Virus record (IMG/VR): IMGVR_UViG_3300021246_000107
Location: 1-52,961 of that record
Direction: 5' to 3' (one strand)
DNA length: 52,961 nucleotides
Source: a virus
Shown here in pieces: positions 1 through 52,961 of this stretch. Positions within the stretch are counted from its first letter, which is position 1. Each line of letters starts with the position of its first letter. A program made the position numbers and the translations under genes. Under the pieces are notes generated by a model. The model made no database searches, was not told the DNA's origin, and was given only the letters and a program-made list of their open reading frames with translations.

Positions 1-876
1 TTAAATTGATGCTGCTGCCAAGCGCCTAAACTCTCTTGGTGACCGATATTTCAGCGCGCTGTGCGGATGCTGCTCGTTGTAATGCTCGAAGGCAATCGTC
101 AGATTGCGCAGCGCCGTTTCTCGATCCGGTTTGGGCATATGCGCAACGTAATCACGCTTGATCGTCTTCACGAAGCTCTCTGCCATACCGTTGCTCTGGG
201 GGCTTCGCACCGGTGTAGTTACCGGCTGTAAGCCGATCTGGCGAGCAAACAGACGCGTCTGCTCGGCGATATAAGCCGAGCCGTTATCGCTCAGCCACTG
301 CACCGGTGTGCTTGGCAGTTGATCGCCAAAACGCTTCTCCACGCTTTCCAACATCAAGTCTCGGATGTCATCACCGCTGTAGCCTGTTGGGCTGGCGACC
401 CAGCCGATGGCTTCTCGGTCACAGCAGTCCAGAGCAAAAGTTACACTCAACTTCGCACCATCGTCACAGCGGAACTCGAAGCCGTCCGAGCACCAACGAG
501 TGTCGCTGGTTTGAACGGCGATGCGGCCTTCATGCCGGCGTTGCACGCCAGGTTGCTTGATGCGTCGTTCCAGCAACAGATTGTGGTCGCGCATGACGCG
601 ATAGACCCGCTTTACGTTGATCGGTGGCCGCGACCGGGTTTCACGTTCGCGGCGTAACAAGCCCCAAACGCGGCGGTAGCCATAGCTTGGTAGCTCGCTG
701 ACTTGCTGCTTGATCTCAGCGACCAATTCCGTATCGTTCACGAGCCGAAGTCGCCGTACTTTGGGCGATACCGATTGCTTGATTCGAACCGTTAGTTGCG
801 AGCGCGACACACCGAGACATTTGCTGACCAGTTTCACTGGTCGTCCCCCGGCAACAAGGGTGAGTGCGCAATCCAT
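1..876 (-). CDS. IS3-family transposase OrfB (DDE catalytic domain)
   Basis: This is the catalytic half of the IS3 transposase, which cuts and joins the ends of the element. An HTH_21-like segment ([14 protein letters not shown]) is followed by an integrase core with the DDE residues visible in [18 protein letters not shown] and the final E of [13 protein letters not shown]. The frame stays open upstream to 1056, which fits production as an OrfAB fusion by -1 frameshifting; the start used here is the ATG at 876 just inside the overlap with orfA. The stop codon is at the window edge, so the protein is complete but the element is not. Confidence 0.85.
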
Positions 877-1226
877 TTTCGCGACCGGGCAATCTCCACG
901 GCCTCTTTTAGGACTTCGGCTTCCATCGTCTTCTTGCCCAGCATCCGCTGCAATTCGCGGATCTGCTTGAGCGCATCGGTCAGTTCCGACGCCGGTACAA
1001 CGGCTTCGCCAGCACTGACCGCCGACAGACTTCCGTCCTGGTACAGCTTGCGCCACAGGAACAGCTGATTGGCGTTGATGCCGTTGCGTCGGGCCACCAC
1101 GGACACGCTTTGTCCCGGCTCAAGACTCTCGCGAACCATGGCCAGCTTCTGGTCGGTGCTCCAGCGGCGTCGGCGTTCCTGGCCGAGCAGCTCACCACCC
1201 TTATCGTTGCTGTTAGTCATAAACAT
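834..1226 (-). CDS. IS3-family transposase OrfA (helix-turn-helix)
   Basis: A 130-residue DNA-binding subunit. The N-terminal region ([16 protein letters not shown], then [18 protein letters not shown]) is the HTH_Tnp_1 helix-turn-helix, and the C-terminal segment around residues 85-110 ([24 protein letters not shown] when split over its heptads) is a leucine-zipper-like helix typical of OrfA dimerisation. It overlaps orfB by about 40 bases in the -1 frame, the usual arrangement for programmed frameshifting. Nothing suggests decay, so the element may still be active. Confidence 0.85.
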
Positions 1227-1299
1227 ACCCGTTTGCCTATCCCTTATCGTAAGGGGGAAACGGTGTCCTGTCTTTCATGGGGCTCGTTCAGACACTACT

Positions 1300-1319
1300 G
1301 GCGGCCTTTTTTTGCCGCC
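1300..1319. other. Small hairpin with a T-rich loop next to the IS end
   Basis: GGCGGC and GCCGCC form a 6-bp stem around an eight-base loop CTTTTTTT. It lies between the IS end and the first HEPN-like gene. It could be half of a former terminator split by rearrangement, since phage terminators elsewhere in the window also combine GGCGG stems with T7 runs. No run of T follows the stem on either strand, so it is not called a terminator. Confidence 0.35.
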
Positions 1320-1343
1320 TCTTAAATATAAGAGTTTTTAGTT

Positions 1344-2369
1344 ATGCAAAAGAGAGATGATGCTTTTTCTATTTCAATAAATGATCCGGACTTGGTTGAT
1401 GATTCTGAAATAACAGTAATGGAAAACATTAATGATGTACTGCTTTTGATTTTTAAAAAAGACAGTATTTACAAACTATTAACTGCCGACTCAACTGACC
1501 CACAAAAAACCAAGTCTGATACCGGGCATACATATGAAAAAATAGCAATATTTGGGTCTGCCTCTCTGTATGTTGCCCGGGTATTTCTTCAATTTAAACG
1601 TATCATTGATCAAGTTTTTTCGGACGACTCAATAAAACCAAAGCTTCTAGAGCGGGTTTGGAGTCTGAACGAACAACTTTTGCTCTGTGCACAGTTTGAA
1701 TTAAATATTCGGGAGCAGCTTGATGATGTGATGCGCAGATGCGACACCACGATTGAGCAAAACAAATCCAGCCGCGCTATCCCGCCGCTTGCCAAAGTAA
1801 AAAATTTAGAGAATGATGCGAAATCTTTTCTTCTGACCGGCAAACAATTTTTAATAGATTGCTTCAAACTCATAAGCCTGTTTACTGACTTGCCCTTGGG
1901 TGCAAGAGATGAGGCGCATTTTGATAAGCATATAAAGTGGCTGGAGCAGAATCGCCCCGCTTTAAATAAGCTTTCCTCAATTCTTAGGAATGACCTATCT
2001 TGGATTCGTAGATTGTCAGAGTGCCGAAATGCTATTGAGCACCCTGGGCCTGGTCAGTCACTTACGATAGAAAACACAAAGCTTCACCCTGGTAACAAAT
2101 TTTCACTCCCGACTTGGAGCTACGATCTGACGAATAAAATAGACGTGCACGAATCGTCTATCTCTATTCACCAAGAGCTTGATGCATATCTAAACAATAT
2201 GCTTTATCTGCTTGAGGATATTCTGCTTCTTTGTATTTCCGAAAGCTTACCCAATAATGGGATGTTTTCAATATATCAACACGCTGATGCAGATATAAAG
2301 CCGAACTGCCCCGTAAAGTATTATGCAGGCTTAAGTGTCGAATTTTATTCGAAACTAAAACCTGCCTAA
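1344..2369 (+). CDS. HEPN-like domain protein, function unknown (upstream member of pair)
   Basis: A 341-residue, AT-rich, predominantly helical protein that I cannot assign by name. Residues 228-233 read RNAIEH within LSECRNAIEH, matching the RNxxxH motif of HEPN nucleases and HEPN-like domains, preceded by a long helical stretch (residues 160-225). HEPN proteins are frequent RNA-cleaving effectors of toxin-antitoxin and abortive-infection systems; that role here is inference. No signal peptide or membrane helix is seen. The start at 1344 is the first in-frame ATG, with only a weak AAGAG upstream. The next gene lies 65 bases downstream on the same strand and has the same motif, so the two are likely one functional cassette. 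Confidence 0.7.
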   Translation: MQKRDDAFSISINDPDLVDDSEITVMENINDVLLLIFKKDSIYKLLTADSTDPQKTKSDTGHTYEKIAIFGSASLYVARVFLQFKRIIDQVFSDDSIKPKLLERVWSLNEQLLLCAQFELNIREQLDDVMRRCDTTIEQNKSSRAIPPLAKVKNLENDAKSFLLTGKQFLIDCFKLISLFTDLPLGARDEAHFDKHIKWLEQNRPALNKLSSILRNDLSWIRRLSECRNAIEHPGPGQSLTIENTKLHPGNKFSLPTWSYDLTNKIDVHESSISIHQELDAYLNNMLYLLEDILLLCISESLPNNGMFSIYQHADADIKPNCPVKYYAGLSVEFYSKLKPA

Positions 2370-2434
2370 CGTTTTTTATGGATTGGAATGCAGTTAGGTG
2401 CTTGAGGCTTTACACTACCGCGATGGGTTAATTT

Positions 2435-3670
2435 ATGAAAGTAAAATGGAAGGGAAATAAAAATCTAAAGCCCCAAATATTGATGGATCGGATGGCTGAA
2501 ATCACATCAATAATGCCAGACGGAAGAGTGAGCTTTTCGGCTTTTGAAAAGCATCAGCTTGACGCTGTTCTTTTAACAATGCTTGAATTTCACAAGGAGT
2601 TCAGCTCATCAACTATGAAGACGCTTTTCAACTCAGGTATAGATTATTGCGCAAGGAGAAATGATTTTGCGAAGTCTTCTTTTCTTACCGGCATCAATGA
2701 GGCTGTAGTGAGACACGGTGCAAGACCGGAAAAAACATTCGTTCTTGTTACATCAATTTCGTCCGTCGACGGTTTTGCCAAAAACAATATAGATCTTCAT
2801 AGCTCGACCATCAGATCATGGCCTAGAGGAATGCCTAAGAAATACCTCGCTCGTGAAAAGTTAGAATGGCGGCACGGCGAAGTTCCAATGCCGGAAGAGT
2901 ATTGCCCGATTACTGTAACCGTTAAATCAAAAGATTCGATGGACGCCGCCCATGCTGCGATTTACGATTTGGATTACGTCCGTGGGATTCACGCATTATT
3001 CGTAAATCCACCCTCCGAGTTGAATTTTGGGATTGGTCCCCAAAGGCCGATAAATAAAATAATGCTTGGCGGCATGCATACCCTTCACGACTCAAAAGGG
3101 CGTCTTGCTAAGGAACATATCTATTGGTATGAGCGAAACTATCGAGTAAGACCTCCAGTCCGCTTTTCCAATAAGCCCCAGCTAGCTAAGAATTTGAGTT
3201 ATGTAGAGCAACAAATAAAAATACACGCTAATGGCTACATTATTAAAGATGCGATAATTAGATATGTCAGGGCATATGACGAGTCCGACCGAAACGTGAC
3301 GATTCAAAAAGCTTGGGCTGCTATAGAGTCGATAGTTTGCCCTCATGAAAAAAACGCAGACGCTATAGTCCGTCGTTGCTCCTTTATGTTTGCTGATCGC
3401 CCCTATTACGAGCAGGTATTAGAGCATCTTCGCGAGTACAGAAACCGCAACGTGCACTCGGGGTATGAGGTGGAGGATCTCGACTATCATTGTTATCAGC
3501 TTCAGCAGTTTTTCCGACAAGCCGTATTATTCTACCTTAAGAACGCCTCTGTTTTTTCAGGCCTGCAAGAGGCGAATCAATTTCTTGATCTGCCAAGTAC
3601 TATTGCAGAACTTCAAAAGCTCAAAAGTCACGTGGAAAAAGCAATGAAATACCAACAGCTAGATGGTTGA
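2435..3670 (+). CDS. HEPN/ApeA-like domain protein, function unknown (downstream member of pair)
   Basis: A 411-residue protein with an N-terminal part of unknown fold and a C-terminal helical region (about residues 255-395). The latter contains LREYRNRNVHSGYE, with R336, N337 and H341 forming the RNxxxH motif. Its surroundings (AWAAIESIVCP at about 293-303, then RNRNVHSG) resemble the ApeA-type HEPN domain of known anti-phage proteins. The gene is AT-rich compared with the phage, and is co-directional with the HEPN-like gene before it. The start at 2435 has a poor Shine-Dalgarno sequence. Identity as an effector is inferred; the motif itself is plainly present. Confidence 0.75.
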   Translation: MKVKWKGNKNLKPQILMDRMAEITSIMPDGRVSFSAFEKHQLDAVLLTMLEFHKEFSSSTMKTLFNSGIDYCARRNDFAKSSFLTGINEAVVRHGARPEKTFVLVTSISSVDGFAKNNIDLHSSTIRSWPRGMPKKYLAREKLEWRHGEVPMPEEYCPITVTVKSKDSMDAAHAAIYDLDYVRGIHALFVNPPSELNFGIGPQRPINKIMLGGMHTLHDSKGRLAKEHIYWYERNYRVRPPVRFSNKPQLAKNLSYVEQQIKIHANGYIIKDAIIRYVRAYDESDRNVTIQKAWAAIESIVCPHEKNADAIVRRCSFMFADRPYYEQVLEHLREYRNRNVHSGYEVEDLDYHCYQLQQFFRQAVLFYLKNASVFSGLQEANQFLDLPSTIAELQKLKSHVEKAMKYQQLDG

Positions 3671-3828
3671 AATTTTATCGCAGCGCTCAAACAGAATTAT
3701 TTTTTACGCAATTTTTTTGCATAAAAACATGATTTTTAATATACCCTGGAAACGGTTAAATCACGAATGACTGCTATTGGCCGGTTGTTGCCCGTCACGA
3801 GCGGCAGAAATCGGCCAAAACCGACCTC

Positions 3829-4227
3829 TCAAACAGGTTCATGCGGGCAATCGGCGAGCGCTTGCATTACGTGGCCTAGTTGCACCAATTTCTCTATGGC
3901 AAATGGAACAGTCGTTCCACTGACCGAGAGAGGGGTAAAGGCGAGTATCCGAATGGCGAGCGCTCCCGGCTGATTACTCTCAGAGAAGCTAAGTCGGTAC
4001 CACGACAATATTGACGGTTTCCATGTAACACTCGCCCGGTTAGAAGGGGCAGCAAAGAAAGCTGAAACCCTAGCAATGTGTTCTCGCTTGATCTTGAGAA
4101 AGTAATTGCCGGCAGTCCCTTGTTCAAAAGTCAGATAGAGATCCTCTCCTTTTGTCTGAAGGTAGAGATAAATCGAACGCCACTTACCTTGGTGGCAGGC
4201 GCTGAAAACCGCTGGTGTCCCTAACAT
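3829..4227 (-). CDS. Hypothetical protein, unrecognised
   Basis: About 132 residues with no family that I recognise. The frame remains open upstream to TTG 4245 and ATG 4242, but ATG 4227 has AAGGA seven bases before it and is preferred. The N-terminal half (QGKWRSIYLYLQTKGEDLYL in two strands) looks like a beta-rich small domain; the C-terminal half is less convincing as coding. It is convergent with the HEPN-like pair and separated from it by a non-coding Pseudomonas-like GC-rich stretch (3767-3828). Confidence 0.4.
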   Translation of the reverse strand: MLGTPAVFSACHQGKWRSIYLYLQTKGEDLYLTFEQGTAGNYFLKIKREHIARVSAFFAAPSNRASVTWKPSILSWYRLSFSESNQPGALAIRILAFTPLSVSGTTVPFAIEKLVQLGHVMQALADCPHEPV

Positions 4228-4418
4228 TTTGCATTCCTTCATCAAGACAGTCTGATGAGGTTTAGCTCATGCTTGGCGAGTCTGCATTTGGAGGCTATTT
4301 CTGACCGATTGCTACCTTTCGCGAACGACAGCTTAGGGTCGAGAGCGAACACTCATGACTTTGGGATGGGCTTCCAATCGCCAGCTGCTACGCTGTTCAC
4401 TCCACCAGAGGAACGCCG

Positions 4419-4628
4419 ATGCCCAACTCAGACCTGCTCCCTTCCCTGCTCTCAAAGTTGTACGAAAACCAGCTGGCCCTTGAGGCGTCCATCATGGAGA
4501 TCTCGAACTGGGTCGAGCAGCGTGGCTCCGCTGATGTGGCGGAAAACGTGCGCGGTGCCCTGCACACCATCGACGAGAACGAAGAGTTCATAAAGTTGAC
4601 CCTGGCGGTCCTCATGGCGCCTGACTGA
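4419..4628 (+). CDS. Small conserved-type hypothetical protein
   Basis: A 69-residue acidic, helical protein. ATG 4419 is preceded by GAGG at a good distance, which supports the start. The composition (two amphipathic helices, LLSKLYENQLALEASIMEI and an NVRGALHTIDENEEF segment) suggests a small dimerising or partner-binding protein; no domain is recognisable. It ends 60 bases before the LexA box of the next operon, so it is probably not part of that operon. Confidence 0.6.
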   Translation: MPNSDLLPSLLSKLYENQLALEASIMEISNWVEQRGSADVAENVRGALHTIDENEEFIKLTLAVLMAPD

Positions 4629-4687
4629 TCGTCGGGTAAACCTGCAGTTCGTCGCCTCAAGTATTCCTCTTCACAGAATCTCGAATA

Positions 4688-4703
4688 CTGTATGCGCATA
4701 CAG
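4688..4703. promoter_or_regulatory. LexA (SOS) box of the SRAP operon
   Basis: CTGTATGCGCATACAG is a perfect 16-bp palindrome of the form CTGT-N8-ACAG, the LexA-binding consensus of gamma-proteobacteria. It is 18 bases before the ATG at 4722 and excludes the alternative ATG at 4692, which lies inside the palindrome. The site predicts damage-inducible expression of the two genes that follow. Confidence 0.85.
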
Positions 4704-4721
4704 CATTCGGAATACCTACCC

Positions 4722-5084
4722 ATGGACATCGACGAAGACACCGATTGGTGGCTTGGCAGCCCCACGCCTCTGGAAATGTGCAGACAGCACGCCCTCATGC
4801 TAGAGAACGAGTACCAGGAGCAAAGCCTGCAAATGCGGAAGGCCCGACAGGACATTCAAGGCCTGATCCAGATGCAAGCCGATGCTCTACGCGGCCAGTC
4901 CACGGCCGAGCTCAAGCTGAGGAACGCACAGGCCGAGATTGCCAGGCTTAACTTGAAAGTTTCAGAACTTGGCGGGCAAATTAATAGCCTGCTGATCGTC
5001 AAGAGCCAGAGGGATATCGTTCTCAACCAGAATCAGGAACTGCTACGGCAGATCCGCATGGGGCAAACCACGATCAGCAACTAA
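4722..5084 (+). CDS. SOS-regulated coiled-coil protein
   Basis: About 120 residues. After an acidic, Trp-containing N-terminus (DIDEDTDWWLG) nearly all the rest is a continuous heptad-patterned helix (residues 20-115, rich in Q, E, L and K), so the protein is probably a rod-like coiled coil. No enzyme motif is visible. The start is placed at ATG 4722 because the upstream ATG is inside the LexA box. It is followed 28 bases later by the SRAP peptidase gene, and both are likely to be induced by DNA damage. Function unknown. Confidence 0.7.
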   Translation: MDIDEDTDWWLGSPTPLEMCRQHALMLENEYQEQSLQMRKARQDIQGLIQMQADALRGQSTAELKLRNAQAEIARLNLKVSELGGQINSLLIVKSQRDIVLNQNQELLRQIRMGQTTISN

Positions 5085-5112
5085 CCTGAGTTGAGCCTCA
5101 GAGGTTTTGACC

Positions 5113-5790
5113 ATGTGCGGAAGACTTTCCCAATACAGCGGCATCCACGACTTCGTTGCGGCGCTGAGCATGCCCAATGCCCTGGCGAACTCCGTCGGCG
5201 ATCCGCCGCTGGAGCGCTACAACGTGGCACCGTCCACCCAGGTCGCCCTACTCCACCTACAGGGCGATCTGCTGCATGCCGACCTGGTGCGCTGGGGATG
5301 GCAGCCGCACTGGGCCAAGGATCGTGCCGCGCCGATCAATGCGCGCGTCGAGAAGGTGGCCCACGGCCCATTCTTCCGAGCGATCTGGCCGCACCGAGCA
5401 ATCACGCCCATCGATAACTGGTTTGAATGGGTGGACGAAGGCGGCCCAAAGAAGCAGCCCTACCTGATCCGCCGGCGGGATGGCGCCCCCGTGCTGTGTG
5501 CAGCCATTGGCCAGCTGCCCGACAGTGATGAAGGCCCGGGGGAGCATGACGGGTTCGTGATCATCACGGCCGACAGCGCCGGTGGCATGGTGGACATCCA
5601 CGACCGGCGGCCCGTGGTGTTGACGCCGGACCTGGCCCGGGAATGGTTGGACCCGGCCACGCCCAAGGAGCGCGCCGAGCAGATGGTGCTGCATCAGGGT
5701 GAGCCGGCCGAGGCCTTCGAATGGTTCAAGATCGATGCGGCTGTGGGCAATGTGCGGAACAAAGGGCCGGAGCTGATCAGCCCGATTTAA
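5113..5790 (+). CDS. yedK: SOS response-associated peptidase (SRAP, YedK/HMCES family)
   Basis: SRAP proteins form a thiazolidine cross-link with abasic sites in single-stranded DNA through Cys2 and so protect stalled forks. Counting from ATG 5113 the protein begins MCGR, which gives the obligatory Cys2 after Met removal; the longer frame from TTG 5107 would bury it. Conserved N76 (INAR), E105 (WFEW) and H163 (IHDRRPVVL) are present. Length, about 225 residues, is normal for the family. It is the second gene after the LexA box, in agreement with damage control. Copies are frequent at prophage edges. Confidence 0.93.
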   Translation: MCGRLSQYSGIHDFVAALSMPNALANSVGDPPLERYNVAPSTQVALLHLQGDLLHADLVRWGWQPHWAKDRAAPINARVEKVAHGPFFRAIWPHRAITPIDNWFEWVDEGGPKKQPYLIRRRDGAPVLCAAIGQLPDSDEGPGEHDGFVIITADSAGGMVDIHDRRPVVLTPDLAREWLDPATPKERAEQMVLHQGEPAEAFEWFKIDAAVGNVRNKGPELISPI

Positions 5791-5868
5791 TAGCTCTCAC
5801 CCCGATACTGCAGCAGTATGGGCTGGAGAAGTGCATAGGCCGCGCACTGCGTGGCTCTCAGCGATTCA

Positions 5869-5944
5869 CTGTCTAAAACTCTACCGTCATTTAGCTGGTG
5901 TTTGGGCCAATGAATGCACGTTAGCATTGGGAAGTTTTAGACAG
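5869..5944. repeat. 12-bp perfect inverted repeat with 52-base spacer
   Basis: CTGTCTAAAACT (5869-5880) and AGTTTTAGACAG (5933-5944) are exact inverses, followed by AAAAA. The segment lies in the 196-base gene-free interval between the SRAP gene and the convergent membrane-protein gene. It could be a terminator-like structure with a large loop, or the ends of a small mobile or att-related sequence. The interval holds nothing else that I can recognise. Confidence 0.5.
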
Positions 5945-5986
5945 AAAAATCACTCCACCAACAGCAGTGCATCTGTATGTATTTCA

Positions 5987-6334
5987 TCAGCCATTGCTGA
6001 CCCATTTGTACAAGCGCTTGGCGATAGATAGAAAGTCCCAGGCCATTGCAGAACCCACAGCGGCGCCAGCAAGACCAATCCTGAAAGCCGCCTGCTGCCA
6101 AATATCTGACCTGTCGAAAATCAAATAGGCGAGTCTATAAAAGCCGATTTCATAGTAAGTTTTGTAAGTTACAAAGAAGGCGATCAGGCAGAGCGCCGAA
6201 GACAAACAAAAAACGACGAACCCAAATCTTTTCACCGGACTTTCAAATCTTTTCAAGCTCATACTCGCGGTACCCGCACCTGGAAATCGTGCATTCAACC
6301 AATGACGACCTAAAAAAAGCAAGCGGCTGTACAT
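5987..6334 (-). CDS. Small membrane protein, unknown function
   Basis: About 115 residues. A basic N-terminal segment is followed by two hydrophobic helices, one around residues 40-58 (FGFVVFCLSSALCLIAFFV) and a less hydrophobic one around residues 85-102 (AAFRIGLAGAAVGSAMAW), and a basic C-terminus. ATG 6334 has GGAG ten bases upstream, better placed than the GTG at 6343, which abuts the same sequence. No family is recognised. It stands between the SRAP operon and the phage dam gene and may mark the left edge of phage-derived DNA. Confidence 0.55.
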   Translation of the reverse strand: MYSRLLFLGRHWLNARFPGAGTASMSLKRFESPVKRFGFVVFCLSSALCLIAFFVTYKTYYEIGFYRLAYLIFDRSDIWQQAAFRIGLAGAAVGSAMAWDFLSIAKRLYKWVSNG

Positions 6335-6532
6335 CAAGGTCACTCTCCGGCGTCCTGTCGAGCTCGTAGTGAATTATTCAAAGGCCGCTGGTAATCTTCC
6401 GGCCACGTTCGCCAAACATTGAGGGATGGAGGCGAAAATAGAAGCCCTGGAGCCGCGCACTCTGGGGCTTTAATTTTTGGTGAATGATAATTTTCACGAC
6501 CTCGAATGTAGGTCAGCCCAGGCATTCACCGG

Positions 6533-7300
6533 CTACCAGTTCATGATCACCAGCTCGCCAGTCACAGCGGCCGATCCTTTCCGGGGATTGGCAGTGCTAT
6601 ACCGGATATCCATTGTCTCCAGACGGAACCCTTCAAACACCCGCCGGATATCTGGATGGTCGTTGAGGCTCACCATCACCTTGCCTTGGCAGGACCGCAT
6701 AAACTCGGCCATTCGCTCATACTCATCAAAACCAAACCCAACCCCATACCCTTCCGTCTGCCAATACGGCGGGTCCATATAGTGGAAGGTGTGAGGCCGA
6801 TCGTACTTCTCGGCGCACTTGAGCCATGGCAGGTTTTCAACGTAGGTTCCGGTCAGGCGCTGCCAGGCTTCTGACAGGTTCTCCTCGATCCGGAGCAGGT
6901 TGATAGGTCGTCTGGTGGTACCCGTGCCAAAGGTCTGGCCTGTTGCTTTGGCACCGAAGGCGTGGTGCTGGAGATAGAAGAACCGCGCCGCCCTCTGGAT
7001 ATCCGTCAAGGTTTCCGGAACCGCCATTTTCTGCCATTCGAAAATTTTCCGAGAGCTGAGAGCCCATTTGAACTGGCGCACGAACTCTTCGAGGTGGTGC
7101 TGAACCACGCGATACAGGTTCACCAACTCCCCATTCAGATCGTTGAGTACCTCGACCTTCGCGGGCTGCTCACGTCTGAAGTACAGGGCGGCACCGCCGG
7201 CGAACACCTCGACGTAGCACTCGTGTTCAGGAAACAGCGCCAGCAGGCGTTTCGACAGGCGACGTTTGCCGCCCATCCATGGAACGATAGGGTTTGTCAT
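6533..7300 (-). CDS. dam: DNA adenine methyltransferase (D12 class, Dam-like)
   Basis: Transfers a methyl group from S-adenosylmethionine to adenine N6. Visible motifs are the N-terminal PWMGGKRRL (residues 7-15), motif I VEVFAGGAALYF (30-41) for SAM binding, and the catalytic DPPYW (176-180). At 255 residues it is the size of phage Dam enzymes. ATG 7300 is preceded by AAGGA. It is the last gene of the leftward late operon, after the lysis genes, so it probably acts late to modify progeny DNA against host restriction; the target sequence cannot be read from the protein. Confidence 0.92.
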   Translation of the reverse strand: MTNPIVPWMGGKRRLSKRLLALFPEHECYVEVFAGGAALYFRREQPAKVEVLNDLNGELVNLYRVVQHHLEEFVRQFKWALSSRKIFEWQKMAVPETLTDIQRAARFFYLQHHAFGAKATGQTFGTGTTRRPINLLRIEENLSEAWQRLTGTYVENLPWLKCAEKYDRPHTFHYMDPPYWQTEGYGVGFGFDEYERMAEFMRSCQGKVMVSLNDHPDIRRVFEGFRLETMDIRYSTANPRKGSAAVTGELVIMNW

Positions 7301-7365
7301 TGTGCATTCCTTGCAAATTAAGCGTTTATTGAGACTGTGTTAATTTTCTCGACCACTGGTGTAGG

Positions 7366-7884
7366 TCAGCGAGCGACAGTCCTGACGTACGCCTGGCACG
7401 CCCTCAGGGCTGCTTGATCAGCAATGATTCCGGCGCGGATATCGAAAACAGCTTGTCCAGCAATGGGAGCGAGTTCGACGGTTCCTGCATGATCCAGGCT
7501 GGAGGCGCCGGCGGAGCTGGACAGATTGCCGCCACCGGGAGAACAACTTCCCGCGATGCGCAACCGGCGAGCAGTATCAGCAGCAGCGGTAGCAGCACGG
7601 CGCAGGGTTTCATTTTCAGCGAGGTCATTCGTTTTCTCCTGGGTTGCTTTGGCGTCGAGGTCGGCATTGGCTTGCTCGGCGGCCTGTTGTTTATCGAGTG
7701 CCTGACGGCCCTGCGCGGCGGCGGCATTGCTGATCGTCGTCAGGTCCGCCTGGTGTAGCTCGGCCTGCTTGGCCAGTGCCTTGCCGAAGCGCCAGTCCTG
7801 CACCTGCCAGGTCACACCAGCGGCGCCGGCCATCAGCACCAGGATCAGCACCACCAGACCCACCAACTTCTGCAAGGTCGTCAT
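7366..7884 (-). CDS. Rz-like inner-membrane spanin subunit
   Basis: About 172 residues with an N-terminal hydrophobic anchor (LVGLVVLILVLMAGAAGV, residues 7-24) followed by a long periplasmic coiled coil rich in A, Q and E. This is the topology of i-spanins, which span the periplasm with the o-spanin to fuse inner and outer membranes in the last step of lysis. Its ATG overlaps the endolysin stop (ATGA), so the two are translationally coupled, and the Rz1 gene is nested inside it in a different frame. Confidence 0.85.
   Translation of the reverse strand: MTTLQKLVGLVVLILVLMAGAAGVTWQVQDWRFGKALAKQAELHQADLTTISNAAAAQGRQALDKQQAAEQANADLDAKATQEKTNDLAENETLRRAATAAADTARRLRIAGSCSPGGGNLSSSAGASSLDHAGTVELAPIAGQAVFDIRAGIIADQAALRACQAYVRTVAR
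7404..7628 (-). CDS. Rz1-like outer-membrane spanin lipoprotein, embedded in Rz
   Basis: About 74 residues, entirely inside the Rz gene in another frame. ATG 7628 has a strong AGGAG eight bases before it, which fixes the start within a longer open frame. A signal peptide (VLLPLLLILLAGC) ends in a lipobox with the lipidated Cys at residue 23, and the mature part is proline-rich (CPAPPAPPAW), as in other Rz1 proteins. It partners the Rz protein during lysis. Confidence 0.85.
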   Translation of the reverse strand: MTSLKMKPCAVLLPLLLILLAGCASREVVLPVAAICPAPPAPPAWIMQEPSNSLPLLDKLFSISAPESLLIKQP

Positions 7885-8414
7885 GCCAGCACCTCCAGCG
7901 CTTTGTCATACAGCGCCTGGCGATCATCCTCGCCGTTAAGCCCACCGTTGATGCGGCGAGTGATTATCTCGAAGCTGCCTTGGTCCGCTAGGGTGTTCAA
8001 CCCGTGGACAGACCAGAACCATGCTGCTGACATTGATGCGTACTGAGGCTGCTCGAGCAGCTCTGGTTGATTAATCAGGTCTAGGCCCAAGGCATCGCCA
8101 CACTCCGAATAGTTGCCCCGACCAGTAATTTGGATGAGGCCCCGGCCACGGTATTCAGAACCGTCACCCCTCTCGGTGTTGCCCAAGTCGGCGCGACCCT
8201 CATACCCGACCTGCTGCGCAGTGGGGCCCCAGATCTCGCGCACATAACGCAGTTGCTCCGACTCATGCCCGACCTGAGCGATGAAGGCGGCAATCCGAAG
8301 CCTGGTGACGATTCCATACTTGCCCATGGCCACGTTCAACACAGGAACAAAAACGCCGGCGTTTTGGCCGGCGTTCGGGAGGATCTGCAGCAACTGCTGC
8401 TCGGTAATAGGCAT
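7881..8414 (-). CDS. Endolysin, glycoside hydrolase family 19
   Basis: Muralytic enzyme of the chitinase-like GH19 family common in Pseudomonas phages. The catalytic glutamates are most likely E51 (AQVGHESE) and E60 (RYVRE), and the conserved substrate-cleft block YRGRGLIQITGRGNY follows at about residues 88-102. ATG 8414 with GGAG upstream is preferred over the longer frame to 8432. No signal peptide is seen, so release depends on a holin, and the likely holin genes are 22 kb away at the other end of the late operon. Confidence 0.9.
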   Translation of the reverse strand: MPITEQQLLQILPNAGQNAGVFVPVLNVAMGKYGIVTRLRIAAFIAQVGHESEQLRYVREIWGPTAQQVGYEGRADLGNTERGDGSEYRGRGLIQITGRGNYSECGDALGLDLINQPELLEQPQYASMSAAWFWSVHGLNTLADQGSFEIITRRINGGLNGEDDRQALYDKALEVLA

Positions 8415-8430
8415 GGCTTTCTCCGGGCAC

Positions 8431-8450
8431 AAAAAAACCGCTCAAGGCGG
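8431..8450 (-). terminator. Intrinsic terminator between tail chaperone and endolysin
   Basis: Read on the minus strand: CCGCCTTGAGCGG followed by seven T. It lies between the tail-assembly gene and the endolysin, and is followed closely by the endolysin Shine-Dalgarno sequence. The same stem, T-run and GCCTGGAG-like RBS order occurs upstream of two other late genes. Confidence 0.75.
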
Positions 8451-8477
8451 CTGGTGGTCTGGTTTTTAGCGTCTCGG

Positions 8478-8861
8478 CTATTTACTGACTTGAGCGGCCA
8501 ACCATTCAGGTGCTACTGGCCGTTTCGTGCTGTCGGGGAACGCCGTCGACTCTGGCCAGTCGCGCAGCGCTTGCCGGTATGTCTGTAGCGCTTTGTACTG
8601 ATCAGCAGTGAGCGTTGTCGGCAAGCCAGACTCCACCTGGTCACGCTGGCGTGCGACTACGGGATCTGTTGTCGCAATCTCACCATCGCGCCAAAAGCGC
8701 TCCTCGGCTACCAACACTTCCAAGGAGGGCACATTTGCGGCGGCTTGAGCTGCTAGCGCTTCTGCGTCAGTAATTTCAACAGACCCGGCGGGCAAAATAG
8801 ACGCGAAAGCGGCATCGTCAAGAAAGTGAAGTGCGTTATTGGTGTCTTTGTAATACGGCAT
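8478..8861 (-). CDS. Tail fibre assembly chaperone-like protein
   Basis: A 127-residue protein whose C-terminal part (LTADQYKALQTYRQALRDWP) is typical of phage tail assembly chaperones encoded just after tail fibres; the N-terminus (YYKDTNNALHFLDD) fits the same group. It immediately follows the tail fibre gene, ten bases downstream, in the late operon. Its likely role is folding or trimerising the fibre. The assignment rests on position and on the C-terminal signature. Confidence 0.7.
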   Translation of the reverse strand: MPYYKDTNNALHFLDDAAFASILPAGSVEITDAEALAAQAAANVPSLEVLVAEERFWRDGEIATTDPVVARQRDQVESGLPTTLTADQYKALQTYRQALRDWPESTAFPDSTKRPVAPEWLAAQVSK

Positions 8862-8871
8862 ATCTATCCCC

Positions 8872-9954
8872 TTATCGAACTTCGACCCAAAAATTTGCAG
8901 CGCTTGCTACGTATGACTCGCCGGGCAAAACCACAGCCGACAGCCCGGAGCAGGCCGATGTAGGATTGGAATACCAGCTCCAAGGAAAGGTCAGAATGAC
9001 CCCTCCAACTGTCAACGCACCCGCTCCACCAAGCGTGTTTGAGATGTTGTTTTGCACGTAGACCCAAATAGGACGTCCAGTGGTGTTGTAATAGGTTGTT
9101 CCAACGAGCCGTGTAGTACCAACGGTAAAAGCCTGCCGTGTCTGGCCAGCTCCGAATGCTGTAGCCGCAGTTGCAAGAGCGATTACCGATTCGTCGGTAT
9201 GCATCATGTACGGCGCCGTTTTATCACCGCCTGCAAACCCCGCCGCAGGGCAAGAATTACCACTGATTTTTGAGGATGGCGTGAAGTTGCCGTCATGCCA
9301 GACCGTCCGCCACCCACTCGGTGCTGGGCCCCCAGTATTTCTGAATAAAAGGTTTCCCACTGCCTCGTTAATGCTGACTGCAATGTCTGCTCCATATTCA
9401 GGGTTCGCAAAAATCATATGCAAACCAACAGAGTTTGGGTAAGCAGATGGACCGTCCGTGGTAGCCCCACTGGCCCCAGAAAATAATTGGCTTTCGGTAA
9501 CGCCAGCAACAGGCCCGGTTATCGCAGGTGCGAAGGAAAGCCAGCCACCAGACCCCACAGCCAAGGCGTCGGTTATGCCGTAGCCGGAAACGGTAGTTGC
9601 CTTGTCGGCCTTCTCCTCAAGGGAGGAGTCCATTTGCGGCTTTGTGTAGGCATCGGTGATGTCATACTCGGAAATCGTGGTCGGCTTATTTTCGATATTC
9701 GCCCACACCAAACTCGACCCAGTGATGTTGGATATCGCGAGAGCGAGTTGATTGTATTGCCCCTTCTCCGGAGTAACTCCGCCAGCCACCAGCACATTCA
9801 AAACTTCCATCATGAGCGCATTCAGGAATTCGGCGGGCACGATCGACGCTGAAGCCCCGGTGGCCGGATTGCCATCGGTAAAGTATCCGGGTGGCCCGGC
9901 TGGAGTGGGAGCAGGAATAGCCGACACAGCCGTTGAGTTATCGATCTGAAACAT
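8872..9954 (-). CDS. Tail fibre / receptor-binding protein
   Basis: A 360-residue protein. The N-terminus (FQIDNSTAVSAIPAPTPAGPPGYF) is the virion-attachment region common in Pseudomonas myophage and pyocin-type fibres when read in two pieces; the middle has alternating short repeats (ITDAYTKPQ, ITDALAVG) typical of fibrous shafts; the C-terminus is glycine- and aromatic-rich as in receptor-binding tips. It is the last structural gene before the chaperone. Only one fibre gene is present, so host range probably depends on it alone. Confidence 0.85.
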   Translation of the reverse strand: MFQIDNSTAVSAIPAPTPAGPPGYFTDGNPATGASASIVPAEFLNALMMEVLNVLVAGGVTPEKGQYNQLALAISNITGSSLVWANIENKPTTISEYDITDAYTKPQMDSSLEEKADKATTVSGYGITDALAVGSGGWLSFAPAITGPVAGVTESQLFSGASGATTDGPSAYPNSVGLHMIFANPEYGADIAVSINEAVGNLLFRNTGGPAPSGWRTVWHDGNFTPSSKISGNSCPAAGFAGGDKTAPYMMHTDESVIALATAATAFGAGQTRQAFTVGTTRLVGTTYYNTTGRPIWVYVQNNISNTLGGAGALTVGGVILTFPWSWYSNPTSACSGLSAVVLPGESYVASAANFWVEVR

Positions 9955-9962
9955 CTATGACC

Positions 9963-10559
9963 TCACGAATAATGGAACTGCAAAATGGTGTGTGCCGGCT
10001 TGGCCTGTGACAGCTCACACTCAAGCACTGCGTTACCCCACGAAGTGAGGGGCTCACCAGTGGTCGACTGGCCGACACGAAAGTGATTGATGGTGTTGAG
10101 CTGGCTGTTGATGGCCCAGGCAAAGAACCAATCCTCGCCGCCCAACTGCTGTCCGCAGACGCTTTGCCCACAGCGAAACGGGGCGTACTGCGTAACGGTC
10201 ACTGTGTAGCCAAGGCCCTGGGCGAATGACTGGAAGAACTGAGCGGACTGACCTCCGCTGCTGGAAAATCGCGCAACCACCTGGTTCCGGCGACCCTGAA
10301 AGGTCGGAGACATCCCGGCACAAGGATCGGGAAGCCCAAGCGTGGCTTCCCACTCGGATAAAAAGTTGATGGTTGAAGCGGGGAACAGGTCCTCAAGCAA
10401 ATTCAACGCCGAGTCACTTATCCGTCTGAACGTCGGCGCAAAACATGACACGGCCTGCGCCTGGACACTGCTTAAGTCTTTCGGCCAAACGCGCCCGCGG
10501 GGCAGCAGGCCAAGCAACGCAGACGTGAAGTCGGCGTCGGTGAATGATGGTTTGGACAT
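9963..10559 (-). CDS. Baseplate/tail protein, DUF2313 (YmfQ, Mu gp48-like)
   Basis: About 198 residues starting PSFTDADFTSALLGLLPRG, with the characteristic LLPRGRVWP and WEATLGLPDPC motifs of the YmfQ/DUF2313 family, encoded in Mu-type tails between the baseplate J-like protein and the fibre. It probably links the baseplate to the fibre. It sits five bases after the gp47-like gene in the expected order. Confidence 0.85.
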   Translation of the reverse strand: MSKPSFTDADFTSALLGLLPRGRVWPKDLSSVQAQAVSCFAPTFRRISDSALNLLEDLFPASTINFLSEWEATLGLPDPCAGMSPTFQGRRNQVVARFSSSGGQSAQFFQSFAQGLGYTVTVTQYAPFRCGQSVCGQQLGGEDWFFAWAINSQLNTINHFRVGQSTTGEPLTSWGNAVLECELSQAKPAHTILQFHYS

Positions 10560-10564
10560 GGCAA

Positions 10565-11692
10565 TCAGCCGTAGTTAATGGTGCCAAGCGTTGGCAAGTG
10601 ACCGAGGGTGTTGGGGATGTTTGCCACGGGGGACGTGATTACAAACCCCTGCGTCCCCGCGATCGCTGAAATGGCTGCGCCCACATCCGAGATGTCGACA
10701 GATGAGCCATCAGCCAGCGGTGCGCCTTGATCAAACAGAACTCCCGAAATTGCGGCGGCTACTGCCGCCCGGATTGCTGTTGATGCACCACTGAGCCCGG
10801 TGATCGTAAAGGCGATCGGGGCATCAATCGGCGCGCAGTGGTAGACCATGGCGGTCACCGGCTGCTGGATGTAAACGCTGTTCGCGATGATTAGCTGATC
10901 GCCGGCGGCAAGGTTTCCAGAAGTGGCGCGGTTGTCGCTCGATGAGATGCCGTTCGTGCCTTGGGGAAAGCCACCATAAGCGGCATTGGCGTCATCAAGC
11001 ATCGAATACACCACCACGGTGCCGGCACCAAACCCGTTGGGCATGCACCATGCTCGAGTGACGCCCGAGACGCTCTCGGCCCAGGTCACATAGTCGCTGT
11101 GAGATCCTCCATTGGGAGTGCTCTGATAAGCCGCCAGCATGCGCCCGAAGAATGCCTCGTCTTCCTCCTGATCTGCACCGCCGGTGATAACGGCGGTAAC
11201 CGCACCGGTTGATTGCACGCCGGTGACGGAAGTGCCCAACGTCATCAGGCCGCCAACTGGCGTGTTCCCAGCCTCTCCCGCCAGGTCCGCAACCACCGCC
11301 ACCACCAGGATGCCGCCAGCGCTGACAGTCGCTGACGCCTGCGTCGTGAATGCGGCAGAGTCGCCGCGCACCACCTGGGTTCCCGCAGAAACTGTCACCC
11401 CAGGCGTACCAGGGAACGTGACGGTACCCGCCGCAACCGTCGGCGACTTTGGATAGACATTTTTCATGGCCCCCCAGGCATAGAGGTACTCGCCAGAGGC
11501 TGTATAGGGCACGCCCTGTTTAGCAATCCAGTCGAGGTAGCCGTAGTTGAGATAAGCCAGCCCGGCAACAGCCTTGCCGGTGATCTGCAGGTTGGAAAAG
11601 CGCAGCAGCCCATCGGCCGTCGGCAGGCCCGAGGTGATATCGGCGGCGACATTGGCACGCAAATCAGTGAGCGTGGGTCTGGTATACGGCAT
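10565..11692 (-). CDS. Baseplate J-like protein (Mu gp47-like)
   Basis: A 375-residue baseplate wedge protein. The N-terminus (PYTRPTLTDLRANVAADI) and the central GEAGNTPVGGLMTL and GGADQEEDEAFFGRMLAAYQ segment are hallmarks of the gpJ/gp47 family. It follows gp46-like and precedes the DUF2313 gene, the standard Mu order. A terminator hairpin lies just upstream between it and gp46. Confidence 0.93.
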   Translation of the reverse strand: MPYTRPTLTDLRANVAADITSGLPTADGLLRFSNLQITGKAVAGLAYLNYGYLDWIAKQGVPYTASGEYLYAWGAMKNVYPKSPTVAAGTVTFPGTPGVTVSAGTQVVRGDSAAFTTQASATVSAGGILVVAVVADLAGEAGNTPVGGLMTLGTSVTGVQSTGAVTAVITGGADQEEDEAFFGRMLAAYQSTPNGGSHSDYVTWAESVSGVTRAWCMPNGFGAGTVVVYSMLDDANAAYGGFPQGTNGISSSDNRATSGNLAAGDQLIIANSVYIQQPVTAMVYHCAPIDAPIAFTITGLSGASTAIRAAVAAAISGVLFDQGAPLADGSSVDISDVGAAISAIAGTQGFVITSPVANIPNTLGHLPTLGTINYG

Positions 11693-11710
11693 CGGCGGGA
11701 AACTCCAGGC

Positions 11711-11735
11711 AAAAAAATACCCGCTCAGGGCGGGT
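11711..11735 (-). terminator. Intrinsic terminator between gp46-like and gp47-like genes
   Basis: Minus strand: ACCCGC and GCGGGT pair around a short loop and are followed by ATTTTTTT, then GCCTGGAG, the Shine-Dalgarno of the baseplate J gene. It is the second of three nearly identical terminator-plus-RBS modules in the late operon. Confidence 0.75.
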
Positions 11736-11752
11736 CGTCGGCCAGCAAAAAA

Positions 11753-12196
11753 TCAAACCTGGCTCCACGCCCAGTTGAATTGGAGTGGAACCACAGAACC
11801 GTCCTGACGCGTGATGGTGATAACGCTGTTTAACCGGCTGCTACTCGCGATGGCAATGGCCACACTCACCCCGAGAGCCACTTGATCATCAATGAGCCAC
11901 TTCAATGCTTCCTCGATGTAAATCTTGGCGGTGTTGGCCACGGCAGGAGTGAGTTTTGATCGATCCAGCAGCCACAGCCTGGAGCCAATCAGGACGTCTT
12001 CGTCAGTATCCCCCCACCAGCCACGGAGGTCATTTCCGCCATCCGGAGGAATGTCGTCGTCATTGGCCTGACGGTCGGTGAACAAACTGATCAGCACGGC
12101 ACTGGTCAGGTCATCACCGCTCGCCAGCGCACCCCCACTGATCGACCAGTCACCATTGCCCCTGCTCGAGATCCAGGTGGTGCTGATGTCTGTCAT
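11753..12196 (-). CDS. Baseplate protein gp46-like (GpW/gp25-type wedge)
   Basis: A 147-residue protein. It carries LTSAVLISLFTDRQANDDD, GGNDLRGWWGD and RLWLLDRSKLTP, signatures of the phage GP46 family in Mu-like tails. It overlaps the end of gp45-like by four bases and is followed by gp47-like, in the canonical order. It is a structural part of the baseplate wedge. Confidence 0.92.
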   Translation of the reverse strand: MTDISTTWISSRGNGDWSISGGALASGDDLTSAVLISLFTDRQANDDDIPPDGGNDLRGWWGDTDEDVLIGSRLWLLDRSKLTPAVANTAKIYIEEALKWLIDDQVALGVSVAIAIASSSRLNSVITITRQDGSVVPLQFNWAWSQV

Positions 12197-12777
12197 TGTT
12201 GAGGACTCGGCGTGGTGGTGCCTTGGCCGTTGGTGTGCTCATTGAAGAGCTCCCGATCGGCAGCCATGCTGCGCACGCCATCGCTGACCTGGCCGGCAAC
12301 CTGAAGGTCACCGCTGCACTTAACCAGTGGCGTCACAAAGCTGATTTCCTGCGCGGCATTGATGGTGACCTGGGTGGCATTGTTGATGGTGACCGGTGAG
12401 CTCTTGGCCTCGATGACAATCCCTCCGTCTTGGGTCAGGTAGACCGACTTACCCGCCAGGTCGTAAAGCATGGACTCGCCAGCCAGGAGGTTGACCGGCC
12501 GGCTCGTCTGGTGACCGGTGGCCACGACAACTCCCTTGGAACGGTCGCCGCCCAGGAACACCACGAGCACGTCGGAACCGTCGGGTGGCACGGAGGTAAA
12601 GCCAAACTCAGCGATACGCGGGGTATCGTCTCGCGTTTCTGAGTCGTTGAGCTTCACCTGCAGCAGCTGCGCCGTCTTGCTGTCATTGCTGAAGGACACC
12701 CTCGCCCACCCAGCCAGAAGCTGAATACGGCGCTGGAGCCCTTGAAGGACGCTCGGTGTATCAACTCTGCTACCCAT
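12193..12777 (-). CDS. Baseplate spike/assembly protein V (Mu gp45-like)
   Basis: About 194 residues. A Mu gp45-type N-terminal domain (ISLLAGW-like start, then DSETRDDTPRIAEFGFTSVP, GSDVLVVFLGGDRSKGVVVA) is followed by a beta-rich tail with NNATQVTINAA, probably a triple-stranded beta-helix spike. ATG 12777 with AGGGG upstream is chosen over the longer frame. The protein probably forms the membrane-piercing tip. Confidence 0.88.
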   Translation of the reverse strand: MGSRVDTPSVLQGLQRRIQLLAGWARVSFSNDSKTAQLLQVKLNDSETRDDTPRIAEFGFTSVPPDGSDVLVVFLGGDRSKGVVVATGHQTSRPVNLLAGESMLYDLAGKSVYLTQDGGIVIEAKSSPVTINNATQVTINAAQEISFVTPLVKCSGDLQVAGQVSDGVRSMAADRELFNEHTNGQGTTTPSPQQ

Positions 12778-13876
12778 AATGCCCCTGTGGAACGTCACCC
12801 CAGAGCGGGGTTAGGTTGAGTGGTTGCGGAGTAAAGGCAGCAGGCGCCATCAACGTGAGCTCGGCAGTTGTGCCGGGGCCGTCACTCCGCAGAAAGGTGA
12901 CGTCGCTGATCAACAGTACTGCTGAAGGAAGCTTCAGCCGCGGAAGCGAAACCGGCACCAAAGTATTCGGCTCCCACAAAGAGCCCGATAAGTCTCGCCA
13001 ACTATCTACAACCACCTTAACGACCCGAGATCTGCCAAATCTGCGGGCCGACTCCCACACCGCACGTTTCTCGGCGATGTCGAGTCCCATACTTCCGCTC
13101 TCGGCAATAATCACCATTCGTCGATGACGTTTGACGTTTATGTCCGTCGCAGAAAACTTAAGATTTCCACCGGCTCCGACGTCCATAAACAAATCAGTCG
13201 ACTGCAAATACACGTCATAAGTCGAGTAGTTCAGATCAGCTGAATAATCTATATAGGCTCGCTGAACATTCACTCCCTCAGCAATACCGCTATCCAATTG
13301 GCGAGTTCCAACTTGGGATAAAAACAAGCTGCCGTCAGGCAAGTCATAAGCCAGCACTGCCGAAAATCTGGACATACGTTCGATGATATCGAACGGACTT
13401 TCGCCAAGCATGATGTTGGTTTGCGGAATGATAGGGAGCAAAAACGAAGAAACGTTGGTTGCTACAGCTATCCCTTCCGGAGCTCCGTCAGGCCTTGTTG
13501 GCCCGTAAACAGCTGCGAGTTTCTGTGCGACCTCCAGGACTGTCGCATTGCTGATTTGACTGCCAGCCCACTCCGCGGCGCAGTCAACGAGATCCGAGCA
13601 TTTCGAGCGGCCGTTGATTTGGATGGAGTGATCGCTTGGCCCGATGGAGGGCACAACATGATCGACATACCCCGTCACCACGAGGTCCCCACCCAGCATC
13701 ACCTTGCACGCCTCTCCCGGCTCGATCACGAGCTTGTCAAATTCCGTCGGGTAGAGCTCGGTCATGCCAATACTGAAGTCACTGGGAAGCCTTTCGATAC
13801 CTCGCGTCACGCGGATATCTGTCCAGCCGGTGATATCAAGACCTGCCGAAGTTATGGTTAAATCGTCCGGCTGCAT
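12770..13876 (-). CDS. Baseplate hub protein (Mu gp44 / protein P-like)
   Basis: About 368 residues of the Mu P / T4 gp27-like hub family. Typical are DLTITSAGLDITGWTDIRV at the N-terminus, the RGIERLPSDFSIGMTELYP strand and FDIIERMSRFSAVLAYDLPDG cut across residues 180-200. The frame is open to 13963, but ATG 13876 with GAGG upstream is the better start, and it leaves the divergent + strand gene at 13944 outside the coding region. Confidence 0.9.
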   Translation of the reverse strand: MQPDDLTITSAGLDITGWTDIRVTRGIERLPSDFSIGMTELYPTEFDKLVIEPGEACKVMLGGDLVVTGYVDHVVPSIGPSDHSIQINGRSKCSDLVDCAAEWAGSQISNATVLEVAQKLAAVYGPTRPDGAPEGIAVATNVSSFLLPIIPQTNIMLGESPFDIIERMSRFSAVLAYDLPDGSLFLSQVGTRQLDSGIAEGVNVQRAYIDYSADLNYSTYDVYLQSTDLFMDVGAGGNLKFSATDINVKRHRRMVIIAESGSMGLDIAEKRAVWESARRFGRSRVVKVVVDSWRDLSGSLWEPNTLVPVSLPRLKLPSAVLLISDVTFLRSDGPGTTAELTLMAPAAFTPQPLNLTPLWGDVPQGHYG

Positions 13877-13943
13877 GCTCCACCTCGGCGACAGATAGTT
13901 GAAAACACTGCCATAAATCCCTCTTAATGGAACGCATAAAATA

Positions 13944-14336
13944 ATGAAGCGGCACTTAAGCAAAGTAATTTTTGTATGTATAATTTTCGCTGCTTATTTT
14001 TTAGTATCTGGATTCTCCACAAGCAACGACTTTGAAACCAAGAGCAGAACGTTATTTAACGAGCGAGGAGCTGCCGTAATTGCTGAACTTGATAAGTTTC
14101 CAGGGTGCGCTGGCCAGTTCTCTCTAAAATCCATAGACTTCAATAAGGATTGGCTATTCAGCAAAACCGCCGAAGGCAGATCTATTTACACCACCAACAG
14201 CAATGCCATTCTCGACATCAGCTGGACTGCTGAGATCGTGGATAGCGGACGCATGATTATCGTAAAGCCAAAAAATTCTGCCGAGCTTGAGACAACTTTA
14301 AGATCGCTTATGATCAGTTCCTGCCGCAACTCCTAA
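13944..14336 (+). CDS. Exported hypothetical protein, moron inside the tail operon
   Basis: A 130-residue AT-rich gene on the strand opposite to every structural gene around it. The N-terminus is a clear signal peptide or membrane anchor (basic KRHLSK, then VIFVCIIFAAYFLVSGFS). The mature part has two cysteines (near residues 55 and 127) that could form a periplasmic disulfide. It fits exactly between the gp43-like and gp44-like genes. I recognise no family. Orientation and export suggest expression from the lysogen, for example surface alteration or superinfection exclusion, but this is inference. No convincing own promoter was found. Confidence 0.7.
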   Translation: MKRHLSKVIFVCIIFAAYFLVSGFSTSNDFETKSRTLFNERGAAVIAELDKFPGCAGQFSLKSIDFNKDWLFSKTAEGRSIYTTNSNAILDISWTAEIVDSGRMIIVKPKNSAELETTLRSLMISSCRNS

Positions 14337-14356
14337 TACTCATATTTGCGCATTAA

Positions 14357-15787
14357 CTAACGAGAAAGTGCTTCGATAGTTAACGGCATAAACGCTGGAT
14401 GAATCGGGTCAGCCTGTTGGATCAACTCGTCGGCCCTGGTGGAGTCGCGATAGAGCCGATTGGCCATGCTCAAGGCATTTATCGGCGTCCGGAAGGAAAA
14501 CGTCTCCAATCGCGGCAGCGTAGCCCCGGTGGTGGTCAGAGCTTTGACCACTGCTTGGCGCAGAGCGACCAAGGCGCCGTAGCTTTCGTCATCACCACTG
14601 TCACCGGCAACCAACAGCTCCGCATCAATAAACCCCGTTACAACCCCCATCGTGGTCATAGCCTCGTCGTAGGATGAGGGCACATAGGTCGCCACAACCT
14701 GGCCGATAGCCGCCAAGGCTGCACGGCGTAGCAAGGCGCTGGTGGCGGCCTGGGCCACCTGGCGGGCAGTACCAATGGCACCGGGACCGCCAAAGGTGGC
14801 CGGCGTGTAGCTGGCCAGCGGCCCGAGCAAGGAAATGGCACTACCGGGGTCGGCAATGCTGGCCACCAGCGCATCCATGACACCCTGAACCGCATCGGTG
14901 AATGCTTGCCCACTACTCGCGTCCAGGTTTGCCGAAGCATCAACGAGCGCATCCATCGCCGCATCGACCGCCGCACGGTTGGCCGTGTTATTGGCGATCA
15001 GATCGGCCATGGTCGCACTGCTATTTTTGGCTTTTTTGCTCGTGATGAGCGCGCTGCTGACGTTGCCGCTGGCATATCGCCCAAAGTCACCGGTCAGCAG
15101 GCTGGCCAAGCTGGTGATGCTGCGCACGTCGTGGGTGATACTCCCTACCAGCACCTGAAAATCCGCAATCACCCCCACCACCATCCCGACAATGGCTTTT
15201 CCGAACTTGATGACGCCCTCAACCACGTTAATCACGGCCGTGACCCCGCCGATTATCTTGCGGATGAAATCCAGCGCCGATGACAGGCCCAGGGCATCAG
15301 CGAGTTTATCCAGCAAGGACCCGCTCGAGGTGGTGATTGAGGGGAACACCCGATCACCGGACTCAATGAAGACGATGCTGATCTCAAAATAGCGCCCCAT
15401 GTCCCAGCGCTCGGTGACACTCAGGCCCTCGGCCGGAACGCTGACCTTGAGCGCACCCAGGGTCGGGTGCATTAAAGCTCCCGGCCCCGCAGCTTCAACT
15501 GCCGCAACCAACGCGTCACGCTGCGCCAGGACACTGCCACCGCCATACACCAGGCTGTCGGTGACCAGAAAGCCGCTCATGCGGATGCGCCGCGTCGAGC
15601 GACCCATGTCCTCGATGTAGGGCTTGTCGCGCCCTGGGTACTCGTGGAGAGCCAGCCGACGGCCAAAGCGAGCATCGCCCCCATAGACCGCGAACGGCAC
15701 GCCACGAAACGAGGCCTGGTTAAGCATTTGCGCCCAGGTCTTGTTGGAGTCCTCGGCGATCTGGACGATGTCGGAAAGTAAGCTCAT
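14357..15787 (-). CDS. DNA circularisation / tail protein (Mu gp43-like)
   Basis: A 476-residue protein with the N-terminal domain of the phage DNA circularisation family (WAQMLNQASFRGVPFAVYG, then GRRLALHEYPGRD). In Mu the counterpart is the tail protein N. It overlaps the tape measure stop by four bases and precedes the hub gene. The middle is alanine-rich and helical; the C-terminus (NALSMANRLYRDSTRADELI) is conserved in these tails. Confidence 0.9.
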   Translation of the reverse strand: MSLLSDIVQIAEDSNKTWAQMLNQASFRGVPFAVYGGDARFGRRLALHEYPGRDKPYIEDMGRSTRRIRMSGFLVTDSLVYGGGSVLAQRDALVAAVEAAGPGALMHPTLGALKVSVPAEGLSVTERWDMGRYFEISIVFIESGDRVFPSITTSSGSLLDKLADALGLSSALDFIRKIIGGVTAVINVVEGVIKFGKAIVGMVVGVIADFQVLVGSITHDVRSITSLASLLTGDFGRYASGNVSSALITSKKAKNSSATMADLIANNTANRAAVDAAMDALVDASANLDASSGQAFTDAVQGVMDALVASIADPGSAISLLGPLASYTPATFGGPGAIGTARQVAQAATSALLRRAALAAIGQVVATYVPSSYDEAMTTMGVVTGFIDAELLVAGDSGDDESYGALVALRQAVVKALTTTGATLPRLETFSFRTPINALSMANRLYRDSTRADELIQQADPIHPAFMPLTIEALSR

Positions 15788-17769
15788 ACGGTGGCTCCCA
15801 CACCTGAATAGGCGATACGGCTCGAAGCCTGGACGTTCCCCTCAGACTTGACCTTCGTTTTGAGCCCGTCGGGCGCGTTCTTGTGCTCGATCTCAACTTT
15901 CACGGTGCCGCCGGACTGCGCCGCCCCTTGCGAGTACGGGCCGGCAGGAGCAGGGAGGCGATTCGCGATCACATCCGCAACCGCCGCCCTTTTTGCAGCG
16001 TCACCATTTGCGTCCGCCGGGCGCTCATATTGACGAGAAATAATGTCGCCGGCCTCCCTCGCGCTCTTCGCTCTACGTAGAGAATCACCAGCCCCCTGCT
16101 CTTGGCCCTGGGTAAGCTCATAGTTAACGAACCCCAGTTGCTCTTCACGGCTCGTGCCTTGAATCGGATGCCCCGCCCATTTTGCAAATTGGTTCTGGCG
16201 ATCCTGATGCCATTGCCCCATGCCATAAGCGCGTTTGCTATCACCCACAGCCTCCGGATCGAAATTACTCTCCAGGCCGAGGTTCGCGGTGATACCAGCC
16301 GCCTGCTCGCGGGTCCAGCCCTTAGACTGGAAGAAATCCATCGAGCTATTGACGCCGGCTTCATTCATACCGCCCTTGCCCTTCCAGGCCTGGCTCAATA
16401 CTTCAGACCCCGATGTTTCGGGGAGGCCCTGGGCACGGTGAATACGCGCAACGTCTTTGTCTTCGCCATCGTTCAGCGTCGGGGAGTAAAGCATCGCCGC
16501 AATGCCTGCGCCGGCGGCGGCAAGCCATGCCCCCACACCCGTACCCGCTGCGCCAGCAACGGCTCCCGCACCAGCACCTCCCGCTCCGGCGCCGGTACCG
16601 GCTATGGTTGCCTCGGCAGAGGCAATCGCCTCGGCGGTTGTTTGCCAGCCAAGTAAAATCTTGGTGTAGGCCAAAATCCCCGCACCGCCTTTGAGCAGTG
16701 TCACCCCAAGCGACACGACACCGGCGATCAAGCCGGCGTTCATAACACCAACGACCAGCAGCGCGGCATTTTCCCAGCCACCCAGCCAGTCAACGAGCTT
16801 GCCGATGCCCTTGCCGAAGTTGATGATCCCCTCACCGACCGCTTTCCAATCGATCGCATTGATCCAGGTGGCAAAGCCTTCCGCCGCCTTCCCGATATTC
16901 ACTGAAATCCATTCGCGGTTCACGGCGAGCCAATTGGTGAACTGGTCAATCAGAGGCTTCATGACAGGGATTAGCTTGTCGCCGATGGAGTTTTTGACGC
17001 CATCGACCGCAATCCCTAGGCCCGCAAGACTTACTGAAAATTCCTTGCCCCGCTTGATCGCGCTATCGTCCATGACGTAGCCAAGCTTCTTGACCATACC
17101 CTCGTAACGTTCGATCCCGGCCTGCCCCTCACGAAGAAACGGCAGCATGGAACCCACGCCCAGGGTATTAGCAATCAAAGCCTGCACCTGCGGGTCTTTC
17201 TCGCCAGCGATCGCATTCGCGATCGCCTTGTATTCGCCGATCACATCCTTGGAGCCATCCTTGGCTTTTTTCAGACCGATACCGAGCTTATTCAGCATCA
17301 TCAGCGCACCCTGATTTCTCCCCCACTGAGCATCCTGCATAGTGGTAGCCAGGCTATCCATACTGGCAGTAGTGGTCCCGGCATCGATGCCGACCAATTT
17401 GGCGGCACCCTGAAAGCTCTGGAGCTGCCCGGTCGAAACGCCAATACCACGGGCGCTGTTGTCGATCGAACGCCCCAGCTTGGCCCAGTTAACAGCCAGC
17501 TCAGCCACGCCAGCCACTGAACCTATACCGGTGATCGCCGCCATAGGCGCAACGATATTGCTGATGCTGCGCGCGGCGCCGCCAGCTTCCTTGCCAATCG
17601 CTGTGAGGTTTTTGCCGATTCGTTCAAACCCAAGCTCACGGCCGAGACTCTTGAAGGACTTGCCGACCTCTTCGAAAGGCCGGGTCAGGCGACTGGCGCC
17701 GTCATTGACCTTGCGAAATATGGCGCTCGCCTTGTCGACGGCGCTGATGACTATTTTGAAGTCAGGCAT
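15784..17769 (-). CDS. Tape measure protein with C-terminal lysozyme-like domain
   Basis: A 661-residue tail length ruler. The N-terminal region (FKIVISAVDKASAIFRKVN, LTAIGKEAGGAARS) is typical of Mu-type tape measure proteins. A hydrophobic Ala/Gly-rich middle (residues 340-450) may insert in the host membrane. Residues about 470-600 match a phage tail lysozyme domain: SKGWTREQAAGITANLGLES, YGMGQWH and RQNQFAKWAG. The start overlaps the frameshifted gp41/42 stop, as in other contractile phages. It therefore probably measures the tail and also helps to breach peptidoglycan during entry. Confidence 0.93.
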   Translation of the reverse strand: MPDFKIVISAVDKASAIFRKVNDGASRLTRPFEEVGKSFKSLGRELGFERIGKNLTAIGKEAGGAARSISNIVAPMAAITGIGSVAGVAELAVNWAKLGRSIDNSARGIGVSTGQLQSFQGAAKLVGIDAGTTTASMDSLATTMQDAQWGRNQGALMMLNKLGIGLKKAKDGSKDVIGEYKAIANAIAGEKDPQVQALIANTLGVGSMLPFLREGQAGIERYEGMVKKLGYVMDDSAIKRGKEFSVSLAGLGIAVDGVKNSIGDKLIPVMKPLIDQFTNWLAVNREWISVNIGKAAEGFATWINAIDWKAVGEGIINFGKGIGKLVDWLGGWENAALLVVGVMNAGLIAGVVSLGVTLLKGGAGILAYTKILLGWQTTAEAIASAEATIAGTGAGAGGAGAGAVAGAAGTGVGAWLAAAGAGIAAMLYSPTLNDGEDKDVARIHRAQGLPETSGSEVLSQAWKGKGGMNEAGVNSSMDFFQSKGWTREQAAGITANLGLESNFDPEAVGDSKRAYGMGQWHQDRQNQFAKWAGHPIQGTSREEQLGFVNYELTQGQEQGAGDSLRRAKSAREAGDIISRQYERPADANGDAAKRAAVADVIANRLPAPAGPYSQGAAQSGGTVKVEIEHKNAPDGLKTKVKSEGNVQASSRIAYSGVGATV

Positions 17770-18171
17770 TTGAGTTACTCGTCATGCGAATGGCCTGCTT
17801 GTTCCATTCGACCAGTTCCGCAAGGGTGAGCGACCACGCATCGCGTGGCCCCCAGCCGTAATACTTGGTCAGTTCGGCAATCAGCTCTGGCCAGCCTCCT
17901 CCGCCTGACCAGCGTCGGAAAAACCCTCGAGGAACTTGTTCGCCGCGACCAAATCGCGCTTGCTGAACTTCTCGACGACACCGCGCGGAATGATGCCAAT
18001 CAGGCTGATCAGAGTGATGGCGGCACCGACAGAAGTATCAGCGCGGGACGCTTTTTCCATCTCGCCGGCGGTGGGTTCGCGCAACTTGATCTCCGTATAA
18101 GTAATTGGATCGTCGCCCTTGCCAACGATAATTGGCTTGGAAAGGGTGATGGTGATTTCGTCTTCAAACAT
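17762..18171 (-). CDS. Tail assembly chaperone, -1 frameshift product (Mu gp41-42-like)
   Basis: Extended chaperone formed by ribosomes that slip back one base on GGGTTTT (17920-17926). After the slip the new frame reads FRRWSGGGWPELIAELTKYY and continues without a stop through WGPRDAWSLTL to a TGA at 17762-17764, inside the tape measure start region, about 136 residues in all. Short and long forms of this type wrap the tape measure in lambda (G/GT) and Mu. The open frame, canonical slip site and position just before the tape measure all agree. Confidence 0.85.
17881..18171 (-). CDS. Tail assembly chaperone, unshifted form (Mu gp41-like)
   Basis: A 96-residue product of normal translation. 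PIIVGKGDDPITYTEIKLREP and GEMEKASRADTS are typical of the phage tail assembly (gp41) family when read in two pieces. It ends in GQS-stop, 39 bases beyond the slippery heptamer. It follows the tail tube gene by three bases. It would act as the abundant short partner of the frameshifted chaperone. Confidence 0.88.
   Translation of the reverse strand: MFEDEITITLSKPIIVGKGDDPITYTEIKLREPTAGEMEKASRADTSVGAAITLISLIGIIPRGVVEKFSKRDLVAANKFLEGFSDAGQAEEAGQS
17920..17926 (-). promoter_or_regulatory. Slippery site GGGTTTT for -1 frameshifting
   Basis: In the zero frame the heptamer reads G GGT TTT, the X XXY YYZ pattern, within codons GAG GGT TTT TCC of the gp41-like gene. It is followed by a GC-rich stretch that may pair downstream. 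A -1 slip opens 52 further codons. Confidence 0.8.
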
Positions 18172-18174
18172 GAA

Positions 18175-18543
18175 TCAGTTCTCCGTTACGGAAGGGCCTT
18201 CCCACTTCACTTCGAGAGTGGCGTCGGCTGCCTTGGCTTCAGGTTGTTCGATGGTCCACATGTTGCGACCGATGATGGTTTTGCCATTGGCGAGCTCGGC
18301 CATGACGGTGACATTGGTCATCGCATTGATGTCAGCCAGGCTGAGCCCGTTGGAGTCACGAATGGTCCCAGAAATGACGCCCTGCCCTGGCTTTTCGCTG
18401 TAGCCGTGGACGTAGTCCTGGCCGACCAAGCTTTCCCGGGTAACACCGGAGACCTTGTAAGAAAAGTCCCCGACCAGCATGAAGCTCACCCCGTCAACGG
18501 TTAGGTAGCAGGTCCCGGCAAGGCGATTGGTGGTGTCTCCCAT
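18175..18543 (-). CDS. Tail tube protein (Mu gp40-like)
   Basis: A 122-residue inner tube subunit. GTCYLTVDGVSFMLVGDFSY and GYSEKPGQGVISGTIRDSNG are the conserved strands of the Mu-type tail tube family. It follows the sheath gene, from which it is separated by a terminator hairpin, and precedes the chaperone gene, the standard order for contractile tails. Confidence 0.93.
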   Translation of the reverse strand: MGDTTNRLAGTCYLTVDGVSFMLVGDFSYKVSGVTRESLVGQDYVHGYSEKPGQGVISGTIRDSNGLSLADINAMTNVTVMAELANGKTIIGRNMWTIEQPEAKAADATLEVKWEGPSVTEN

Positions 18544-18559
18544 GTTTTTCTCCAGGCAT

Positions 18560-18580
18560 AAAAAAACCGCTCAAGGCGGT
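18560..18580 (-). terminator. Intrinsic terminator between sheath and tube genes
   Basis: Minus strand: ACCGCCTTGAGCGGT followed by seven T and then ATGCCTGGAG, the RBS of the tube gene. Stem and loop are the same as in the hairpin at 8431-8450. Confidence 0.78.
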
Positions 18581-18599
18581 CATTGACGAAAGGCCTGGG

Positions 18600-20078
18600 T
18601 TACAGGCGGAATTGAGCCAGCAGCGCAAAGATGCGCAATTGGTCGATAAGGGTGCCAGGCCAGAGCACATCAACCCGATTTGGGTTGGTGGAGTTTTTCT
18701 CGACGATTAGGGCCTGGGCGAAAGCCTCGGAGTCCTGAACAAAGCCGTTGTATTCGAGTGTGCCGTACCGGGCGATCACGTCACCCCGGATGATGTTTGG
18801 CGTGACGATGGCTGAGCCAGGCGCAAAGCGGGTCCCGTTGGCGGCCAGTTTGACCCTGGCATACTTGGACGTGACCAGCGACCGTAGGTCGCGCAGAACG
18901 TACATCAACAGGAACAGGGTTTCGACCTGCAGGTAACTGTCATCCGGAGCGCCGAACCCATTGACCTGATAGGTAGTGATCAGGTTCTCGATCGCCACGG
19001 TACCGTCGCTGGCAACGGTGAACGTCGAGATGCCATCCCACAGCAGCGTGTTGCGCTCTCCCAGGTCGAATCGGGATGCAGGTGGCGGCGCCAAGACGGT
19101 ACTCAATGCCAGAGTCTGCAAAGGGCGCCCCGGATCAGCACGCAGTGCAACGGCGGCGGTGCCCGCCAGGTCCGCAGCCCAGATCCAGGCCGGCGAAGGC
19201 GAGTCGTAGAAGCCCATGATGCTTTCGTGCTGGTTGTTGCGAGCATTGCCGGCGGTGGCCAGCGTTGACAACGTGCCGCGCTGCGCTGAGAAGACATGCC
19301 CGTAAATCTGACTGGCGTAACTCCATCGTCCGGTCTGGTCGTTGAGCAGGTTCTTCAGCGAATTCAGTGAGGCAGTGTCGGTGTAAGGGCTGACGATGAT
19401 GTCGAAGGACTCATCGCCCAGATTCGACAGCGCCGTGTCCAGCACCGGGTTTGTCGCACCCGCGGACATTTGAGTCAGGGTAAGCGCCAGCCCGTCCGGT
19501 ACGGCCTCGCCACCGGCGGTGCCGAGGTAGTTCAGGCGCAAGTCAATCTCGTTGCCACCGGTACCCTTGTTCTTCGCGGTGAGCGTCACCGTAGTGGTCG
19601 CCGCGGTGGCCGTTACAGGCAGGTTGCTGGAACCGTTTACCAGTGCAGCCAGGGCAGTGGCGATATCGGACGCAGCGTCACCCGTTGTGACTGTCAAGCT
19701 GGTGAGTTGACCGGCGATGTAGAGCGAGATCACACCAGTGGCCGTCGGGCTGCCAACGATGTCCACCGTGCCCGCGGCCCCCACGGAGCCCTCAGCGTCT
19801 GCCAACGGCAAAAACCAGACCTCGCCGAAGCTGTCCGAGCCCTTGTAAGCAGCAGTCATCAGCGCCAGCATCGAACCCAAACCACCTTTCGCCTGGGCAT
19901 CGCTGATGCCTTGGCCCAGCACGGGAATGCCGGGCACGCCGTTCCCCGAGTCAGTGATCTGGCCGACAATCAGCGTGCGCTGAGTCTGCGCACCACTATT
20001 GGCCTGAGAGTTGTCGACCTCGGCATAAAACAACGGAACCCGCAGGTTCGTCGGGATGTTGCTAAATGGGACGGGCAT
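18600..20078 (-). CDS. Contractile tail sheath protein (Mu gpL-like)
   Basis: A 492-residue sheath subunit. VPFSNIPTNLRVPLFYAEVD at the N-terminus, PYTDTASLNSLKNLLND and the C-terminal NPNRVDVLWPGTLIDQLRIF are signatures of the Mu L sheath family. It identifies the phage as a myovirus. Its ATG overlaps the DUF2635 stop codon (TAATG), implying translational coupling. Confidence 0.95.
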   Translation of the reverse strand: MPVPFSNIPTNLRVPLFYAEVDNSQANSGAQTQRTLIVGQITDSGNGVPGIPVLGQGISDAQAKGGLGSMLALMTAAYKGSDSFGEVWFLPLADAEGSVGAAGTVDIVGSPTATGVISLYIAGQLTSLTVTTGDAASDIATALAALVNGSSNLPVTATAATTTVTLTAKNKGTGGNEIDLRLNYLGTAGGEAVPDGLALTLTQMSAGATNPVLDTALSNLGDESFDIIVSPYTDTASLNSLKNLLNDQTGRWSYASQIYGHVFSAQRGTLSTLATAGNARNNQHESIMGFYDSPSPAWIWAADLAGTAAVALRADPGRPLQTLALSTVLAPPPASRFDLGERNTLLWDGISTFTVASDGTVAIENLITTYQVNGFGAPDDSYLQVETLFLLMYVLRDLRSLVTSKYARVKLAANGTRFAPGSAIVTPNIIRGDVIARYGTLEYNGFVQDSEAFAQALIVEKNSTNPNRVDVLWPGTLIDQLRIFALLAQFRL

Positions 20079-20311
20079 TAACTGTCACTCCCTTTGGGTG
20101 GTTCAGTGGTTTCAGGCTTATCGCCTTTAACGGCTGGGGGCTTTATTTCCACTGCCGGCACCGGTTTAGGTGGCGTGAGCGTCACGTCATAGCAGCTCAG
20201 ACGCCGAAGCCAGTAGAGGTCGTTGTCTGCGACCTCTCGACCTTCTTCCGGAAGAGCGTCACGTTTGACCGGGTCACGAACCAACAACCCGGGAAATGGA
20301 TAAATGCGCAT
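20078..20311 (-). CDS. DUF2635 small tail protein (Mu gp38-like)
   Basis: A 77-residue protein starting RIYPFPGLLVRDPVKRDALP, the DUF2635 signature, with a proline- and lysine-rich C-terminus. DUF2635 genes stand directly before the sheath gene in Mu-like tails, as here. No molecular function is known to me. Confidence 0.85.
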   Translation of the reverse strand: MRIYPFPGLLVRDPVKRDALPEEGREVADNDLYWLRRLSCYDVTLTPPKPVPAVEIKPPAVKGDKPETTEPPKGSDS

Positions 20312-20313
20312 GG

Positions 20314-21000
20314 TTACTCCTGCGGAAATTCGAACGAAAGGCCGCCCTCTGCCCGACCGTCAGGGCCAACAGTGCGCGGAGCCGGTGTAACGGCGCCAGG
20401 GAACGGCGGATCGGGATAGGAACCTGTGGGGTCGACGATGTTGATCAGGTCGCCAGTGACGTTGAACTCGGTCAGCGGCCCGATAGGCTGAACACCGGAG
20501 GTCGCCACTGGATCAAACGGAGGTTCATCTGTAGCACCTTCCAGCGGATAAAAATCCTCGGGGCCCTGGTAGAACTCCATGCCAATATCCATGACCAACT
20601 CGCCGATGTTTTGCTCGCCCTCGCCGTCCTCACGCATATGGGAACGAATGAAGGGGAACTGCTGCAGCCTGCTCATCAGCGGAGGGAAGTTGATCACCGC
20701 CATTTCAATCTGACGCTTCATATCCTCCAGCGCCAAGATCATTGCAGCGGCCGAGGCATTCTCGGGGAGTGCCTTGACCTGCAGTCGAGCGCTGATCCGG
20801 ATTGTCGCCGTTACGGTGAATTGCGGCCCACCTTGACGACCCAGAGAGTCCTTGTCCTCCTCCGGCGCGTGCAACCAGATAATGGGGTAGCTGCCGTTCC
20901 ATGTTGGCCAGGTCCTGGCTGCAAAAACATTGTTACCGGCGGATGTCCCCGTTTTGAGGGCCTCTGCCGTGATCTGCCGTAGTTCGGAGGTGGTCGTCAT
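20314..21000 (-). CDS. Tail terminator/completion-like protein
   Basis: About 228 residues. Position between the head-tail joining protein and DUF2635/sheath is that of the tail terminator in this phage group (Mu gp37-like region). ATG 21000 overlaps the TGA of the preceding gene and is preferred to GTG 21003. The central TVTATIRISARLQVKA and ALEDMKRQIEMAVINFPP resemble the alternating strand and helix of tail terminators. The C-terminus is proline- and acid-rich. The assignment is mainly by position. Confidence 0.6.
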   Translation of the reverse strand: MTTTSELRQITAEALKTGTSAGNNVFAARTWPTWNGSYPIIWLHAPEEDKDSLGRQGGPQFTVTATIRISARLQVKALPENASAAAMILALEDMKRQIEMAVINFPPLMSRLQQFPFIRSHMREDGEGEQNIGELVMDIGMEFYQGPEDFYPLEGATDEPPFDPVATSGVQPIGPLTEFNVTGDLINIVDPTGSYPDPPFPGAVTPAPRTVGPDGRAEGGLSFEFPQE

Positions 21001-21350
21001 CACATTTCACTCAGCATGAGCTTGGCCCACCCGTGGCTATCAGGACGAACATCCGTCACCACAAAGCGCTTGCCCACGCTTGGGATGTACACCTGATCAT
21101 TTTGAGTCGGGGGAGGCTTACTAAGAGCATCAAAAAGAGCGAGCCGAACACCCAGGACAGGCTTAGCCGAGTTGGCCCCGGTCAGCGGGTCAGAGAAATC
21201 AACGTCGCGATACGCCGCATCAAAAACACCATCGATGGGATATTTCGCGCCAAAGACCGGATAAAACATCGGCTGCTTATCCGGGCTTTTTCCTTCGCCG
21301 AACACTTTCTCAACCGGTGCCAGCACAGCACGATCCCAATCGACGGCCAT
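21000..21350 (-). CDS. Head-tail joining protein (lambda gpFII-like)
   Basis: A 116-residue protein. ALFDALSKPPPTQNDQVYI and VGKRFVVTDVRPDSHGWAKL match the C-terminal barrel of gpFII-type attachment proteins, which join the filled head to the tail. It sits two bases after the capsid gene, the lambda order (E, FI/FII). Confidence 0.8.
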   Translation of the reverse strand: MAVDWDRAVLAPVEKVFGEGKSPDKQPMFYPVFGAKYPIDGVFDAAYRDVDFSDPLTGANSAKPVLGVRLALFDALSKPPPTQNDQVYIPSVGKRFVVTDVRPDSHGWAKLMLSEM

Positions 21351-21352
21351 GC

Positions 21353-22396
21353 TTATTTCAACTTCGCAGACATCAGAACTTCAGGGCGAGTGCAGATGTG
21401 CAGCGGGTAACTGTACGCCTCGACCTTCCACCACATTTTGCGTTGAGTATCGAAGATCGGCAGGATGTAGACCGGCTTGCCAGGGGTATTCACCCACTCA
21501 AAGGTCTCGCCTGGCGCGTAGGCAACCTCGAAGATACCTGGGGCACCTTTGGGGAAGAACTTCGCCTCGTTCGGCTTGACGCTGATGGTGGTTGCGTCAT
21601 CGGAGCCGCGATAGTTGAACCAGTTGATCCCGCCGAAGCGCATCGCCTGAAACGCATTGCCCTGACGCAGCTCTTCCGCCGCAGCCCAGTTGTAGTAGGT
21701 CCGGGTCACGTCAGGGTGGTTGGTCAATTGATCCCAGAAATCATCACCGACCAGTGCATAAACTTCCGTGGTCGGCAGAAACGCGCCCTGGGATTTGCGG
21801 GCCATAGTGCGCACGATGTTGTTGCACATCGGGCGGATGGAGTTCGGCTTGGTTGCCGAGCCATCGGCATTGAGAGTCAGGTCAAAGACGATGTCCTTCG
21901 GCTTATCGATGCCGAATTCCTGAAACCAATCGAATTTCACTTCGCCGTCTGCGTCCAGGCATAAGCCCTGAATCGCCGCCAAGCGCTGGAACTCCCAGGT
22001 GTATTCAATGTTGCTGGTCAAACCGGTAGGGCCGTTGACCCGACGCGCGACCTCGGTCTCGATTTGCATCAGCTCCGTTTCACTGCCGAACGTACGGATG
22101 TTCTGGATTTCTTGAGCAGTGATGGTGTCGGAGTGCATCAGCCGCGGCACATCGAAATAACGTGCTTGGCGCTTTTCAGTGGTGCGCTGAGTGCCCTCTT
22201 CGCCGCGATCCGAGAACGGGATCAGAACAAGCTTGCCCTGGCGCTGCTCAACAGCAAGAGCCGTAGTACGGATCGGGTTTGGCTCGAAAATTTCAAGATC
22301 GCCGATCCCGGTCGGCTTGAACGGGTATTTCTCGACAGCGGTGGTCAGGGCGATTTCGGAAAAAATGTCCTGATGAAACACGTCCAATGAGGCCAT
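21353..22396 (-). CDS. Major capsid protein (lambda gpE family)
   Basis: A 347-residue HK97-fold capsid protein of the lambda E family: the start DVFHQDIFSEIALTTAVEK, the GRISP-like FSDRGEEGTQRTTEKRQAR and the C-terminal NTPGKPVYILPIFDTQRKMW are typical. It follows the decoration protein gene. ATG 22396 is preceded by GGAG-like sequence in a region that also holds a terminator hairpin. Confidence 0.95.
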   Translation of the reverse strand: MASLDVFHQDIFSEIALTTAVEKYPFKPTGIGDLEIFEPNPIRTTALAVEQRQGKLVLIPFSDRGEEGTQRTTEKRQARYFDVPRLMHSDTITAQEIQNIRTFGSETELMQIETEVARRVNGPTGLTSNIEYTWEFQRLAAIQGLCLDADGEVKFDWFQEFGIDKPKDIVFDLTLNADGSATKPNSIRPMCNNIVRTMARKSQGAFLPTTEVYALVGDDFWDQLTNHPDVTRTYYNWAAAEELRQGNAFQAMRFGGINWFNYRGSDDATTISVKPNEAKFFPKGAPGIFEVAYAPGETFEWVNTPGKPVYILPIFDTQRKMWWKVEAYSYPLHICTRPEVLMSAKLK

Positions 22397-22416
22397 GAAG
22401 GCAACTCCTAAAAACG

Positions 22417-22438
22417 AAAAAGCCCGCAGAAGCGGGCT
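22417..22438 (-). terminator. Intrinsic terminator between decoration and capsid genes
   Basis: Minus strand: AGCCCGC, loop TTCT, GCGGGCT, followed by TTTTTCG. The stem is seven base pairs. It lies directly before the capsid gene and may balance decoration and capsid mRNA levels once antitermination is active. Confidence 0.75.
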
Positions 22439-22462
22439 TAGAAAAATGAGAAGGCAAACAGA

Positions 22463-23158
22463 TCAGCGCGGAACAACGCCCTGGCTTTTCAGCGCCGCAA
22501 TAGCCGCATCCTGCTGAGCAGCACTCAATGAGGGGTCCCACACCAGCTCCGAGCCATTTACCTCGGCATTACGGACAACCGCCGCTGCGGTTGCCGGGCC
22601 GTTGGTGGTGTCGGTCACGCGGTAAAGCAGCCCGTACGCAGCCACATCAGCCGATGCGCTGTTGAGCGGAGTCCAGCCACCACCGGTCTCAGCTACGACA
22701 ATATTGAAACTATCGCCGCTGACAAAAGCCGCCGAACCGGCGGCAACCAGGAAGCCAATACCCTGGGAGTTGAATACCGCCCCAACGACACCGGGACTAT
22801 CAGCCACGCCCTCCGCGCTGAGGTCAATCGTCCCGCCCTGAGCTGGGACAGGTTCACCATTGGGGTTCACGACCAAGAACTCAGTTTCCGAGGTCAAGGT
22901 GACGATGTAAGTGCCTGTGAGCGCCGGCGCCTGGGCAACCACGCCGGACATCGTGCCGTTACCGGTATTACCCGCTGTGGCCGTCCCCGTCGCGATGTAC
23001 GCCGAGGCGACATCAGCCAAGACGGTGCCCGCCTCGACCCGGCCAAAACCTTGATTGATCAGCACCTGATCAATCGATTGATGTCCGTTTGCGAGGGAAA
23101 CGATGAAGCCGCCCGCGTGCCGCTGTTCAACCAGCGGCGTCTGTGGAACATAAGACAT
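22463..23158 (-). CDS. Head decoration protein (lambda gpD-like, enlarged)
   Basis: A 231-residue protein that begins with a lambda D-like core (QRHAGGFIVSLANG, RVEAGTVLADV) and ends with GLLYRVTDTTNG and EVNGSELVWDP as in gpD. Between them is an inserted beta-rich region (about residues 55-165, with TGTYIVTLTSETEFLVVNPN) that lambda gpD, about 110 residues, lacks. The insert resembles the extra domain of larger Pseudomonas phage decoration proteins. It trimerises on the capsid surface to stabilise packed heads. Confidence 0.88.
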   Translation of the reverse strand: MSYVPQTPLVEQRHAGGFIVSLANGHQSIDQVLINQGFGRVEAGTVLADVASAYIATGTATAGNTGNGTMSGVVAQAPALTGTYIVTLTSETEFLVVNPNGEPVPAQGGTIDLSAEGVADSPGVVGAVFNSQGIGFLVAAGSAAFVSGDSFNIVVAETGGGWTPLNSASADVAAYGLLYRVTDTTNGPATAAAVVRNAEVNGSELVWDPSLSAAQQDAAIAALKSQGVVPR

Positions 23159-23194
23159 GGAATATCTCCTGAAAATAAGTACGGACGGGACCGA

Positions 23195-23875
23195 TCAGCG
23201 ACCGCGAACCTTGGACATGGCACGGTCCCAGCGACTTTCGATGTGTGCCTGACGCGACGGCGACTGTTCACCGCCCGAACCCAGTGCAGGATTCTTTGCC
23301 GATCGGGAATGGTTGGCAGTGCTTTCAGCCGGCGCATCACGCAGGGCAGCCAGCACCTGCTTGCGGGTCATGTTGGAACCGAACGCCAGGTTGGCCGCGA
23401 GCACTGGGTTGCGTGCGGCATAACGGGAACCGAAGATGGCGGCGCAGCGCGCACGCTCGCGGCGACGAGCACTGGCAGCAGCGCTTTTGCCGTGCATTTC
23501 ATCTTCGTCATCATCGTCTTCGGCATCCGCATCATCGTCGTCAGCAGCCGCTTTGCCTTGGGCGCGTCGAGACGATTTTTTGTCATCTTCGTCTTCAGCA
23601 TCGCCGTCATCAGCTCGGTCCTTCTCGTCAGATTCGTCGCCATCATCGCCAGTGTCTTCGCCGGCTTTAGCCTTCTTGGCTTTGCGTGATTTCTTGCTGT
23701 CGCCGGTATCACGATCCTGCTCGTCGCCGTCGTCCGGCTCGTCGTCATCTGCTCGAGCGTCCTTGCGCTCATCTTCATCGTCGTCAGCACGAGCCTTTTT
23801 GCCACGCATTGATCCAATACCGGCCAAATGGGCGAACGAAAGCGCGCTCGCCACGCTGCGGGAAAGCTTGGACAT
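23195..23875 (-). CDS. Acidic capsid scaffold-like protein
   Basis: A 226-residue protein with a very acidic low-complexity centre (residues 30-130, runs of D and E with short basic patches), and a C-terminal helical domain, RRRERARCAAIFGSRYAARN through NMTRKQVLAALRDAP. That C-terminal region resembles the scaffold part found at the end of lambda-type capsid proteases (Nu3). Here it is a separate gene directly after the protease gene. Probably it directs procapsid assembly and is then removed. Function is inferred from position and composition. Confidence 0.65.
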   Translation of the reverse strand: MSKLSRSVASALSFAHLAGIGSMRGKKARADDDEDERKDARADDDEPDDGDEQDRDTGDSKKSRKAKKAKAGEDTGDDGDESDEKDRADDGDAEDEDDKKSSRRAQGKAAADDDDADAEDDDDEDEMHGKSAAASARRRERARCAAIFGSRYAARNPVLAANLAFGSNMTRKQVLAALRDAPAESTANHSRSAKNPALGSGGEQSPSRQAHIESRWDRAMSKVRGR

Positions 23876-23905
23876 GTGAACCTCGGTTTTAAAGGAGTTG
23901 AAACG

Positions 23906-24769
23906 TCAACCCAGCTCGGCGAGCAGGGAACGGAATGCCTCGTCCGGGGCCATGACGGCATCGGCGAAGCCAATCTCGACGCCAGCGGCGCCTAGAAAAG
24001 TGGTGGCCTGGGTGCTGCGTACAGCCTTGGCTGACATCCCCCGATTGCGGGCCACGGTGTTAACGAACAGTTCGCCCATGGCATCGACATCGGACTGATA
24101 ACGCGACAACGCCGCATCGGACAGTGGCTTCGAATCCGCCCCGTCAGCCTTGCGATCACCGTAGTGGATCAGCGTCACATTCACGCCGGCGGCACCGAGG
24201 GCTTTCGACATATCAACGTGCATGCAGATGACGCCGACGCTGCCTGTACCCCCGGTACGAGGTACAACGATGTAGTCGCAAGCGCTCGCAAGTGCGTAGG
24301 CCGCTGAGTAGGCACTTTCGGTCAAAATTGCCCAGACTGGCTTTTTCCCTCGAGCCTTAAAGATCGAGTCAGCCAAGTCAAAGCAACCAGCCACCTCACC
24401 ACCTGGACTGTCAATATCCAGGACGATGGCTTTAACTTTCCTGTCGTCGAGGGCCATGCTGAGGCAGGCGCGCAGGCCGTCATAGCCGGTCATGCCGCTA
24501 TAGGGATGCAAGGTGCCAAGCTTCTGCACCAGGGTGCCGGTCACAGGGATGATCGCCACCCCCTGCACCACTTCATAGGCGCGGTCTTCCGCCGGCTCGC
24601 CGATATCGCCATCCCAGTCATCCAGCGCCACCACCCGGCCGTCGGCATGAAACAGTCGAGCGAGGCCGAAACGGTCTGCCAACGCGGCCATCACAATTTC
24701 GGCCTTCTGCGGGGTGATCGCCAGCGGTACATTGAAGAGCTTCTGGGCGAGGTGTGGGTAATTGGTCAT
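23906..24769 (-). CDS. Capsid maturation protease, S49 family (lambda gpC-like)
   Basis: A 287-residue serine protease of the S49/SppA fold. Conserved features are IIPVTGTLVQKLG, VLDIDSPGGEVAG (about 117-128) and ESAYSAAYALASACDYI (about 151-167), in which the Ser of SAAYA is the likely nucleophile. It overlaps the portal gene by four bases and is followed by the scaffold gene. It lacks the C-terminal scaffold extension seen in lambda gpC, consistent with the separate scaffold gene. Confidence 0.93.
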   Translation of the reverse strand: MTNYPHLAQKLFNVPLAITPQKAEIVMAALADRFGLARLFHADGRVVALDDWDGDIGEPAEDRAYEVVQGVAIIPVTGTLVQKLGTLHPYSGMTGYDGLRACLSMALDDRKVKAIVLDIDSPGGEVAGCFDLADSIFKARGKKPVWAILTESAYSAAYALASACDYIVVPRTGGTGSVGVICMHVDMSKALGAAGVNVTLIHYGDRKADGADSKPLSDAALSRYQSDVDAMGELFVNTVARNRGMSAKAVRSTQATTFLGAAGVEIGFADAVMAPDEAFRSLLAELG

Positions 24770-26424
24770 TGTGCTGTTGGCTCTTCTTCAGGTGTCGAGG
24801 CGTTTGTAGCGTTGTCACCGAACCAGTTCGGCGGGGGCAGACCGGCCTCCTTGAACGCTTTCGCTTCGGCAGCGCGCTGCTGGATGACCTCCTCATAATC
24901 AAGGCCTTGTTCTGCGCATTCACGCTTGAGCGTGGACAAACCGGCATCCATGCCGAGGATCGCGCCCTGCTTCTCTTTGACCGGATCGACCCAACCCCGC
25001 GCGACACCCAGCCAATCGCATCGGGAATAAGCCGTTCGGGCCTCGGCGAAGTCAGGGGCACCATTGGGCAACGGCAGTTCGTTGCGATCCATCGCCTCCT
25101 GCAGCCAGCATGCGTAGGCCGGCGTAGCCGTTCCGGTTTTGAACTCGTGGTTTCGGCGCGTAAGTGTTTTCCAGCTTTCGAGCAGAGCAGCCCGCGCGCT
25201 GGAATAGTTGGTTTTCGACCAGTCCTGCGTAATCTGCTCGGCGGAAATGCCCGACGCCGCCGCGAACGTACGCGACATCTCCGCGGCGAATTCACCAAAG
25301 CCGTTATGCGGGTGAGCAGCGCCCACCGAGGTAATCGACTCACCCGGCGCCAAAGTCGGAATCCGAGCGCCTGACAACATCGCCGGGCGCTGCTCATGCC
25401 AGTCGGCTCGCATTCCCTGATAAGCAGAAAGATCATCACCACCGTCCAGCGCTTCAGCCACTTGCGCCGGATCGTAAGGGCTCGTGACGTAGGTGCCGAA
25501 TGTCGCAGCGATTGTCGCGGCCTGCAGCTCAACACCGTAATACCGCGCCAGCATCTTGAAGCGCGCCAGCACAGGGGTGAAAACACCTACACCTCGGTTT
25601 TGCCCTGCGCGGTCATGTTCGAAATCGTGGATAACGCGGCGCCAGCCATCCTCGTCTTCCCGCTCGACCCGCTCCCAATCCATGCTCTCTACAGAGTTGT
25701 ACCAATCGTTTTGGTGAGCCTTGCGGATGTGATAGGCCAGCGGCACGCCGTGATCATCGATCTCGACGCCACCACGCATGTACTTGCTGTCAACCATCTG
25801 AAGAGGGTTAGAAAGCCGATCCGGATCGACGACCATGAACGCAGTGGCATAGGTTGCCCGGCCATAGCCAACCCGCTCCGGCATCCAGTAGCTGACAATC
25901 AGCGAGTCACCATCAATGAGCTTATGGCGAAGCGCCAGGCGAAGCTGCTGTGAAACGGTCAACTGCCGAGACACATCGTTGTAACGGCCGATATCGTCAG
26001 CGTAACCCCGCCAAAGCGCTTCGGCAGCCCGGCGGTATTCTTCTGCCCAAACCGCGTCAAACTTGCGGTTGCCAGTCATGGCAGCCAGGGCGCGATAGTC
26101 TGGGTTGGCCGACAGGCGCATCGACGCGCCCACGGTGTTATCCAGGATGCGCGTGATGCCACCGGCGGCCAGACCATCGTTGCGTACCAGGTCGCGATGG
26201 CGCGCCACCATCCGGTCGCGGAACTGGTTAATTTCCGCGTCAGGCGAGCGAATCCAGGGCAGCCAATCGCCCATTTCCTGCGTGGCCCAGTTCGAGGCCT
26301 CGTAGGGAAAAACCGACTGCCCCGTCATGCCCTCAGTACGAAGCGTGGCATTGCCTGTAGCCTTCGGCGGCGATGGCATCAGGGGTCGCCCGCGAGAGTC
26401 GACAATTAAAGATTCAGTCGTCAT
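24766..26424 (-). CDS. Portal protein (lambda gpB family)
   Basis: A 552-residue portal subunit through which DNA enters and leaves the head. Typical lambda B features are DLVRNDGLAAGGITRILDNTV, RLALRHKLIDGDSLIVSYW and GISAEQITQDWSKTNYSSAR. Start and stop overlap gpW and the protease gene (ATGA), in the standard lambda order. Confidence 0.95.
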   Translation of the reverse strand: MTTESLIVDSRGRPLMPSPPKATGNATLRTEGMTGQSVFPYEASNWATQEMGDWLPWIRSPDAEINQFRDRMVARHRDLVRNDGLAAGGITRILDNTVGASMRLSANPDYRALAAMTGNRKFDAVWAEEYRRAAEALWRGYADDIGRYNDVSRQLTVSQQLRLALRHKLIDGDSLIVSYWMPERVGYGRATYATAFMVVDPDRLSNPLQMVDSKYMRGGVEIDDHGVPLAYHIRKAHQNDWYNSVESMDWERVEREDEDGWRRVIHDFEHDRAGQNRGVGVFTPVLARFKMLARYYGVELQAATIAATFGTYVTSPYDPAQVAEALDGGDDLSAYQGMRADWHEQRPAMLSGARIPTLAPGESITSVGAAHPHNGFGEFAAEMSRTFAAASGISAEQITQDWSKTNYSSARAALLESWKTLTRRNHEFKTGTATPAYACWLQEAMDRNELPLPNGAPDFAEARTAYSRCDWLGVARGWVDPVKEKQGAILGMDAGLSTLKRECAEQGLDYEEVIQQRAAEAKAFKEAGLPPPNWFGDNATNASTPEEEPTAQ

Positions 26425-26678
26425 CAGAACACCGGCCGGATAGCACGACGCCGGCGCATGCCCAGGGCATACAACAGCGCGTTGATGTGAGCCTGCAGCG
26501 CGCCGATATCGGCACGGGTGTAAGTCACCGATTTGGTGCCGTCGCCCTGGGTATAGCTGTACGACTCACCCTTGGCGCCAGTACTCAGCTCGTGAAGCGC
26601 TTGCTGCGATTCGGTCAGCCATTGCTGCAAGGTCGCCGGTGGGACGCCACTGAAGTTGTTGAGGCGCGGTGTAAACAC
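26424..26678 (-). CDS. Head-tail connector protein gpW-like
   Basis: An 84-residue protein between terminase and portal, the position of lambda W. LQQWLTESQQALHELSTG and KSVTYTRADIGALQAHINAL match the W fold (helix, beta hairpin, helix). gpW closes the portal after packaging. Confidence 0.88.
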   Translation of the reverse strand: MFTPRLNNFSGVPPATLQQWLTESQQALHELSTGAKGESYSYTQGDGTKSVTYTRADIGALQAHINALLYALGMRRRRAIRPVF

Positions 26679-26687
26679 GGGACTCTC

Positions 26688-28676
26688 CTACGCCATTCGT
26701 GAAATCGACGATCGCTTTGGTTTAGGTTTCGCCTGGGAGGCGTTTTGTGCGGCAGCTGCGGGCACGAAGGCCATCTGCTCAGCCGTTGGCAGGTGCTCGA
26801 GTGCTAACGGAATGTGAACCCCCAAAGAGGCGGCCACTTCATCTGCTCGTTTGTTGAGCTTCAGGCCCATGTGCATCAGCCCGCATAGGGCCGCGTAGGC
26901 ATAAACCCGGCAGTCGAGAGCTTCGTTGGCACGCCCAGGAGGGAGCTCCCAGACTCTATAAATCTGCCCGCCAGACGTTTTACGAACCGAACGCTCCGAT
27001 GTGAGTTGTGCGAAATAGTTGATATCTCGCGCTGCCGGAAAGTGCATATAGCCTGGGCCTGGCTGGGTGAGATGCAGCCGCGATCGAACGGAATCCTTAG
27101 CCGCGTTGACGCCGATGATTACGGGACGGAACGACGATTTATTGCGCTTGCTTGGTATTTTCACCGGCCACACAGGAGAGCGTTTCCCGCCAACGGCAGA
27201 CTCACCCTTGATGGCCCAGACTCTCCGGCCCAATCGTGCCTTGGCGAAGTTGTAGACTTTCTGCGTGTGGTGGCCGCCGGAGTCATGACAGACCGCCATA
27301 GCTTCGAAACCCCGGCCATCACTGCGATACCAAATGCGCTGCAGATAAGCATCGAGCCGGTTCCAAGGCTCTGGCGTTTCCATGTCGCCCTCAATGATCT
27401 CGAAGTCGATGGACCAACTTTCCTCGTTCATCCCCCAGCCAACCACCTCGCACTCGAAGCGATCGCCCTGGGTATCGACGCCGACAGTAATCACCGCCAC
27501 GCCATCAGGAATCTCTGCGGGCCAAACCTCGCAGCGGGCCGCAAGGCGGTCCTCCTGCAGTGCACGTTCACCGCGATCCTCGTAAGTCTCACCGAGCACC
27601 AGATTGACGAATGTTTGCCGCATGAGCGGGTCGTCTTTGACCTCAAGCCACTCTGCGACAAGGTTCCGCCAACACGCATTGACGAACAGACTGTAGGCCG
27701 CCCAGATATGGAAGCCTGCGTGGCCCTTGAACGGCTTCGTAGCACGCCATTCGCCACGTCCCACCATGTCCTCTTTGTCGGCCTCGAAGATCACGCAACC
27801 GGTGACCTTGCAGACATAGAAAACGCTTTCGGGTATCCCGATGCCGTTTTCGTCCTTGTCCCACTTCATGCCGTAGGGTGTGTCGGGGCCACCCCATTCC
27901 AGCACCTGGTATTCACCGCAGTGTGGACAGGGGACGTAGTACTTGCGCTGGTCGCTGTTGGCGTAGCTTTTCTCGATTCGGCTTTCGCCTTTAACCGTGG
28001 GCGTGCTTCCCAGGATGATCTTACGGTTCCAAAACGACTCGGTACGCTTGATACCCAGCTTGATCTGATCGCCTTCTTTACCGGCGCCCATCACCGGATA
28101 GCCGTCGACCTCATCGAATATCACCACACGGGCAGTGATACGCCGAAAACCGCCAGGGCTATTCGCTCCCACAAAGGACATCGAGGAGCCGTTACGGAAC
28201 ACCCTTTTGGCGATTTTCTGTTTCGAGTCTTTTTTCTTCAGGTCACCCGCGATCTCCGCCAGAACCGGCGTGTCTCGCAGCATCGGCTCAATTTCGGTGA
28301 CGCTGTAGTCTTCAGCATCCTCAACCCGTGGCTGGACAACAAGAATCGGGGCCGGGTCTTGGTGAATGTAAAACCCGGCCGCGTGGTCCATGATCTTGGT
28401 ATAGCCGACCCGAGCCGACTTCTGCACCGAGACCATTTCGACGGTCGGATCAGTGATCGCATCCATGATCCCATTTTGATACGGGAAGGCGTGAAAACGG
28501 CCGGTCTGGGCGCTGGTCTCGGGTGAAAGCATCGCGTACCGGTCTGCCCACTGGCTGAGGCTTAACTTAGGCGGCGGCTGAATGTTCTTGCGTCGGGTAT
28601 TAAACAACCCGGTTTTCAGGGCCTCATAGCCCTCGGCATATCGGCGTTCATAAAGGGCTGATCCCATCTCCGTCAC
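26688..28676 (-). CDS. Terminase large subunit (lambda gpA family)
   Basis: A 662-residue packaging ATPase and nuclease. The region VEMVSVQKSARVGYTKIMDH carries the variant Walker A of gpA-type terminases, VVIFDEVDGY the Walker B, and AVITVGVDTQGDRFECEVVGW begins the RNase H-like nuclease domain. A Zn-binding-like CPHCGEYQVLEW also occurs, as in the family. gpA-type terminases usually cut at a specific cos site, in line with the palindromic region before terS. It overlaps the terS gene by 29 bases. Confidence 0.95.
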   Translation of the reverse strand: MTEMGSALYERRYAEGYEALKTGLFNTRRKNIQPPPKLSLSQWADRYAMLSPETSAQTGRFHAFPYQNGIMDAITDPTVEMVSVQKSARVGYTKIMDHAAGFYIHQDPAPILVVQPRVEDAEDYSVTEIEPMLRDTPVLAEIAGDLKKKDSKQKIAKRVFRNGSSMSFVGANSPGGFRRITARVVIFDEVDGYPVMGAGKEGDQIKLGIKRTESFWNRKIILGSTPTVKGESRIEKSYANSDQRKYYVPCPHCGEYQVLEWGGPDTPYGMKWDKDENGIGIPESVFYVCKVTGCVIFEADKEDMVGRGEWRATKPFKGHAGFHIWAAYSLFVNACWRNLVAEWLEVKDDPLMRQTFVNLVLGETYEDRGERALQEDRLAARCEVWPAEIPDGVAVITVGVDTQGDRFECEVVGWGMNEESWSIDFEIIEGDMETPEPWNRLDAYLQRIWYRSDGRGFEAMAVCHDSGGHHTQKVYNFAKARLGRRVWAIKGESAVGGKRSPVWPVKIPSKRNKSSFRPVIIGVNAAKDSVRSRLHLTQPGPGYMHFPAARDINYFAQLTSERSVRKTSGGQIYRVWELPPGRANEALDCRVYAYAALCGLMHMGLKLNKRADEVAASLGVHIPLALEHLPTAEQMAFVPAAAAQNASQAKPKPKRSSISRMA

Positions 28677-29250
28677 GGGTCAACTCCTCGAGCGCTTCAA
28701 CAATTATTCCGTGCAGAGCGTCTTGGATCTCCAGTACGGACTTCAGGCGATGGATACGGGGGGCGTGTTCTGACGGGATGGATAGCAAGCGAGTACGCAC
28801 CCTTGCGTACTCTTCACCCACGGCCCGGGTGACATCCTCGACAGCCACGACCAGCCGAGCCTCGCGGTCGTACTCAAGCTGCTCACGAAGGGCCAGGTAG
28901 TTTTCCTTTACCCGCTTCGCCTCGTCGACATTCATGTTCGCGCCAGTGGCGATCAGGATCCGGGCAGTAGCCTCTTCAACTGTCTCGCCGGGCTTAACTG
29001 TTACCCTCTTGGAGGCGTGGGTAACAGCAAATTTCTTTTCGTTTTTTTTGTTACCCCCCCCTGCTTGGGTAACAAGAATTGACTCTTGGGTAACAGCATC
29101 CAAACCGTCTCGGCGATACTTTGCGATCAGCTCATTCGACGCTTCAACATTTAGCTCACTGCCCGCAAACACAAGCCAGCCGCGCTCTTTCCACTTAGTG
29201 ACCGTCTTACGACTGACGCCGTGAAGTGCCGCGAACTCGCTCTGATTCAT
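28648..29250 (-). CDS. Terminase small subunit with N-terminal HTH
   Basis: A 200-residue protein. The N-terminus (FAALHGVSRKTVTKWKERGW) is a winged helix-turn-helix like that of lambda Nu1, used to recognise cos DNA. The rest is helical (LREQLEYDREARLVVAVEDV) and would bind terL. Its own coding sequence holds five copies of GGGTAAC/GTTACCC (29000-29094), and two more copies, one inexact, precede the ATG, so it may bind sites in and before its own gene, as Nu1 does at cosB. Confidence 0.88.
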   Translation of the reverse strand: MNQSEFAALHGVSRKTVTKWKERGWLVFAGSELNVEASNELIAKYRRDGLDAVTQESILVTQAGGGNKKNEKKFAVTHASKRVTVKPGETVEEATARILIATGANMNVDEAKRVKENYLALREQLEYDREARLVVAVEDVTRAVGEEYARVRTRLLSIPSEHAPRIHRLKSVLEIQDALHGIIVEALEELTRDGDGISPL

Positions 29251-29275
29251 GGGGCCGCCTTGTTACCTGTTACCC
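29000..29275. repeat. Repeated GGGTAAC/GTTACCC heptamers, possible cosB sites
   Basis: Exact copies at 29000-29006, 29019-29025, 29050-29056, 29067-29073, 29088-29094 and 29269-29275, plus one near copy (GTTACCT) at 29262-29268. Both orientations occur. Three copies share the longer form TTGGGTAAC. They lie across the first part of terS and just upstream of it, next to the palindromic candidate cosN. The terminase-binding role is inferred by analogy with the R sites of lambda. Confidence 0.6.
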
Positions 29276-29320
29276 AAATTGAAAAAATTCTCAGCTAGAG
29301 AAACAGCGCGGCGCGCAATG

Positions 29321-29371
29321 CCCTCGATGTCGAGGGTCCCGGGAGGGACCCATGCAGGGGGGGGTACCCCC
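29321..29371. other. Candidate cos site: cluster of palindromes
   Basis: Within 51 bases are three palindromes: CCCTCGATGTCGAGGG (29321-29336), GGGTCCC...GGGACCC (29334-29351) and GGGGGTACCCCC (29360-29371). The 140-base gap between the gpZ-like gene and terS contains no gene. In lambda-type phages cos lies just before terS, exactly as here, and a gpA-type terminase is present. No cut position can be assigned by eye. Confidence 0.55.
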
Positions 29372-29390
29372 AGCCCTCCCATCGCACCAG

Positions 29391-30080
29391 TCAGCGTGCG
29401 GACGCTAGGGCCTTGGCCATAGCCTCGCCGAACACAGCATTGAACCGGCGATCTATCAGCGCCTTCGCTCGACTTCGGTAGTTCAACCGCTTATTCACGG
29501 CCAGCGAATCGCCGAAGCGGATCAGCAGCTTGAGGCGACCAGTTGTGTTGGCGCCGCGCCGAACCTCACCACCCTGGCGGGACCGACCTCGTTCCGCTCC
29601 CTTTGGCCGGAAGAACGCTCGCTGCCAAACACCATTGACGATGCCCGACTTGGTTTTCACCGGTCCAATGAAGATGTCCTTGCGGGCCTTCAATCTATCC
29701 AGCACCCCACGCGGCAACTGTCCGTACTGATCGAGCTTGATGTCCTTCGGGTTGAGAATCGCCTTGCTGGTACCGGGCAATACGTGGTTGCCGCCATCCT
29801 CATACGGCTCAAGATATTTCGCGGCAATCGGCCTGACGAATACGCTCGCCTTAAGCGTGTCCTTACGAGCGCCTTGCACGCCGACCGACTTCTGAGTGAA
29901 TGGCCGGGGCTTCTTGAAGGTGGTGGCGATGTTCTGGATCTCGTCAGCCTGAACCTCTTTGGCCAGCGCCGTCAGCGCCTGCGCGGTGGCAAACCCGATC
30001 TGCTTATAAGCCAGAGCGGATAACGTTTTGGTCAACTCCTTAACGTTGGCACGAACTGAAATATCGAAAGGGCTCGCCAT
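29391..30080 (-). CDS. Putative minor tail / tail-completion protein (gpZ-like)
   Basis: A 229-residue basic protein. The N-terminal helix (NVKELTKTLSALAYKQIGFA), the IATTFKKPRPFTQKSVGVQGA segment and the strongly basic C-terminal half (RGRSRQGGEVRRGANTTGR) resemble lambda gpZ-type proteins, which have the same order of an N-terminal helical part and a basic tail. It is the last gene before cos, transcribed towards the terminase genes. The family call is tentative, coding is clear. Confidence 0.6.
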   Translation of the reverse strand: MASPFDISVRANVKELTKTLSALAYKQIGFATAQALTALAKEVQADEIQNIATTFKKPRPFTQKSVGVQGARKDTLKASVFVRPIAAKYLEPYEDGGNHVLPGTSKAILNPKDIKLDQYGQLPRGVLDRLKARKDIFIGPVKTKSGIVNGVWQRAFFRPKGAERGRSRQGGEVRRGANTTGRLKLLIRFGDSLAVNKRLNYRSRAKALIDRRFNAVFGEAMAKALASAR

Positions 30081-30085
30081 CAGGA

Positions 30086-30313
30086 TTACTCCGTTGCGGT
30101 AGGTGTTGCGCGCAGCGTTTCAAAAGCTGCCTTGACCGCCTCGGCGCAGGCTGTTGCTTCCGAGGTCAAGTGAGCGACCTGACATACAGCCAAACGCGAC
30201 TCAAGAACTGCGGATAGTGTGGACTCCACAACGTCTGGCAATGCGATGAGTGATTCCCCGATCACCCCACACGATAGGCTGTCAGTTGGATCGGCTGATT
30301 CAGGCTTAGCCAT
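30086..30313 (-). CDS. Small phage protein, unknown
   Basis: A 75-residue, alanine-rich, mildly acidic protein with GGAG ten bases before the ATG. A helical stretch (LSAVLESRLAVCQVAHLTSE) dominates. It is five bases upstream of the gpZ-like gene. No family recognised. Confidence 0.55.
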   Translation of the reverse strand: MAKPESADPTDSLSCGVIGESLIALPDVVESTLSAVLESRLAVCQVAHLTSEATACAEAVKAAFETLRATPTATE

Positions 30314-30387
30314 GCTGTCATGACTCCGTCAAAGGTATTTTTTGGAGTGGCGCCGGCACTTGGCCTGGCGCCTTAGGGTGAAATCGT

Positions 30388-30558
30388 TTAGATGGTCTTG
30401 CGAGCTAGGGCGACAGCTTCGTCCCACAGAACGGGGAGCTCATAGCCAACGGCACTCAGGATCTTTTCCAGCTTGTCGACGATGTCAGGGGCTGGAGCAT
30501 CTGGGGCGTCCGGTGCTGCTTGATCCGCACCTTCAACCAAAAGAGTTTCATCAGTCAT
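30388..30558 (-). CDS. Small phage protein, paralogue of the gene upstream
   Basis: A 56-residue protein starting MTDETLLVEG. ATG 30558 has GGGGAA seven bases upstream and is preferred over the longer frame. The layout (MTDET, then A/P-rich linker, then a C-terminal helix ending LARKTI) repeats that of the next upstream gene, whose helix ends LAKKI, so the two look like an old tandem duplication. Function unknown. Confidence 0.6.
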   Translation of the reverse strand: MTDETLLVEGADQAAPDAPDAPAPDIVDKLEKILSAVGYELPVLWDEAVALARKTI

Positions 30559-30568
30559 ATCGTTCCCC

Positions 30569-30826
30569 TTAGATCTTCTTGGCCAGTGCAACCAGGTGAT
30601 CCCACTCGGCCTCGATGTTGTGGCCCAGGGTCAGCAGCAGAGCCTTGAGGGTGTCGGTATTTACTGTCGGCTCGACAGGAGCTTCGGCAACAGGCGCGGC
30701 AGCAGGAGCGGGTGTTGGAGCAGCAGCAGGTGCGGCGGCGGTGGTTTCATCAGTCATGGTTGGAACCTCAGTGAATAGCTTCGCAACCCATGCGAAGGAT
30801 GATTTCAGGAACTTAGGGATTTTCAT
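30569..30826 (-). CDS. Small phage protein with Ala/Pro linker
   Basis: About 85 residues: an amphipathic N-terminus (KIPKFLKSSFAWVAKLF), then MTDETTAAAPAAAP, a long Ala/Pro linker, and a C-terminal helix (LLLTLGHNIEAEWDHLVALA). ATG 30826 continues from the holin-like gene, overlapping it. A second start at 30757 (MTDETT) has its own GAGG eight bases upstream, so a shorter internal product is possible and would match the downstream paralogue in length. Confidence 0.6.
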   Translation of the reverse strand: MKIPKFLKSSFAWVAKLFTEVPTMTDETTAAAPAAAPTPAPAAAPVAEAPVEPTVNTDTLKALLLTLGHNIEAEWDHLVALAKKI

Positions 30827-31037
30827 GGTTGCCTCCATCAGGCGGCGACTGGGACAACACGCGGACAACAGCAACACCGATACCCAGCGCCATATTGATG
30901 GCCGCGTAGATCAACGGGTTGACGGTTCCCTGGAAGACGGTCCAGCCGATTGCGCAGGCATTGAGCACCGCGCAGGCAAGGGCGAGGCGAACTGACCAGA
31001 ACCTGTGCCAGCCTCTGGCGCCTTCGATCATCTTCAT
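30813..31037 (-). CDS. Putative holin-like small membrane protein
   Basis: About 74 residues starting MKMIEGARGWHRFWS. Two hydrophobic segments (LALACAVLNACAIGWTVF, and LIYAAINMALGIGVAVVRVL) flank a short turn, with charged ends. The WHRFWSVRLAL motif occurs in small membrane proteins encoded near lysis or packaging genes of Pseudomonas phages. Holin function, timing membrane opening for the GH19 endolysin, is inferred. It overlaps its upstream neighbour by four bases. Confidence 0.65.
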   Translation of the reverse strand: MKMIEGARGWHRFWSVRLALACAVLNACAIGWTVFQGTVNPLIYAAINMALGIGVAVVRVLSQSPPDGGNHENP

Positions 31038-31354
31038 GACGTACTCACAATGTGCAGAAGCGCAGGGCCGAGCCAATTCAATAACGCGATGATGACCCCG
31101 CACGCGCCAAGGCCGTAGGCAATCCGCCCGCTCATCTTGTCGATCTTGTCAGCCGTCTCTATCTGGCCTTCCTTGATCTCTTTGAGCTGGGGGGCCAGGA
31201 ACGCGAACTGCTGCTCGAGTTGAGTCAATCGGACCGGAGTGTTTCGGTTCGCTTCCTCAAGTTCTTTTGTGCGCCACATCACCGTATTCATATCCTGCTC
31301 CAGTGCGCCCATGCGCTCGGGCATCGTGCGCGCTCGCGCCTTAGGTTCTGGCAT
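31034..31354 (-). CDS. Coiled-coil protein with C-terminal membrane anchor (XhlA-like)
   Basis: About 106 residues from ATG 31354 (MPEPKARART). A long coiled coil (residues 15-75) leads to a single C-terminal membrane helix (YGLGACGVIIALLNWLGPAL). This is the layout of haemolysin XhlA-type proteins that act with holins. It overlaps the holin-like gene. It is the first or second gene of the late operon after Q. Confidence 0.6.
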   Translation of the reverse strand: MPEPKARARTMPERMGALEQDMNTVMWRTKELEEANRNTPVRLTQLEQQFAFLAPQLKEIKEGQIETADKIDKMSGRIAYGLGACGVIIALLNWLGPALLHIVSTS

Positions 31355-31557
31355 TGGTATGTCTCGATAAAAAGGGCCGACATGAGCGGCCAAACACTGG
31401 AGAGCAGCGTGCAATTGAATCGGCTCCAGCAGCACTCCCCGCGATAGCAAAAGGTGTAGTGGAGCCGAAAACGGAAACGCCCACCATATTGGCAGGCGCT
31501 AATAAAATTATGGCATTGTGCTATGTTGGATTTTCACCCAATAAAGAAGGATTTTTC

Positions 31558-31884
31558 ATGCACGCCCATATGGAACGCTTCGATGAAGTCGCATCTCGGA
31601 TTCTAAGATCCCTCTATGTGTGCTTTCCAGCTTCTGCTTACCCCGACCCAACGTTGATCGGCCTAACCGAGGAGAAGCCAAACTTCGAAAACGGACGATT
31701 GAAAGCGTCGGAGGAATGGGAAAAGCTAAACAAGGAGACCTCGAGCGCGCTGGCATGGCTCGTTGACGAAAATTTCGTTCTCAGTCGTAGCCAAGGAATC
31801 GGCTTTAGTTACGTCATCACATCCAAAGGCTTGAAAGCACTTGAGCACTTTGACGACTCATGCAAAACACCACGCATCGTCTGA
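31558..31884 (+). CDS. Hypothetical protein opposite to the late operon
   Basis: About 108 residues. ATG 31558 has AAGGA six bases before it. The body is helical with a C-terminal part (SSALAWLVDENFVLSRSQG, then YVITSKGLKALEHF) that looks like a winged-helix wing, so it may bind DNA. It is encoded against the surrounding late genes, between the coiled-coil gene and a convergent gene, which suggests a lysogenically expressed accessory gene. No family recognised. Confidence 0.6.
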   Translation: MHAHMERFDEVASRILRSLYVCFPASAYPDPTLIGLTEEKPNFENGRLKASEEWEKLNKETSSALAWLVDENFVLSRSQGIGFSYVITSKGLKALEHFDDSCKTPRIV

Positions 31885-31898
31885 TAGCCACGTGCAAA

Positions 31899-31920
31899 AG
31901 CCCAGCGTTGCCGCTGGGCT
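31899..31920 (-). terminator. Terminator hairpin between convergent genes
   Basis: AGCCCAGCG and CGCTGGGCT form a 9-bp stem with a 4-base loop. On the minus strand TTTT follows, so it best terminates the leftward gene at 31935; it may also serve the + strand gene. Confidence 0.7.
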
Positions 31921-31934
31921 AAACAATTGTGCGC

Positions 31935-32255
31935 TCAAGGACCAGAAGGAGGATCCAAAAGAGTGCGGCCTTGGCTCTTTAGGTCAGCTTTCTGCTGTTG
32001 CTTTTTAAGTTCGAACGCTATCGACCTAACCTTACCTAACGTCTGTTTCGGCGGTTGCTTTTCATTATCTAAATGAAATTGAAGGTTTTTCCGAAAGTCT
32101 TCTGCCATCGCTAATGACGGAAATACACCATATATACGATCACCGTAAAAGACGGCCCACACAAAACCATCAACTGTGTTGAACATTTTTCCATAGGATG
32201 ACCAAGGCTCAGCCAAATCATCAACATGAAGCATATAAATCACCAAACTAGACAT
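31935..32255 (-). CDS. Hypothetical protein, unrecognised
   Basis: A 106-residue protein with GGAGGTGGA directly before ATG 32255. The N-terminal half has alternating strands with many aromatic residues (WSSYGKMFNTVDGFVWAVFY), the C-terminal half is a basic helix (FELKKQQQKADLKSQ). It is the first gene after the Q-distal terminator. No family recognised. AT content is higher than that of neighbouring genes, so it may be an acquired gene. Confidence 0.6.
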   Translation of the reverse strand: MSSLVIYMLHVDDLAEPWSSYGKMFNTVDGFVWAVFYGDRIYGVFPSLAMAEDFRKNLQFHLDNEKQPPKQTLGKVRSIAFELKKQQQKADLKSQGRTLLDPPSGP

Positions 32256-32313
32256 TCCACCTCCTCAAATACCCTTACCTCATAGAGTGTTCGAGTCTAG
32301 CCGGAATAGACAT

Positions 32314-32340
32314 AAAAAAACCCGACGCAATGGCCGGGCT
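32314..32340 (-). terminator. Terminator downstream of Q (tR'-like)
   Basis: Minus strand: AGCCCGGCCATTGCGTCGGG followed by seven T. The stem is short (CCCG/CGGG) but the T-run is strong. It lies 75 bases after the Q-type gene and before the late genes, the place where a Q-dependent antitermination system needs a terminator. Confidence 0.6.
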
Positions 32341-32416
32341 TTCGATTTGGTGTCGCGCTTGAAAAGCTGAACACGGTGCCATGAAAACAGTTGTTTATCC
32401 GCGTGGAAAGGATTTT

Positions 32417-32806
32417 CTACGCAGCTTCGCGAAACACCTCGATAGCGCAATCAACCCATGCCACGCCGGCCTTTATCAGTTCGCGAGCCTTGGCTTCACC
32501 CATGTCATTTTCGCGGGCAATTCGAAGTGCCGGCCACTTCGCGCCGAAGTACAGCCAGATGAAGTTGCCCATCTGCGCGTCCCGCGTGGCGAGCTTGGCC
32601 ACCGCCCGATCCACCACCAGGGCCACGTCATCCGTAACACAGTAATTCTTGATGCCTCCCTCGGTGACGTTGTTGTCCCGGATGAGAGCATAGAGTGGTG
32701 ACACGTACCGAGGTACGCCCATCCCATCCATCCGCCACCAGCCCCATTGCTCCAGCAGGTATTCAGTATCGCCAAGTGGCTTGTTGGTGTAGGTGCGCTT
32801 CTTCAT
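32417..32806 (-). CDS. Late-gene antiterminator, Q-like
   Basis: A 129-residue protein of the phage antitermination Q type (PF06530-like): LEQWGWWRMDGMGVPRYVSP, a central DDVALVVDRAVAKLA helix and LYFGAKWPALRIARE are characteristic. Q proteins load on RNA polymerase at the late promoter and allow it to ignore terminators. This fits both the terminator just after it and the several hairpins within the late operon. Its ATG overlaps the stop of a 36-codon frame. Confidence 0.85.
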   Translation of the reverse strand: MKKRTYTNKPLGDTEYLLEQWGWWRMDGMGVPRYVSPLYALIRDNNVTEGGIKNYCVTDDVALVVDRAVAKLATRDAQMGNFIWLYFGAKWPALRIARENDMGEAKARELIKAGVAWVDCAIEVFREAA

Positions 32807-32913
32807 GCGGCTTTCCTCGGGTCTGGATCACTCAGGCCAAACAGGTCGCGCAGCAACCGGTCAGCGGGTTTGTTCTTTGCATTGCCCTCGATCAGAGCGC
32901 TGTCCGAAGTCAT
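32803..32913 (-). CDS. Possible 36-residue protein before Q
   Basis: A short frame starting MTSDSALIEG and ending LFGLSDPDPRKAA. Its stop overlaps the Q start (ATGA), which suggests translational coupling. The Shine-Dalgarno sequence is weak. It overlaps the end of the gene upstream in a different frame. Confidence 0.35.
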   Translation of the reverse strand: MTSDSALIEGNAKNKPADRLLRDLFGLSDPDPRKAA

Positions 32914-33088
32914 GGAACCCGATCTGAGCCCGACTGCCGTGCCAACTGGCGACCATATCCAACAGGTAAGCCAGCGCACTCTGCCCGCCGAATTTGACCT
33001 TGGCCAACTCGTCACCAGCGATCTGCAGAAAGCGCCTCTCTGGATCGCTCATACTTTTGCGCGGCAATGCCGCCGTTACATTACTCAT
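32861..33088 (-). CDS. Small phage protein, unknown
   Basis: About 75 residues from ATG 33088 (MSNVTAALPRK). It overlaps the recombinase stop (ATGAGTAA), so it belongs to the replication operon. A helical region, DPERRFLQIAGDELAKVKFG, dominates. The GGQSALAYLLDMVASWHG part resembles nothing I can name. It may be a partner of the recombinase. Confidence 0.5.
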   Translation of the reverse strand: MSNVTAALPRKSMSDPERRFLQIAGDELAKVKFGGQSALAYLLDMVASWHGSRAQIGFHDFGQRSDRGQCKEQTR

Positions 33089-34406
33089 TTGCGGCACTCC
33101 CGAGGCTTTTACAAACCTCGCCCTTAACAAATTGTGGTTCTGGCTCGCAGGCCCCGCCGTTCAAGGCGTCTACGATGTTTTGCGAATCTTCATATCTAAC
33201 GTCTGTCTGCTCGTGGATCGCCTTGAAGCCGCGTTCGTCTAACCAGTCGTGCCACTTCACCAGCGCCAGACGACGCTGCTCTTTGGCCTGGGTGTTGATG
33301 TAGGTGGAGGCGATCTTGCCCAGCGAGTGGTTCAGCAGCATCTCGCCAATGTGACCATCGACGCCGAGGTCAGTCCAGGCGGTACGGGCCACCTTGCGCA
33401 GGTCGTGACTGGTCCAGGCGCCCTGACCCAGCCGAGTGAAGACGGCGCTTGCCTGGTTGTCGCTTAGAGGCTTGCCATGGCGTGACGGGAACAAGAAAGC
33501 CCCTTCATATCCCTGGGCGGTCTGACGGTCACGGTAACGACGCAGCAGCGCGGCAACCTGGTCGGTCAGTGGGACGCGCAGCTCGGTCTTAGTCTTGGTG
33601 TGTTCGGCCGGCAGGAACCACTCGCGTTCTGTCAGCGCAATGTCGGCCCAACGGGCCTGACGGGTCTCGCCGATCCGGGTGCCGTGGCACAGCATCATCA
33701 AGGCCAGCATGGCGTCACCCGGTGCGCTGTCGAAGCGCTCAGCCAGCAGTGCCACCAACTCAGGCAACTGAACATCCCGCAGGCGTGCGGCCTTAGGCTG
33801 GATGCGCGCCGTGGTGAAGTTGCTGAACTTGAGCTCAGCCATCGGATTGAAGGGGATCAGGTCCAGTTTGCGCGCCTGGCGGAAGGCCATCGACACCAGT
33901 CGGTACAGCTGCTGGACGTACGACAGGGACAGCTCTTCCTGGGCAGGCCACATCAGCAGCTTGTCCAGGGTCTGCGCGTTTACGTCGGTGATCAGCAAAT
34001 CATCCAGGCGCGGCTTGAGCTGGCAGCCAATCGCAGATTTGATGGCTGACCGACGCTTGCCGCCCAACGACCGCGACTTGGCCATACGGTCACCGAACCA
34101 GTCCAGCAACTCCCCCACGGTCACCCAGCCGGAAACGCTGGCCGCGCCGTCGGCAGCCACACGCAGGCGCACTGCCGGCAGTGCAGCGATCACCTGCTTG
34201 GTGTTCAGGTCGGGAAAGCCACCGATGCGGTGCCAATGGCGCTTGTTGAGCAGGTACCAGGAGCCGCGCGTGCGATTCTTGGCGAACCGGAAGTGCAGCG
34301 CCGGGTGACTGGCGTCCCGCAGATCGCGCACATGCTCAAGCTTGGCATTGCGAACAATCTCGGCATCCGACAGCTTCACCGTCAGGGTTTTGATTTGGGT
34401 GCTCAA
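33081..34406 (-). CDS. Tyrosine recombinase inside the replication operon
   Basis: A 441-residue phage-type integrase with a complete catalytic set: Arg in CHGTRIGETRQARW, Lys in HTKTKTELRVP, SHDLRKVART (HxxR), LLNHSLGKIASTY with the His and nucleophilic Tyr. The N-terminal part (residues 1-95) resembles the arm-binding region of P4-type integrases. It is co-transcribed between the DUF1364 gene and Q, overlapping both neighbours, and is unrelated in position and sequence to the true integrase at 51912. Its job is unknown; dimer resolution or inversion are possibilities. Confidence 0.9.
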   Translation of the reverse strand: MSTQIKTLTVKLSDAEIVRNAKLEHVRDLRDASHPALHFRFAKNRTRGSWYLLNKRHWHRIGGFPDLNTKQVIAALPAVRLRVAADGAASVSGWVTVGELLDWFGDRMAKSRSLGGKRRSAIKSAIGCQLKPRLDDLLITDVNAQTLDKLLMWPAQEELSLSYVQQLYRLVSMAFRQARKLDLIPFNPMAELKFSNFTTARIQPKAARLRDVQLPELVALLAERFDSAPGDAMLALMMLCHGTRIGETRQARWADIALTEREWFLPAEHTKTKTELRVPLTDQVAALLRRYRDRQTAQGYEGAFLFPSRHGKPLSDNQASAVFTRLGQGAWTSHDLRKVARTAWTDLGVDGHIGEMLLNHSLGKIASTYINTQAKEQRRLALVKWHDWLDERGFKAIHEQTDVRYEDSQNIVDALNGGACEPEPQFVKGEVCKSLGSAANE

Positions 34407-34699
34407 ACGCTCACCTTCCCTTCTTTGATCAAAATGGCCTGAGTACGCATGACGCCCTCGGCGAGAAACAGACGGATCTCGTACTTGGTCAACTGCCCGG
34501 GCGCACGCAGGCGTCCATCGGCAATGTCGTGGCAGTACGCGCAGGCCCAGGCGCCCTGGAAGTCATTTGGTTTCATGCCCATGCCGCAGGTGCCGGCCAA
34601 TCGGTAGTGCGCCAGCACTGTGGTGGACGGTTCGCACGAGCAGCCCGGGAAACGGACCTGGCAGTCGCGATCGCGCGCAGCCTTGGTGAGCTTGCTCAT
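34403..34699 (-). CDS. DUF1364 protein (Ref-like HNH nuclease family)
   Basis: A 98-residue protein. DRDCQVRFPGCSCEP, TTVLAHYRLAGTCGMGMKPN and WACAYCHDIADGR form the DUF1364 pattern, with Cys and His residues placed for metal binding as in the RecA-dependent Ref nuclease of phage P1. It probably acts in phage recombination. It overlaps DnaB and the recombinase by single-base or four-base junctions. Confidence 0.88.
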   Translation of the reverse strand: MSKLTKAARDRDCQVRFPGCSCEPSTTVLAHYRLAGTCGMGMKPNDFQGAWACAYCHDIADGRLRAPGQLTKYEIRLFLAEGVMRTQAILIKEGKVSV

Positions 34700-36066
34700 C
34701 AGAATTTTTCCTTGCTGTAACGACTGGCCATGCTGGTGACCTTCTGAGGTTTCTGCGGCTCAACCCATCCCGCCGCCAGTTGCTCGAACCGGCTGTACTG
34801 ACCCAGGAACGCCGTTCGAACGGTACCGGTTTCGATATCCCGGCCCTTGCCGATGATGATTTCGGCAATGCCTTTCGCTTCGGAATGCTCGTGATAGACC
34901 TCGTCGCGGTACACGAACAGGATGATGTCGGCGTCCTGCTCAATGGCACCGGATTCGCGCAAGTCAGAACACATTGGGCGCTTGTTCGGGCGCTTCTCGC
35001 ATTCGCGAGAGAGCTGGCTAAGCAAGATCACCGGTATGCCCAGCTCACGAGCCATCAGCTTTGCCGTACGGGTCATGTGACTGACCTCCTGCTCGCGGCT
35101 GAACGTGCGCGAGTCGGATTCGACCAACTGCAGGTAATCGATCACCATCAGATCCAAGCCGTATCGGCGCTTGTGGCGACGTGCGGCAGCGCGCATCCGG
35201 TTCATCGACATTGACGCGCGGTCAGAAAGGTACAGGCTGGAGTGCTTAAGCTTGCCTGCGGCGCTCATCAGCTCAGCACCATGGCTGTGTGGGGCCTTGC
35301 CGTTTTTGATCAGTTGCAGCGGTATGCGCCCTTCGGACGCCATGAAACGGTCCATCAGGCCCGTGTTATCCATTTCGAGACTGAATGCCATCACGCTCTT
35401 GCCCTCACGAATTGCAGCGTGGGCTGCGATGTTCATGGCCAGGGTGGTTTTCCCCATAGCTGGACGGCCGGCGATAATGATCAGTTGGCCAGGCTTGAGC
35501 CCCTGCAGTTTTTCGTCTAGGCCGGGAATGCCAGTGGATAGCCCATCAATCTCGTCACCTCGGTCGGCTCGGGCCTGAAGCACCTCGATGTAGTCATCCA
35601 AGATGTCCTCAGCCTTGATTACCTCGGACGTGGCCGACTGGCTATCGACAGCCTGGGCCTCAGCCTGTACCGCTGCGACTTTGTCCGCCGTGGGCTGGTC
35701 GCCATAAGCGATGTCGTTGATCCGAACGCTCAGCTCAAGCAGTGACCTATCCAGGCTGCGCTCGCGTACGGTGCCGGCGTAGGAAGCGGCGTTCGCAACG
35801 CTCGGGGTGTTGCGGGCGATATCGGCGGCATACGCGAAGGCGGGAGCCCCACAAGGTAGGTCGCCGACGCGAGCGCCGATAGTCACGATGTCAACTGGCT
35901 GGCCGGCGCCATGCAAGTCCAAGATGCCGCGATAGATGGCGGCGTTGTCCTCGTAGTAGAAATCCTCGACCGCCAGGTCAGCACTGAGCAAGTCGATCAA
36001 CTCGGGGCGCAGAAACATCGCACCCAACACGCCATGTTCGGCCTCAAGGCTGTATGGATCACGCAT
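34699..36066 (-). CDS. dnaB: Replicative DNA helicase (DnaB family)
   Basis: A 455-residue hexameric helicase. The N-terminal domain (EAEHGVLGAMFLRPELIDLL) and the C-terminal ATPase (Walker A GRPAMGKTTLAMN at about 200-212, Walker B LDLMVIDYLQLVE) are complete, as is the RSGAIEQDAD-like end motif (RESGAIEQDADIILFVYRDE). The phage thus carries its own helicase, loaded by the O-like protein with which it overlaps. Confidence 0.95.
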   Translation of the reverse strand: MRDPYSLEAEHGVLGAMFLRPELIDLLSADLAVEDFYYEDNAAIYRGILDLHGAGQPVDIVTIGARVGDLPCGAPAFAYAADIARNTPSVANAASYAGTVRERSLDRSLLELSVRINDIAYGDQPTADKVAAVQAEAQAVDSQSATSEVIKAEDILDDYIEVLQARADRGDEIDGLSTGIPGLDEKLQGLKPGQLIIIAGRPAMGKTTLAMNIAAHAAIREGKSVMAFSLEMDNTGLMDRFMASEGRIPLQLIKNGKAPHSHGAELMSAAGKLKHSSLYLSDRASMSMNRMRAAARRHKRRYGLDLMVIDYLQLVESDSRTFSREQEVSHMTRTAKLMARELGIPVILLSQLSRECEKRPNKRPMCSDLRESGAIEQDADIILFVYRDEVYHEHSEAKGIAEIIIGKGRDIETGTVRTAFLGQYSRFEQLAAGWVEPQKPQKVTSMASRYSKEKF

Positions 36067-36766
36067 TGAAATTACCCTCGATGACCTTCACGAAGTTGGT
36101 CGGGGCGATAAGCCAGTCAAACACCGCGCGGAACGGTTTGCTGTTTCGCCCTTCGGTCTGGCCCATCAGGAAGGGACTAGCACCAACCAACTTGAAGAAG
36201 TCCGACCAGAAATCGAGATCCTGGTGAACCACACTCTCATTCCACCGGGCGTTGAGAGTTGCGATACGGGCCTTGGTAATCATCACCACCCGAGGGAGTC
36301 CGGGAAGAGTTTCGTTGAACAGATCGACGATGGCCTGGGTCGGGCATTTCGGCTTCACGGCTTTCGACAAATTTTCAGCAGCACGAAGAGGTGATGGTTC
36401 ACTTGATGGTTCTATTACGGTTCTGGGTGCGGCTGCTGCGGGGGGGGTGTGCTTCTCCTGCGGGGGTGGTGGTGCTTCTCCTGCGGGGCGCATCTCCTGC
36501 GGGGGTGCATATGCTGCGGGGGTTAGGGTGTACATAGTCGAGCGACCCATGCGCTCGCGAAATGACAGAATCCCGGTTGTGCCAAGCCACTTGATTGCCG
36601 ACTGGACCGTGCGCTCTCCCAGGCAGGTACGCTCAGCGATACGAGCTACCGAAGGCCAGCAAACGCCCTCGTCGTTTGCATTGTCAGCCAGCGATATCAG
36701 AACAGCCTTCTGCGGGCCGCTCATGCCTTGCAACGGCCAGCACAGGCTCATGATGATAGTGCTCAT
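36059..36766 (-). CDS. Replication initiator, O-like, with N-terminal winged helix
   Basis: A 235-residue protein. The N-terminal helix-turn-helix (GPQKAVLISLADNANDEGVC, then ERTVQSAIKWLGTTGILSF) is that of phage O-type initiators. A proline-rich linker (residues 88-122) encoded by iteron-like DNA follows. The C-terminal domain (WWNESVVHQ-like, FFKLVGASPFLMGQTEGRNS, FDWLIAPTNF) is common in these initiators and likely contacts DnaB. Gene order O-DnaB matches lambdoid O-P organisation. Confidence 0.88.
   Translation of the reverse strand: MSTIIMSLCWPLQGMSGPQKAVLISLADNANDEGVCWPSVARIAERTCLGERTVQSAIKWLGTTGILSFRERMGRSTMYTLTPAAYAPPQEMRPAGEAPPPPQEKHTPPAAAAPRTVIEPSSEPSPLRAAENLSKAVKPKCPTQAIVDLFNETLPGLPRVVMITKARIATLNARWNESVVHQDLDFWSDFFKLVGASPFLMGQTEGRNSKPFRAVFDWLIAPTNFVKVIEGNFNA
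36436..36521. repeat. Five CTGCGGGG repeats inside the O-like gene (candidate origin)
   Basis: CTGCGGGG occurs at 36436, 36458, 36481, 36497 and 36514, three times preceded by TCTC. Spacing is 22, 23, 16 and 17 bases. In lambda the origin iterons are inside gene O. Here the repeats encode the Pro-rich linker, so they could simply reflect repeated PPQE codons; both explanations can be true together. Confidence 0.5.
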
Positions 36767-36984
36767 GCAGATGCATCCTGCGAATGGGTAAGCGATGCTT
36801 TCAAATGATCAAGGCACTCTCGGCTAAATTTAAATTTCGACTCGCGGGAGTACTGATAACGAACCTGTAACGCCGCATACATAGCGGCCGATTGGTGAGT
36901 GATGCAGTGAAGCGACACTTGCTGTGTTTCGTATAAGCGTGTCGCGACACTGAGGGGATTGCCGGGGGGGGTGATCGTGTTCAT
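36763..36984 (-). CDS. Small early phage protein, unknown
   Basis: About 73 residues from ATG 36984, preceded by AGGGG. The sequence VATRLYETQQVSLHCITHQS and YSRESKFKFSRECLDHLKAS is helical with two cysteines. It overlaps the O-like start by four bases. No family recognised. Position resembles CII-type genes of lambdoid phages but no HTH is visible. Confidence 0.55.
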   Translation of the reverse strand: MNTITPPGNPLSVATRLYETQQVSLHCITHQSAAMYAALQVRYQYSRESKFKFSRECLDHLKASLTHSQDASA

Positions 36985-37008
36985 AATGGCCCCTGAAATG
37001 TTGTGAAG

Positions 37009-37034
37009 AAGCCGGTCTAGCCACCGGCTTTTTT
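37009..37034 (+). terminator. Intrinsic terminator on the + strand
   Basis: AAGCCGGT and ACCGGCTT form an eight-base stem with a six-base loop, followed by TTTT. It is upstream of the minus-strand early gene at 36984 and of the + strand gene at 37121, so it would stop rightward read-through out of the replication genes. Confidence 0.65.
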
Positions 37035-37120
37035 GTGCCTGCGATTCAGGCGTTGTAGGTGTCCGGCGCATCCGTGGTAGCTTTTGCTTTCCACAGAAAA
37101 AGGCCCTGGAGGCCGGACAT

Positions 37121-37627
37121 ATGAAATTGGATAGAGAATTTCAGAAGCGCATTCTTGAAGCCTGCTCCGAGGCTTACCCGGGGTTCATTTCGCATGAGAG
37201 CTGGAATGAACTCACAGACCAAGTCGACGAACAGACGCTCGGTGCGAACCTCGTCTACCTCTACCAACATGGACTCATGGAAAAGGCCGTTGACATGGGG
37301 GTAGATGGGCACTACAGCTTTAATCTTGGAGGCATGCGCTGCACCCAAAATGGAATGGACTTTCTCGTCGATGACGGTGGTCTCGGCGCCATCCTGGGTG
37401 TCGTCACGATCAGGATTCACGGAGATACGCTCCGGGAGATCCTAGAAAGGAAAATCCTTGAGAGCGATACACCGCCAGCAGAGAAGAGTCGCCTCGTTCA
37501 AGAGCTGAAAGGACTCTCTGTCGAGGCCATAAAACACCTGACATTGAAATTACTGGACAAGGGACTGGAGCATCTGCCGGGAGCAGTTGCGCTAATTGGT
37601 ACGTACCTTCAGCAAAATTTTCGGTGA
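37121..37627 (+). CDS. Hypothetical helical protein opposite to the early operon
   Basis: A 168-residue protein with GGAGG before ATG 37121. The N-terminal part (FQKRILEACSEAYPGFISHE, LVYLYQHGLMEKAVDMG) looks like a small winged-helix domain; the C-terminal part is helical (REILERKILESDTPPAEKSR, LTLKLLDKGLEHLPGAVALI). No family recognised. It lies antisense to the leftward early transcript and overlaps 218 bases of the gene at 37410, so it is likely a moron inserted here. Confidence 0.7.
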   Translation: MKLDREFQKRILEACSEAYPGFISHESWNELTDQVDEQTLGANLVYLYQHGLMEKAVDMGVDGHYSFNLGGMRCTQNGMDFLVDDGGLGAILGVVTIRIHGDTLREILERKILESDTPPAEKSRLVQELKGLSVEAIKHLTLKLLDKGLEHLPGAVALIGTYLQQNFR

Positions 37628-37820
37628 TACCGGTTTTCGCCAGCTCAAACTTGACGTAACCCATCTTCGAGCGCTGCCCGCCAACCTCCCCCCACAGCTC
37701 GAGCCAAAACTCAGGGATGGTCAGCCCCGCAATCGAGGGAATGATTTCCGTGCTAGCCGGGCTGCAACGCCCAGCAAAGGAAACCTGCACGACTTGGCTT
37801 TGCGTGATCTCGGTTGTCAT
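37410..37820 (-). CDS. Phage protein whose 3' half is antisense to another gene
   Basis: A 136-codon frame with GGAG before ATG 37820. The first 65 residues (QVVQVSFAGRCSPASTEIIP, IPEFWLELWGEVGGQRSK) look like a true protein; the rest lies opposite the gene at 37121 and is less convincing. Probably the original gene lost its end when that gene was inserted, and now reads into antisense sequence. Treat the C-terminus with caution. Confidence 0.45.
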   Translation of the reverse strand: MTTEITQSQVVQVSFAGRCSPASTEIIPSIAGLTIPEFWLELWGEVGGQRSKMGYVKFELAKTGITENFAEGTYQLAQLLPADAPVPCPVISMSGVLWPRQRVLSALERGDSSLLAVYRSQGFSFLGSPGAYLRES

Positions 37821-37858
37821 CCCCTTCTCCGTTATCTATTTGGTTGGGTGATTCCGTC

Positions 37859-38047
37859 TTACCGTCGGAACGCTTGAATGGTTCCGCTCATGGCTCTTGG
37901 CCTTGTCCTTCTGGTCAGCTCCTGCTGGATTCCAAGCTTTGCCAGTTCCGCCAGGGTCATCCCCCGCTTCGCCGCCTCAACCTCCAGCAATCGAATCTCT
38001 TCCGGATCAAGCAACTCCCCAAGCTCCATGCCTTTTTCTTCCGGCAT
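37859..38047 (-). CDS. Small helical early protein
   Basis: A 62-residue protein with GGAGG seven bases before ATG 38047. An acidic N-terminus (EEKGMELGELLDPEEIRLLE) leads to a helix pair typical of small Arc-like or RHH regulators (AAKRGMTLAELAKLGIQQEL). It may be a regulator; not certain. Confidence 0.6.
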   Translation of the reverse strand: MPEEKGMELGELLDPEEIRLLEVEAAKRGMTLAELAKLGIQQELTRRTRPRAMSGTIQAFRR

Positions 38048-38096
38048 ATCGCCTCCAGTCCCTACGCGGTCCCTATTGAGTCCCTACGGATTCGCT

Positions 38097-38291
38097 TCAG
38101 GCTGCGCGGTCGTCGCGAATAGACTTACCAACAAGATCAAGGAGCCAGGACTTCAGGACTTCGCGGGCCAGGACAGACTTTTTCGTTCCATGGATCTGCG
38201 CGGCGTAGTCCAAAAGACCTTCGTACTTGTCATCCAGCAAAACCTTGATCTGGTTAACGTGCTTTTCGTTTGAGCGTGGTTCGTCTGCCAT
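38097..38291 (-). CDS. Small ribbon-helix-helix-like protein
   Basis: A 64-residue protein from ATG 38291 with AAGGAG upstream. HVNQIKVLLDDKYEGLLDYA and GTKKSVLAREVLKSWLLDLV form a strand followed by two helices, the ribbon-helix-helix pattern. It is the second gene from PR and might be a secondary regulator. Confidence 0.65.
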   Translation of the reverse strand: MADEPRSNEKHVNQIKVLLDDKYEGLLDYAAQIHGTKKSVLAREVLKSWLLDLVGKSIRDDRAA

Positions 38292-38320
38292 TGGTGAGGC
38301 TCCTTGGTTGTTCGAAGGGG

Positions 38321-38548
38321 TTAGGCGGCGGATTTCTTTGGGTGTTTTTGGGGAGGGAATGCGTCGTCTAGCCCGCATTCCGCACCAAGGGCATTCAGTG
38401 CGCGGACGATAAGACGAGCCTCACTAAGGCCAGGGCTTCGCAACCCCGACTCATAATTCGCAAGGCGGGATTGATTCCAGCCGAGCGCCCGACGCAGTGC
38501 GGCCTGAGTAATGCCAGCCCTCTCGCGGATCATTCGGACCTGATTCAT
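38321..38548 (-). CDS. Cro-like HTH regulator
   Basis: A 75-residue protein from ATG 38548 with AAGGAG at optimal distance. The helix-turn-helix (MIRERAGITQAALRRALGWN, QSRLANYESGLRSPGLSEAR) is close to that of the CI-like repressor (ISQAKLAESCGWSQSRVGNY), so both probably recognise the same operators. It is the first leftward gene from the shared promoter region. Confidence 0.85.
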   Translation of the reverse strand: MNQVRMIRERAGITQAALRRALGWNQSRLANYESGLRSPGLSEARLIVRALNALGAECGLDDAFPPQKHPKKSAA

Positions 38549-38573
38549 TTGGCACTCCTTCATAGATAATCAC

Positions 38574-38602
38574 AGGATAAACACGTTACGTGTTATTTAC
38601 AA
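38574..38602 (-). promoter_or_regulatory. Leftward early promoter (PR-like)
   Basis: Minus strand -35 TTGTAA (38597-38602) and -10 TATCCT (38574-38579), 17 bases apart, with the first operator-like palindrome filling the spacer. It would drive the cro-like and replication genes. Matches are 4/6 for each hexamer. Confidence 0.55.
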
Positions 38603-38639
38603 ACACAATAAGTGAAAGCCGGGTATTTCAATACGTGAT
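38580..38639. promoter_or_regulatory. Three operator-like sites (OR cluster)
   Basis: AACACGTTACGTGTT (38580-38594), AACACAATAAGTGAA (38602-38616) and ATTTCAATACGTGAT (38625-38639) share the pattern AACAC-RWT-ACGTGWT. Their centres are 22 and 23 bases apart, like OR1-3 of lambda. They lie between the divergent cro-like and CI genes. Confidence 0.75.
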
Positions 38640-38651
38640 TGAATTCTGCAA

Positions 38652-39488
38652 ATGAATGAATCAATCGCACAGCGCATTAAGCGCGTCAGAGGTGTTGCTG
38701 GAATTTCTCAGGCAAAGCTTGCGGAGTCGTGTGGGTGGTCGCAGTCCCGCGTGGGAAATTACGAAGCAGGGACGCGAGAGCCTTCCTTAGCGGATATCGA
38801 ATCCATGGCGAAAGCTCTAGGAGTAGATAAGTCAGAACTTCTTATGGATATGCGCCCCGTGGACTCCATGCGGCAAGGCCTGACATCAGGCTCGCCTAGC
38901 GGCGTCTCCTCTGTCGAGATCGTTAGACAGATGCTCGCGAAGCATGGCAAAAACCTGACGGAAGACGCTCGAAGGATGATCGCGGCCGCGGTAGACGAGA
39001 CTGTCAGGGAGGTGAGCACTGGCAACGTCATAACTGTCGATTTCTCTCGTCATGGCCAAGTCGGAGACGAGGTCTGGATCGCGCACTACGACGTTCGAGC
39101 CGCTATGGGCGGTGGGCAGATCCCGCACGAATTCCCGGAAATGCTCCAGGATATAAGGGTCAGCCCCAAACATCTGCGCGAGATGGGCGTCACGTTCAAA
39201 GAGCACTTCCATCTCAAGATGATTACTGGGTGGGGCCAGTCCATGGCCCCGACGATCAAAGATCGCGACCCCTTGCTCGTTGACATCACCATCAGGGAGT
39301 TCACTGGGGACGGTATCTACCTCTTCTCTCACGACGAAATGCTTTACGTGAAGCGCCTGCAAAAGAAAGGTAAGGATCGCTTCAAGATGATCTCGGACAA
39401 CAAGCACCACGACCCAGAAGACATCCGGGTGGACGACACCCACATCCTGGCACGGGTGCTTTATGTATGGAACGGACAACCGGTATGA
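38652..39488 (+). CDS. CI-like lysogeny repressor with S24 domain
   Basis: A 278-residue repressor. The N-terminal HTH (AGISQAKLAESCGWSQSRVG, residues 16-35) is followed by a linker and a C-terminal LexA/S24 domain with the catalytic Ser197 in WGQSMAP and Lys234 in LYVKRL. A canonical Ala-Gly cleavage bond is not obvious; AAMGGG at about 150-155 is the likely autoproteolysis region. RecA-stimulated self-cleavage would induce the prophage. It is divergent from the cro-like gene across three operators. Confidence 0.93.
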   Translation: MNESIAQRIKRVRGVAGISQAKLAESCGWSQSRVGNYEAGTREPSLADIESMAKALGVDKSELLMDMRPVDSMRQGLTSGSPSGVSSVEIVRQMLAKHGKNLTEDARRMIAAAVDETVREVSTGNVITVDFSRHGQVGDEVWIAHYDVRAAMGGGQIPHEFPEMLQDIRVSPKHLREMGVTFKEHFHLKMITGWGQSMAPTIKDRDPLLVDITIREFTGDGIYLFSHDEMLYVKRLQKKGKDRFKMISDNKHHDPEDIRVDDTHILARVLYVWNGQPV

Positions 39489-39492
39489 CTCC

Positions 39493-39729
39493 ATGCCCCT
39501 CAAAAAACCCAACCAACAACTGCGCCGCGACTTGAAAGAGGCCGCAGCCCTTCTGAAATGGGCAGGCGTTGATTTATTTGTCGTGGCAAAGCAAATGCTG
39601 GCCGCAGGCGATGAGCCGGGTGCGAACGATTTGATGAAGATCGCGCTGAGCTTTCAGGAGACTGAGGATAGGTTGCAGGCGTATGCGGATGAGGTGAAAG
39701 CGGGAAGGATTGTGCGCGTGGAAAGCTAG
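39493..39729 (+). CDS. Small protein co-transcribed with CI
   Basis: A 78-residue helical protein (LRRDLKEAAALLKWAGVDLF, VVAKQMLAAGDEPGANDLMK) that starts five bases after the CI stop. It would be expressed in the lysogen with the repressor, in the position that rexA/rexB hold in lambda. No family recognised. Confidence 0.65.
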   Translation: MPLKKPNQQLRRDLKEAAALLKWAGVDLFVVAKQMLAAGDEPGANDLMKIALSFQETEDRLQAYADEVKAGRIVRVES

Positions 39730-39782
39730 AGTAGAAGGCACAACGAATCTGGTCACTCGACCATCACAAGGGGGCGAATCTG

Positions 39783-40301
39783 GTGACAACCATCAAGTTC
39801 AGTTACAGGGATGCAAAGGGCGACTTGAGTCAGCGCGAGCTGATCCAATGGTCAGAGAACTCGCTCTACATTCAGGGAAGGTCTGCTACTGACCCATTCC
39901 CAAAAACCTTCAGGAAAGACCGCATAGTTGAAGTTCACTTTGGTGCCGAGCTGCTGCTGAATGACGCCGCGCCACCAGCTCCAACCTTGCTGCCAAAACC
40001 ACGTCCAGCGGCCATAGCCGGATCGGGCGCTCCTCCCCACCATCCACAACCAAAGGTACCGCCCGGCGGCATTAACCAAATTCTCTTCACTGGTTTCGCG
40101 GCTGCACACCGGGCTGAGCTTGAGCAAAAGGCGCTGGATTCAGGGCTCAAGGTTATGAGTACGCCTGGCAAAACGCTGACTTTTCTCTGCTATGGCGATA
40201 ACGCCGGCCCTACTAAGGTTGCGAAAGCACAGGAGGCCGGAGCCTTCATCATTGATGCTGAGCAGTTTTTGAGTTTGATAATAACTGGTGAGATGCCTTA
40301 G
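39783..40301 (+). CDS. BRCT-domain protein with N-terminal WYL-like segment, lysogenic position
   Basis: About 172 residues starting at GTG 39783, with GGGGG ten bases upstream. The N-terminal strands (IKFSYRDAKGDLSQREL, FPKTFRKDRIVEVHF) resemble a WYL-type fold. A Pro-rich linker is followed by a BRCT-like domain (NQILFTGFAAAHRAELEQKA, LCYGDNAGPTKVAKAQEAG, IIDAEQFLSLI). BRCT domains bind DNA ends or phosphopeptides. It is the last gene before a strong terminator in the CI transcript, so it is expected in the lysogen. Function not known. Confidence 0.75.
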   Translation: MTTIKFSYRDAKGDLSQRELIQWSENSLYIQGRSATDPFPKTFRKDRIVEVHFGAELLLNDAAPPAPTLLPKPRPAAIAGSGAPPHHPQPKVPPGGINQILFTGFAAAHRAELEQKALDSGLKVMSTPGKTLTFLCYGDNAGPTKVAKAQEAGAFIIDAEQFLSLIITGEMP

Positions 40302-40364
40302 CTGGGATGGTGGCGGGATTACACACTGAAAACTCCGGAGGATCGGCAGCTCCGCTGTACAGAG

Positions 40365-40388
40365 AGCCCGCCATCGAGCGGGCTTTTT
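40365..40388 (+). terminator. Terminator of the CI operon
   Basis: AGCCCGC, loop CATCGA, GCGGGCT followed by TTTT. It ends the CI, 39493 and BRCT transcript and is convergent with the DUF1654 gene. Confidence 0.85.
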
Positions 40389-40396
40389 GTTGTCCA

Positions 40397-40708
40397 TCAG
40401 AAAGGCGCCGGATCTTCTTCCTGCTCAAGTTCAACCTCCCCCCTCCCCGCCGTCTCCACCTCCTGCGGCTCCCATCTCACCGTCACGCTGCCGTCGTCAT
40501 TAAGCGTCAACTCAAGCTCGTCCGTGTCGGCAATCACGCCCAAAACCTCCTCCCACTCTCTATCTCCATCCGCGTCTAAGCGATGGATCCTCACCCAGCG
40601 CTGAGTCTGTGCCAAGGGATGATTGATCATTGCCGAAACGCGCAATCCCAGTCGCTCCACACCAGCCATCTCTTGCCGAACGGCCGGTTCCAGATGCTTC
40701 TTTGTCAT
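40397..40708 (-). CDS. DUF1654 protein, SOS-regulated
   Basis: A 103-residue protein. GVERLGLRVSAMINHPLAQT and VLGVIADTDELELTLNDDGS, with RW at the end of the domain, are the DUF1654 signature found in Pseudomonas genomes and phages. The acidic tail (VELEQEEDPAPF) is also typical. Twenty-one bases upstream of the ATG is a perfect LexA box, so the gene is induced by DNA damage. Its molecular role is not known to me. Confidence 0.88.
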   Translation of the reverse strand: MTKKHLEPAVRQEMAGVERLGLRVSAMINHPLAQTQRWVRIHRLDADGDREWEEVLGVIADTDELELTLNDDGSVTVRWEPQEVETAGRGEVELEQEEDPAPF

Positions 40709-40729
40709 GATTTCCCGCCTTCATTATTG

Positions 40730-40745
40730 CTGTATATGCATACAG
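40730..40745. promoter_or_regulatory. LexA (SOS) box before DUF1654
   Basis: CTGTATATGCATACAG, a perfect 16-bp CTGT-N8-ACAG palindrome, 21 bases before the DUF1654 start. It has the same form as the box at 4688-4703. Confidence 0.88.
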
Positions 40746-40816
40746 CTCAGCAAAATCATATCCCGCGAAATTAGAAACCTTAAGTGAAAGGTCGTGTGCT
40801 AATTGACACAATCAAA

Positions 40817-40858
40817 ATCACGTTTCGTGTTGACTAATAAAACACAATACGTGATAGT
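40817..40858 (+). promoter_or_regulatory. Second operator pair with rightward promoter (OL/PL-like)
   Basis: ATCACGTTTCGTGTT (40817-40831) and AACACAATACGTGAT (40841-40855) match the operator pattern of the CI/Cro intergenic region; centres are 24 bases apart. A rightward promoter, -35 TTGACT (40830-40835) and -10 GATAGT (40853-40858) with a 17-base spacer, overlaps the second site, so bound repressor would block it. The 320 bases from here to 41179 hold no gene that I can support and probably form the leader of the right operon. Confidence 0.7.
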
Positions 40859-41179
40859 TCGCCCATCGCATCAACACACCTACTGCGAAGGGCCTCCCGC
40901 CCGCCGCTCTTTGGTTTCACCCCTTGCCGGATCACTACCGGCCCAGATCCAAGGCAGCGATGAACCGGCCTAAACGGTTCAGAGGGTTGGCAACTGACCC
41001 GGGCGTGCAGCGTAAAGCGCCAAGAACAGTTATCCAGCGGGAGAACAAGCCGAAAGGCCCGCGGCTGGGAGAACATTTGATTCAAGCCGGTGACCGACGC
41101 CAGTCGCGGGTCACGGAGGAAGTTTTCACTGATGCACCTGGTTACCCGGGTGCATTGGGAAAACAACCGGAGCATGAGC

Positions 41180-41377
41180 ATGGACAAAGTCATCCACATC
41201 ACTCTGCGCGGCGAAATGCAGGTATTTGCCGATGAGAGCCTGGACGCCTGCATCCAGGAGGCAAACAAACTCAACGCTGAGCGTGGATACACCAGCGGCG
41301 TTCGCGTCGTTGAGTGCGAAGACGGTCATCGAATGACGGCGGCGGACTGCAAGGCTGCTGCCCGATCTTCGCTATGA
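41180..41377 (+). CDS. Small early protein, first gene of right operon
   Basis: A 65-residue protein from ATG 41180 with GGAG eight bases upstream. Strand-strand-helix order (DKVIHITLRGEMQVFADESL, DACIQEANKLNAERGYTSG) followed by a Cys-containing helix. No family recognised. It begins about 320 bases after the PL-like promoter. Confidence 0.6.
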   Translation: MDKVIHITLRGEMQVFADESLDACIQEANKLNAERGYTSGVRVVECEDGHRMTAADCKAAARSSL

Positions 41378-41405
41378 GCGCGCGTCGAGCTATCAACAAG
41401 CGTGT

Positions 41406-41921
41406 TCAGATGGTGCGCTTGCTTTCATGGACATCTCGAAGTGCAAGCCACGCCAAGTAGAAGCCCCCCGTGCGTCCGCAGAACAAGCCGACCGTAAACC
41501 CTGATGCGGCACCAGCAAGGGCGAGCATTTCCACAGTGGCCGAGAATTCTGGATGCACGGCAGCTTGATAACCGATGAAGTATTTCACGGCAAAAAAGAG
41601 AAGCGAGATACCAAGAACTTTCCATGTCCCAGGAACGATCAGGTGCTTGCCCTCCTCGTCCAAAGTCAGTCCGCGTCGAGGAAATAGCGCAAATGCGACT
41701 AAGCCACCTAAAAGCATTCCCGTGAACCAACTGCCCACGGTCAACCCAACGCTGTCCGCGTAGCTGAGAGAAAGGAGTGACCAGACCACCAAAACAACCG
41801 GTGTAATGATCAGCGACCGCTGACTTTCACGACTGGTTTTCCGGGCACTAAAACCGTAGTAGCAGACTAAGAGAAATGCGCCGTAAACCCAGAGTGGCGT
41901 GCCTTCCAGAGCATCGAGCAT
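41406..41921 (-). CDS. Polytopic membrane protein, minus-strand insertion in right arm
   Basis: A 171-residue protein with about five hydrophobic helices (for example LWVYGAFLLVCYYGF, VGSWFTGMLLGGLVAFALF, VLGISLLFFAVKYFIGY and MLALAGAASGFTVGLFCG). It has short soluble loops and no enzyme motif. It is encoded against the rightward early operon, with GGAAG before ATG 41921. It is the first of six minus-strand genes interleaved in this arm. Function unknown. Confidence 0.65.
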   Translation of the reverse strand: MLDALEGTPLWVYGAFLLVCYYGFSARKTSRESQRSLIITPVVLVVWSLLSLSYADSVGLTVGSWFTGMLLGGLVAFALFPRRGLTLDEEGKHLIVPGTWKVLGISLLFFAVKYFIGYQAAVHPEFSATVEMLALAGAASGFTVGLFCGRTGGFYLAWLALRDVHESKRTI

Positions 41922-42014
41922 TGTTCAGCTTCCCTGCCAAAGTTTGTGGTCGGATGCTGGCATAGCCTCGTAGATGTTGCCACTTATTTCAAACAAGACG
42001 AGCGCCCTCAAGAG

Positions 42015-42126
42015 GCTGCATCGGAATGTCGGCGGGTCATGAAAAAAGCTGAGCTGGATTGGCGAGCAATGCGATACACCCGGACGCAGCCAATCGTCAC
42101 AGTCAGGACCGACATTCCAATGCAGC
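42015..42126. repeat. Nested inverted repeats, possible structured RNA
   Basis: An outer pair of 18-base arms (42015-42032 and 42109-42126) differs at only one position as inverted copies of GCTGCATYGGAATGTCGG. An inner pair, GATTGGC and GCCAATC, is perfect. The segment is in the 499-base gap between the genes ending at 41921 and starting at 42421; I see no well-supported gene in that gap. A 31-codon frame at 42040 runs through the structure and may be fortuitous. Confidence 0.5.
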
Positions 42127-42420
42127 TTCGATAGGTGGCCACTGCCGGAAGGCTTCGCCCATCACCCTAACAGGCAGCGGAAAGCAGGGCCGACGATGTC
42201 ACCGCGCATCAGCCGAAAGGCAGGCTCAACCCAAATGAAGAAGATCATCGCAGGCGAGTCCGAGGGCATAGCTGACCAGACTCGACACATCCCGGGCAGT
42301 GCCGGGCGCCTGCACCCTTCCCCACCTCTATTACGTCAGCACTCCTCCCCCGCGCCCAACGGCAACCAGCAGGCGGTCAGATTGCTGACAAATAAATGCA
42401 ACCCACCATAAGGAATCGTG

Positions 42421-42783
42421 ATGAACCAAACCATTTGCCAAAAACAAGCGGTCCTGCAGGCGTTGCGGGATCGGTTTGCACTGTCCACCTCGGAGATGTA
42501 CGTGATGATCGGTCGCGAAGAGCCAGTAAAGGTGCCCCGCTTCAACGTGTTGCCGCTCGGCAAGAACACGTTCGACGTTATCGAGCGGTCCACTGGCCGC
42601 TCCCGCGGTGCACGCCTGGGCCACGACTGCGCCTGCCAGTACGCAGAGGAGCTTGAACACATCGCGGACTTCACTGACGCGGTGAAATCCACATCGAAGC
42701 GCTTCGGGGTCCGCCTTCTTCGCTGGGCGATCGGCTTCGTAACGCTGCTGGCGGTGTTCGCCTACTACGGTGCGCAGCAATGA
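42421..42783 (+). CDS. Early phage protein with C-terminal membrane helix
   Basis: A 120-residue protein. ATG 42421 with AAGGA upstream is preferred to GTG 42418. The N-terminal soluble part (QKQAVLQALRDRFALSTSEM, NVLPLGKNTFDVIERSTGRS) has two cysteines (HDCACQYAEEL) and ends in a single C-terminal hydrophobic helix (RWAIGFVTLLAVFAYYG). A tail-anchored inner-membrane protein is likely. No family recognised. Confidence 0.65.
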   Translation: MNQTICQKQAVLQALRDRFALSTSEMYVMIGREEPVKVPRFNVLPLGKNTFDVIERSTGRSRGARLGHDCACQYAEELEHIADFTDAVKSTSKRFGVRLLRWAIGFVTLLAVFAYYGAQQ

Positions 42784-43019
42784 TCGGCGTACCAATGCCC
42801 AACCCTCGAAACTCGATCATCACAAACCTGAAACAACAGTTTGACCATCTCCTAGCTGCCTCCGACAATCTCCGCGCCTTCCATATCGACAACGACGCCA
42901 GCGGAATCATGGACCGAGTCCAAGGTTTCATGTGGATCAAAGGTCAAGATGTGGCACGCCAACATGTTCTGCCATGTACTCGAGGTGGTCGGCCAACAGT
43001 TCTGATAATTAGATTTTAA
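42780..43019 (+). CDS. Early phage protein, possibly altered 3' end
   Basis: A 79-residue frame that starts on the stop codon of the previous gene (ATGA). Residues 1-50 (NSIITNLKQQFDHLLAASDN, LRAFHIDNDASGIMDRVQGF) look like a real helical protein, but the last 25 residues become basic and unstructured, just before an AT-rich insertion. The original C-terminus may have been replaced. Function unknown. Confidence 0.5.
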   Translation: MIGVPMPNPRNSIITNLKQQFDHLLAASDNLRAFHIDNDASGIMDRVQGFMWIKGQDVARQHVLPCTRGGRPTVLIIRF

Positions 43020-43184
43020 ACGCGACGATTGCATTGATAACGCTAGAGGAAAATCTATGGCGACTCATGCTTTTGATGGATGGGTGTGAGGAAAAACTTC
43101 TGAGCAAGGGGGCATGATCGCGCCCCCAATTGCGCCGCCTATAAAACAAGAAAAACAAAACCTCTAACTACAAATAAACATTAT

Positions 43185-43625
43185 TCATTGATCAGTTTTG
43201 GCGCGTGAATTAGACCTTCTTTGAGAACTCCTAGCCGCTACATCCTCCGGAAGCAATGCGGGCTCCAAGGCGGACAATGTATTATTAATTATAGCCATCT
43301 GTGTGCTTTTCAGAGCAGCGTTATATTTCAAAACAACATCAGGATCTGGGTTTTTATTTTTCGAATATTCATCGAGATCAGTAGATAGATGCTGAAACTG
43401 CGATTTCAGCTTTCTTTTTACAAAATTATACCTAACATATCCAACAACAATAGAAAACAAATTATTTAATAGAAGCGCCAGCACTGGAGTAGCGTAAATC
43501 ATTAGATGTTTTGCATCTGAACCCTCGGGGATTTTTTGTACAAAAAACAACATAACTCCACCGATAAGCCCTGCAACGGTATCAGATAGACTAAGAGGAG
43601 TTTTTTTGGCAGACGATTCCGACAT
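43185..43625 (-). CDS. Membrane protein of AT-rich two-gene cassette
   Basis: About 146 residues with AGGAGG before ATG 43625. Two hydrophobic helices near the N-terminus (SDTVAGLIGGVMLFFVQKIP, MIYATPVLALLLNNLFSIVV) lead to a basic, helical cytosolic tail (FVKRKLKSQFQHLSTDLDEY) ending in SRAKTDQ. It follows its partner by 11 bases. The gene is AT-rich and opposite to the operon. Membrane-anchored effectors of this layout occur in phage-exclusion systems, but no specific family is recognised. Confidence 0.65.
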   Translation of the reverse strand: MSESSAKKTPLSLSDTVAGLIGGVMLFFVQKIPEGSDAKHLMIYATPVLALLLNNLFSIVVGYVRYNFVKRKLKSQFQHLSTDLDEYSKNKNPDPDVVLKYNAALKSTQMAIINNTLSALEPALLPEDVAARSSQRRSNSRAKTDQ

Positions 43626-43636
43626 AACGCCTCCTA

Positions 43637-44053
43637 TCAAACCAAAGCTTCTGGAAATTTATCATAGGCATAGTCGTACGCTGACAAAATAGCCGCTATA
43701 TAATTCTTCAAAATCGCTTGGAAATCTTCGTCGCGATAAATGAATCCTTCGCACGATAAATGTATGCCATCTTCTTTAAACCAGCACTTAACTAGCCTGT
43801 AGTTTAAGTTTATATATTGAATAACTGGAAAACGAATATTCGCCTCGTCCTCAGTCGGCTCAGGGACGTGAGCAGCGAATTCCAACATGATAAATTCGGG
43901 GAGTTTAGAATCAAAAGCCAATCTATACGCGTATCCATTTTCGTACTTAAAAAAAATGCAGCTATCAAATACCTTCTCGATAGTCCCGCCATTTTTTAGA
44001 AGCAAAGCTTCATATTTTGTTGACAACCGTCCATCACTATTTACACTCGTCAT
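43637..44053 (-). CDS. Soluble protein of AT-rich two-gene cassette
   Basis: A 138-residue protein rich in aromatic residues. Regular strands (VFDSCIFFKYENGYAYRLAF, VIQYINLNYRLVKCWF) and a C-terminal helix (AILKNYIAAILSAYDYAYDK) suggest a compact alpha/beta fold. No signal peptide or membrane helix. Its stop is 11 bases before the membrane-protein start, so the two are one transcription unit. Together they form a plausible sensor or antitoxin plus membrane effector pair; this is a hypothesis from layout only. Confidence 0.65.
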   Translation of the reverse strand: MTSVNSDGRLSTKYEALLLKNGGTIEKVFDSCIFFKYENGYAYRLAFDSKLPEFIMLEFAAHVPEPTEDEANIRFPVIQYINLNYRLVKCWFKEDGIHLSCEGFIYRDEDFQAILKNYIAAILSAYDYAYDKFPEALV

Positions 44054-44250
44054 CTGCTTTACTCCACATTGAAAAACCTGTGCAAATTATAGGAAAACTT
44101 CAAATAGCTCAAATTTGCCTGATTTTGAGCAGCCAAAAGCCATCCGAAAGCGCACCACGATGTATTTCATGCGCCTAATAGCCCGCATCCAACAACGAAA
44201 ATGTCAAACCTGGTTCGCACTGCCGGCCAGCGGAATAGAAGAGGTAGGCC

Positions 44251-44535
44251 ATGGCCAAATCAGCACAAGAACGGTCGGCCAAGGCTGCGCAAAAGCGGCT
44301 GGCAGTAGCCGAGAAGGAATTGCGGCACAAGGTCAGGCCGGGTATCGAGCAGGCCATGGAGCGTATCCGGCTACGCGGCCAGATGCCGATCATCAGCGAA
44401 GTCCTGCAGATCGCCATTATGAAGATGGACTTGATGGCCGACGGCGATCTGATTGAGCTCTTGCGATATCCACGCCACGAAATCGTGATTAGCGAAAATG
44501 TGGCGTGGGAATTTCAAAATCAGAGCCTGATCTGA
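44251..44535 (+). CDS. Small phage DNA-binding-like protein
   Basis: A 94-residue protein. Its basic N-terminus (KSAQERSAKAAQKRLAVAEK) followed by a helical core and the strand LRYPRHEIVISENVAW is a pattern I associate with Pseudomonas prophages, of ribbon-helix-helix appearance. It is in the direction of the right operon, after a 197-base interval with no other gene. Function unknown. Confidence 0.65.
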   Translation: MAKSAQERSAKAAQKRLAVAEKELRHKVRPGIEQAMERIRLRGQMPIISEVLQIAIMKMDLMADGDLIELLRYPRHEIVISENVAWEFQNQSLI

Positions 44536-44605
44536 GATTCGAAAAAACCAGGCGATGAAATTGTTAGTCCATAAACCATCTGATCGCTCCGTCCCTGAAT
44601 GAACT

Positions 44606-45424
44606 TTACTTATTAGTGTATGCGGCTTCTCTGATTTTTAATGCGAGTTGGTTTTCACCTAGGGACAATACATCTGCATGAGCCACATGTTCAAAGTTCA
44701 GCAGCCGCTGAACATCCAAATTATCAAACAAAGCATACTCATTTGCAAAACGATTGAACTTCCTCCCCTTCTCACTAAGGCAATTGTAAAAAATGAAAAC
44801 TAGCTCATAGTCAGATAACAAAGAGCGCATGACCGCTCCTAAATGTTTTCTTTGCGAAGGATCCACCCCATCAAGAAATCTAAATACAGAATAAAGACTT
44901 CTGAAGTAAAGACCTAAATCCCCCTGATGAGATCTGTATACCTTTTTAAAAGCTTCAACTCCACGAATGATATCTGGCTTGCCTTGAGATTCGGGGCTCA
45001 CAGCGACGTACCGCGCCTGCATTTTTCGCTTCCAATCGCGAAAGCAATCTCGTCCCTGTATCGTATGGGCATCGGGACCACTACGATGCAAATCAAAACC
45101 TTGGACAACTTGCTGCTGAAGAGCAAGCATATTGTAAAACTGTGACTCTGTTTGCTGCTTAGTGTTTTGAATATGGCTTTCCTTTAAATCCTTTCTCTGA
45201 AAATAAAGCGTGATCAGTACACCAGAGAACGCTAAGCCGGAAAAAAGGGCATTCAGGGCGCCAAATGCATCTCCAAATGTCCCACTACGAACCCCCTTTA
45301 AATCAGTAATGTCCTCCGGCGAGGAATAACCCGAGTACAAAAAAAAGTAATAGCCAACATATGCTATTAATACTGCCAATACACCACCAGCAATCATTAT
45401 TTCAGCACTAATTTTTTTCTTCAT
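44606..45424 (-). CDS. Putative phage abortive infection protein (PutAbiC-like)
   Basis: A 272-residue protein from ATG 45424. Two N-terminal membrane helices (MIAGGVLAVLIAYVGYYFFL; FGALNALFSGLAFSGVLITL) are followed by a cytosolic helical domain with the signature QTESQFYNMLALQQQVVQGF, characteristic of PF16872-type putative phage abortive infection proteins. Further typical segments are LGLYFRSLYSVFRFLDG and LLSDYELVFIFYNCLSEKG. The family is named after its link to phage exclusion; activity here is inferred. It lies against the operon and is preceded by a 74-base sequence that recurs 1.4 kb away. Confidence 0.8.
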   Translation of the reverse strand: MKKKISAEIMIAGGVLAVLIAYVGYYFFLYSGYSSPEDITDLKGVRSGTFGDAFGALNALFSGLAFSGVLITLYFQRKDLKESHIQNTKQQTESQFYNMLALQQQVVQGFDLHRSGPDAHTIQGRDCFRDWKRKMQARYVAVSPESQGKPDIIRGVEAFKKVYRSHQGDLGLYFRSLYSVFRFLDGVDPSQRKHLGAVMRSLLSDYELVFIFYNCLSEKGRKFNRFANEYALFDNLDVQRLLNFEHVAHADVLSLGENQLALKIREAAYTNK

Positions 45425-45440
45425 ATACTTATACCCACCT

Positions 45441-45514
45441 GACCCGGCTCCATGCCGGTCACCCGTAATACCCCAACCAAAACCAAATTGCCACCACCGG
45501 CCACGGAGGGCGGC
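45441..45514. repeat. 74-bp dispersed direct repeat, copy A
   Basis: About 66 of 74 bases are the same as in copy B at 46817-46890, in the same orientation. It includes the small hairpin CCGGCTCCATGCCGG and the block TCACCCGTAATACCCC. On the minus strand it is the 5' leader of the PutAbiC-like gene; on the + strand it precedes the YejK gene. Confidence 0.85.
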
Positions 45515-45534
45515 GCCTACCTGAGGTAAACGCA

Positions 45535-46542
45535 ATGCCCATTCTCCACAGCGTAATCCACAAGATCGACAAGAAGCCCGACGGCACCCCGGCTGCTCTG
45601 CACCTGGCCGGCGCCGAGCAGAAAGATAGTGGCGCCCGCGACGATTTGATGAGCCAACTCAACGAAAGCTACAACGCCACGACCGGAAAGTCCTGGGGCT
45701 TCTTCCATGCTGAATCGGGCGCTCACCCTCTGAGCAGCTGGCTTTCCAAATACATGGCGGGCGTAACTAACTTCCTGGCGTTCAGCACCACGGCCGTCGA
45801 ACACCTGACTAAGCTGATGGAAGAGTCGACCCCCACCACCGGTGGGCACGCCCTCTTCTGCCACTACCAGCAAGGCCTGACCGATTACCTGGTTATCGCT
45901 CTGGTTCAGGAAACCGAAGCGGTGACCATGACAGAAGAGCTCGCCCTGATGACGGTGAAGCGCCTGGACCTGGACCATATCCGCCTGGCCGCGCGCATCA
46001 ACATCAGCGAATGGCAGAACAATCCAAAGTCGAAGCAGTACATCTCGTACCTCAAGGGCAAGCAGGGTCGCCGGATCAACGAGTACTTTCGCGACTTCAT
46101 CGGTTGCCAGGAAGGGATCGACGGCCCAGGCGAAACGCGCACACTGCTGAAGGCGTTCAGCGACTTCGTTGAAAGCGAGGATCTGGGCGAGGAATCGGCG
46201 CGGGAGAAGACGAACACCCTGGTCAGCTACTCAATGGCCCAGGCCAAACTGGGCGAGCCAATCACCCTCGACGAGCTTTCGGGGCTGATCGACGAAGACC
46301 AGCCGCGCAGCTTCTACGACTTCATCAAGGCCAAGGACTACGGGATTTCTGAGACCCTGCCGCCGGACAAGAAAACCCTCAACAAATTCCGGCGTTTCAC
46401 CGGCCGGGCCGAGGGCATGTCGATCAGCTTTGAGGCGCACCTTCTGGGGGACAAGATCGAGTTTGACGAAGCTGGTGGCACGCTGACGCTACGAAACTTG
46501 CCGACCCAGCTCACTGATCAGCTCAAGCGCGCAGCGGCCTAA
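45535..46542 (+). CDS. Nucleoid-associated protein, YejK (NdpA) family
   Basis: A 335-residue protein. The N-terminus ([20 protein letters not shown]), [20 protein letters not shown], and [20 protein letters not shown] fit the YejK 37-kDa nucleoid-associated family. ATG 45535 has GAGG upstream. Phages often carry a YejK homologue. It may compact or protect phage DNA or interfere with host nucleoid proteins. It stands between the two copies of the 74-bp repeat. Confidence 0.85.
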
Positions 46543-46580
46543 CATTGAGTGTGCGCCGCGCAACAAACCTCCGGCACTCC

Positions 46581-46805
46581 TTAAGCCTTCAAGGGGATCA
46601 GGTCCAGCACCAGCAAGTGCGCACTGTTTATCTCGTCGCAAGCCATTGTGATGTAGGGGTAATCGACCTGACGATAATGGCTGTCACCAAGGATCTGAGC
46701 ATTTGCCTTCTTTACCAGCGAAGTCAAATCAAGTCCGCTTTCACCTGCTGCTGCGATCACTGATACCAGCGCTTGCTGAAGCGCTATTTCCCGTTGCGTA
46801 CTCAT
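46581..46805 (-). CDS. Small helical protein, minus strand
   Basis: A 74-residue protein from ATG 46805, with GGAG five bases upstream. REIALQQALVSVIAAAGESG and LDLTSLVKKANAQILGDSHY are helices; YPYITMACDEINSAHLLVLD follows. No family recognised. Its leader is copy B of the 74-bp repeat, so it probably shares control with the PutAbiC-like gene. It converges with YejK. Confidence 0.6.
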   Translation of the reverse strand: MSTQREIALQQALVSVIAAAGESGLDLTSLVKKANAQILGDSHYRQVDYPYITMACDEINSAHLLVLDLIPLKA

Positions 46806-46816
46806 CATTACTCCTT

Positions 46817-46890
46817 GATCCGGCTCCATGCCGGTCACCCGTAATACCCCAGCCGAAACCAAATTGCCACTAGCGGTACCGGAGGGCGGC
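46817..46890. repeat. 74-bp dispersed direct repeat, copy B
   Basis: Second copy of the sequence at 45441-45514, eight mismatches and no gap by eye. On the minus strand it is the 5' leader of the small gene at 46805. Confidence 0.85.
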
Positions 46891-46902
46891 ACAATCGGCG
46901 AT

Positions 46903-47568
46903 TCATTCGGCCTTTTCGTAAACACCATCTAGTATTTCTTGCATACGAGGTACGAACATCGCCTTGACCTCTTCAACATCTTCAAATTCATTAATCGAGA
47001 GTTCAAGCGCTAAGACCTTGAACGCTGCTACCTTCTTCCGATCCTCGTCAGCCCTTGCTCTGTACGACGCAGCCGCAGTAATGCTGTTCAAAATAGAGCT
47101 ACCATCTGAGCCAGCCTTCTCAGCTGCAGCCAACTTCTCATTGGACTCAAGTCTAAACTCGGAGCTGAAGCTTTCCACAACATTGAGAATAGTCGCCTGA
47201 TAGGCTTGGACTCTAACCCTATTTGCTTCCGACTTTGCATGCAGCAGTTGCTCATCCTGCTTCAGCGCTGCGGCACGCTGAAGCGCCATCAGCTCCGTGA
47301 ACTCCTTTTTTTGAGTCTCCAATATATCGCGCTGCATATACACAGTTTTAAGCACCGCGAGCAACGTTACAAAGGAGACTAGTGGGCCGAATATACCCCC
47401 AATATAACCACCAAAGTTAGACCACTCGCTGGAAGCAACAGCCAAACTACTTCCAAACTGGAATCGATATAAAAGAACTGCGACAAGAACCGCTAGAGCA
47501 ATACCAAATACCGAAAACAATAGAAAACTTAGATACCTATCTCGTGTACTTCGCTCGGTATTTACCAT
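46903..47568 (-). CDS. Membrane-anchored coiled-coil protein (abortive-infection-like layout)
   Basis: A 221-residue protein. Two N-terminal membrane helices (YLSFLLFSVFGIALAVLVAV; GIFGPLVSFVTLLAVLKTVY) with WSNFGGYIGGIFGPL between them are followed by a coiled coil (RDILETQKKEFTELMALQRA) and a helical C-terminus. The FGG(Y/x)IGG...Q(R)D order resembles the N-terminal half of PutAbiC-type proteins, including the one at 44606. No catalytic motif is seen. AT-richer than the neighbours and opposite to the operon. Confidence 0.65.
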   Translation of the reverse strand: MVNTERSTRDRYLSFLLFSVFGIALAVLVAVLLYRFQFGSSLAVASSEWSNFGGYIGGIFGPLVSFVTLLAVLKTVYMQRDILETQKKEFTELMALQRAAALKQDEQLLHAKSEANRVRVQAYQATILNVVESFSSEFRLESNEKLAAAEKAGSDGSSILNSITAAASYRARADEDRKKVAAFKVLALELSINEFEDVEEVKAMFVPRMQEILDGVYEKAE

Positions 47569-47659
47569 GCACTTCTTTCCCTAGAAATATTTTGATCAAT
47601 CTTCCTCTAATTTAACGAATCACGCCAGCCGGCGAGGCAATCGGCTGCCTGGAGCAATT

Positions 47660-48529
47660 ATGAATCCCTACAAGATCACCGGACCAGCCCAGATCGGCGT
47701 CAGCGGAGGCCGCACAAGCGGAGAGATGCTTCGGAAGATTCTCGACGCCCACGGCGGAAAGCTCCCTGCTGATGTTCACGCCGTCTTCCAGAATACCGGC
47801 AAGGAAAGCGAAAAAACGTTGGTGTTCATTGATCAGATCGACAAACGATGGAACGTCGGCATCGTCTGGATGGAGTGGTGCCGAGTATACGGCCAGCCTG
47901 ACGATGCACCGTGGTACAAGCTAATGAATTTCGAGACGGCCAGCCGTAACGGTGAGCCCTTCACGATGATGCTCGAGTACTACGCGGCATACCGAAAAGA
48001 CGTGAAGAACCTTCCTCCGGTGTTGCCGAACTTCTCGAACAACATGTGCACGGCGTACCTGAAGGTGAAAATAGGCGAGAAGCACATGCGTGCCCTGGGC
48101 TACGACGAGTGGGACTGCGTTGTCGGCATCCGCTACGACGAGCCTAAACGCTATCACCGCATGATGGCTGCCAACGACCGCGGCGGCACGCGATGGGACA
48201 ACCTTTGCCCCTCTTACACCGCGGGCATCACGAAGGAGGACGTCGCAGAGTTCTGGAAGGCCCAGCCCTTCGATCTGGGCATGGATTCAGACTTCGGAAA
48301 CTGCGACCTGTGCTGGAAGAAAAGCGAAGGAAAGCTGATCAAGACCATCATCGAAGACCCATCCAGGGTGATCTGGTGGTCGGGCGCCGAAGAACGCTTC
48401 GGCCAGGTATTCCGCCAAGACCGAGCAGATTACAAAACGATGGGGTGGTCAGCTGAGCAGCGCGCCAGGCAAACCGACTTCGATTTCGAGTATCTAGCCG
48501 AAGACATCGACTGTTTCTGTGGCGATTAA
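47660..48529 (+). CDS. PAPS reductase / PP-loop family protein
   Basis: A 289-residue protein of the phosphoadenosine phosphosulfate reductase-like family. The ATP-binding PP-loop SGGRTSG is at residues 15-21, followed by VFQNTGKES (about 42-50), and cysteines cluster in NMCTAYLKVKI, NCDLCWKKSEG and the C-terminal DCFCGD, which may bind a metal or Fe-S cluster. Such genes are common in Pseudomonas phages. Sulfur transfer or nucleotide modification is possible; sulfate assimilation is unlikely in this setting. ATG 47660 has GGAG upstream. Confidence 0.85.
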   Translation: MNPYKITGPAQIGVSGGRTSGEMLRKILDAHGGKLPADVHAVFQNTGKESEKTLVFIDQIDKRWNVGIVWMEWCRVYGQPDDAPWYKLMNFETASRNGEPFTMMLEYYAAYRKDVKNLPPVLPNFSNNMCTAYLKVKIGEKHMRALGYDEWDCVVGIRYDEPKRYHRMMAANDRGGTRWDNLCPSYTAGITKEDVAEFWKAQPFDLGMDSDFGNCDLCWKKSEGKLIKTIIEDPSRVIWWSGAEERFGQVFRQDRADYKTMGWSAEQRARQTDFDFEYLAEDIDCFCGD

Positions 48530-48551
48530 ACAGAAGACTTTCTGCACGCAT

Positions 48552-49214
48552 CTATCTTGGCCTAGCGCAGCTCGCCAATAAAGCGTCTGCTGCTTCACAA
48601 AGATTACTTCTAGCGTTATAGATCAACTCCAATCGAGTGATTTGCTTCTGCAAATACCCATCATACTTGTCGGTCGGCTCATCAATCATTGCCATACATT
48701 GGGTGCTGAAAGCAATGATCTCAGACTCGCCGTAACTAACCTGCTTCATGTATTCCTCATAGATTTTCGAGAGCATTTCAACCTCTTCAGTAGACAGATG
48801 ATGGTTCAAAACCAGGTATGCCGACTCCATCCTGCTTTTGCTCTCGCTCGCAGCCGCCCTATAGGTTTCCAACTGGTCGTGAAACCAGAGATCAATATTC
48901 TTGTTTTTCCAAGCTTCCTCGATAAGACCATAACCCTCCGCCACATACCAATAACTGTTCCAAGCACCTTGGCATGCTGCATGAAAATCGCGAACCACTT
49001 GATATTTTTCAGTATGCGAAAACTGTGATTTCCAACCACTTAGAGCTGAAACGGCAACGATCGCCGCTATGGTAGTTGCGATAACCCCAACGATCTCAAA
49101 CAAATCGTGGATGTTACTCACCACCCAAAAATTACTTGGAAATATAAGTTTAGACCAGACAACCCCAGCTAAAAACACACCCAGACACAGCAATAGCTCA
49201 AACCTGAACTTCAT
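48552..49214 (-). CDS. Membrane-anchored helical protein, minus-strand insertion
   Basis: A 220-residue protein with GAGG before ATG 49214. Two N-terminal helices (FELLLCLGVFLAGVVWS; IHDLFEIVGVIATTIAAIVA) are followed by a long cytosolic helical region (QVVRDFHAACQGAWNSYWYV, LNHHLSTEEVEMLSKIYEEY). The same layout occurs in the genes at 44606 and 46903, and the DFHAACQ segment suggests a DUF4760-like group. AT-rich; no catalytic motif seen. Possibly another exclusion protein. Confidence 0.6.
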   Translation of the reverse strand: MKFRFELLLCLGVFLAGVVWSKLIFPSNFWVVSNIHDLFEIVGVIATTIAAIVAVSALSGWKSQFSHTEKYQVVRDFHAACQGAWNSYWYVAEGYGLIEEAWKNKNIDLWFHDQLETYRAAASESKSRMESAYLVLNHHLSTEEVEMLSKIYEEYMKQVSYGESEIIAFSTQCMAMIDEPTDKYDGYLQKQITRLELIYNARSNLCEAADALLASCARPR

Positions 49215-49274
49215 CTATTCACCTCAACCAAAGCTGGCCGATGCTAGCAGCTAGACAGCACGCGAGGTATCCCC

Positions 49275-49550
49275 ATGCGCATAGAAAACAAACCGGCTGA
49301 TCCGTTCGGCCCGAACGGTCGCACCTTCCACATTCATCTGAGCGTGCGCGGGGCAATTCGCGACTTTACCAAGCGCCAACTCAAGGGCATGTTCCGCGTT
49401 GATGGCCGCGAATGCACCGCCGACGAAGCAAAGGATCATCTGCTCGAAGCGCTGGCCCAGGGCAAAGAGGTACTTCCCTTTGGCCCGCTGTGTGAAGGCT
49501 TCGATTTCGCCGGCGGTGGCTGCCCGGGTCATGACAAGGAGGTCGCATGA
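49275..49550 (+). CDS. Conserved-type small Pseudomonas phage protein
   Basis: A 91-residue protein (RIENKPADPFGPNGRTFHIH, IRDFTKRQLKGMFRVDGREC). It has two cysteines and a Gly-rich C-terminus (FDFAGGGCPGHD). It overlaps the DUF4406 gene by four bases (ATGA) and so is in the same operon. No domain recognised. Confidence 0.7.
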   Translation: MRIENKPADPFGPNGRTFHIHLSVRGAIRDFTKRQLKGMFRVDGRECTADEAKDHLLEALAQGKEVLPFGPLCEGFDFAGGGCPGHDKEVA

Positions 49551-49885
49551 AGCGCATCTACCTCAGCGGCCCTATGACCGGCCTGCCCGGCCTCAACTTC
49601 GCCGCGTTCAACGCCATGACCACCAACCTGCGCGCCGGCGGCCACACCGTAACCAACCCCGCCGAGATCAACCCCGACGGTGGCACCTGGAACGACTGCA
49701 TGCGCCGCGACATTGCCGCCCTGATGGACTGCGACACCGTGGCCACCCTGCCCGGCTGGGAGCATTCAAAGGGTGCCCGCCTGGAAGTCCTGATCGCCGA
49801 ACGCCTCGGCATGACGGTTGTGAATGCCCATGATCTGGTAGCGAGGGAGAATGCCGCAGTACCAACATTTTCCAAGCTGATGTAA
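49547..49885 (+). CDS. DUF4406 nucleoside deoxyribosyltransferase-like protein
   Basis: A 112-residue protein. The start KRIYLSGPMTGLPGLNFAAF, then NPAEINPDGGTWNDCMRRDI and LPGWEHSKGARLEVLIAERL are the DUF4406 pattern, related to nucleoside 2-deoxyribosyltransferases, which move bases between deoxynucleosides. The acid residues of NP(A)E and E of ARLEV would be the active site. A role in nucleotide salvage for phage replication is plausible. Confidence 0.88.
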   Translation: MKRIYLSGPMTGLPGLNFAAFNAMTTNLRAGGHTVTNPAEINPDGGTWNDCMRRDIAALMDCDTVATLPGWEHSKGARLEVLIAERLGMTVVNAHDLVARENAAVPTFSKLM

Positions 49886-49931
49886 AAAGTACATCTGCCA
49901 TTTCAGACATTCACCGGATTCCGACCAACAC

Positions 49932-50132
49932 ATGCAGATCATTCGTACTGGAACAGTTTTAACTGGCGAATACGCCGGTTGGACGATAGAAATTCAGGAT
50001 GACCGCGCAGGTGAAACCGGAGGCTATTACCTGTTCCTGATCCAGAACGAATCAAATGGTTTCGATTCTTGGTTTGAACTCATAGAGCAGCTGCAGGAAC
50101 AAATTTCAGAACTCGACGTTCGCTGGAATTAG
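49932..50132 (+). CDS. Small beta-rich protein, unknown
   Basis: A 66-residue acidic protein with strands IIRTGTVLTGEYAGWTIEIQ and GGYYLFLIQNESNGFDSWFE and a short C-terminal helix (LIEQLQEQISEL). It resembles small immunity or inhibitor-like proteins in size and fold pattern, but no family is recognised. It is a free-standing gene in the right operon. Confidence 0.65.
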   Translation: MQIIRTGTVLTGEYAGWTIEIQDDRAGETGGYYLFLIQNESNGFDSWFELIEQLQEQISELDVRWN

Positions 50133-50207
50133 CGCCTCACTCTTTCGTTCCGCCCCTCCCCATGCCCCCCCTTCAAAGTCAGCCGCTATAGCGGCAAGGA
50201 CGAAGTC

Positions 50208-50855
50208 ATGTCTGAAATAAAGGAACGGCCCATTCTGTTCTCGGCACCGATGGTGCGCGCCATCCTGGAAGGCCGGAAGACGGTCACGCGGCGACCGGTG
50301 AAAGGCTTCCAAATCCCTACCGAGGACACAGCCATTCCGGCAGGCGATCGTCAGCGCTGGAGCGCAATAGGCCAGCGAGACCCACGCTATGGCTTCTGCG
50401 TATTTGGATCGACCGAAGCAGAGTGCGCCAAGAATCTGGAAGAGCAAGCCCCCTGCCCATATGGTCGACGCGGCCAACGACTGTGGGTGCGCGAGACTCA
50501 CGCCGATATCGGCTGCCGGCTGACGTACCGCGCCGACCTCGATGATGGCGCGCACTGCAAGGTGGCCAAATGGACACCGGCCATCCACATGTTTCGCAAA
50601 CACAGCCGCATCCTGCTGGAGATCACCGACGTGCACGTCGAGCGATTGCAGCAAATCAGCGAAGACCAGGCACTGGCTGAGGGCATCTACAGCGATCCGA
50701 CGGTGAACGGAATGTACACCGCCGACGGCGACAACTACTCCAGCAAGTCGGATGGACCTAATCGGGCGTTCGCTGAGCTGTGGAAATCGGTCGGCGGCGA
50801 TTGGGAAGCCAACCCCTGGGTCTGGGTGGTCGAGTTCAAGCGGGTGGCACCATGA
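50208..50855 (+). CDS. ASCH-domain-like phage protein
   Basis: A 215-residue protein. ILFSAPMVRAILEGRKTVTR with RRPVKGF after it is the ASCH-like start of many phage proteins, and GQRLWVRETHADIGCRLTYR plus LLEITDVHVERLQQISEDQA continue that pattern. ASCH domains bind RNA or modified nucleosides. It contains an insert (residues 40-85) relative to the minimal domain. Function in the phage is unknown. Confidence 0.8.
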   Translation: MSEIKERPILFSAPMVRAILEGRKTVTRRPVKGFQIPTEDTAIPAGDRQRWSAIGQRDPRYGFCVFGSTEAECAKNLEEQAPCPYGRRGQRLWVRETHADIGCRLTYRADLDDGAHCKVAKWTPAIHMFRKHSRILLEITDVHVERLQQISEDQALAEGIYSDPTVNGMYTADGDNYSSKSDGPNRAFAELWKSVGGDWEANPWVWVVEFKRVAP

Positions 50856-50987
50856 TCGCCGCGCTCTGGTTTACCTACGTCTTCATCAATATGGGGCAGA
50901 GGCTATTTGTAATTTCAACTGCAAATAGTCGGGAAACCGACAGTTCAACGCGCCGACCATCAAGGCTCATCCAACAAGGAGAGCCTC

Positions 50988-51173
50988 ATGAGAGCGTTCG
51001 CACAAGCAATTATCGCCATTGCTCCAGTGACCAACCGCAAATCCAGGAATCGCTTCCTCCGGGAATGCGACAGATGGACCAACCGCCTATACAGGTGCGA
51101 CTTGGTCAGCCTTCAACAACGCCAGGAACTGCGGCGGCAAATCGCAGCGGCGTGCCTGGTGGCGTTAATGTAA
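50988..51173 (+). CDS. Small basic phage protein
   Basis: A 61-residue basic, helical protein (RAFAQAIIAIAPVTNRKSRN, RLYRCDLVSLQQRQELRRQI). AAGGAG lies six bases before ATG 50988, a very good ribosome binding site, which makes the gene credible despite its size. The segment 50856-50987 before it has no supported gene. Confidence 0.65.
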   Translation: MRAFAQAIIAIAPVTNRKSRNRFLRECDRWTNRLYRCDLVSLQQRQELRRQIAAACLVALM

Positions 51174-51215
51174 CCCCAATCCCCCTACATGCCTGCCGGT
51201 GAGCGGCGAGGGGGA

Positions 51216-51458
51216 TCAAGGAAGCTGACTATCAACCCAGCGTTCTGCCGCTGACATTGCTTCGTCCAGGGCGGCCGGGTAATCAGCCCATGGCCCTGCC
51301 AACTCAGCCGCGACCTCACCCATTCCGTGCGTATCCGCGGGCTCGATGATTGTCGCGGATGCAGGCACCCGGTCGTTAGGTCTTTCCCAGACGAACTTGA
51401 GGAATACCGTGTGGCCTCGGTACTCATGAGCGATCGGCACATCCAGATTGTGTGACAC
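51216..51458 (-). CDS. Small hypothetical protein, minus strand near integrase
   Basis: About 80 residues starting at GTG 51458, with GGGAGG upstream, although the frame is open to 51596. HNLDVPIAHEYRGHTVFLKF, VPASATIIEPADTHGMGEVA and YPAALDEAMSAAERWVDSQL read as a compact alpha/beta protein. It is encoded opposite to the operon near its end. No family recognised. Confidence 0.55.
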   Translation of the reverse strand: MSHNLDVPIAHEYRGHTVFLKFVWERPNDRVPASATIIEPADTHGMGEVAAELAGPWADYPAALDEAMSAAERWVDSQLP

Positions 51459-51667
51459 GCGTCCTCCCGCAGGCGCAACGAATTGAACACCTGTTTTACA
51501 CCCATCCCAAGGGCTCAGAAATCCCGGCAAAACGCCATTACTCCATCCCCCTATAGCCGCCGCAGCGGGGGGGGGGGTGGCGCTGACGTCAGCCACCCAG
51601 CGCGACGAAAAAACGACATGAACATAATCAAGAAAGCGCGGCCCAGTGCGGGCCGCGGGAGGTAGTT

Positions 51668-51910
51668 ATGCAAGCAGAGATATTATCGGACGAGGAGCTC
51701 GCCGACCTAACCGGCTACAAGCGTCGATCTGATCAGCGGAAATGGCTCAAAGACCGAAACTGGGTATTCGTCGAGAGCCGCGGCGGCCGGCCGCTGGTGG
51801 GCCGGATGTTCGCCCGCATGAAGCTCGGCATGGTCAATGCCGCAATCGCAGATCCAAACCCGCCGCCGGTCCGTCCGGCTTGGACGCCCGACTTCTCCAG
51901 AGTGAACTGA
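51668..51910 (+). CDS. DUF4224 / excisionase-like protein
   Basis: An 80-residue protein. ILSDEELADLTGYKRRSDQR and KWLKDRNWVFVESRGGRPLV form the DUF4224 domain, nearly always found just before phage integrases. It ends one base before the integrase start. A directionality factor (Xis) role is likely. GGGAGG precedes ATG 51668, beside a GCGGCCC/GGGCCGC hairpin at 51640-51658. Confidence 0.85.
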   Translation: MQAEILSDEELADLTGYKRRSDQRKWLKDRNWVFVESRGGRPLVGRMFARMKLGMVNAAIADPNPPPVRPAWTPDFSRVN

Positions 51911-51911
51911 T

Positions 51912-52961
51912 ATGCGCCCCCGGAACACGGAAAATAGGGACTTGCCGCCTGGAATGGTGCGGCGCAAGCGCCCAAGGAAAAACGGAAAGGTCTGGATCGG
52001 CTACTACTATCGGGACTCTGCCGGCAAAGAGATCTCGCTGGGCACGGACCTGAGCAAAGCTCGCTTGAAATGGGCAGAACTGGAGGCCAAAGACAAACCG
52101 GCGGACCTGACAATGATGAAGGCGATCTTCGACCGGTATGTGCGCGACGTCATCCCGAAAAAGGGGGAGCGAACCCAGAAGGACAACATGGCCGAGCTGA
52201 AGCAGCTTCGCCCTACCTTCGATGAGGCGCCCATCGATTCAATTACGCCGTTCAATATAGCCGGTTACCGTGATGCCCGTTCAGCCAAGGTTCGTGCCAA
52301 CCGTGAGATCGCACTCCTGTCCCACGTATTCAACATGGCCAGGGAGTGGGGTCTGACCGAGCGGGAGAACCCATGCCAGGGCATAAGGAAGAACAAGGAG
52401 GCGCCGCGCGACTACTACGCCAATGCGGCTGTCTGGGATGCCGTCTACGCCGTTGCCGAGCAAGAACTCAAGGAAGCCATGGACCTGGGCTATTTGACCG
52501 GGCAACGGCCTGCTGACGTGTTGATCATGCGCAGCGACGATACCGAAGGTGACTACTTCCTGGTAACGCAGGGCAAGACCGGGCAGAAGCTGCGAATCCT
52601 GATGCGTACCGATGCAGGGGAAAACAGCCTGGGGAGATTGGTCAGGGAGATCGGTGAAAGGAATGTCGGGCATCCGTCCAAGTACTTGTTGATCAACAGG
52701 CATGGAAAGCGGATGACGAAGGGGATGCTGCGCTTGCGCTGGGACAAGGCGCGGGAAAAAGCCCAGCAGAACGCCATCGAACAAGGCGACCCGCTGCTCG
52801 TGGCCAAGATTGGAGGGTTTCAGTTCCGCGACATCCGGCCGAAAGCCGCGTCGGAAATCATCGATATCGGGGATGCTAGCCTGCTGCTGGGACACAGCAA
52901 ACAGGAGATCACAAAGCGGGTTTACAGGAGGATTGGCGCCACCGCGAAACCGTCCAAATAG
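51912..52961 (+). CDS. int: Phage integrase (tyrosine recombinase)
   Basis: A 349-residue integrase with an N-terminal arm-binding domain (NGKVWIGYYYRDSAGKEISL), a core-binding domain (residues 70-160) and a catalytic domain: Arg in LTGQRPADVL, Lys in QGKTGQKLRIL, FRDIRPKAAS and LLLGHSKQEITKRVYRR with the nucleophilic Tyr. The first His of the HxxR motif is Arg here, as in some Pseudomonas phage integrases. The stop codon is the last base of the window; attR should lie just beyond it. Confidence 0.95.
   Translation: MRPRNTENRDLPPGMVRRKRPRKNGKVWIGYYYRDSAGKEISLGTDLSKARLKWAELEAKDKPADLTMMKAIFDRYVRDVIPKKGERTQKDNMAELKQLRPTFDEAPIDSITPFNIAGYRDARSAKVRANREIALLSHVFNMAREWGLTERENPCQGIRKNKEAPRDYYANAAVWDAVYAVAEQELKEAMDLGYLTGQRPADVLIMRSDDTEGDYFLVTQGKTGQKLRILMRTDAGENSLGRLVREIGERNVGHPSKYLLINRHGKRMTKGMLRLRWDKAREKAQQNAIEQGDPLLVAKIGGFQFRDIRPKAASEIIDIGDASLLLGHSKQEITKRVYRRIGATAKPSK

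Follow-up and report, generated by a model that had tools for sequence, protein, structure and literature searches.

Genes and operator-like sites of the cro/cI region

The window, that is the whole stretch of DNA analysed here, covers 52,961 bases and is a single IMG/VR virus record from a temperate Pseudomonas phage. A cI repressor gene and a cro-like gene lie divergently in it, with several operators between them (Table 1). Cro is 38% identical to the N-terminal domain of CI over 66 aa, and the helix-turn-helix letters read NQSRLANYESG in Cro and SQSRVGNYEAG in CI. Beyond cI, an 88-aa gene, a BRCT-domain gene and a DUF1654 gene precede a second group of operators, OL. The DUF1654 gene is the one beside OL, and its segment is the homologous flank of OL in many relatives. 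A search of the three PR-operon genes scanned besides cro, using Pfam and PHROG, gave no match to CII. At the left end of the record, positions 1 to 1291 are 86.5% identical to transposase and pilin-like genes of Pseudomonas phage MD8 and are probably an insertion element.

Table 1. Features of the region, in window coordinates except for the last row, which gives positions in individual related loci
Feature	Position	Strand	Description
Isolated operator-like match	36058-36072		15.6 bits
O-like replication protein	36059-36766	-	PR operon downstream of cro; PHROG
cro-like gene	38321..38563	-	80 aa; HTH_3/HTH_31 (Pfam)
PR	38574..38602	-	-35 TTGTAA 38602..38597, 17-nt spacer, -10 TATCCT 38579..38574; drives cro
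OR1 AACACGTTACGTGTT	38580..38594	+	fills PR spacer; 21.8 bits, rank 3 of window
OR2 AACACAATAAGTGAA	38602..38616	+	touches PR -35; 13.7 bits, rank 6
OR3 ATTTCAATACGTGAT	38625..38639	+	over presumed PRM; 16.7 bits, rank 4
cI repressor	38652..39488	+	278 aa; HTH 6-65, S24-like C-terminal domain 174-269; Pfam PF01381, PF00717; PHROG phrog_4
88-aa gene, cI-OL interval	39463..39729	+	phrog_6388, function not assigned
BRCT-domain protein, cI-OL interval	39783..40301	+	172 aa; Pfam PF00533; phrog_2561
DUF1654 protein, beside OL	40397..40708	-	103 aa; Pfam PF07867
OL2 ATCACGTTTCGTGTT	40817..40831	+	overlaps PL -35; 22.4 bits, rank 1
PL	40830..40858	+	TTGACT-17-GATAGT; transcribes away from cI
OL1 AACACAATACGTGAT	40841..40855	+	fills PL spacer; 21.9 bits, rank 2
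Structured PL-transcript leader	40944..41076	+	~133 nt, several hairpins, directly downstream of PL
Examples of cargo intervals in relatives	L009:5553-7376, L007:5670-8144, L136:5667-7667, L051:5462-7154, L152:5360-6757

A sequence-only reading of this region had claimed five 15-base sites with a shared consensus, spaced 22 to 24 bases apart within their clusters. All five are present, and their successive starts are 22, 23 and 24 bases apart. The consensus held less strictly: it is exact at OR1 and OL1, has two mismatches at OR2 and OL2 and three at OR3. With up to three mismatches allowed it matches 7 times in the window, where 4.06 matches would be expected, and 7 or more occur in 15 of 100 shuffles; the mismatch-tolerant search, not being significant alone, was dropped as proof. 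This lack of rarity in shuffles is what speaks for regarding the recurrence of the motif as chance or as a general effect of composition. Against it stands an independent matrix, for which 32 operators were taken from other phages and none from the window; it ranks the sites 1 to 4 and 6 of the whole window. The top three score 22.4, 21.9 and 21.8 bits, compared with a mean best score of 13.2 and a maximum of 18.2 bits in simulated windows (n = 100). Eight operator types also recur in related phages, at the same place and in the same layout, and we give chance practically no credence. The significance of the sites thus derives from their clustering and from the independent matrix, not from the consensus count. 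OR2 and OR3 match the operators less well than the other three sites, so their occupancy is uncertain.

Each cluster overlaps an outward promoter, as had also been claimed, with OR1 in the spacer of PR, OL1 in that of PL, and both promoters directed away from cI. It should be noted that PR has a weak consensus, was read by eye and is absent from the list of the sigma-70 scan. PL is the only sigma-70-like site that the scan returned between 38400 and 41300.

The leader of the PL transcript is about 90% identical in DNA across phages of different CI and operator types and occurs in one copy per locus (16/86 sources searched). Covariation in it is small, with five pairs showing double (compensatory) changes in 14 sequences and an energy z of -2.2, and the leader has no match in Rfam. 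A second copy near PR, in the manner of putL and putR of HK022, was looked for and is not present in the window. A role in antitermination would be a guess.

Operator type and repressor type in related phages

CI loci were collected from genome and viral contigs; in 157 of them the DNA downstream of cI extends for 1.5 kb or more. All these CI relatives have the C-terminal domain in common, but at least eight types of N-terminal domain (A to H) can be told apart among them, G being related to H. The CI of the window is of type A. Cro and CI often share letters of the recognition helix; examples are QSRxxNYE (type A) and TYEAVRQW (type C).

We made one matrix per type from OR sites only and used it, with exact p-values, to look downstream of cI for pairs of sites separated by 18-32 bp. 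These matrices replaced an earlier similarity score of 15-mers between OR and downstream DNA, which separated own from other types only partly. The near pair G and H was not counted against each other in the scoring of other types. A site pair of the own type, scoring at least 9.9, was found downstream of cI in 140 of the 157 loci, and matrices of other types scored at most 9.4 in every locus except L038. The layout of OL is constant: two sites, at a distance of 23-26 bp, enclose a -35-like TTGAC, which reads TTTAC in type B and is TTGCA-like in type C; nearly all own-type pairs have such a TTGAC-like box. The pair is absent from 17 of the 157 loci, L038 included, and in many of these OL may lie beyond the available flanks (up to 4.5 kb).

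The lambda-like dual control through OR and OL that had been read from the window is thus strongly supported by the relatives: the operator type of OL equals the type of the CI DNA-binding domain in 140 loci and eight types, with one mismatch. On this comparison, control of OR and OL by one shared repressor specificity appears very well supported. Alternatively, CI might use OR alone, and OL might chiefly serve Cro or some other regulator whose motif happens to be the same. The similarity of the recognition helices of Cro and CI would fit this. Yet the OL sites match the operator consensus no less closely than the OR sites do, and the OL type follows the type of the CI DNA-binding domain. Cro and that domain are exchanged in one block, so that comparison cannot separate the roles of the two proteins. 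We consider it very improbable that OL escapes CI.

The single mismatch, L038, comes from P. agarici LMG 2112 (contig NZ_FOAR01000049.1) and has CI and OR of type H but an OL of type B. From inside cI onwards it is 99% identical over 4.9 kb to L041, a type-B locus of the same genome. Both contigs are short, about 9.5 kb, so that an assembly chimera is possible; it is also possible that L038 is a natural recombinant and the mismatch real.

Within type A the geometry of OR is conserved. In almost every one of the 42 type-A loci the OR centres lie at -65, -43 and -20 relative to the start codon of cI, and the position of OR2 is the same in 42 of 42. No ribosome-binding site was evident by eye before cI. 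Should the cI transcript begin at the AUG, as the lambda one does, OR2 would occupy the position from which CI activates PRM in lambda. An operator-like site is placed over the cI start codon in types B, D and E (L018, L023, L001 and L015), with its centre near 0 where that of type A is at -20; this perhaps reflects a different mode of autoregulation.

When the window was scanned for further copies of the motif, as the sequence-only reading had suggested, the two clusters and one weak, isolated match were obtained. The latter lies at the 3' end of the O-like gene, has no counterpart in the type-A relatives scanned, and is most likely a chance coding match. No third OL site was found within 60 bp of OL in the window, nor in type A; candidates occur only in type F and, rarely, in types D or E.

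Probable exchange of immunity specificity

The DNA on either side of the operators shows how finely the types are exchanged. The boundary of the domain swap in cI lies near residue 123. Homology between the window and phages of other types usually begins near 39022 (cI codon ~123) and ends by about 40760; in several of these phages it picks up again at 40863-40926, immediately beyond OL. The block exchanged with the CI DNA-binding domain includes cro. Close pairs of loci give the same picture. The last 423 bp of cI are 98.8% identical between L005 (type A) and L122 (type E), each of which has its own OL type. Between L085 (type A) and L029 (type F), about 97 bp at OL are replaced, the flanking segments being 87% and 98% identical; here homology runs to about 50 bp before OL and resumes after it.

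On a quick tree of the C-terminal domain, made from the 119 loci with a scored own-type OL, parsimony counts about 50 changes of DNA-binding-domain type, a number inflated by tree error and by recombination inside the domain. The OL type likewise changes about 50 times, and the two counts agree because the loci of the tree were selected for an own-type OL. The independent evidence therefore lies in the small number of loci left out, 17 of 157 with L038 among them.

We consider it fairly probable that immunity specificity in these Pseudomonas phages is a two-patch cassette, both parts of which have been replaced repeatedly in concert. The first patch would comprise cro, OR and the CI DNA-binding domain, and the second about 100 bp at OL, while the C-terminal domain, the DUF1654 segment and the PL leader stay homologous; at least eight specificities would then sit on one C-terminal chassis. 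No description of such a two-patch exchange was found in the small sample of literature searched, and its scale and fineness may be the less usual aspect of the system.

The interval between cI and OL is also variable. In the relatives, its open reading frames of 150 aa or more fall into 76 unrelated clusters, though some of the frames may not be genes. They include an AAA ATPase (OLD/PtuA-like), an HSDR_N-like protein, an HSP90-like ATPase, an IrrE-like peptidase and Schlafen/AlbA domains, and some of the products resemble defence proteins. Judging from this content, the interval is likely a hotspot for lysogenic conversion or defence, in the position of rex.

Proposed control and relation to known immunity regions

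We read the region, with high confidence, as a phage immunity region of bipartite build, like those of the lambda/D3 kind. In brief, dimers of CI would bind OR1-3 and, about 2.2 kb away, OL2 and OL1. With OR1 and OL1 occupied in the spacers of PR and PL, both early operons would be shut off. During lytic growth the same operators are most likely read by Cro, whose recognition helix is similar. CI on OR2 probably activates its own promoter, and occupancy of OR3 probably lowers it. The sequences themselves establish the sites, their arrangement and the link of both clusters to the type of CI DNA-binding domain in the relatives; CI binding at OR and OL, activation at OR2 and the OL-OR loop discussed below are inferred.

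In lambda, three OR sites lie between cro and cI, OL and PL lie beyond the cI operon, and OR2 is near -42 from the cI start. The window resembles lambda in its three OR sites, in an OL and PL beyond the cI operon, in cargo between cI and OL in the position of rex, and in OR2 at -43. Unlike lambda, which has three OL sites, it has two, and its 15-bp sites and its cargo are different. Of the features that characterise lambda/D3-like immunity regions, the window has divergent cro and cI genes, a repressor with HTH and S24 domains, a replication gene in the PR operon downstream of cro and, past the cI operon, a further cluster of its operators over an outward early promoter.

Like the window, Pseudomonas aeruginosa phage D3 (AF165214) has divergent cro and cI genes. 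Its three annotated OR operators, each of 14 bp, follow one another at 24 bp, their centres standing near positions -67, -43 and -19 relative to the cI start. We located the OL of D3 at ATGGGGAAACTCATTGACAACGAATATGAGCAATCTCAT, about 1 kb after the cI start, in a site-TTGACA-site layout like that of the window. The interval between cI and OL is shorter in D3 than in the window. The operators of D3 are ATGGGNATNCCCAT-like and unrelated in sequence to those of the window, and the two CI proteins are 27% identical only in part of the S24 domain. By its gene order and operator layout, the window system belongs with immunity regions of the lambda/D3 type, a known plan.

In HK022 and phiKO2 the repressor gene lies between OL and OR, which are about 700 bp (HK022) and 630 bp (phiKO2) apart, and the repressors loop (PMC8053113); in the phages of the window group, by contrast, the stretch between cI and OL is longer and varies greatly. 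A loop bridged by CI between OL and OR would be an extension of bipartite control, not exclusive with it, and could stabilise repression and tune cI expression as in lambda. Looping is plausible because the repressors of lambda, HK022 and phiKO2 loop in vivo, over natural distances of 0.6-2.3 kb (PMC8053113), and paired sites about two helical turns apart are present at both ends. However, OL lies anywhere from 886 to 5080 bp from the cI start in the relatives; as this distance is not conserved, the 2.2 kb of the window carries no signal. Type A furthermore has no OL3, with three sites at OR and two at OL, and the OL3-OR3 bridge of lambda cannot simply be assumed. On balance we lean slightly towards a loop in addition to bipartite control.

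Repressor and sites co-vary in the window group as in Cluster A mycobacteriophages, in which repressor and stoperators are reported to co-diversify (PMC6550527). In contrast to the stoperators, one weak isolated match was all that the scan of the window gave beyond the two clusters.

Comparison, in the place of a footprint, indicates that one specificity very probably governs both clusters. The immunity group can thereby be predicted from sequence for the window phage and about 140 relatives. The eight pairs of DNA-binding domain and operator on a common C-terminal domain form a natural domain-swap series for testing rules of recognition, and this series raises the question of how two separated patches of DNA get exchanged together. 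If the two-patch reading is true, these phages would offer a ready-made table of helix-turn-helix recognition codes.
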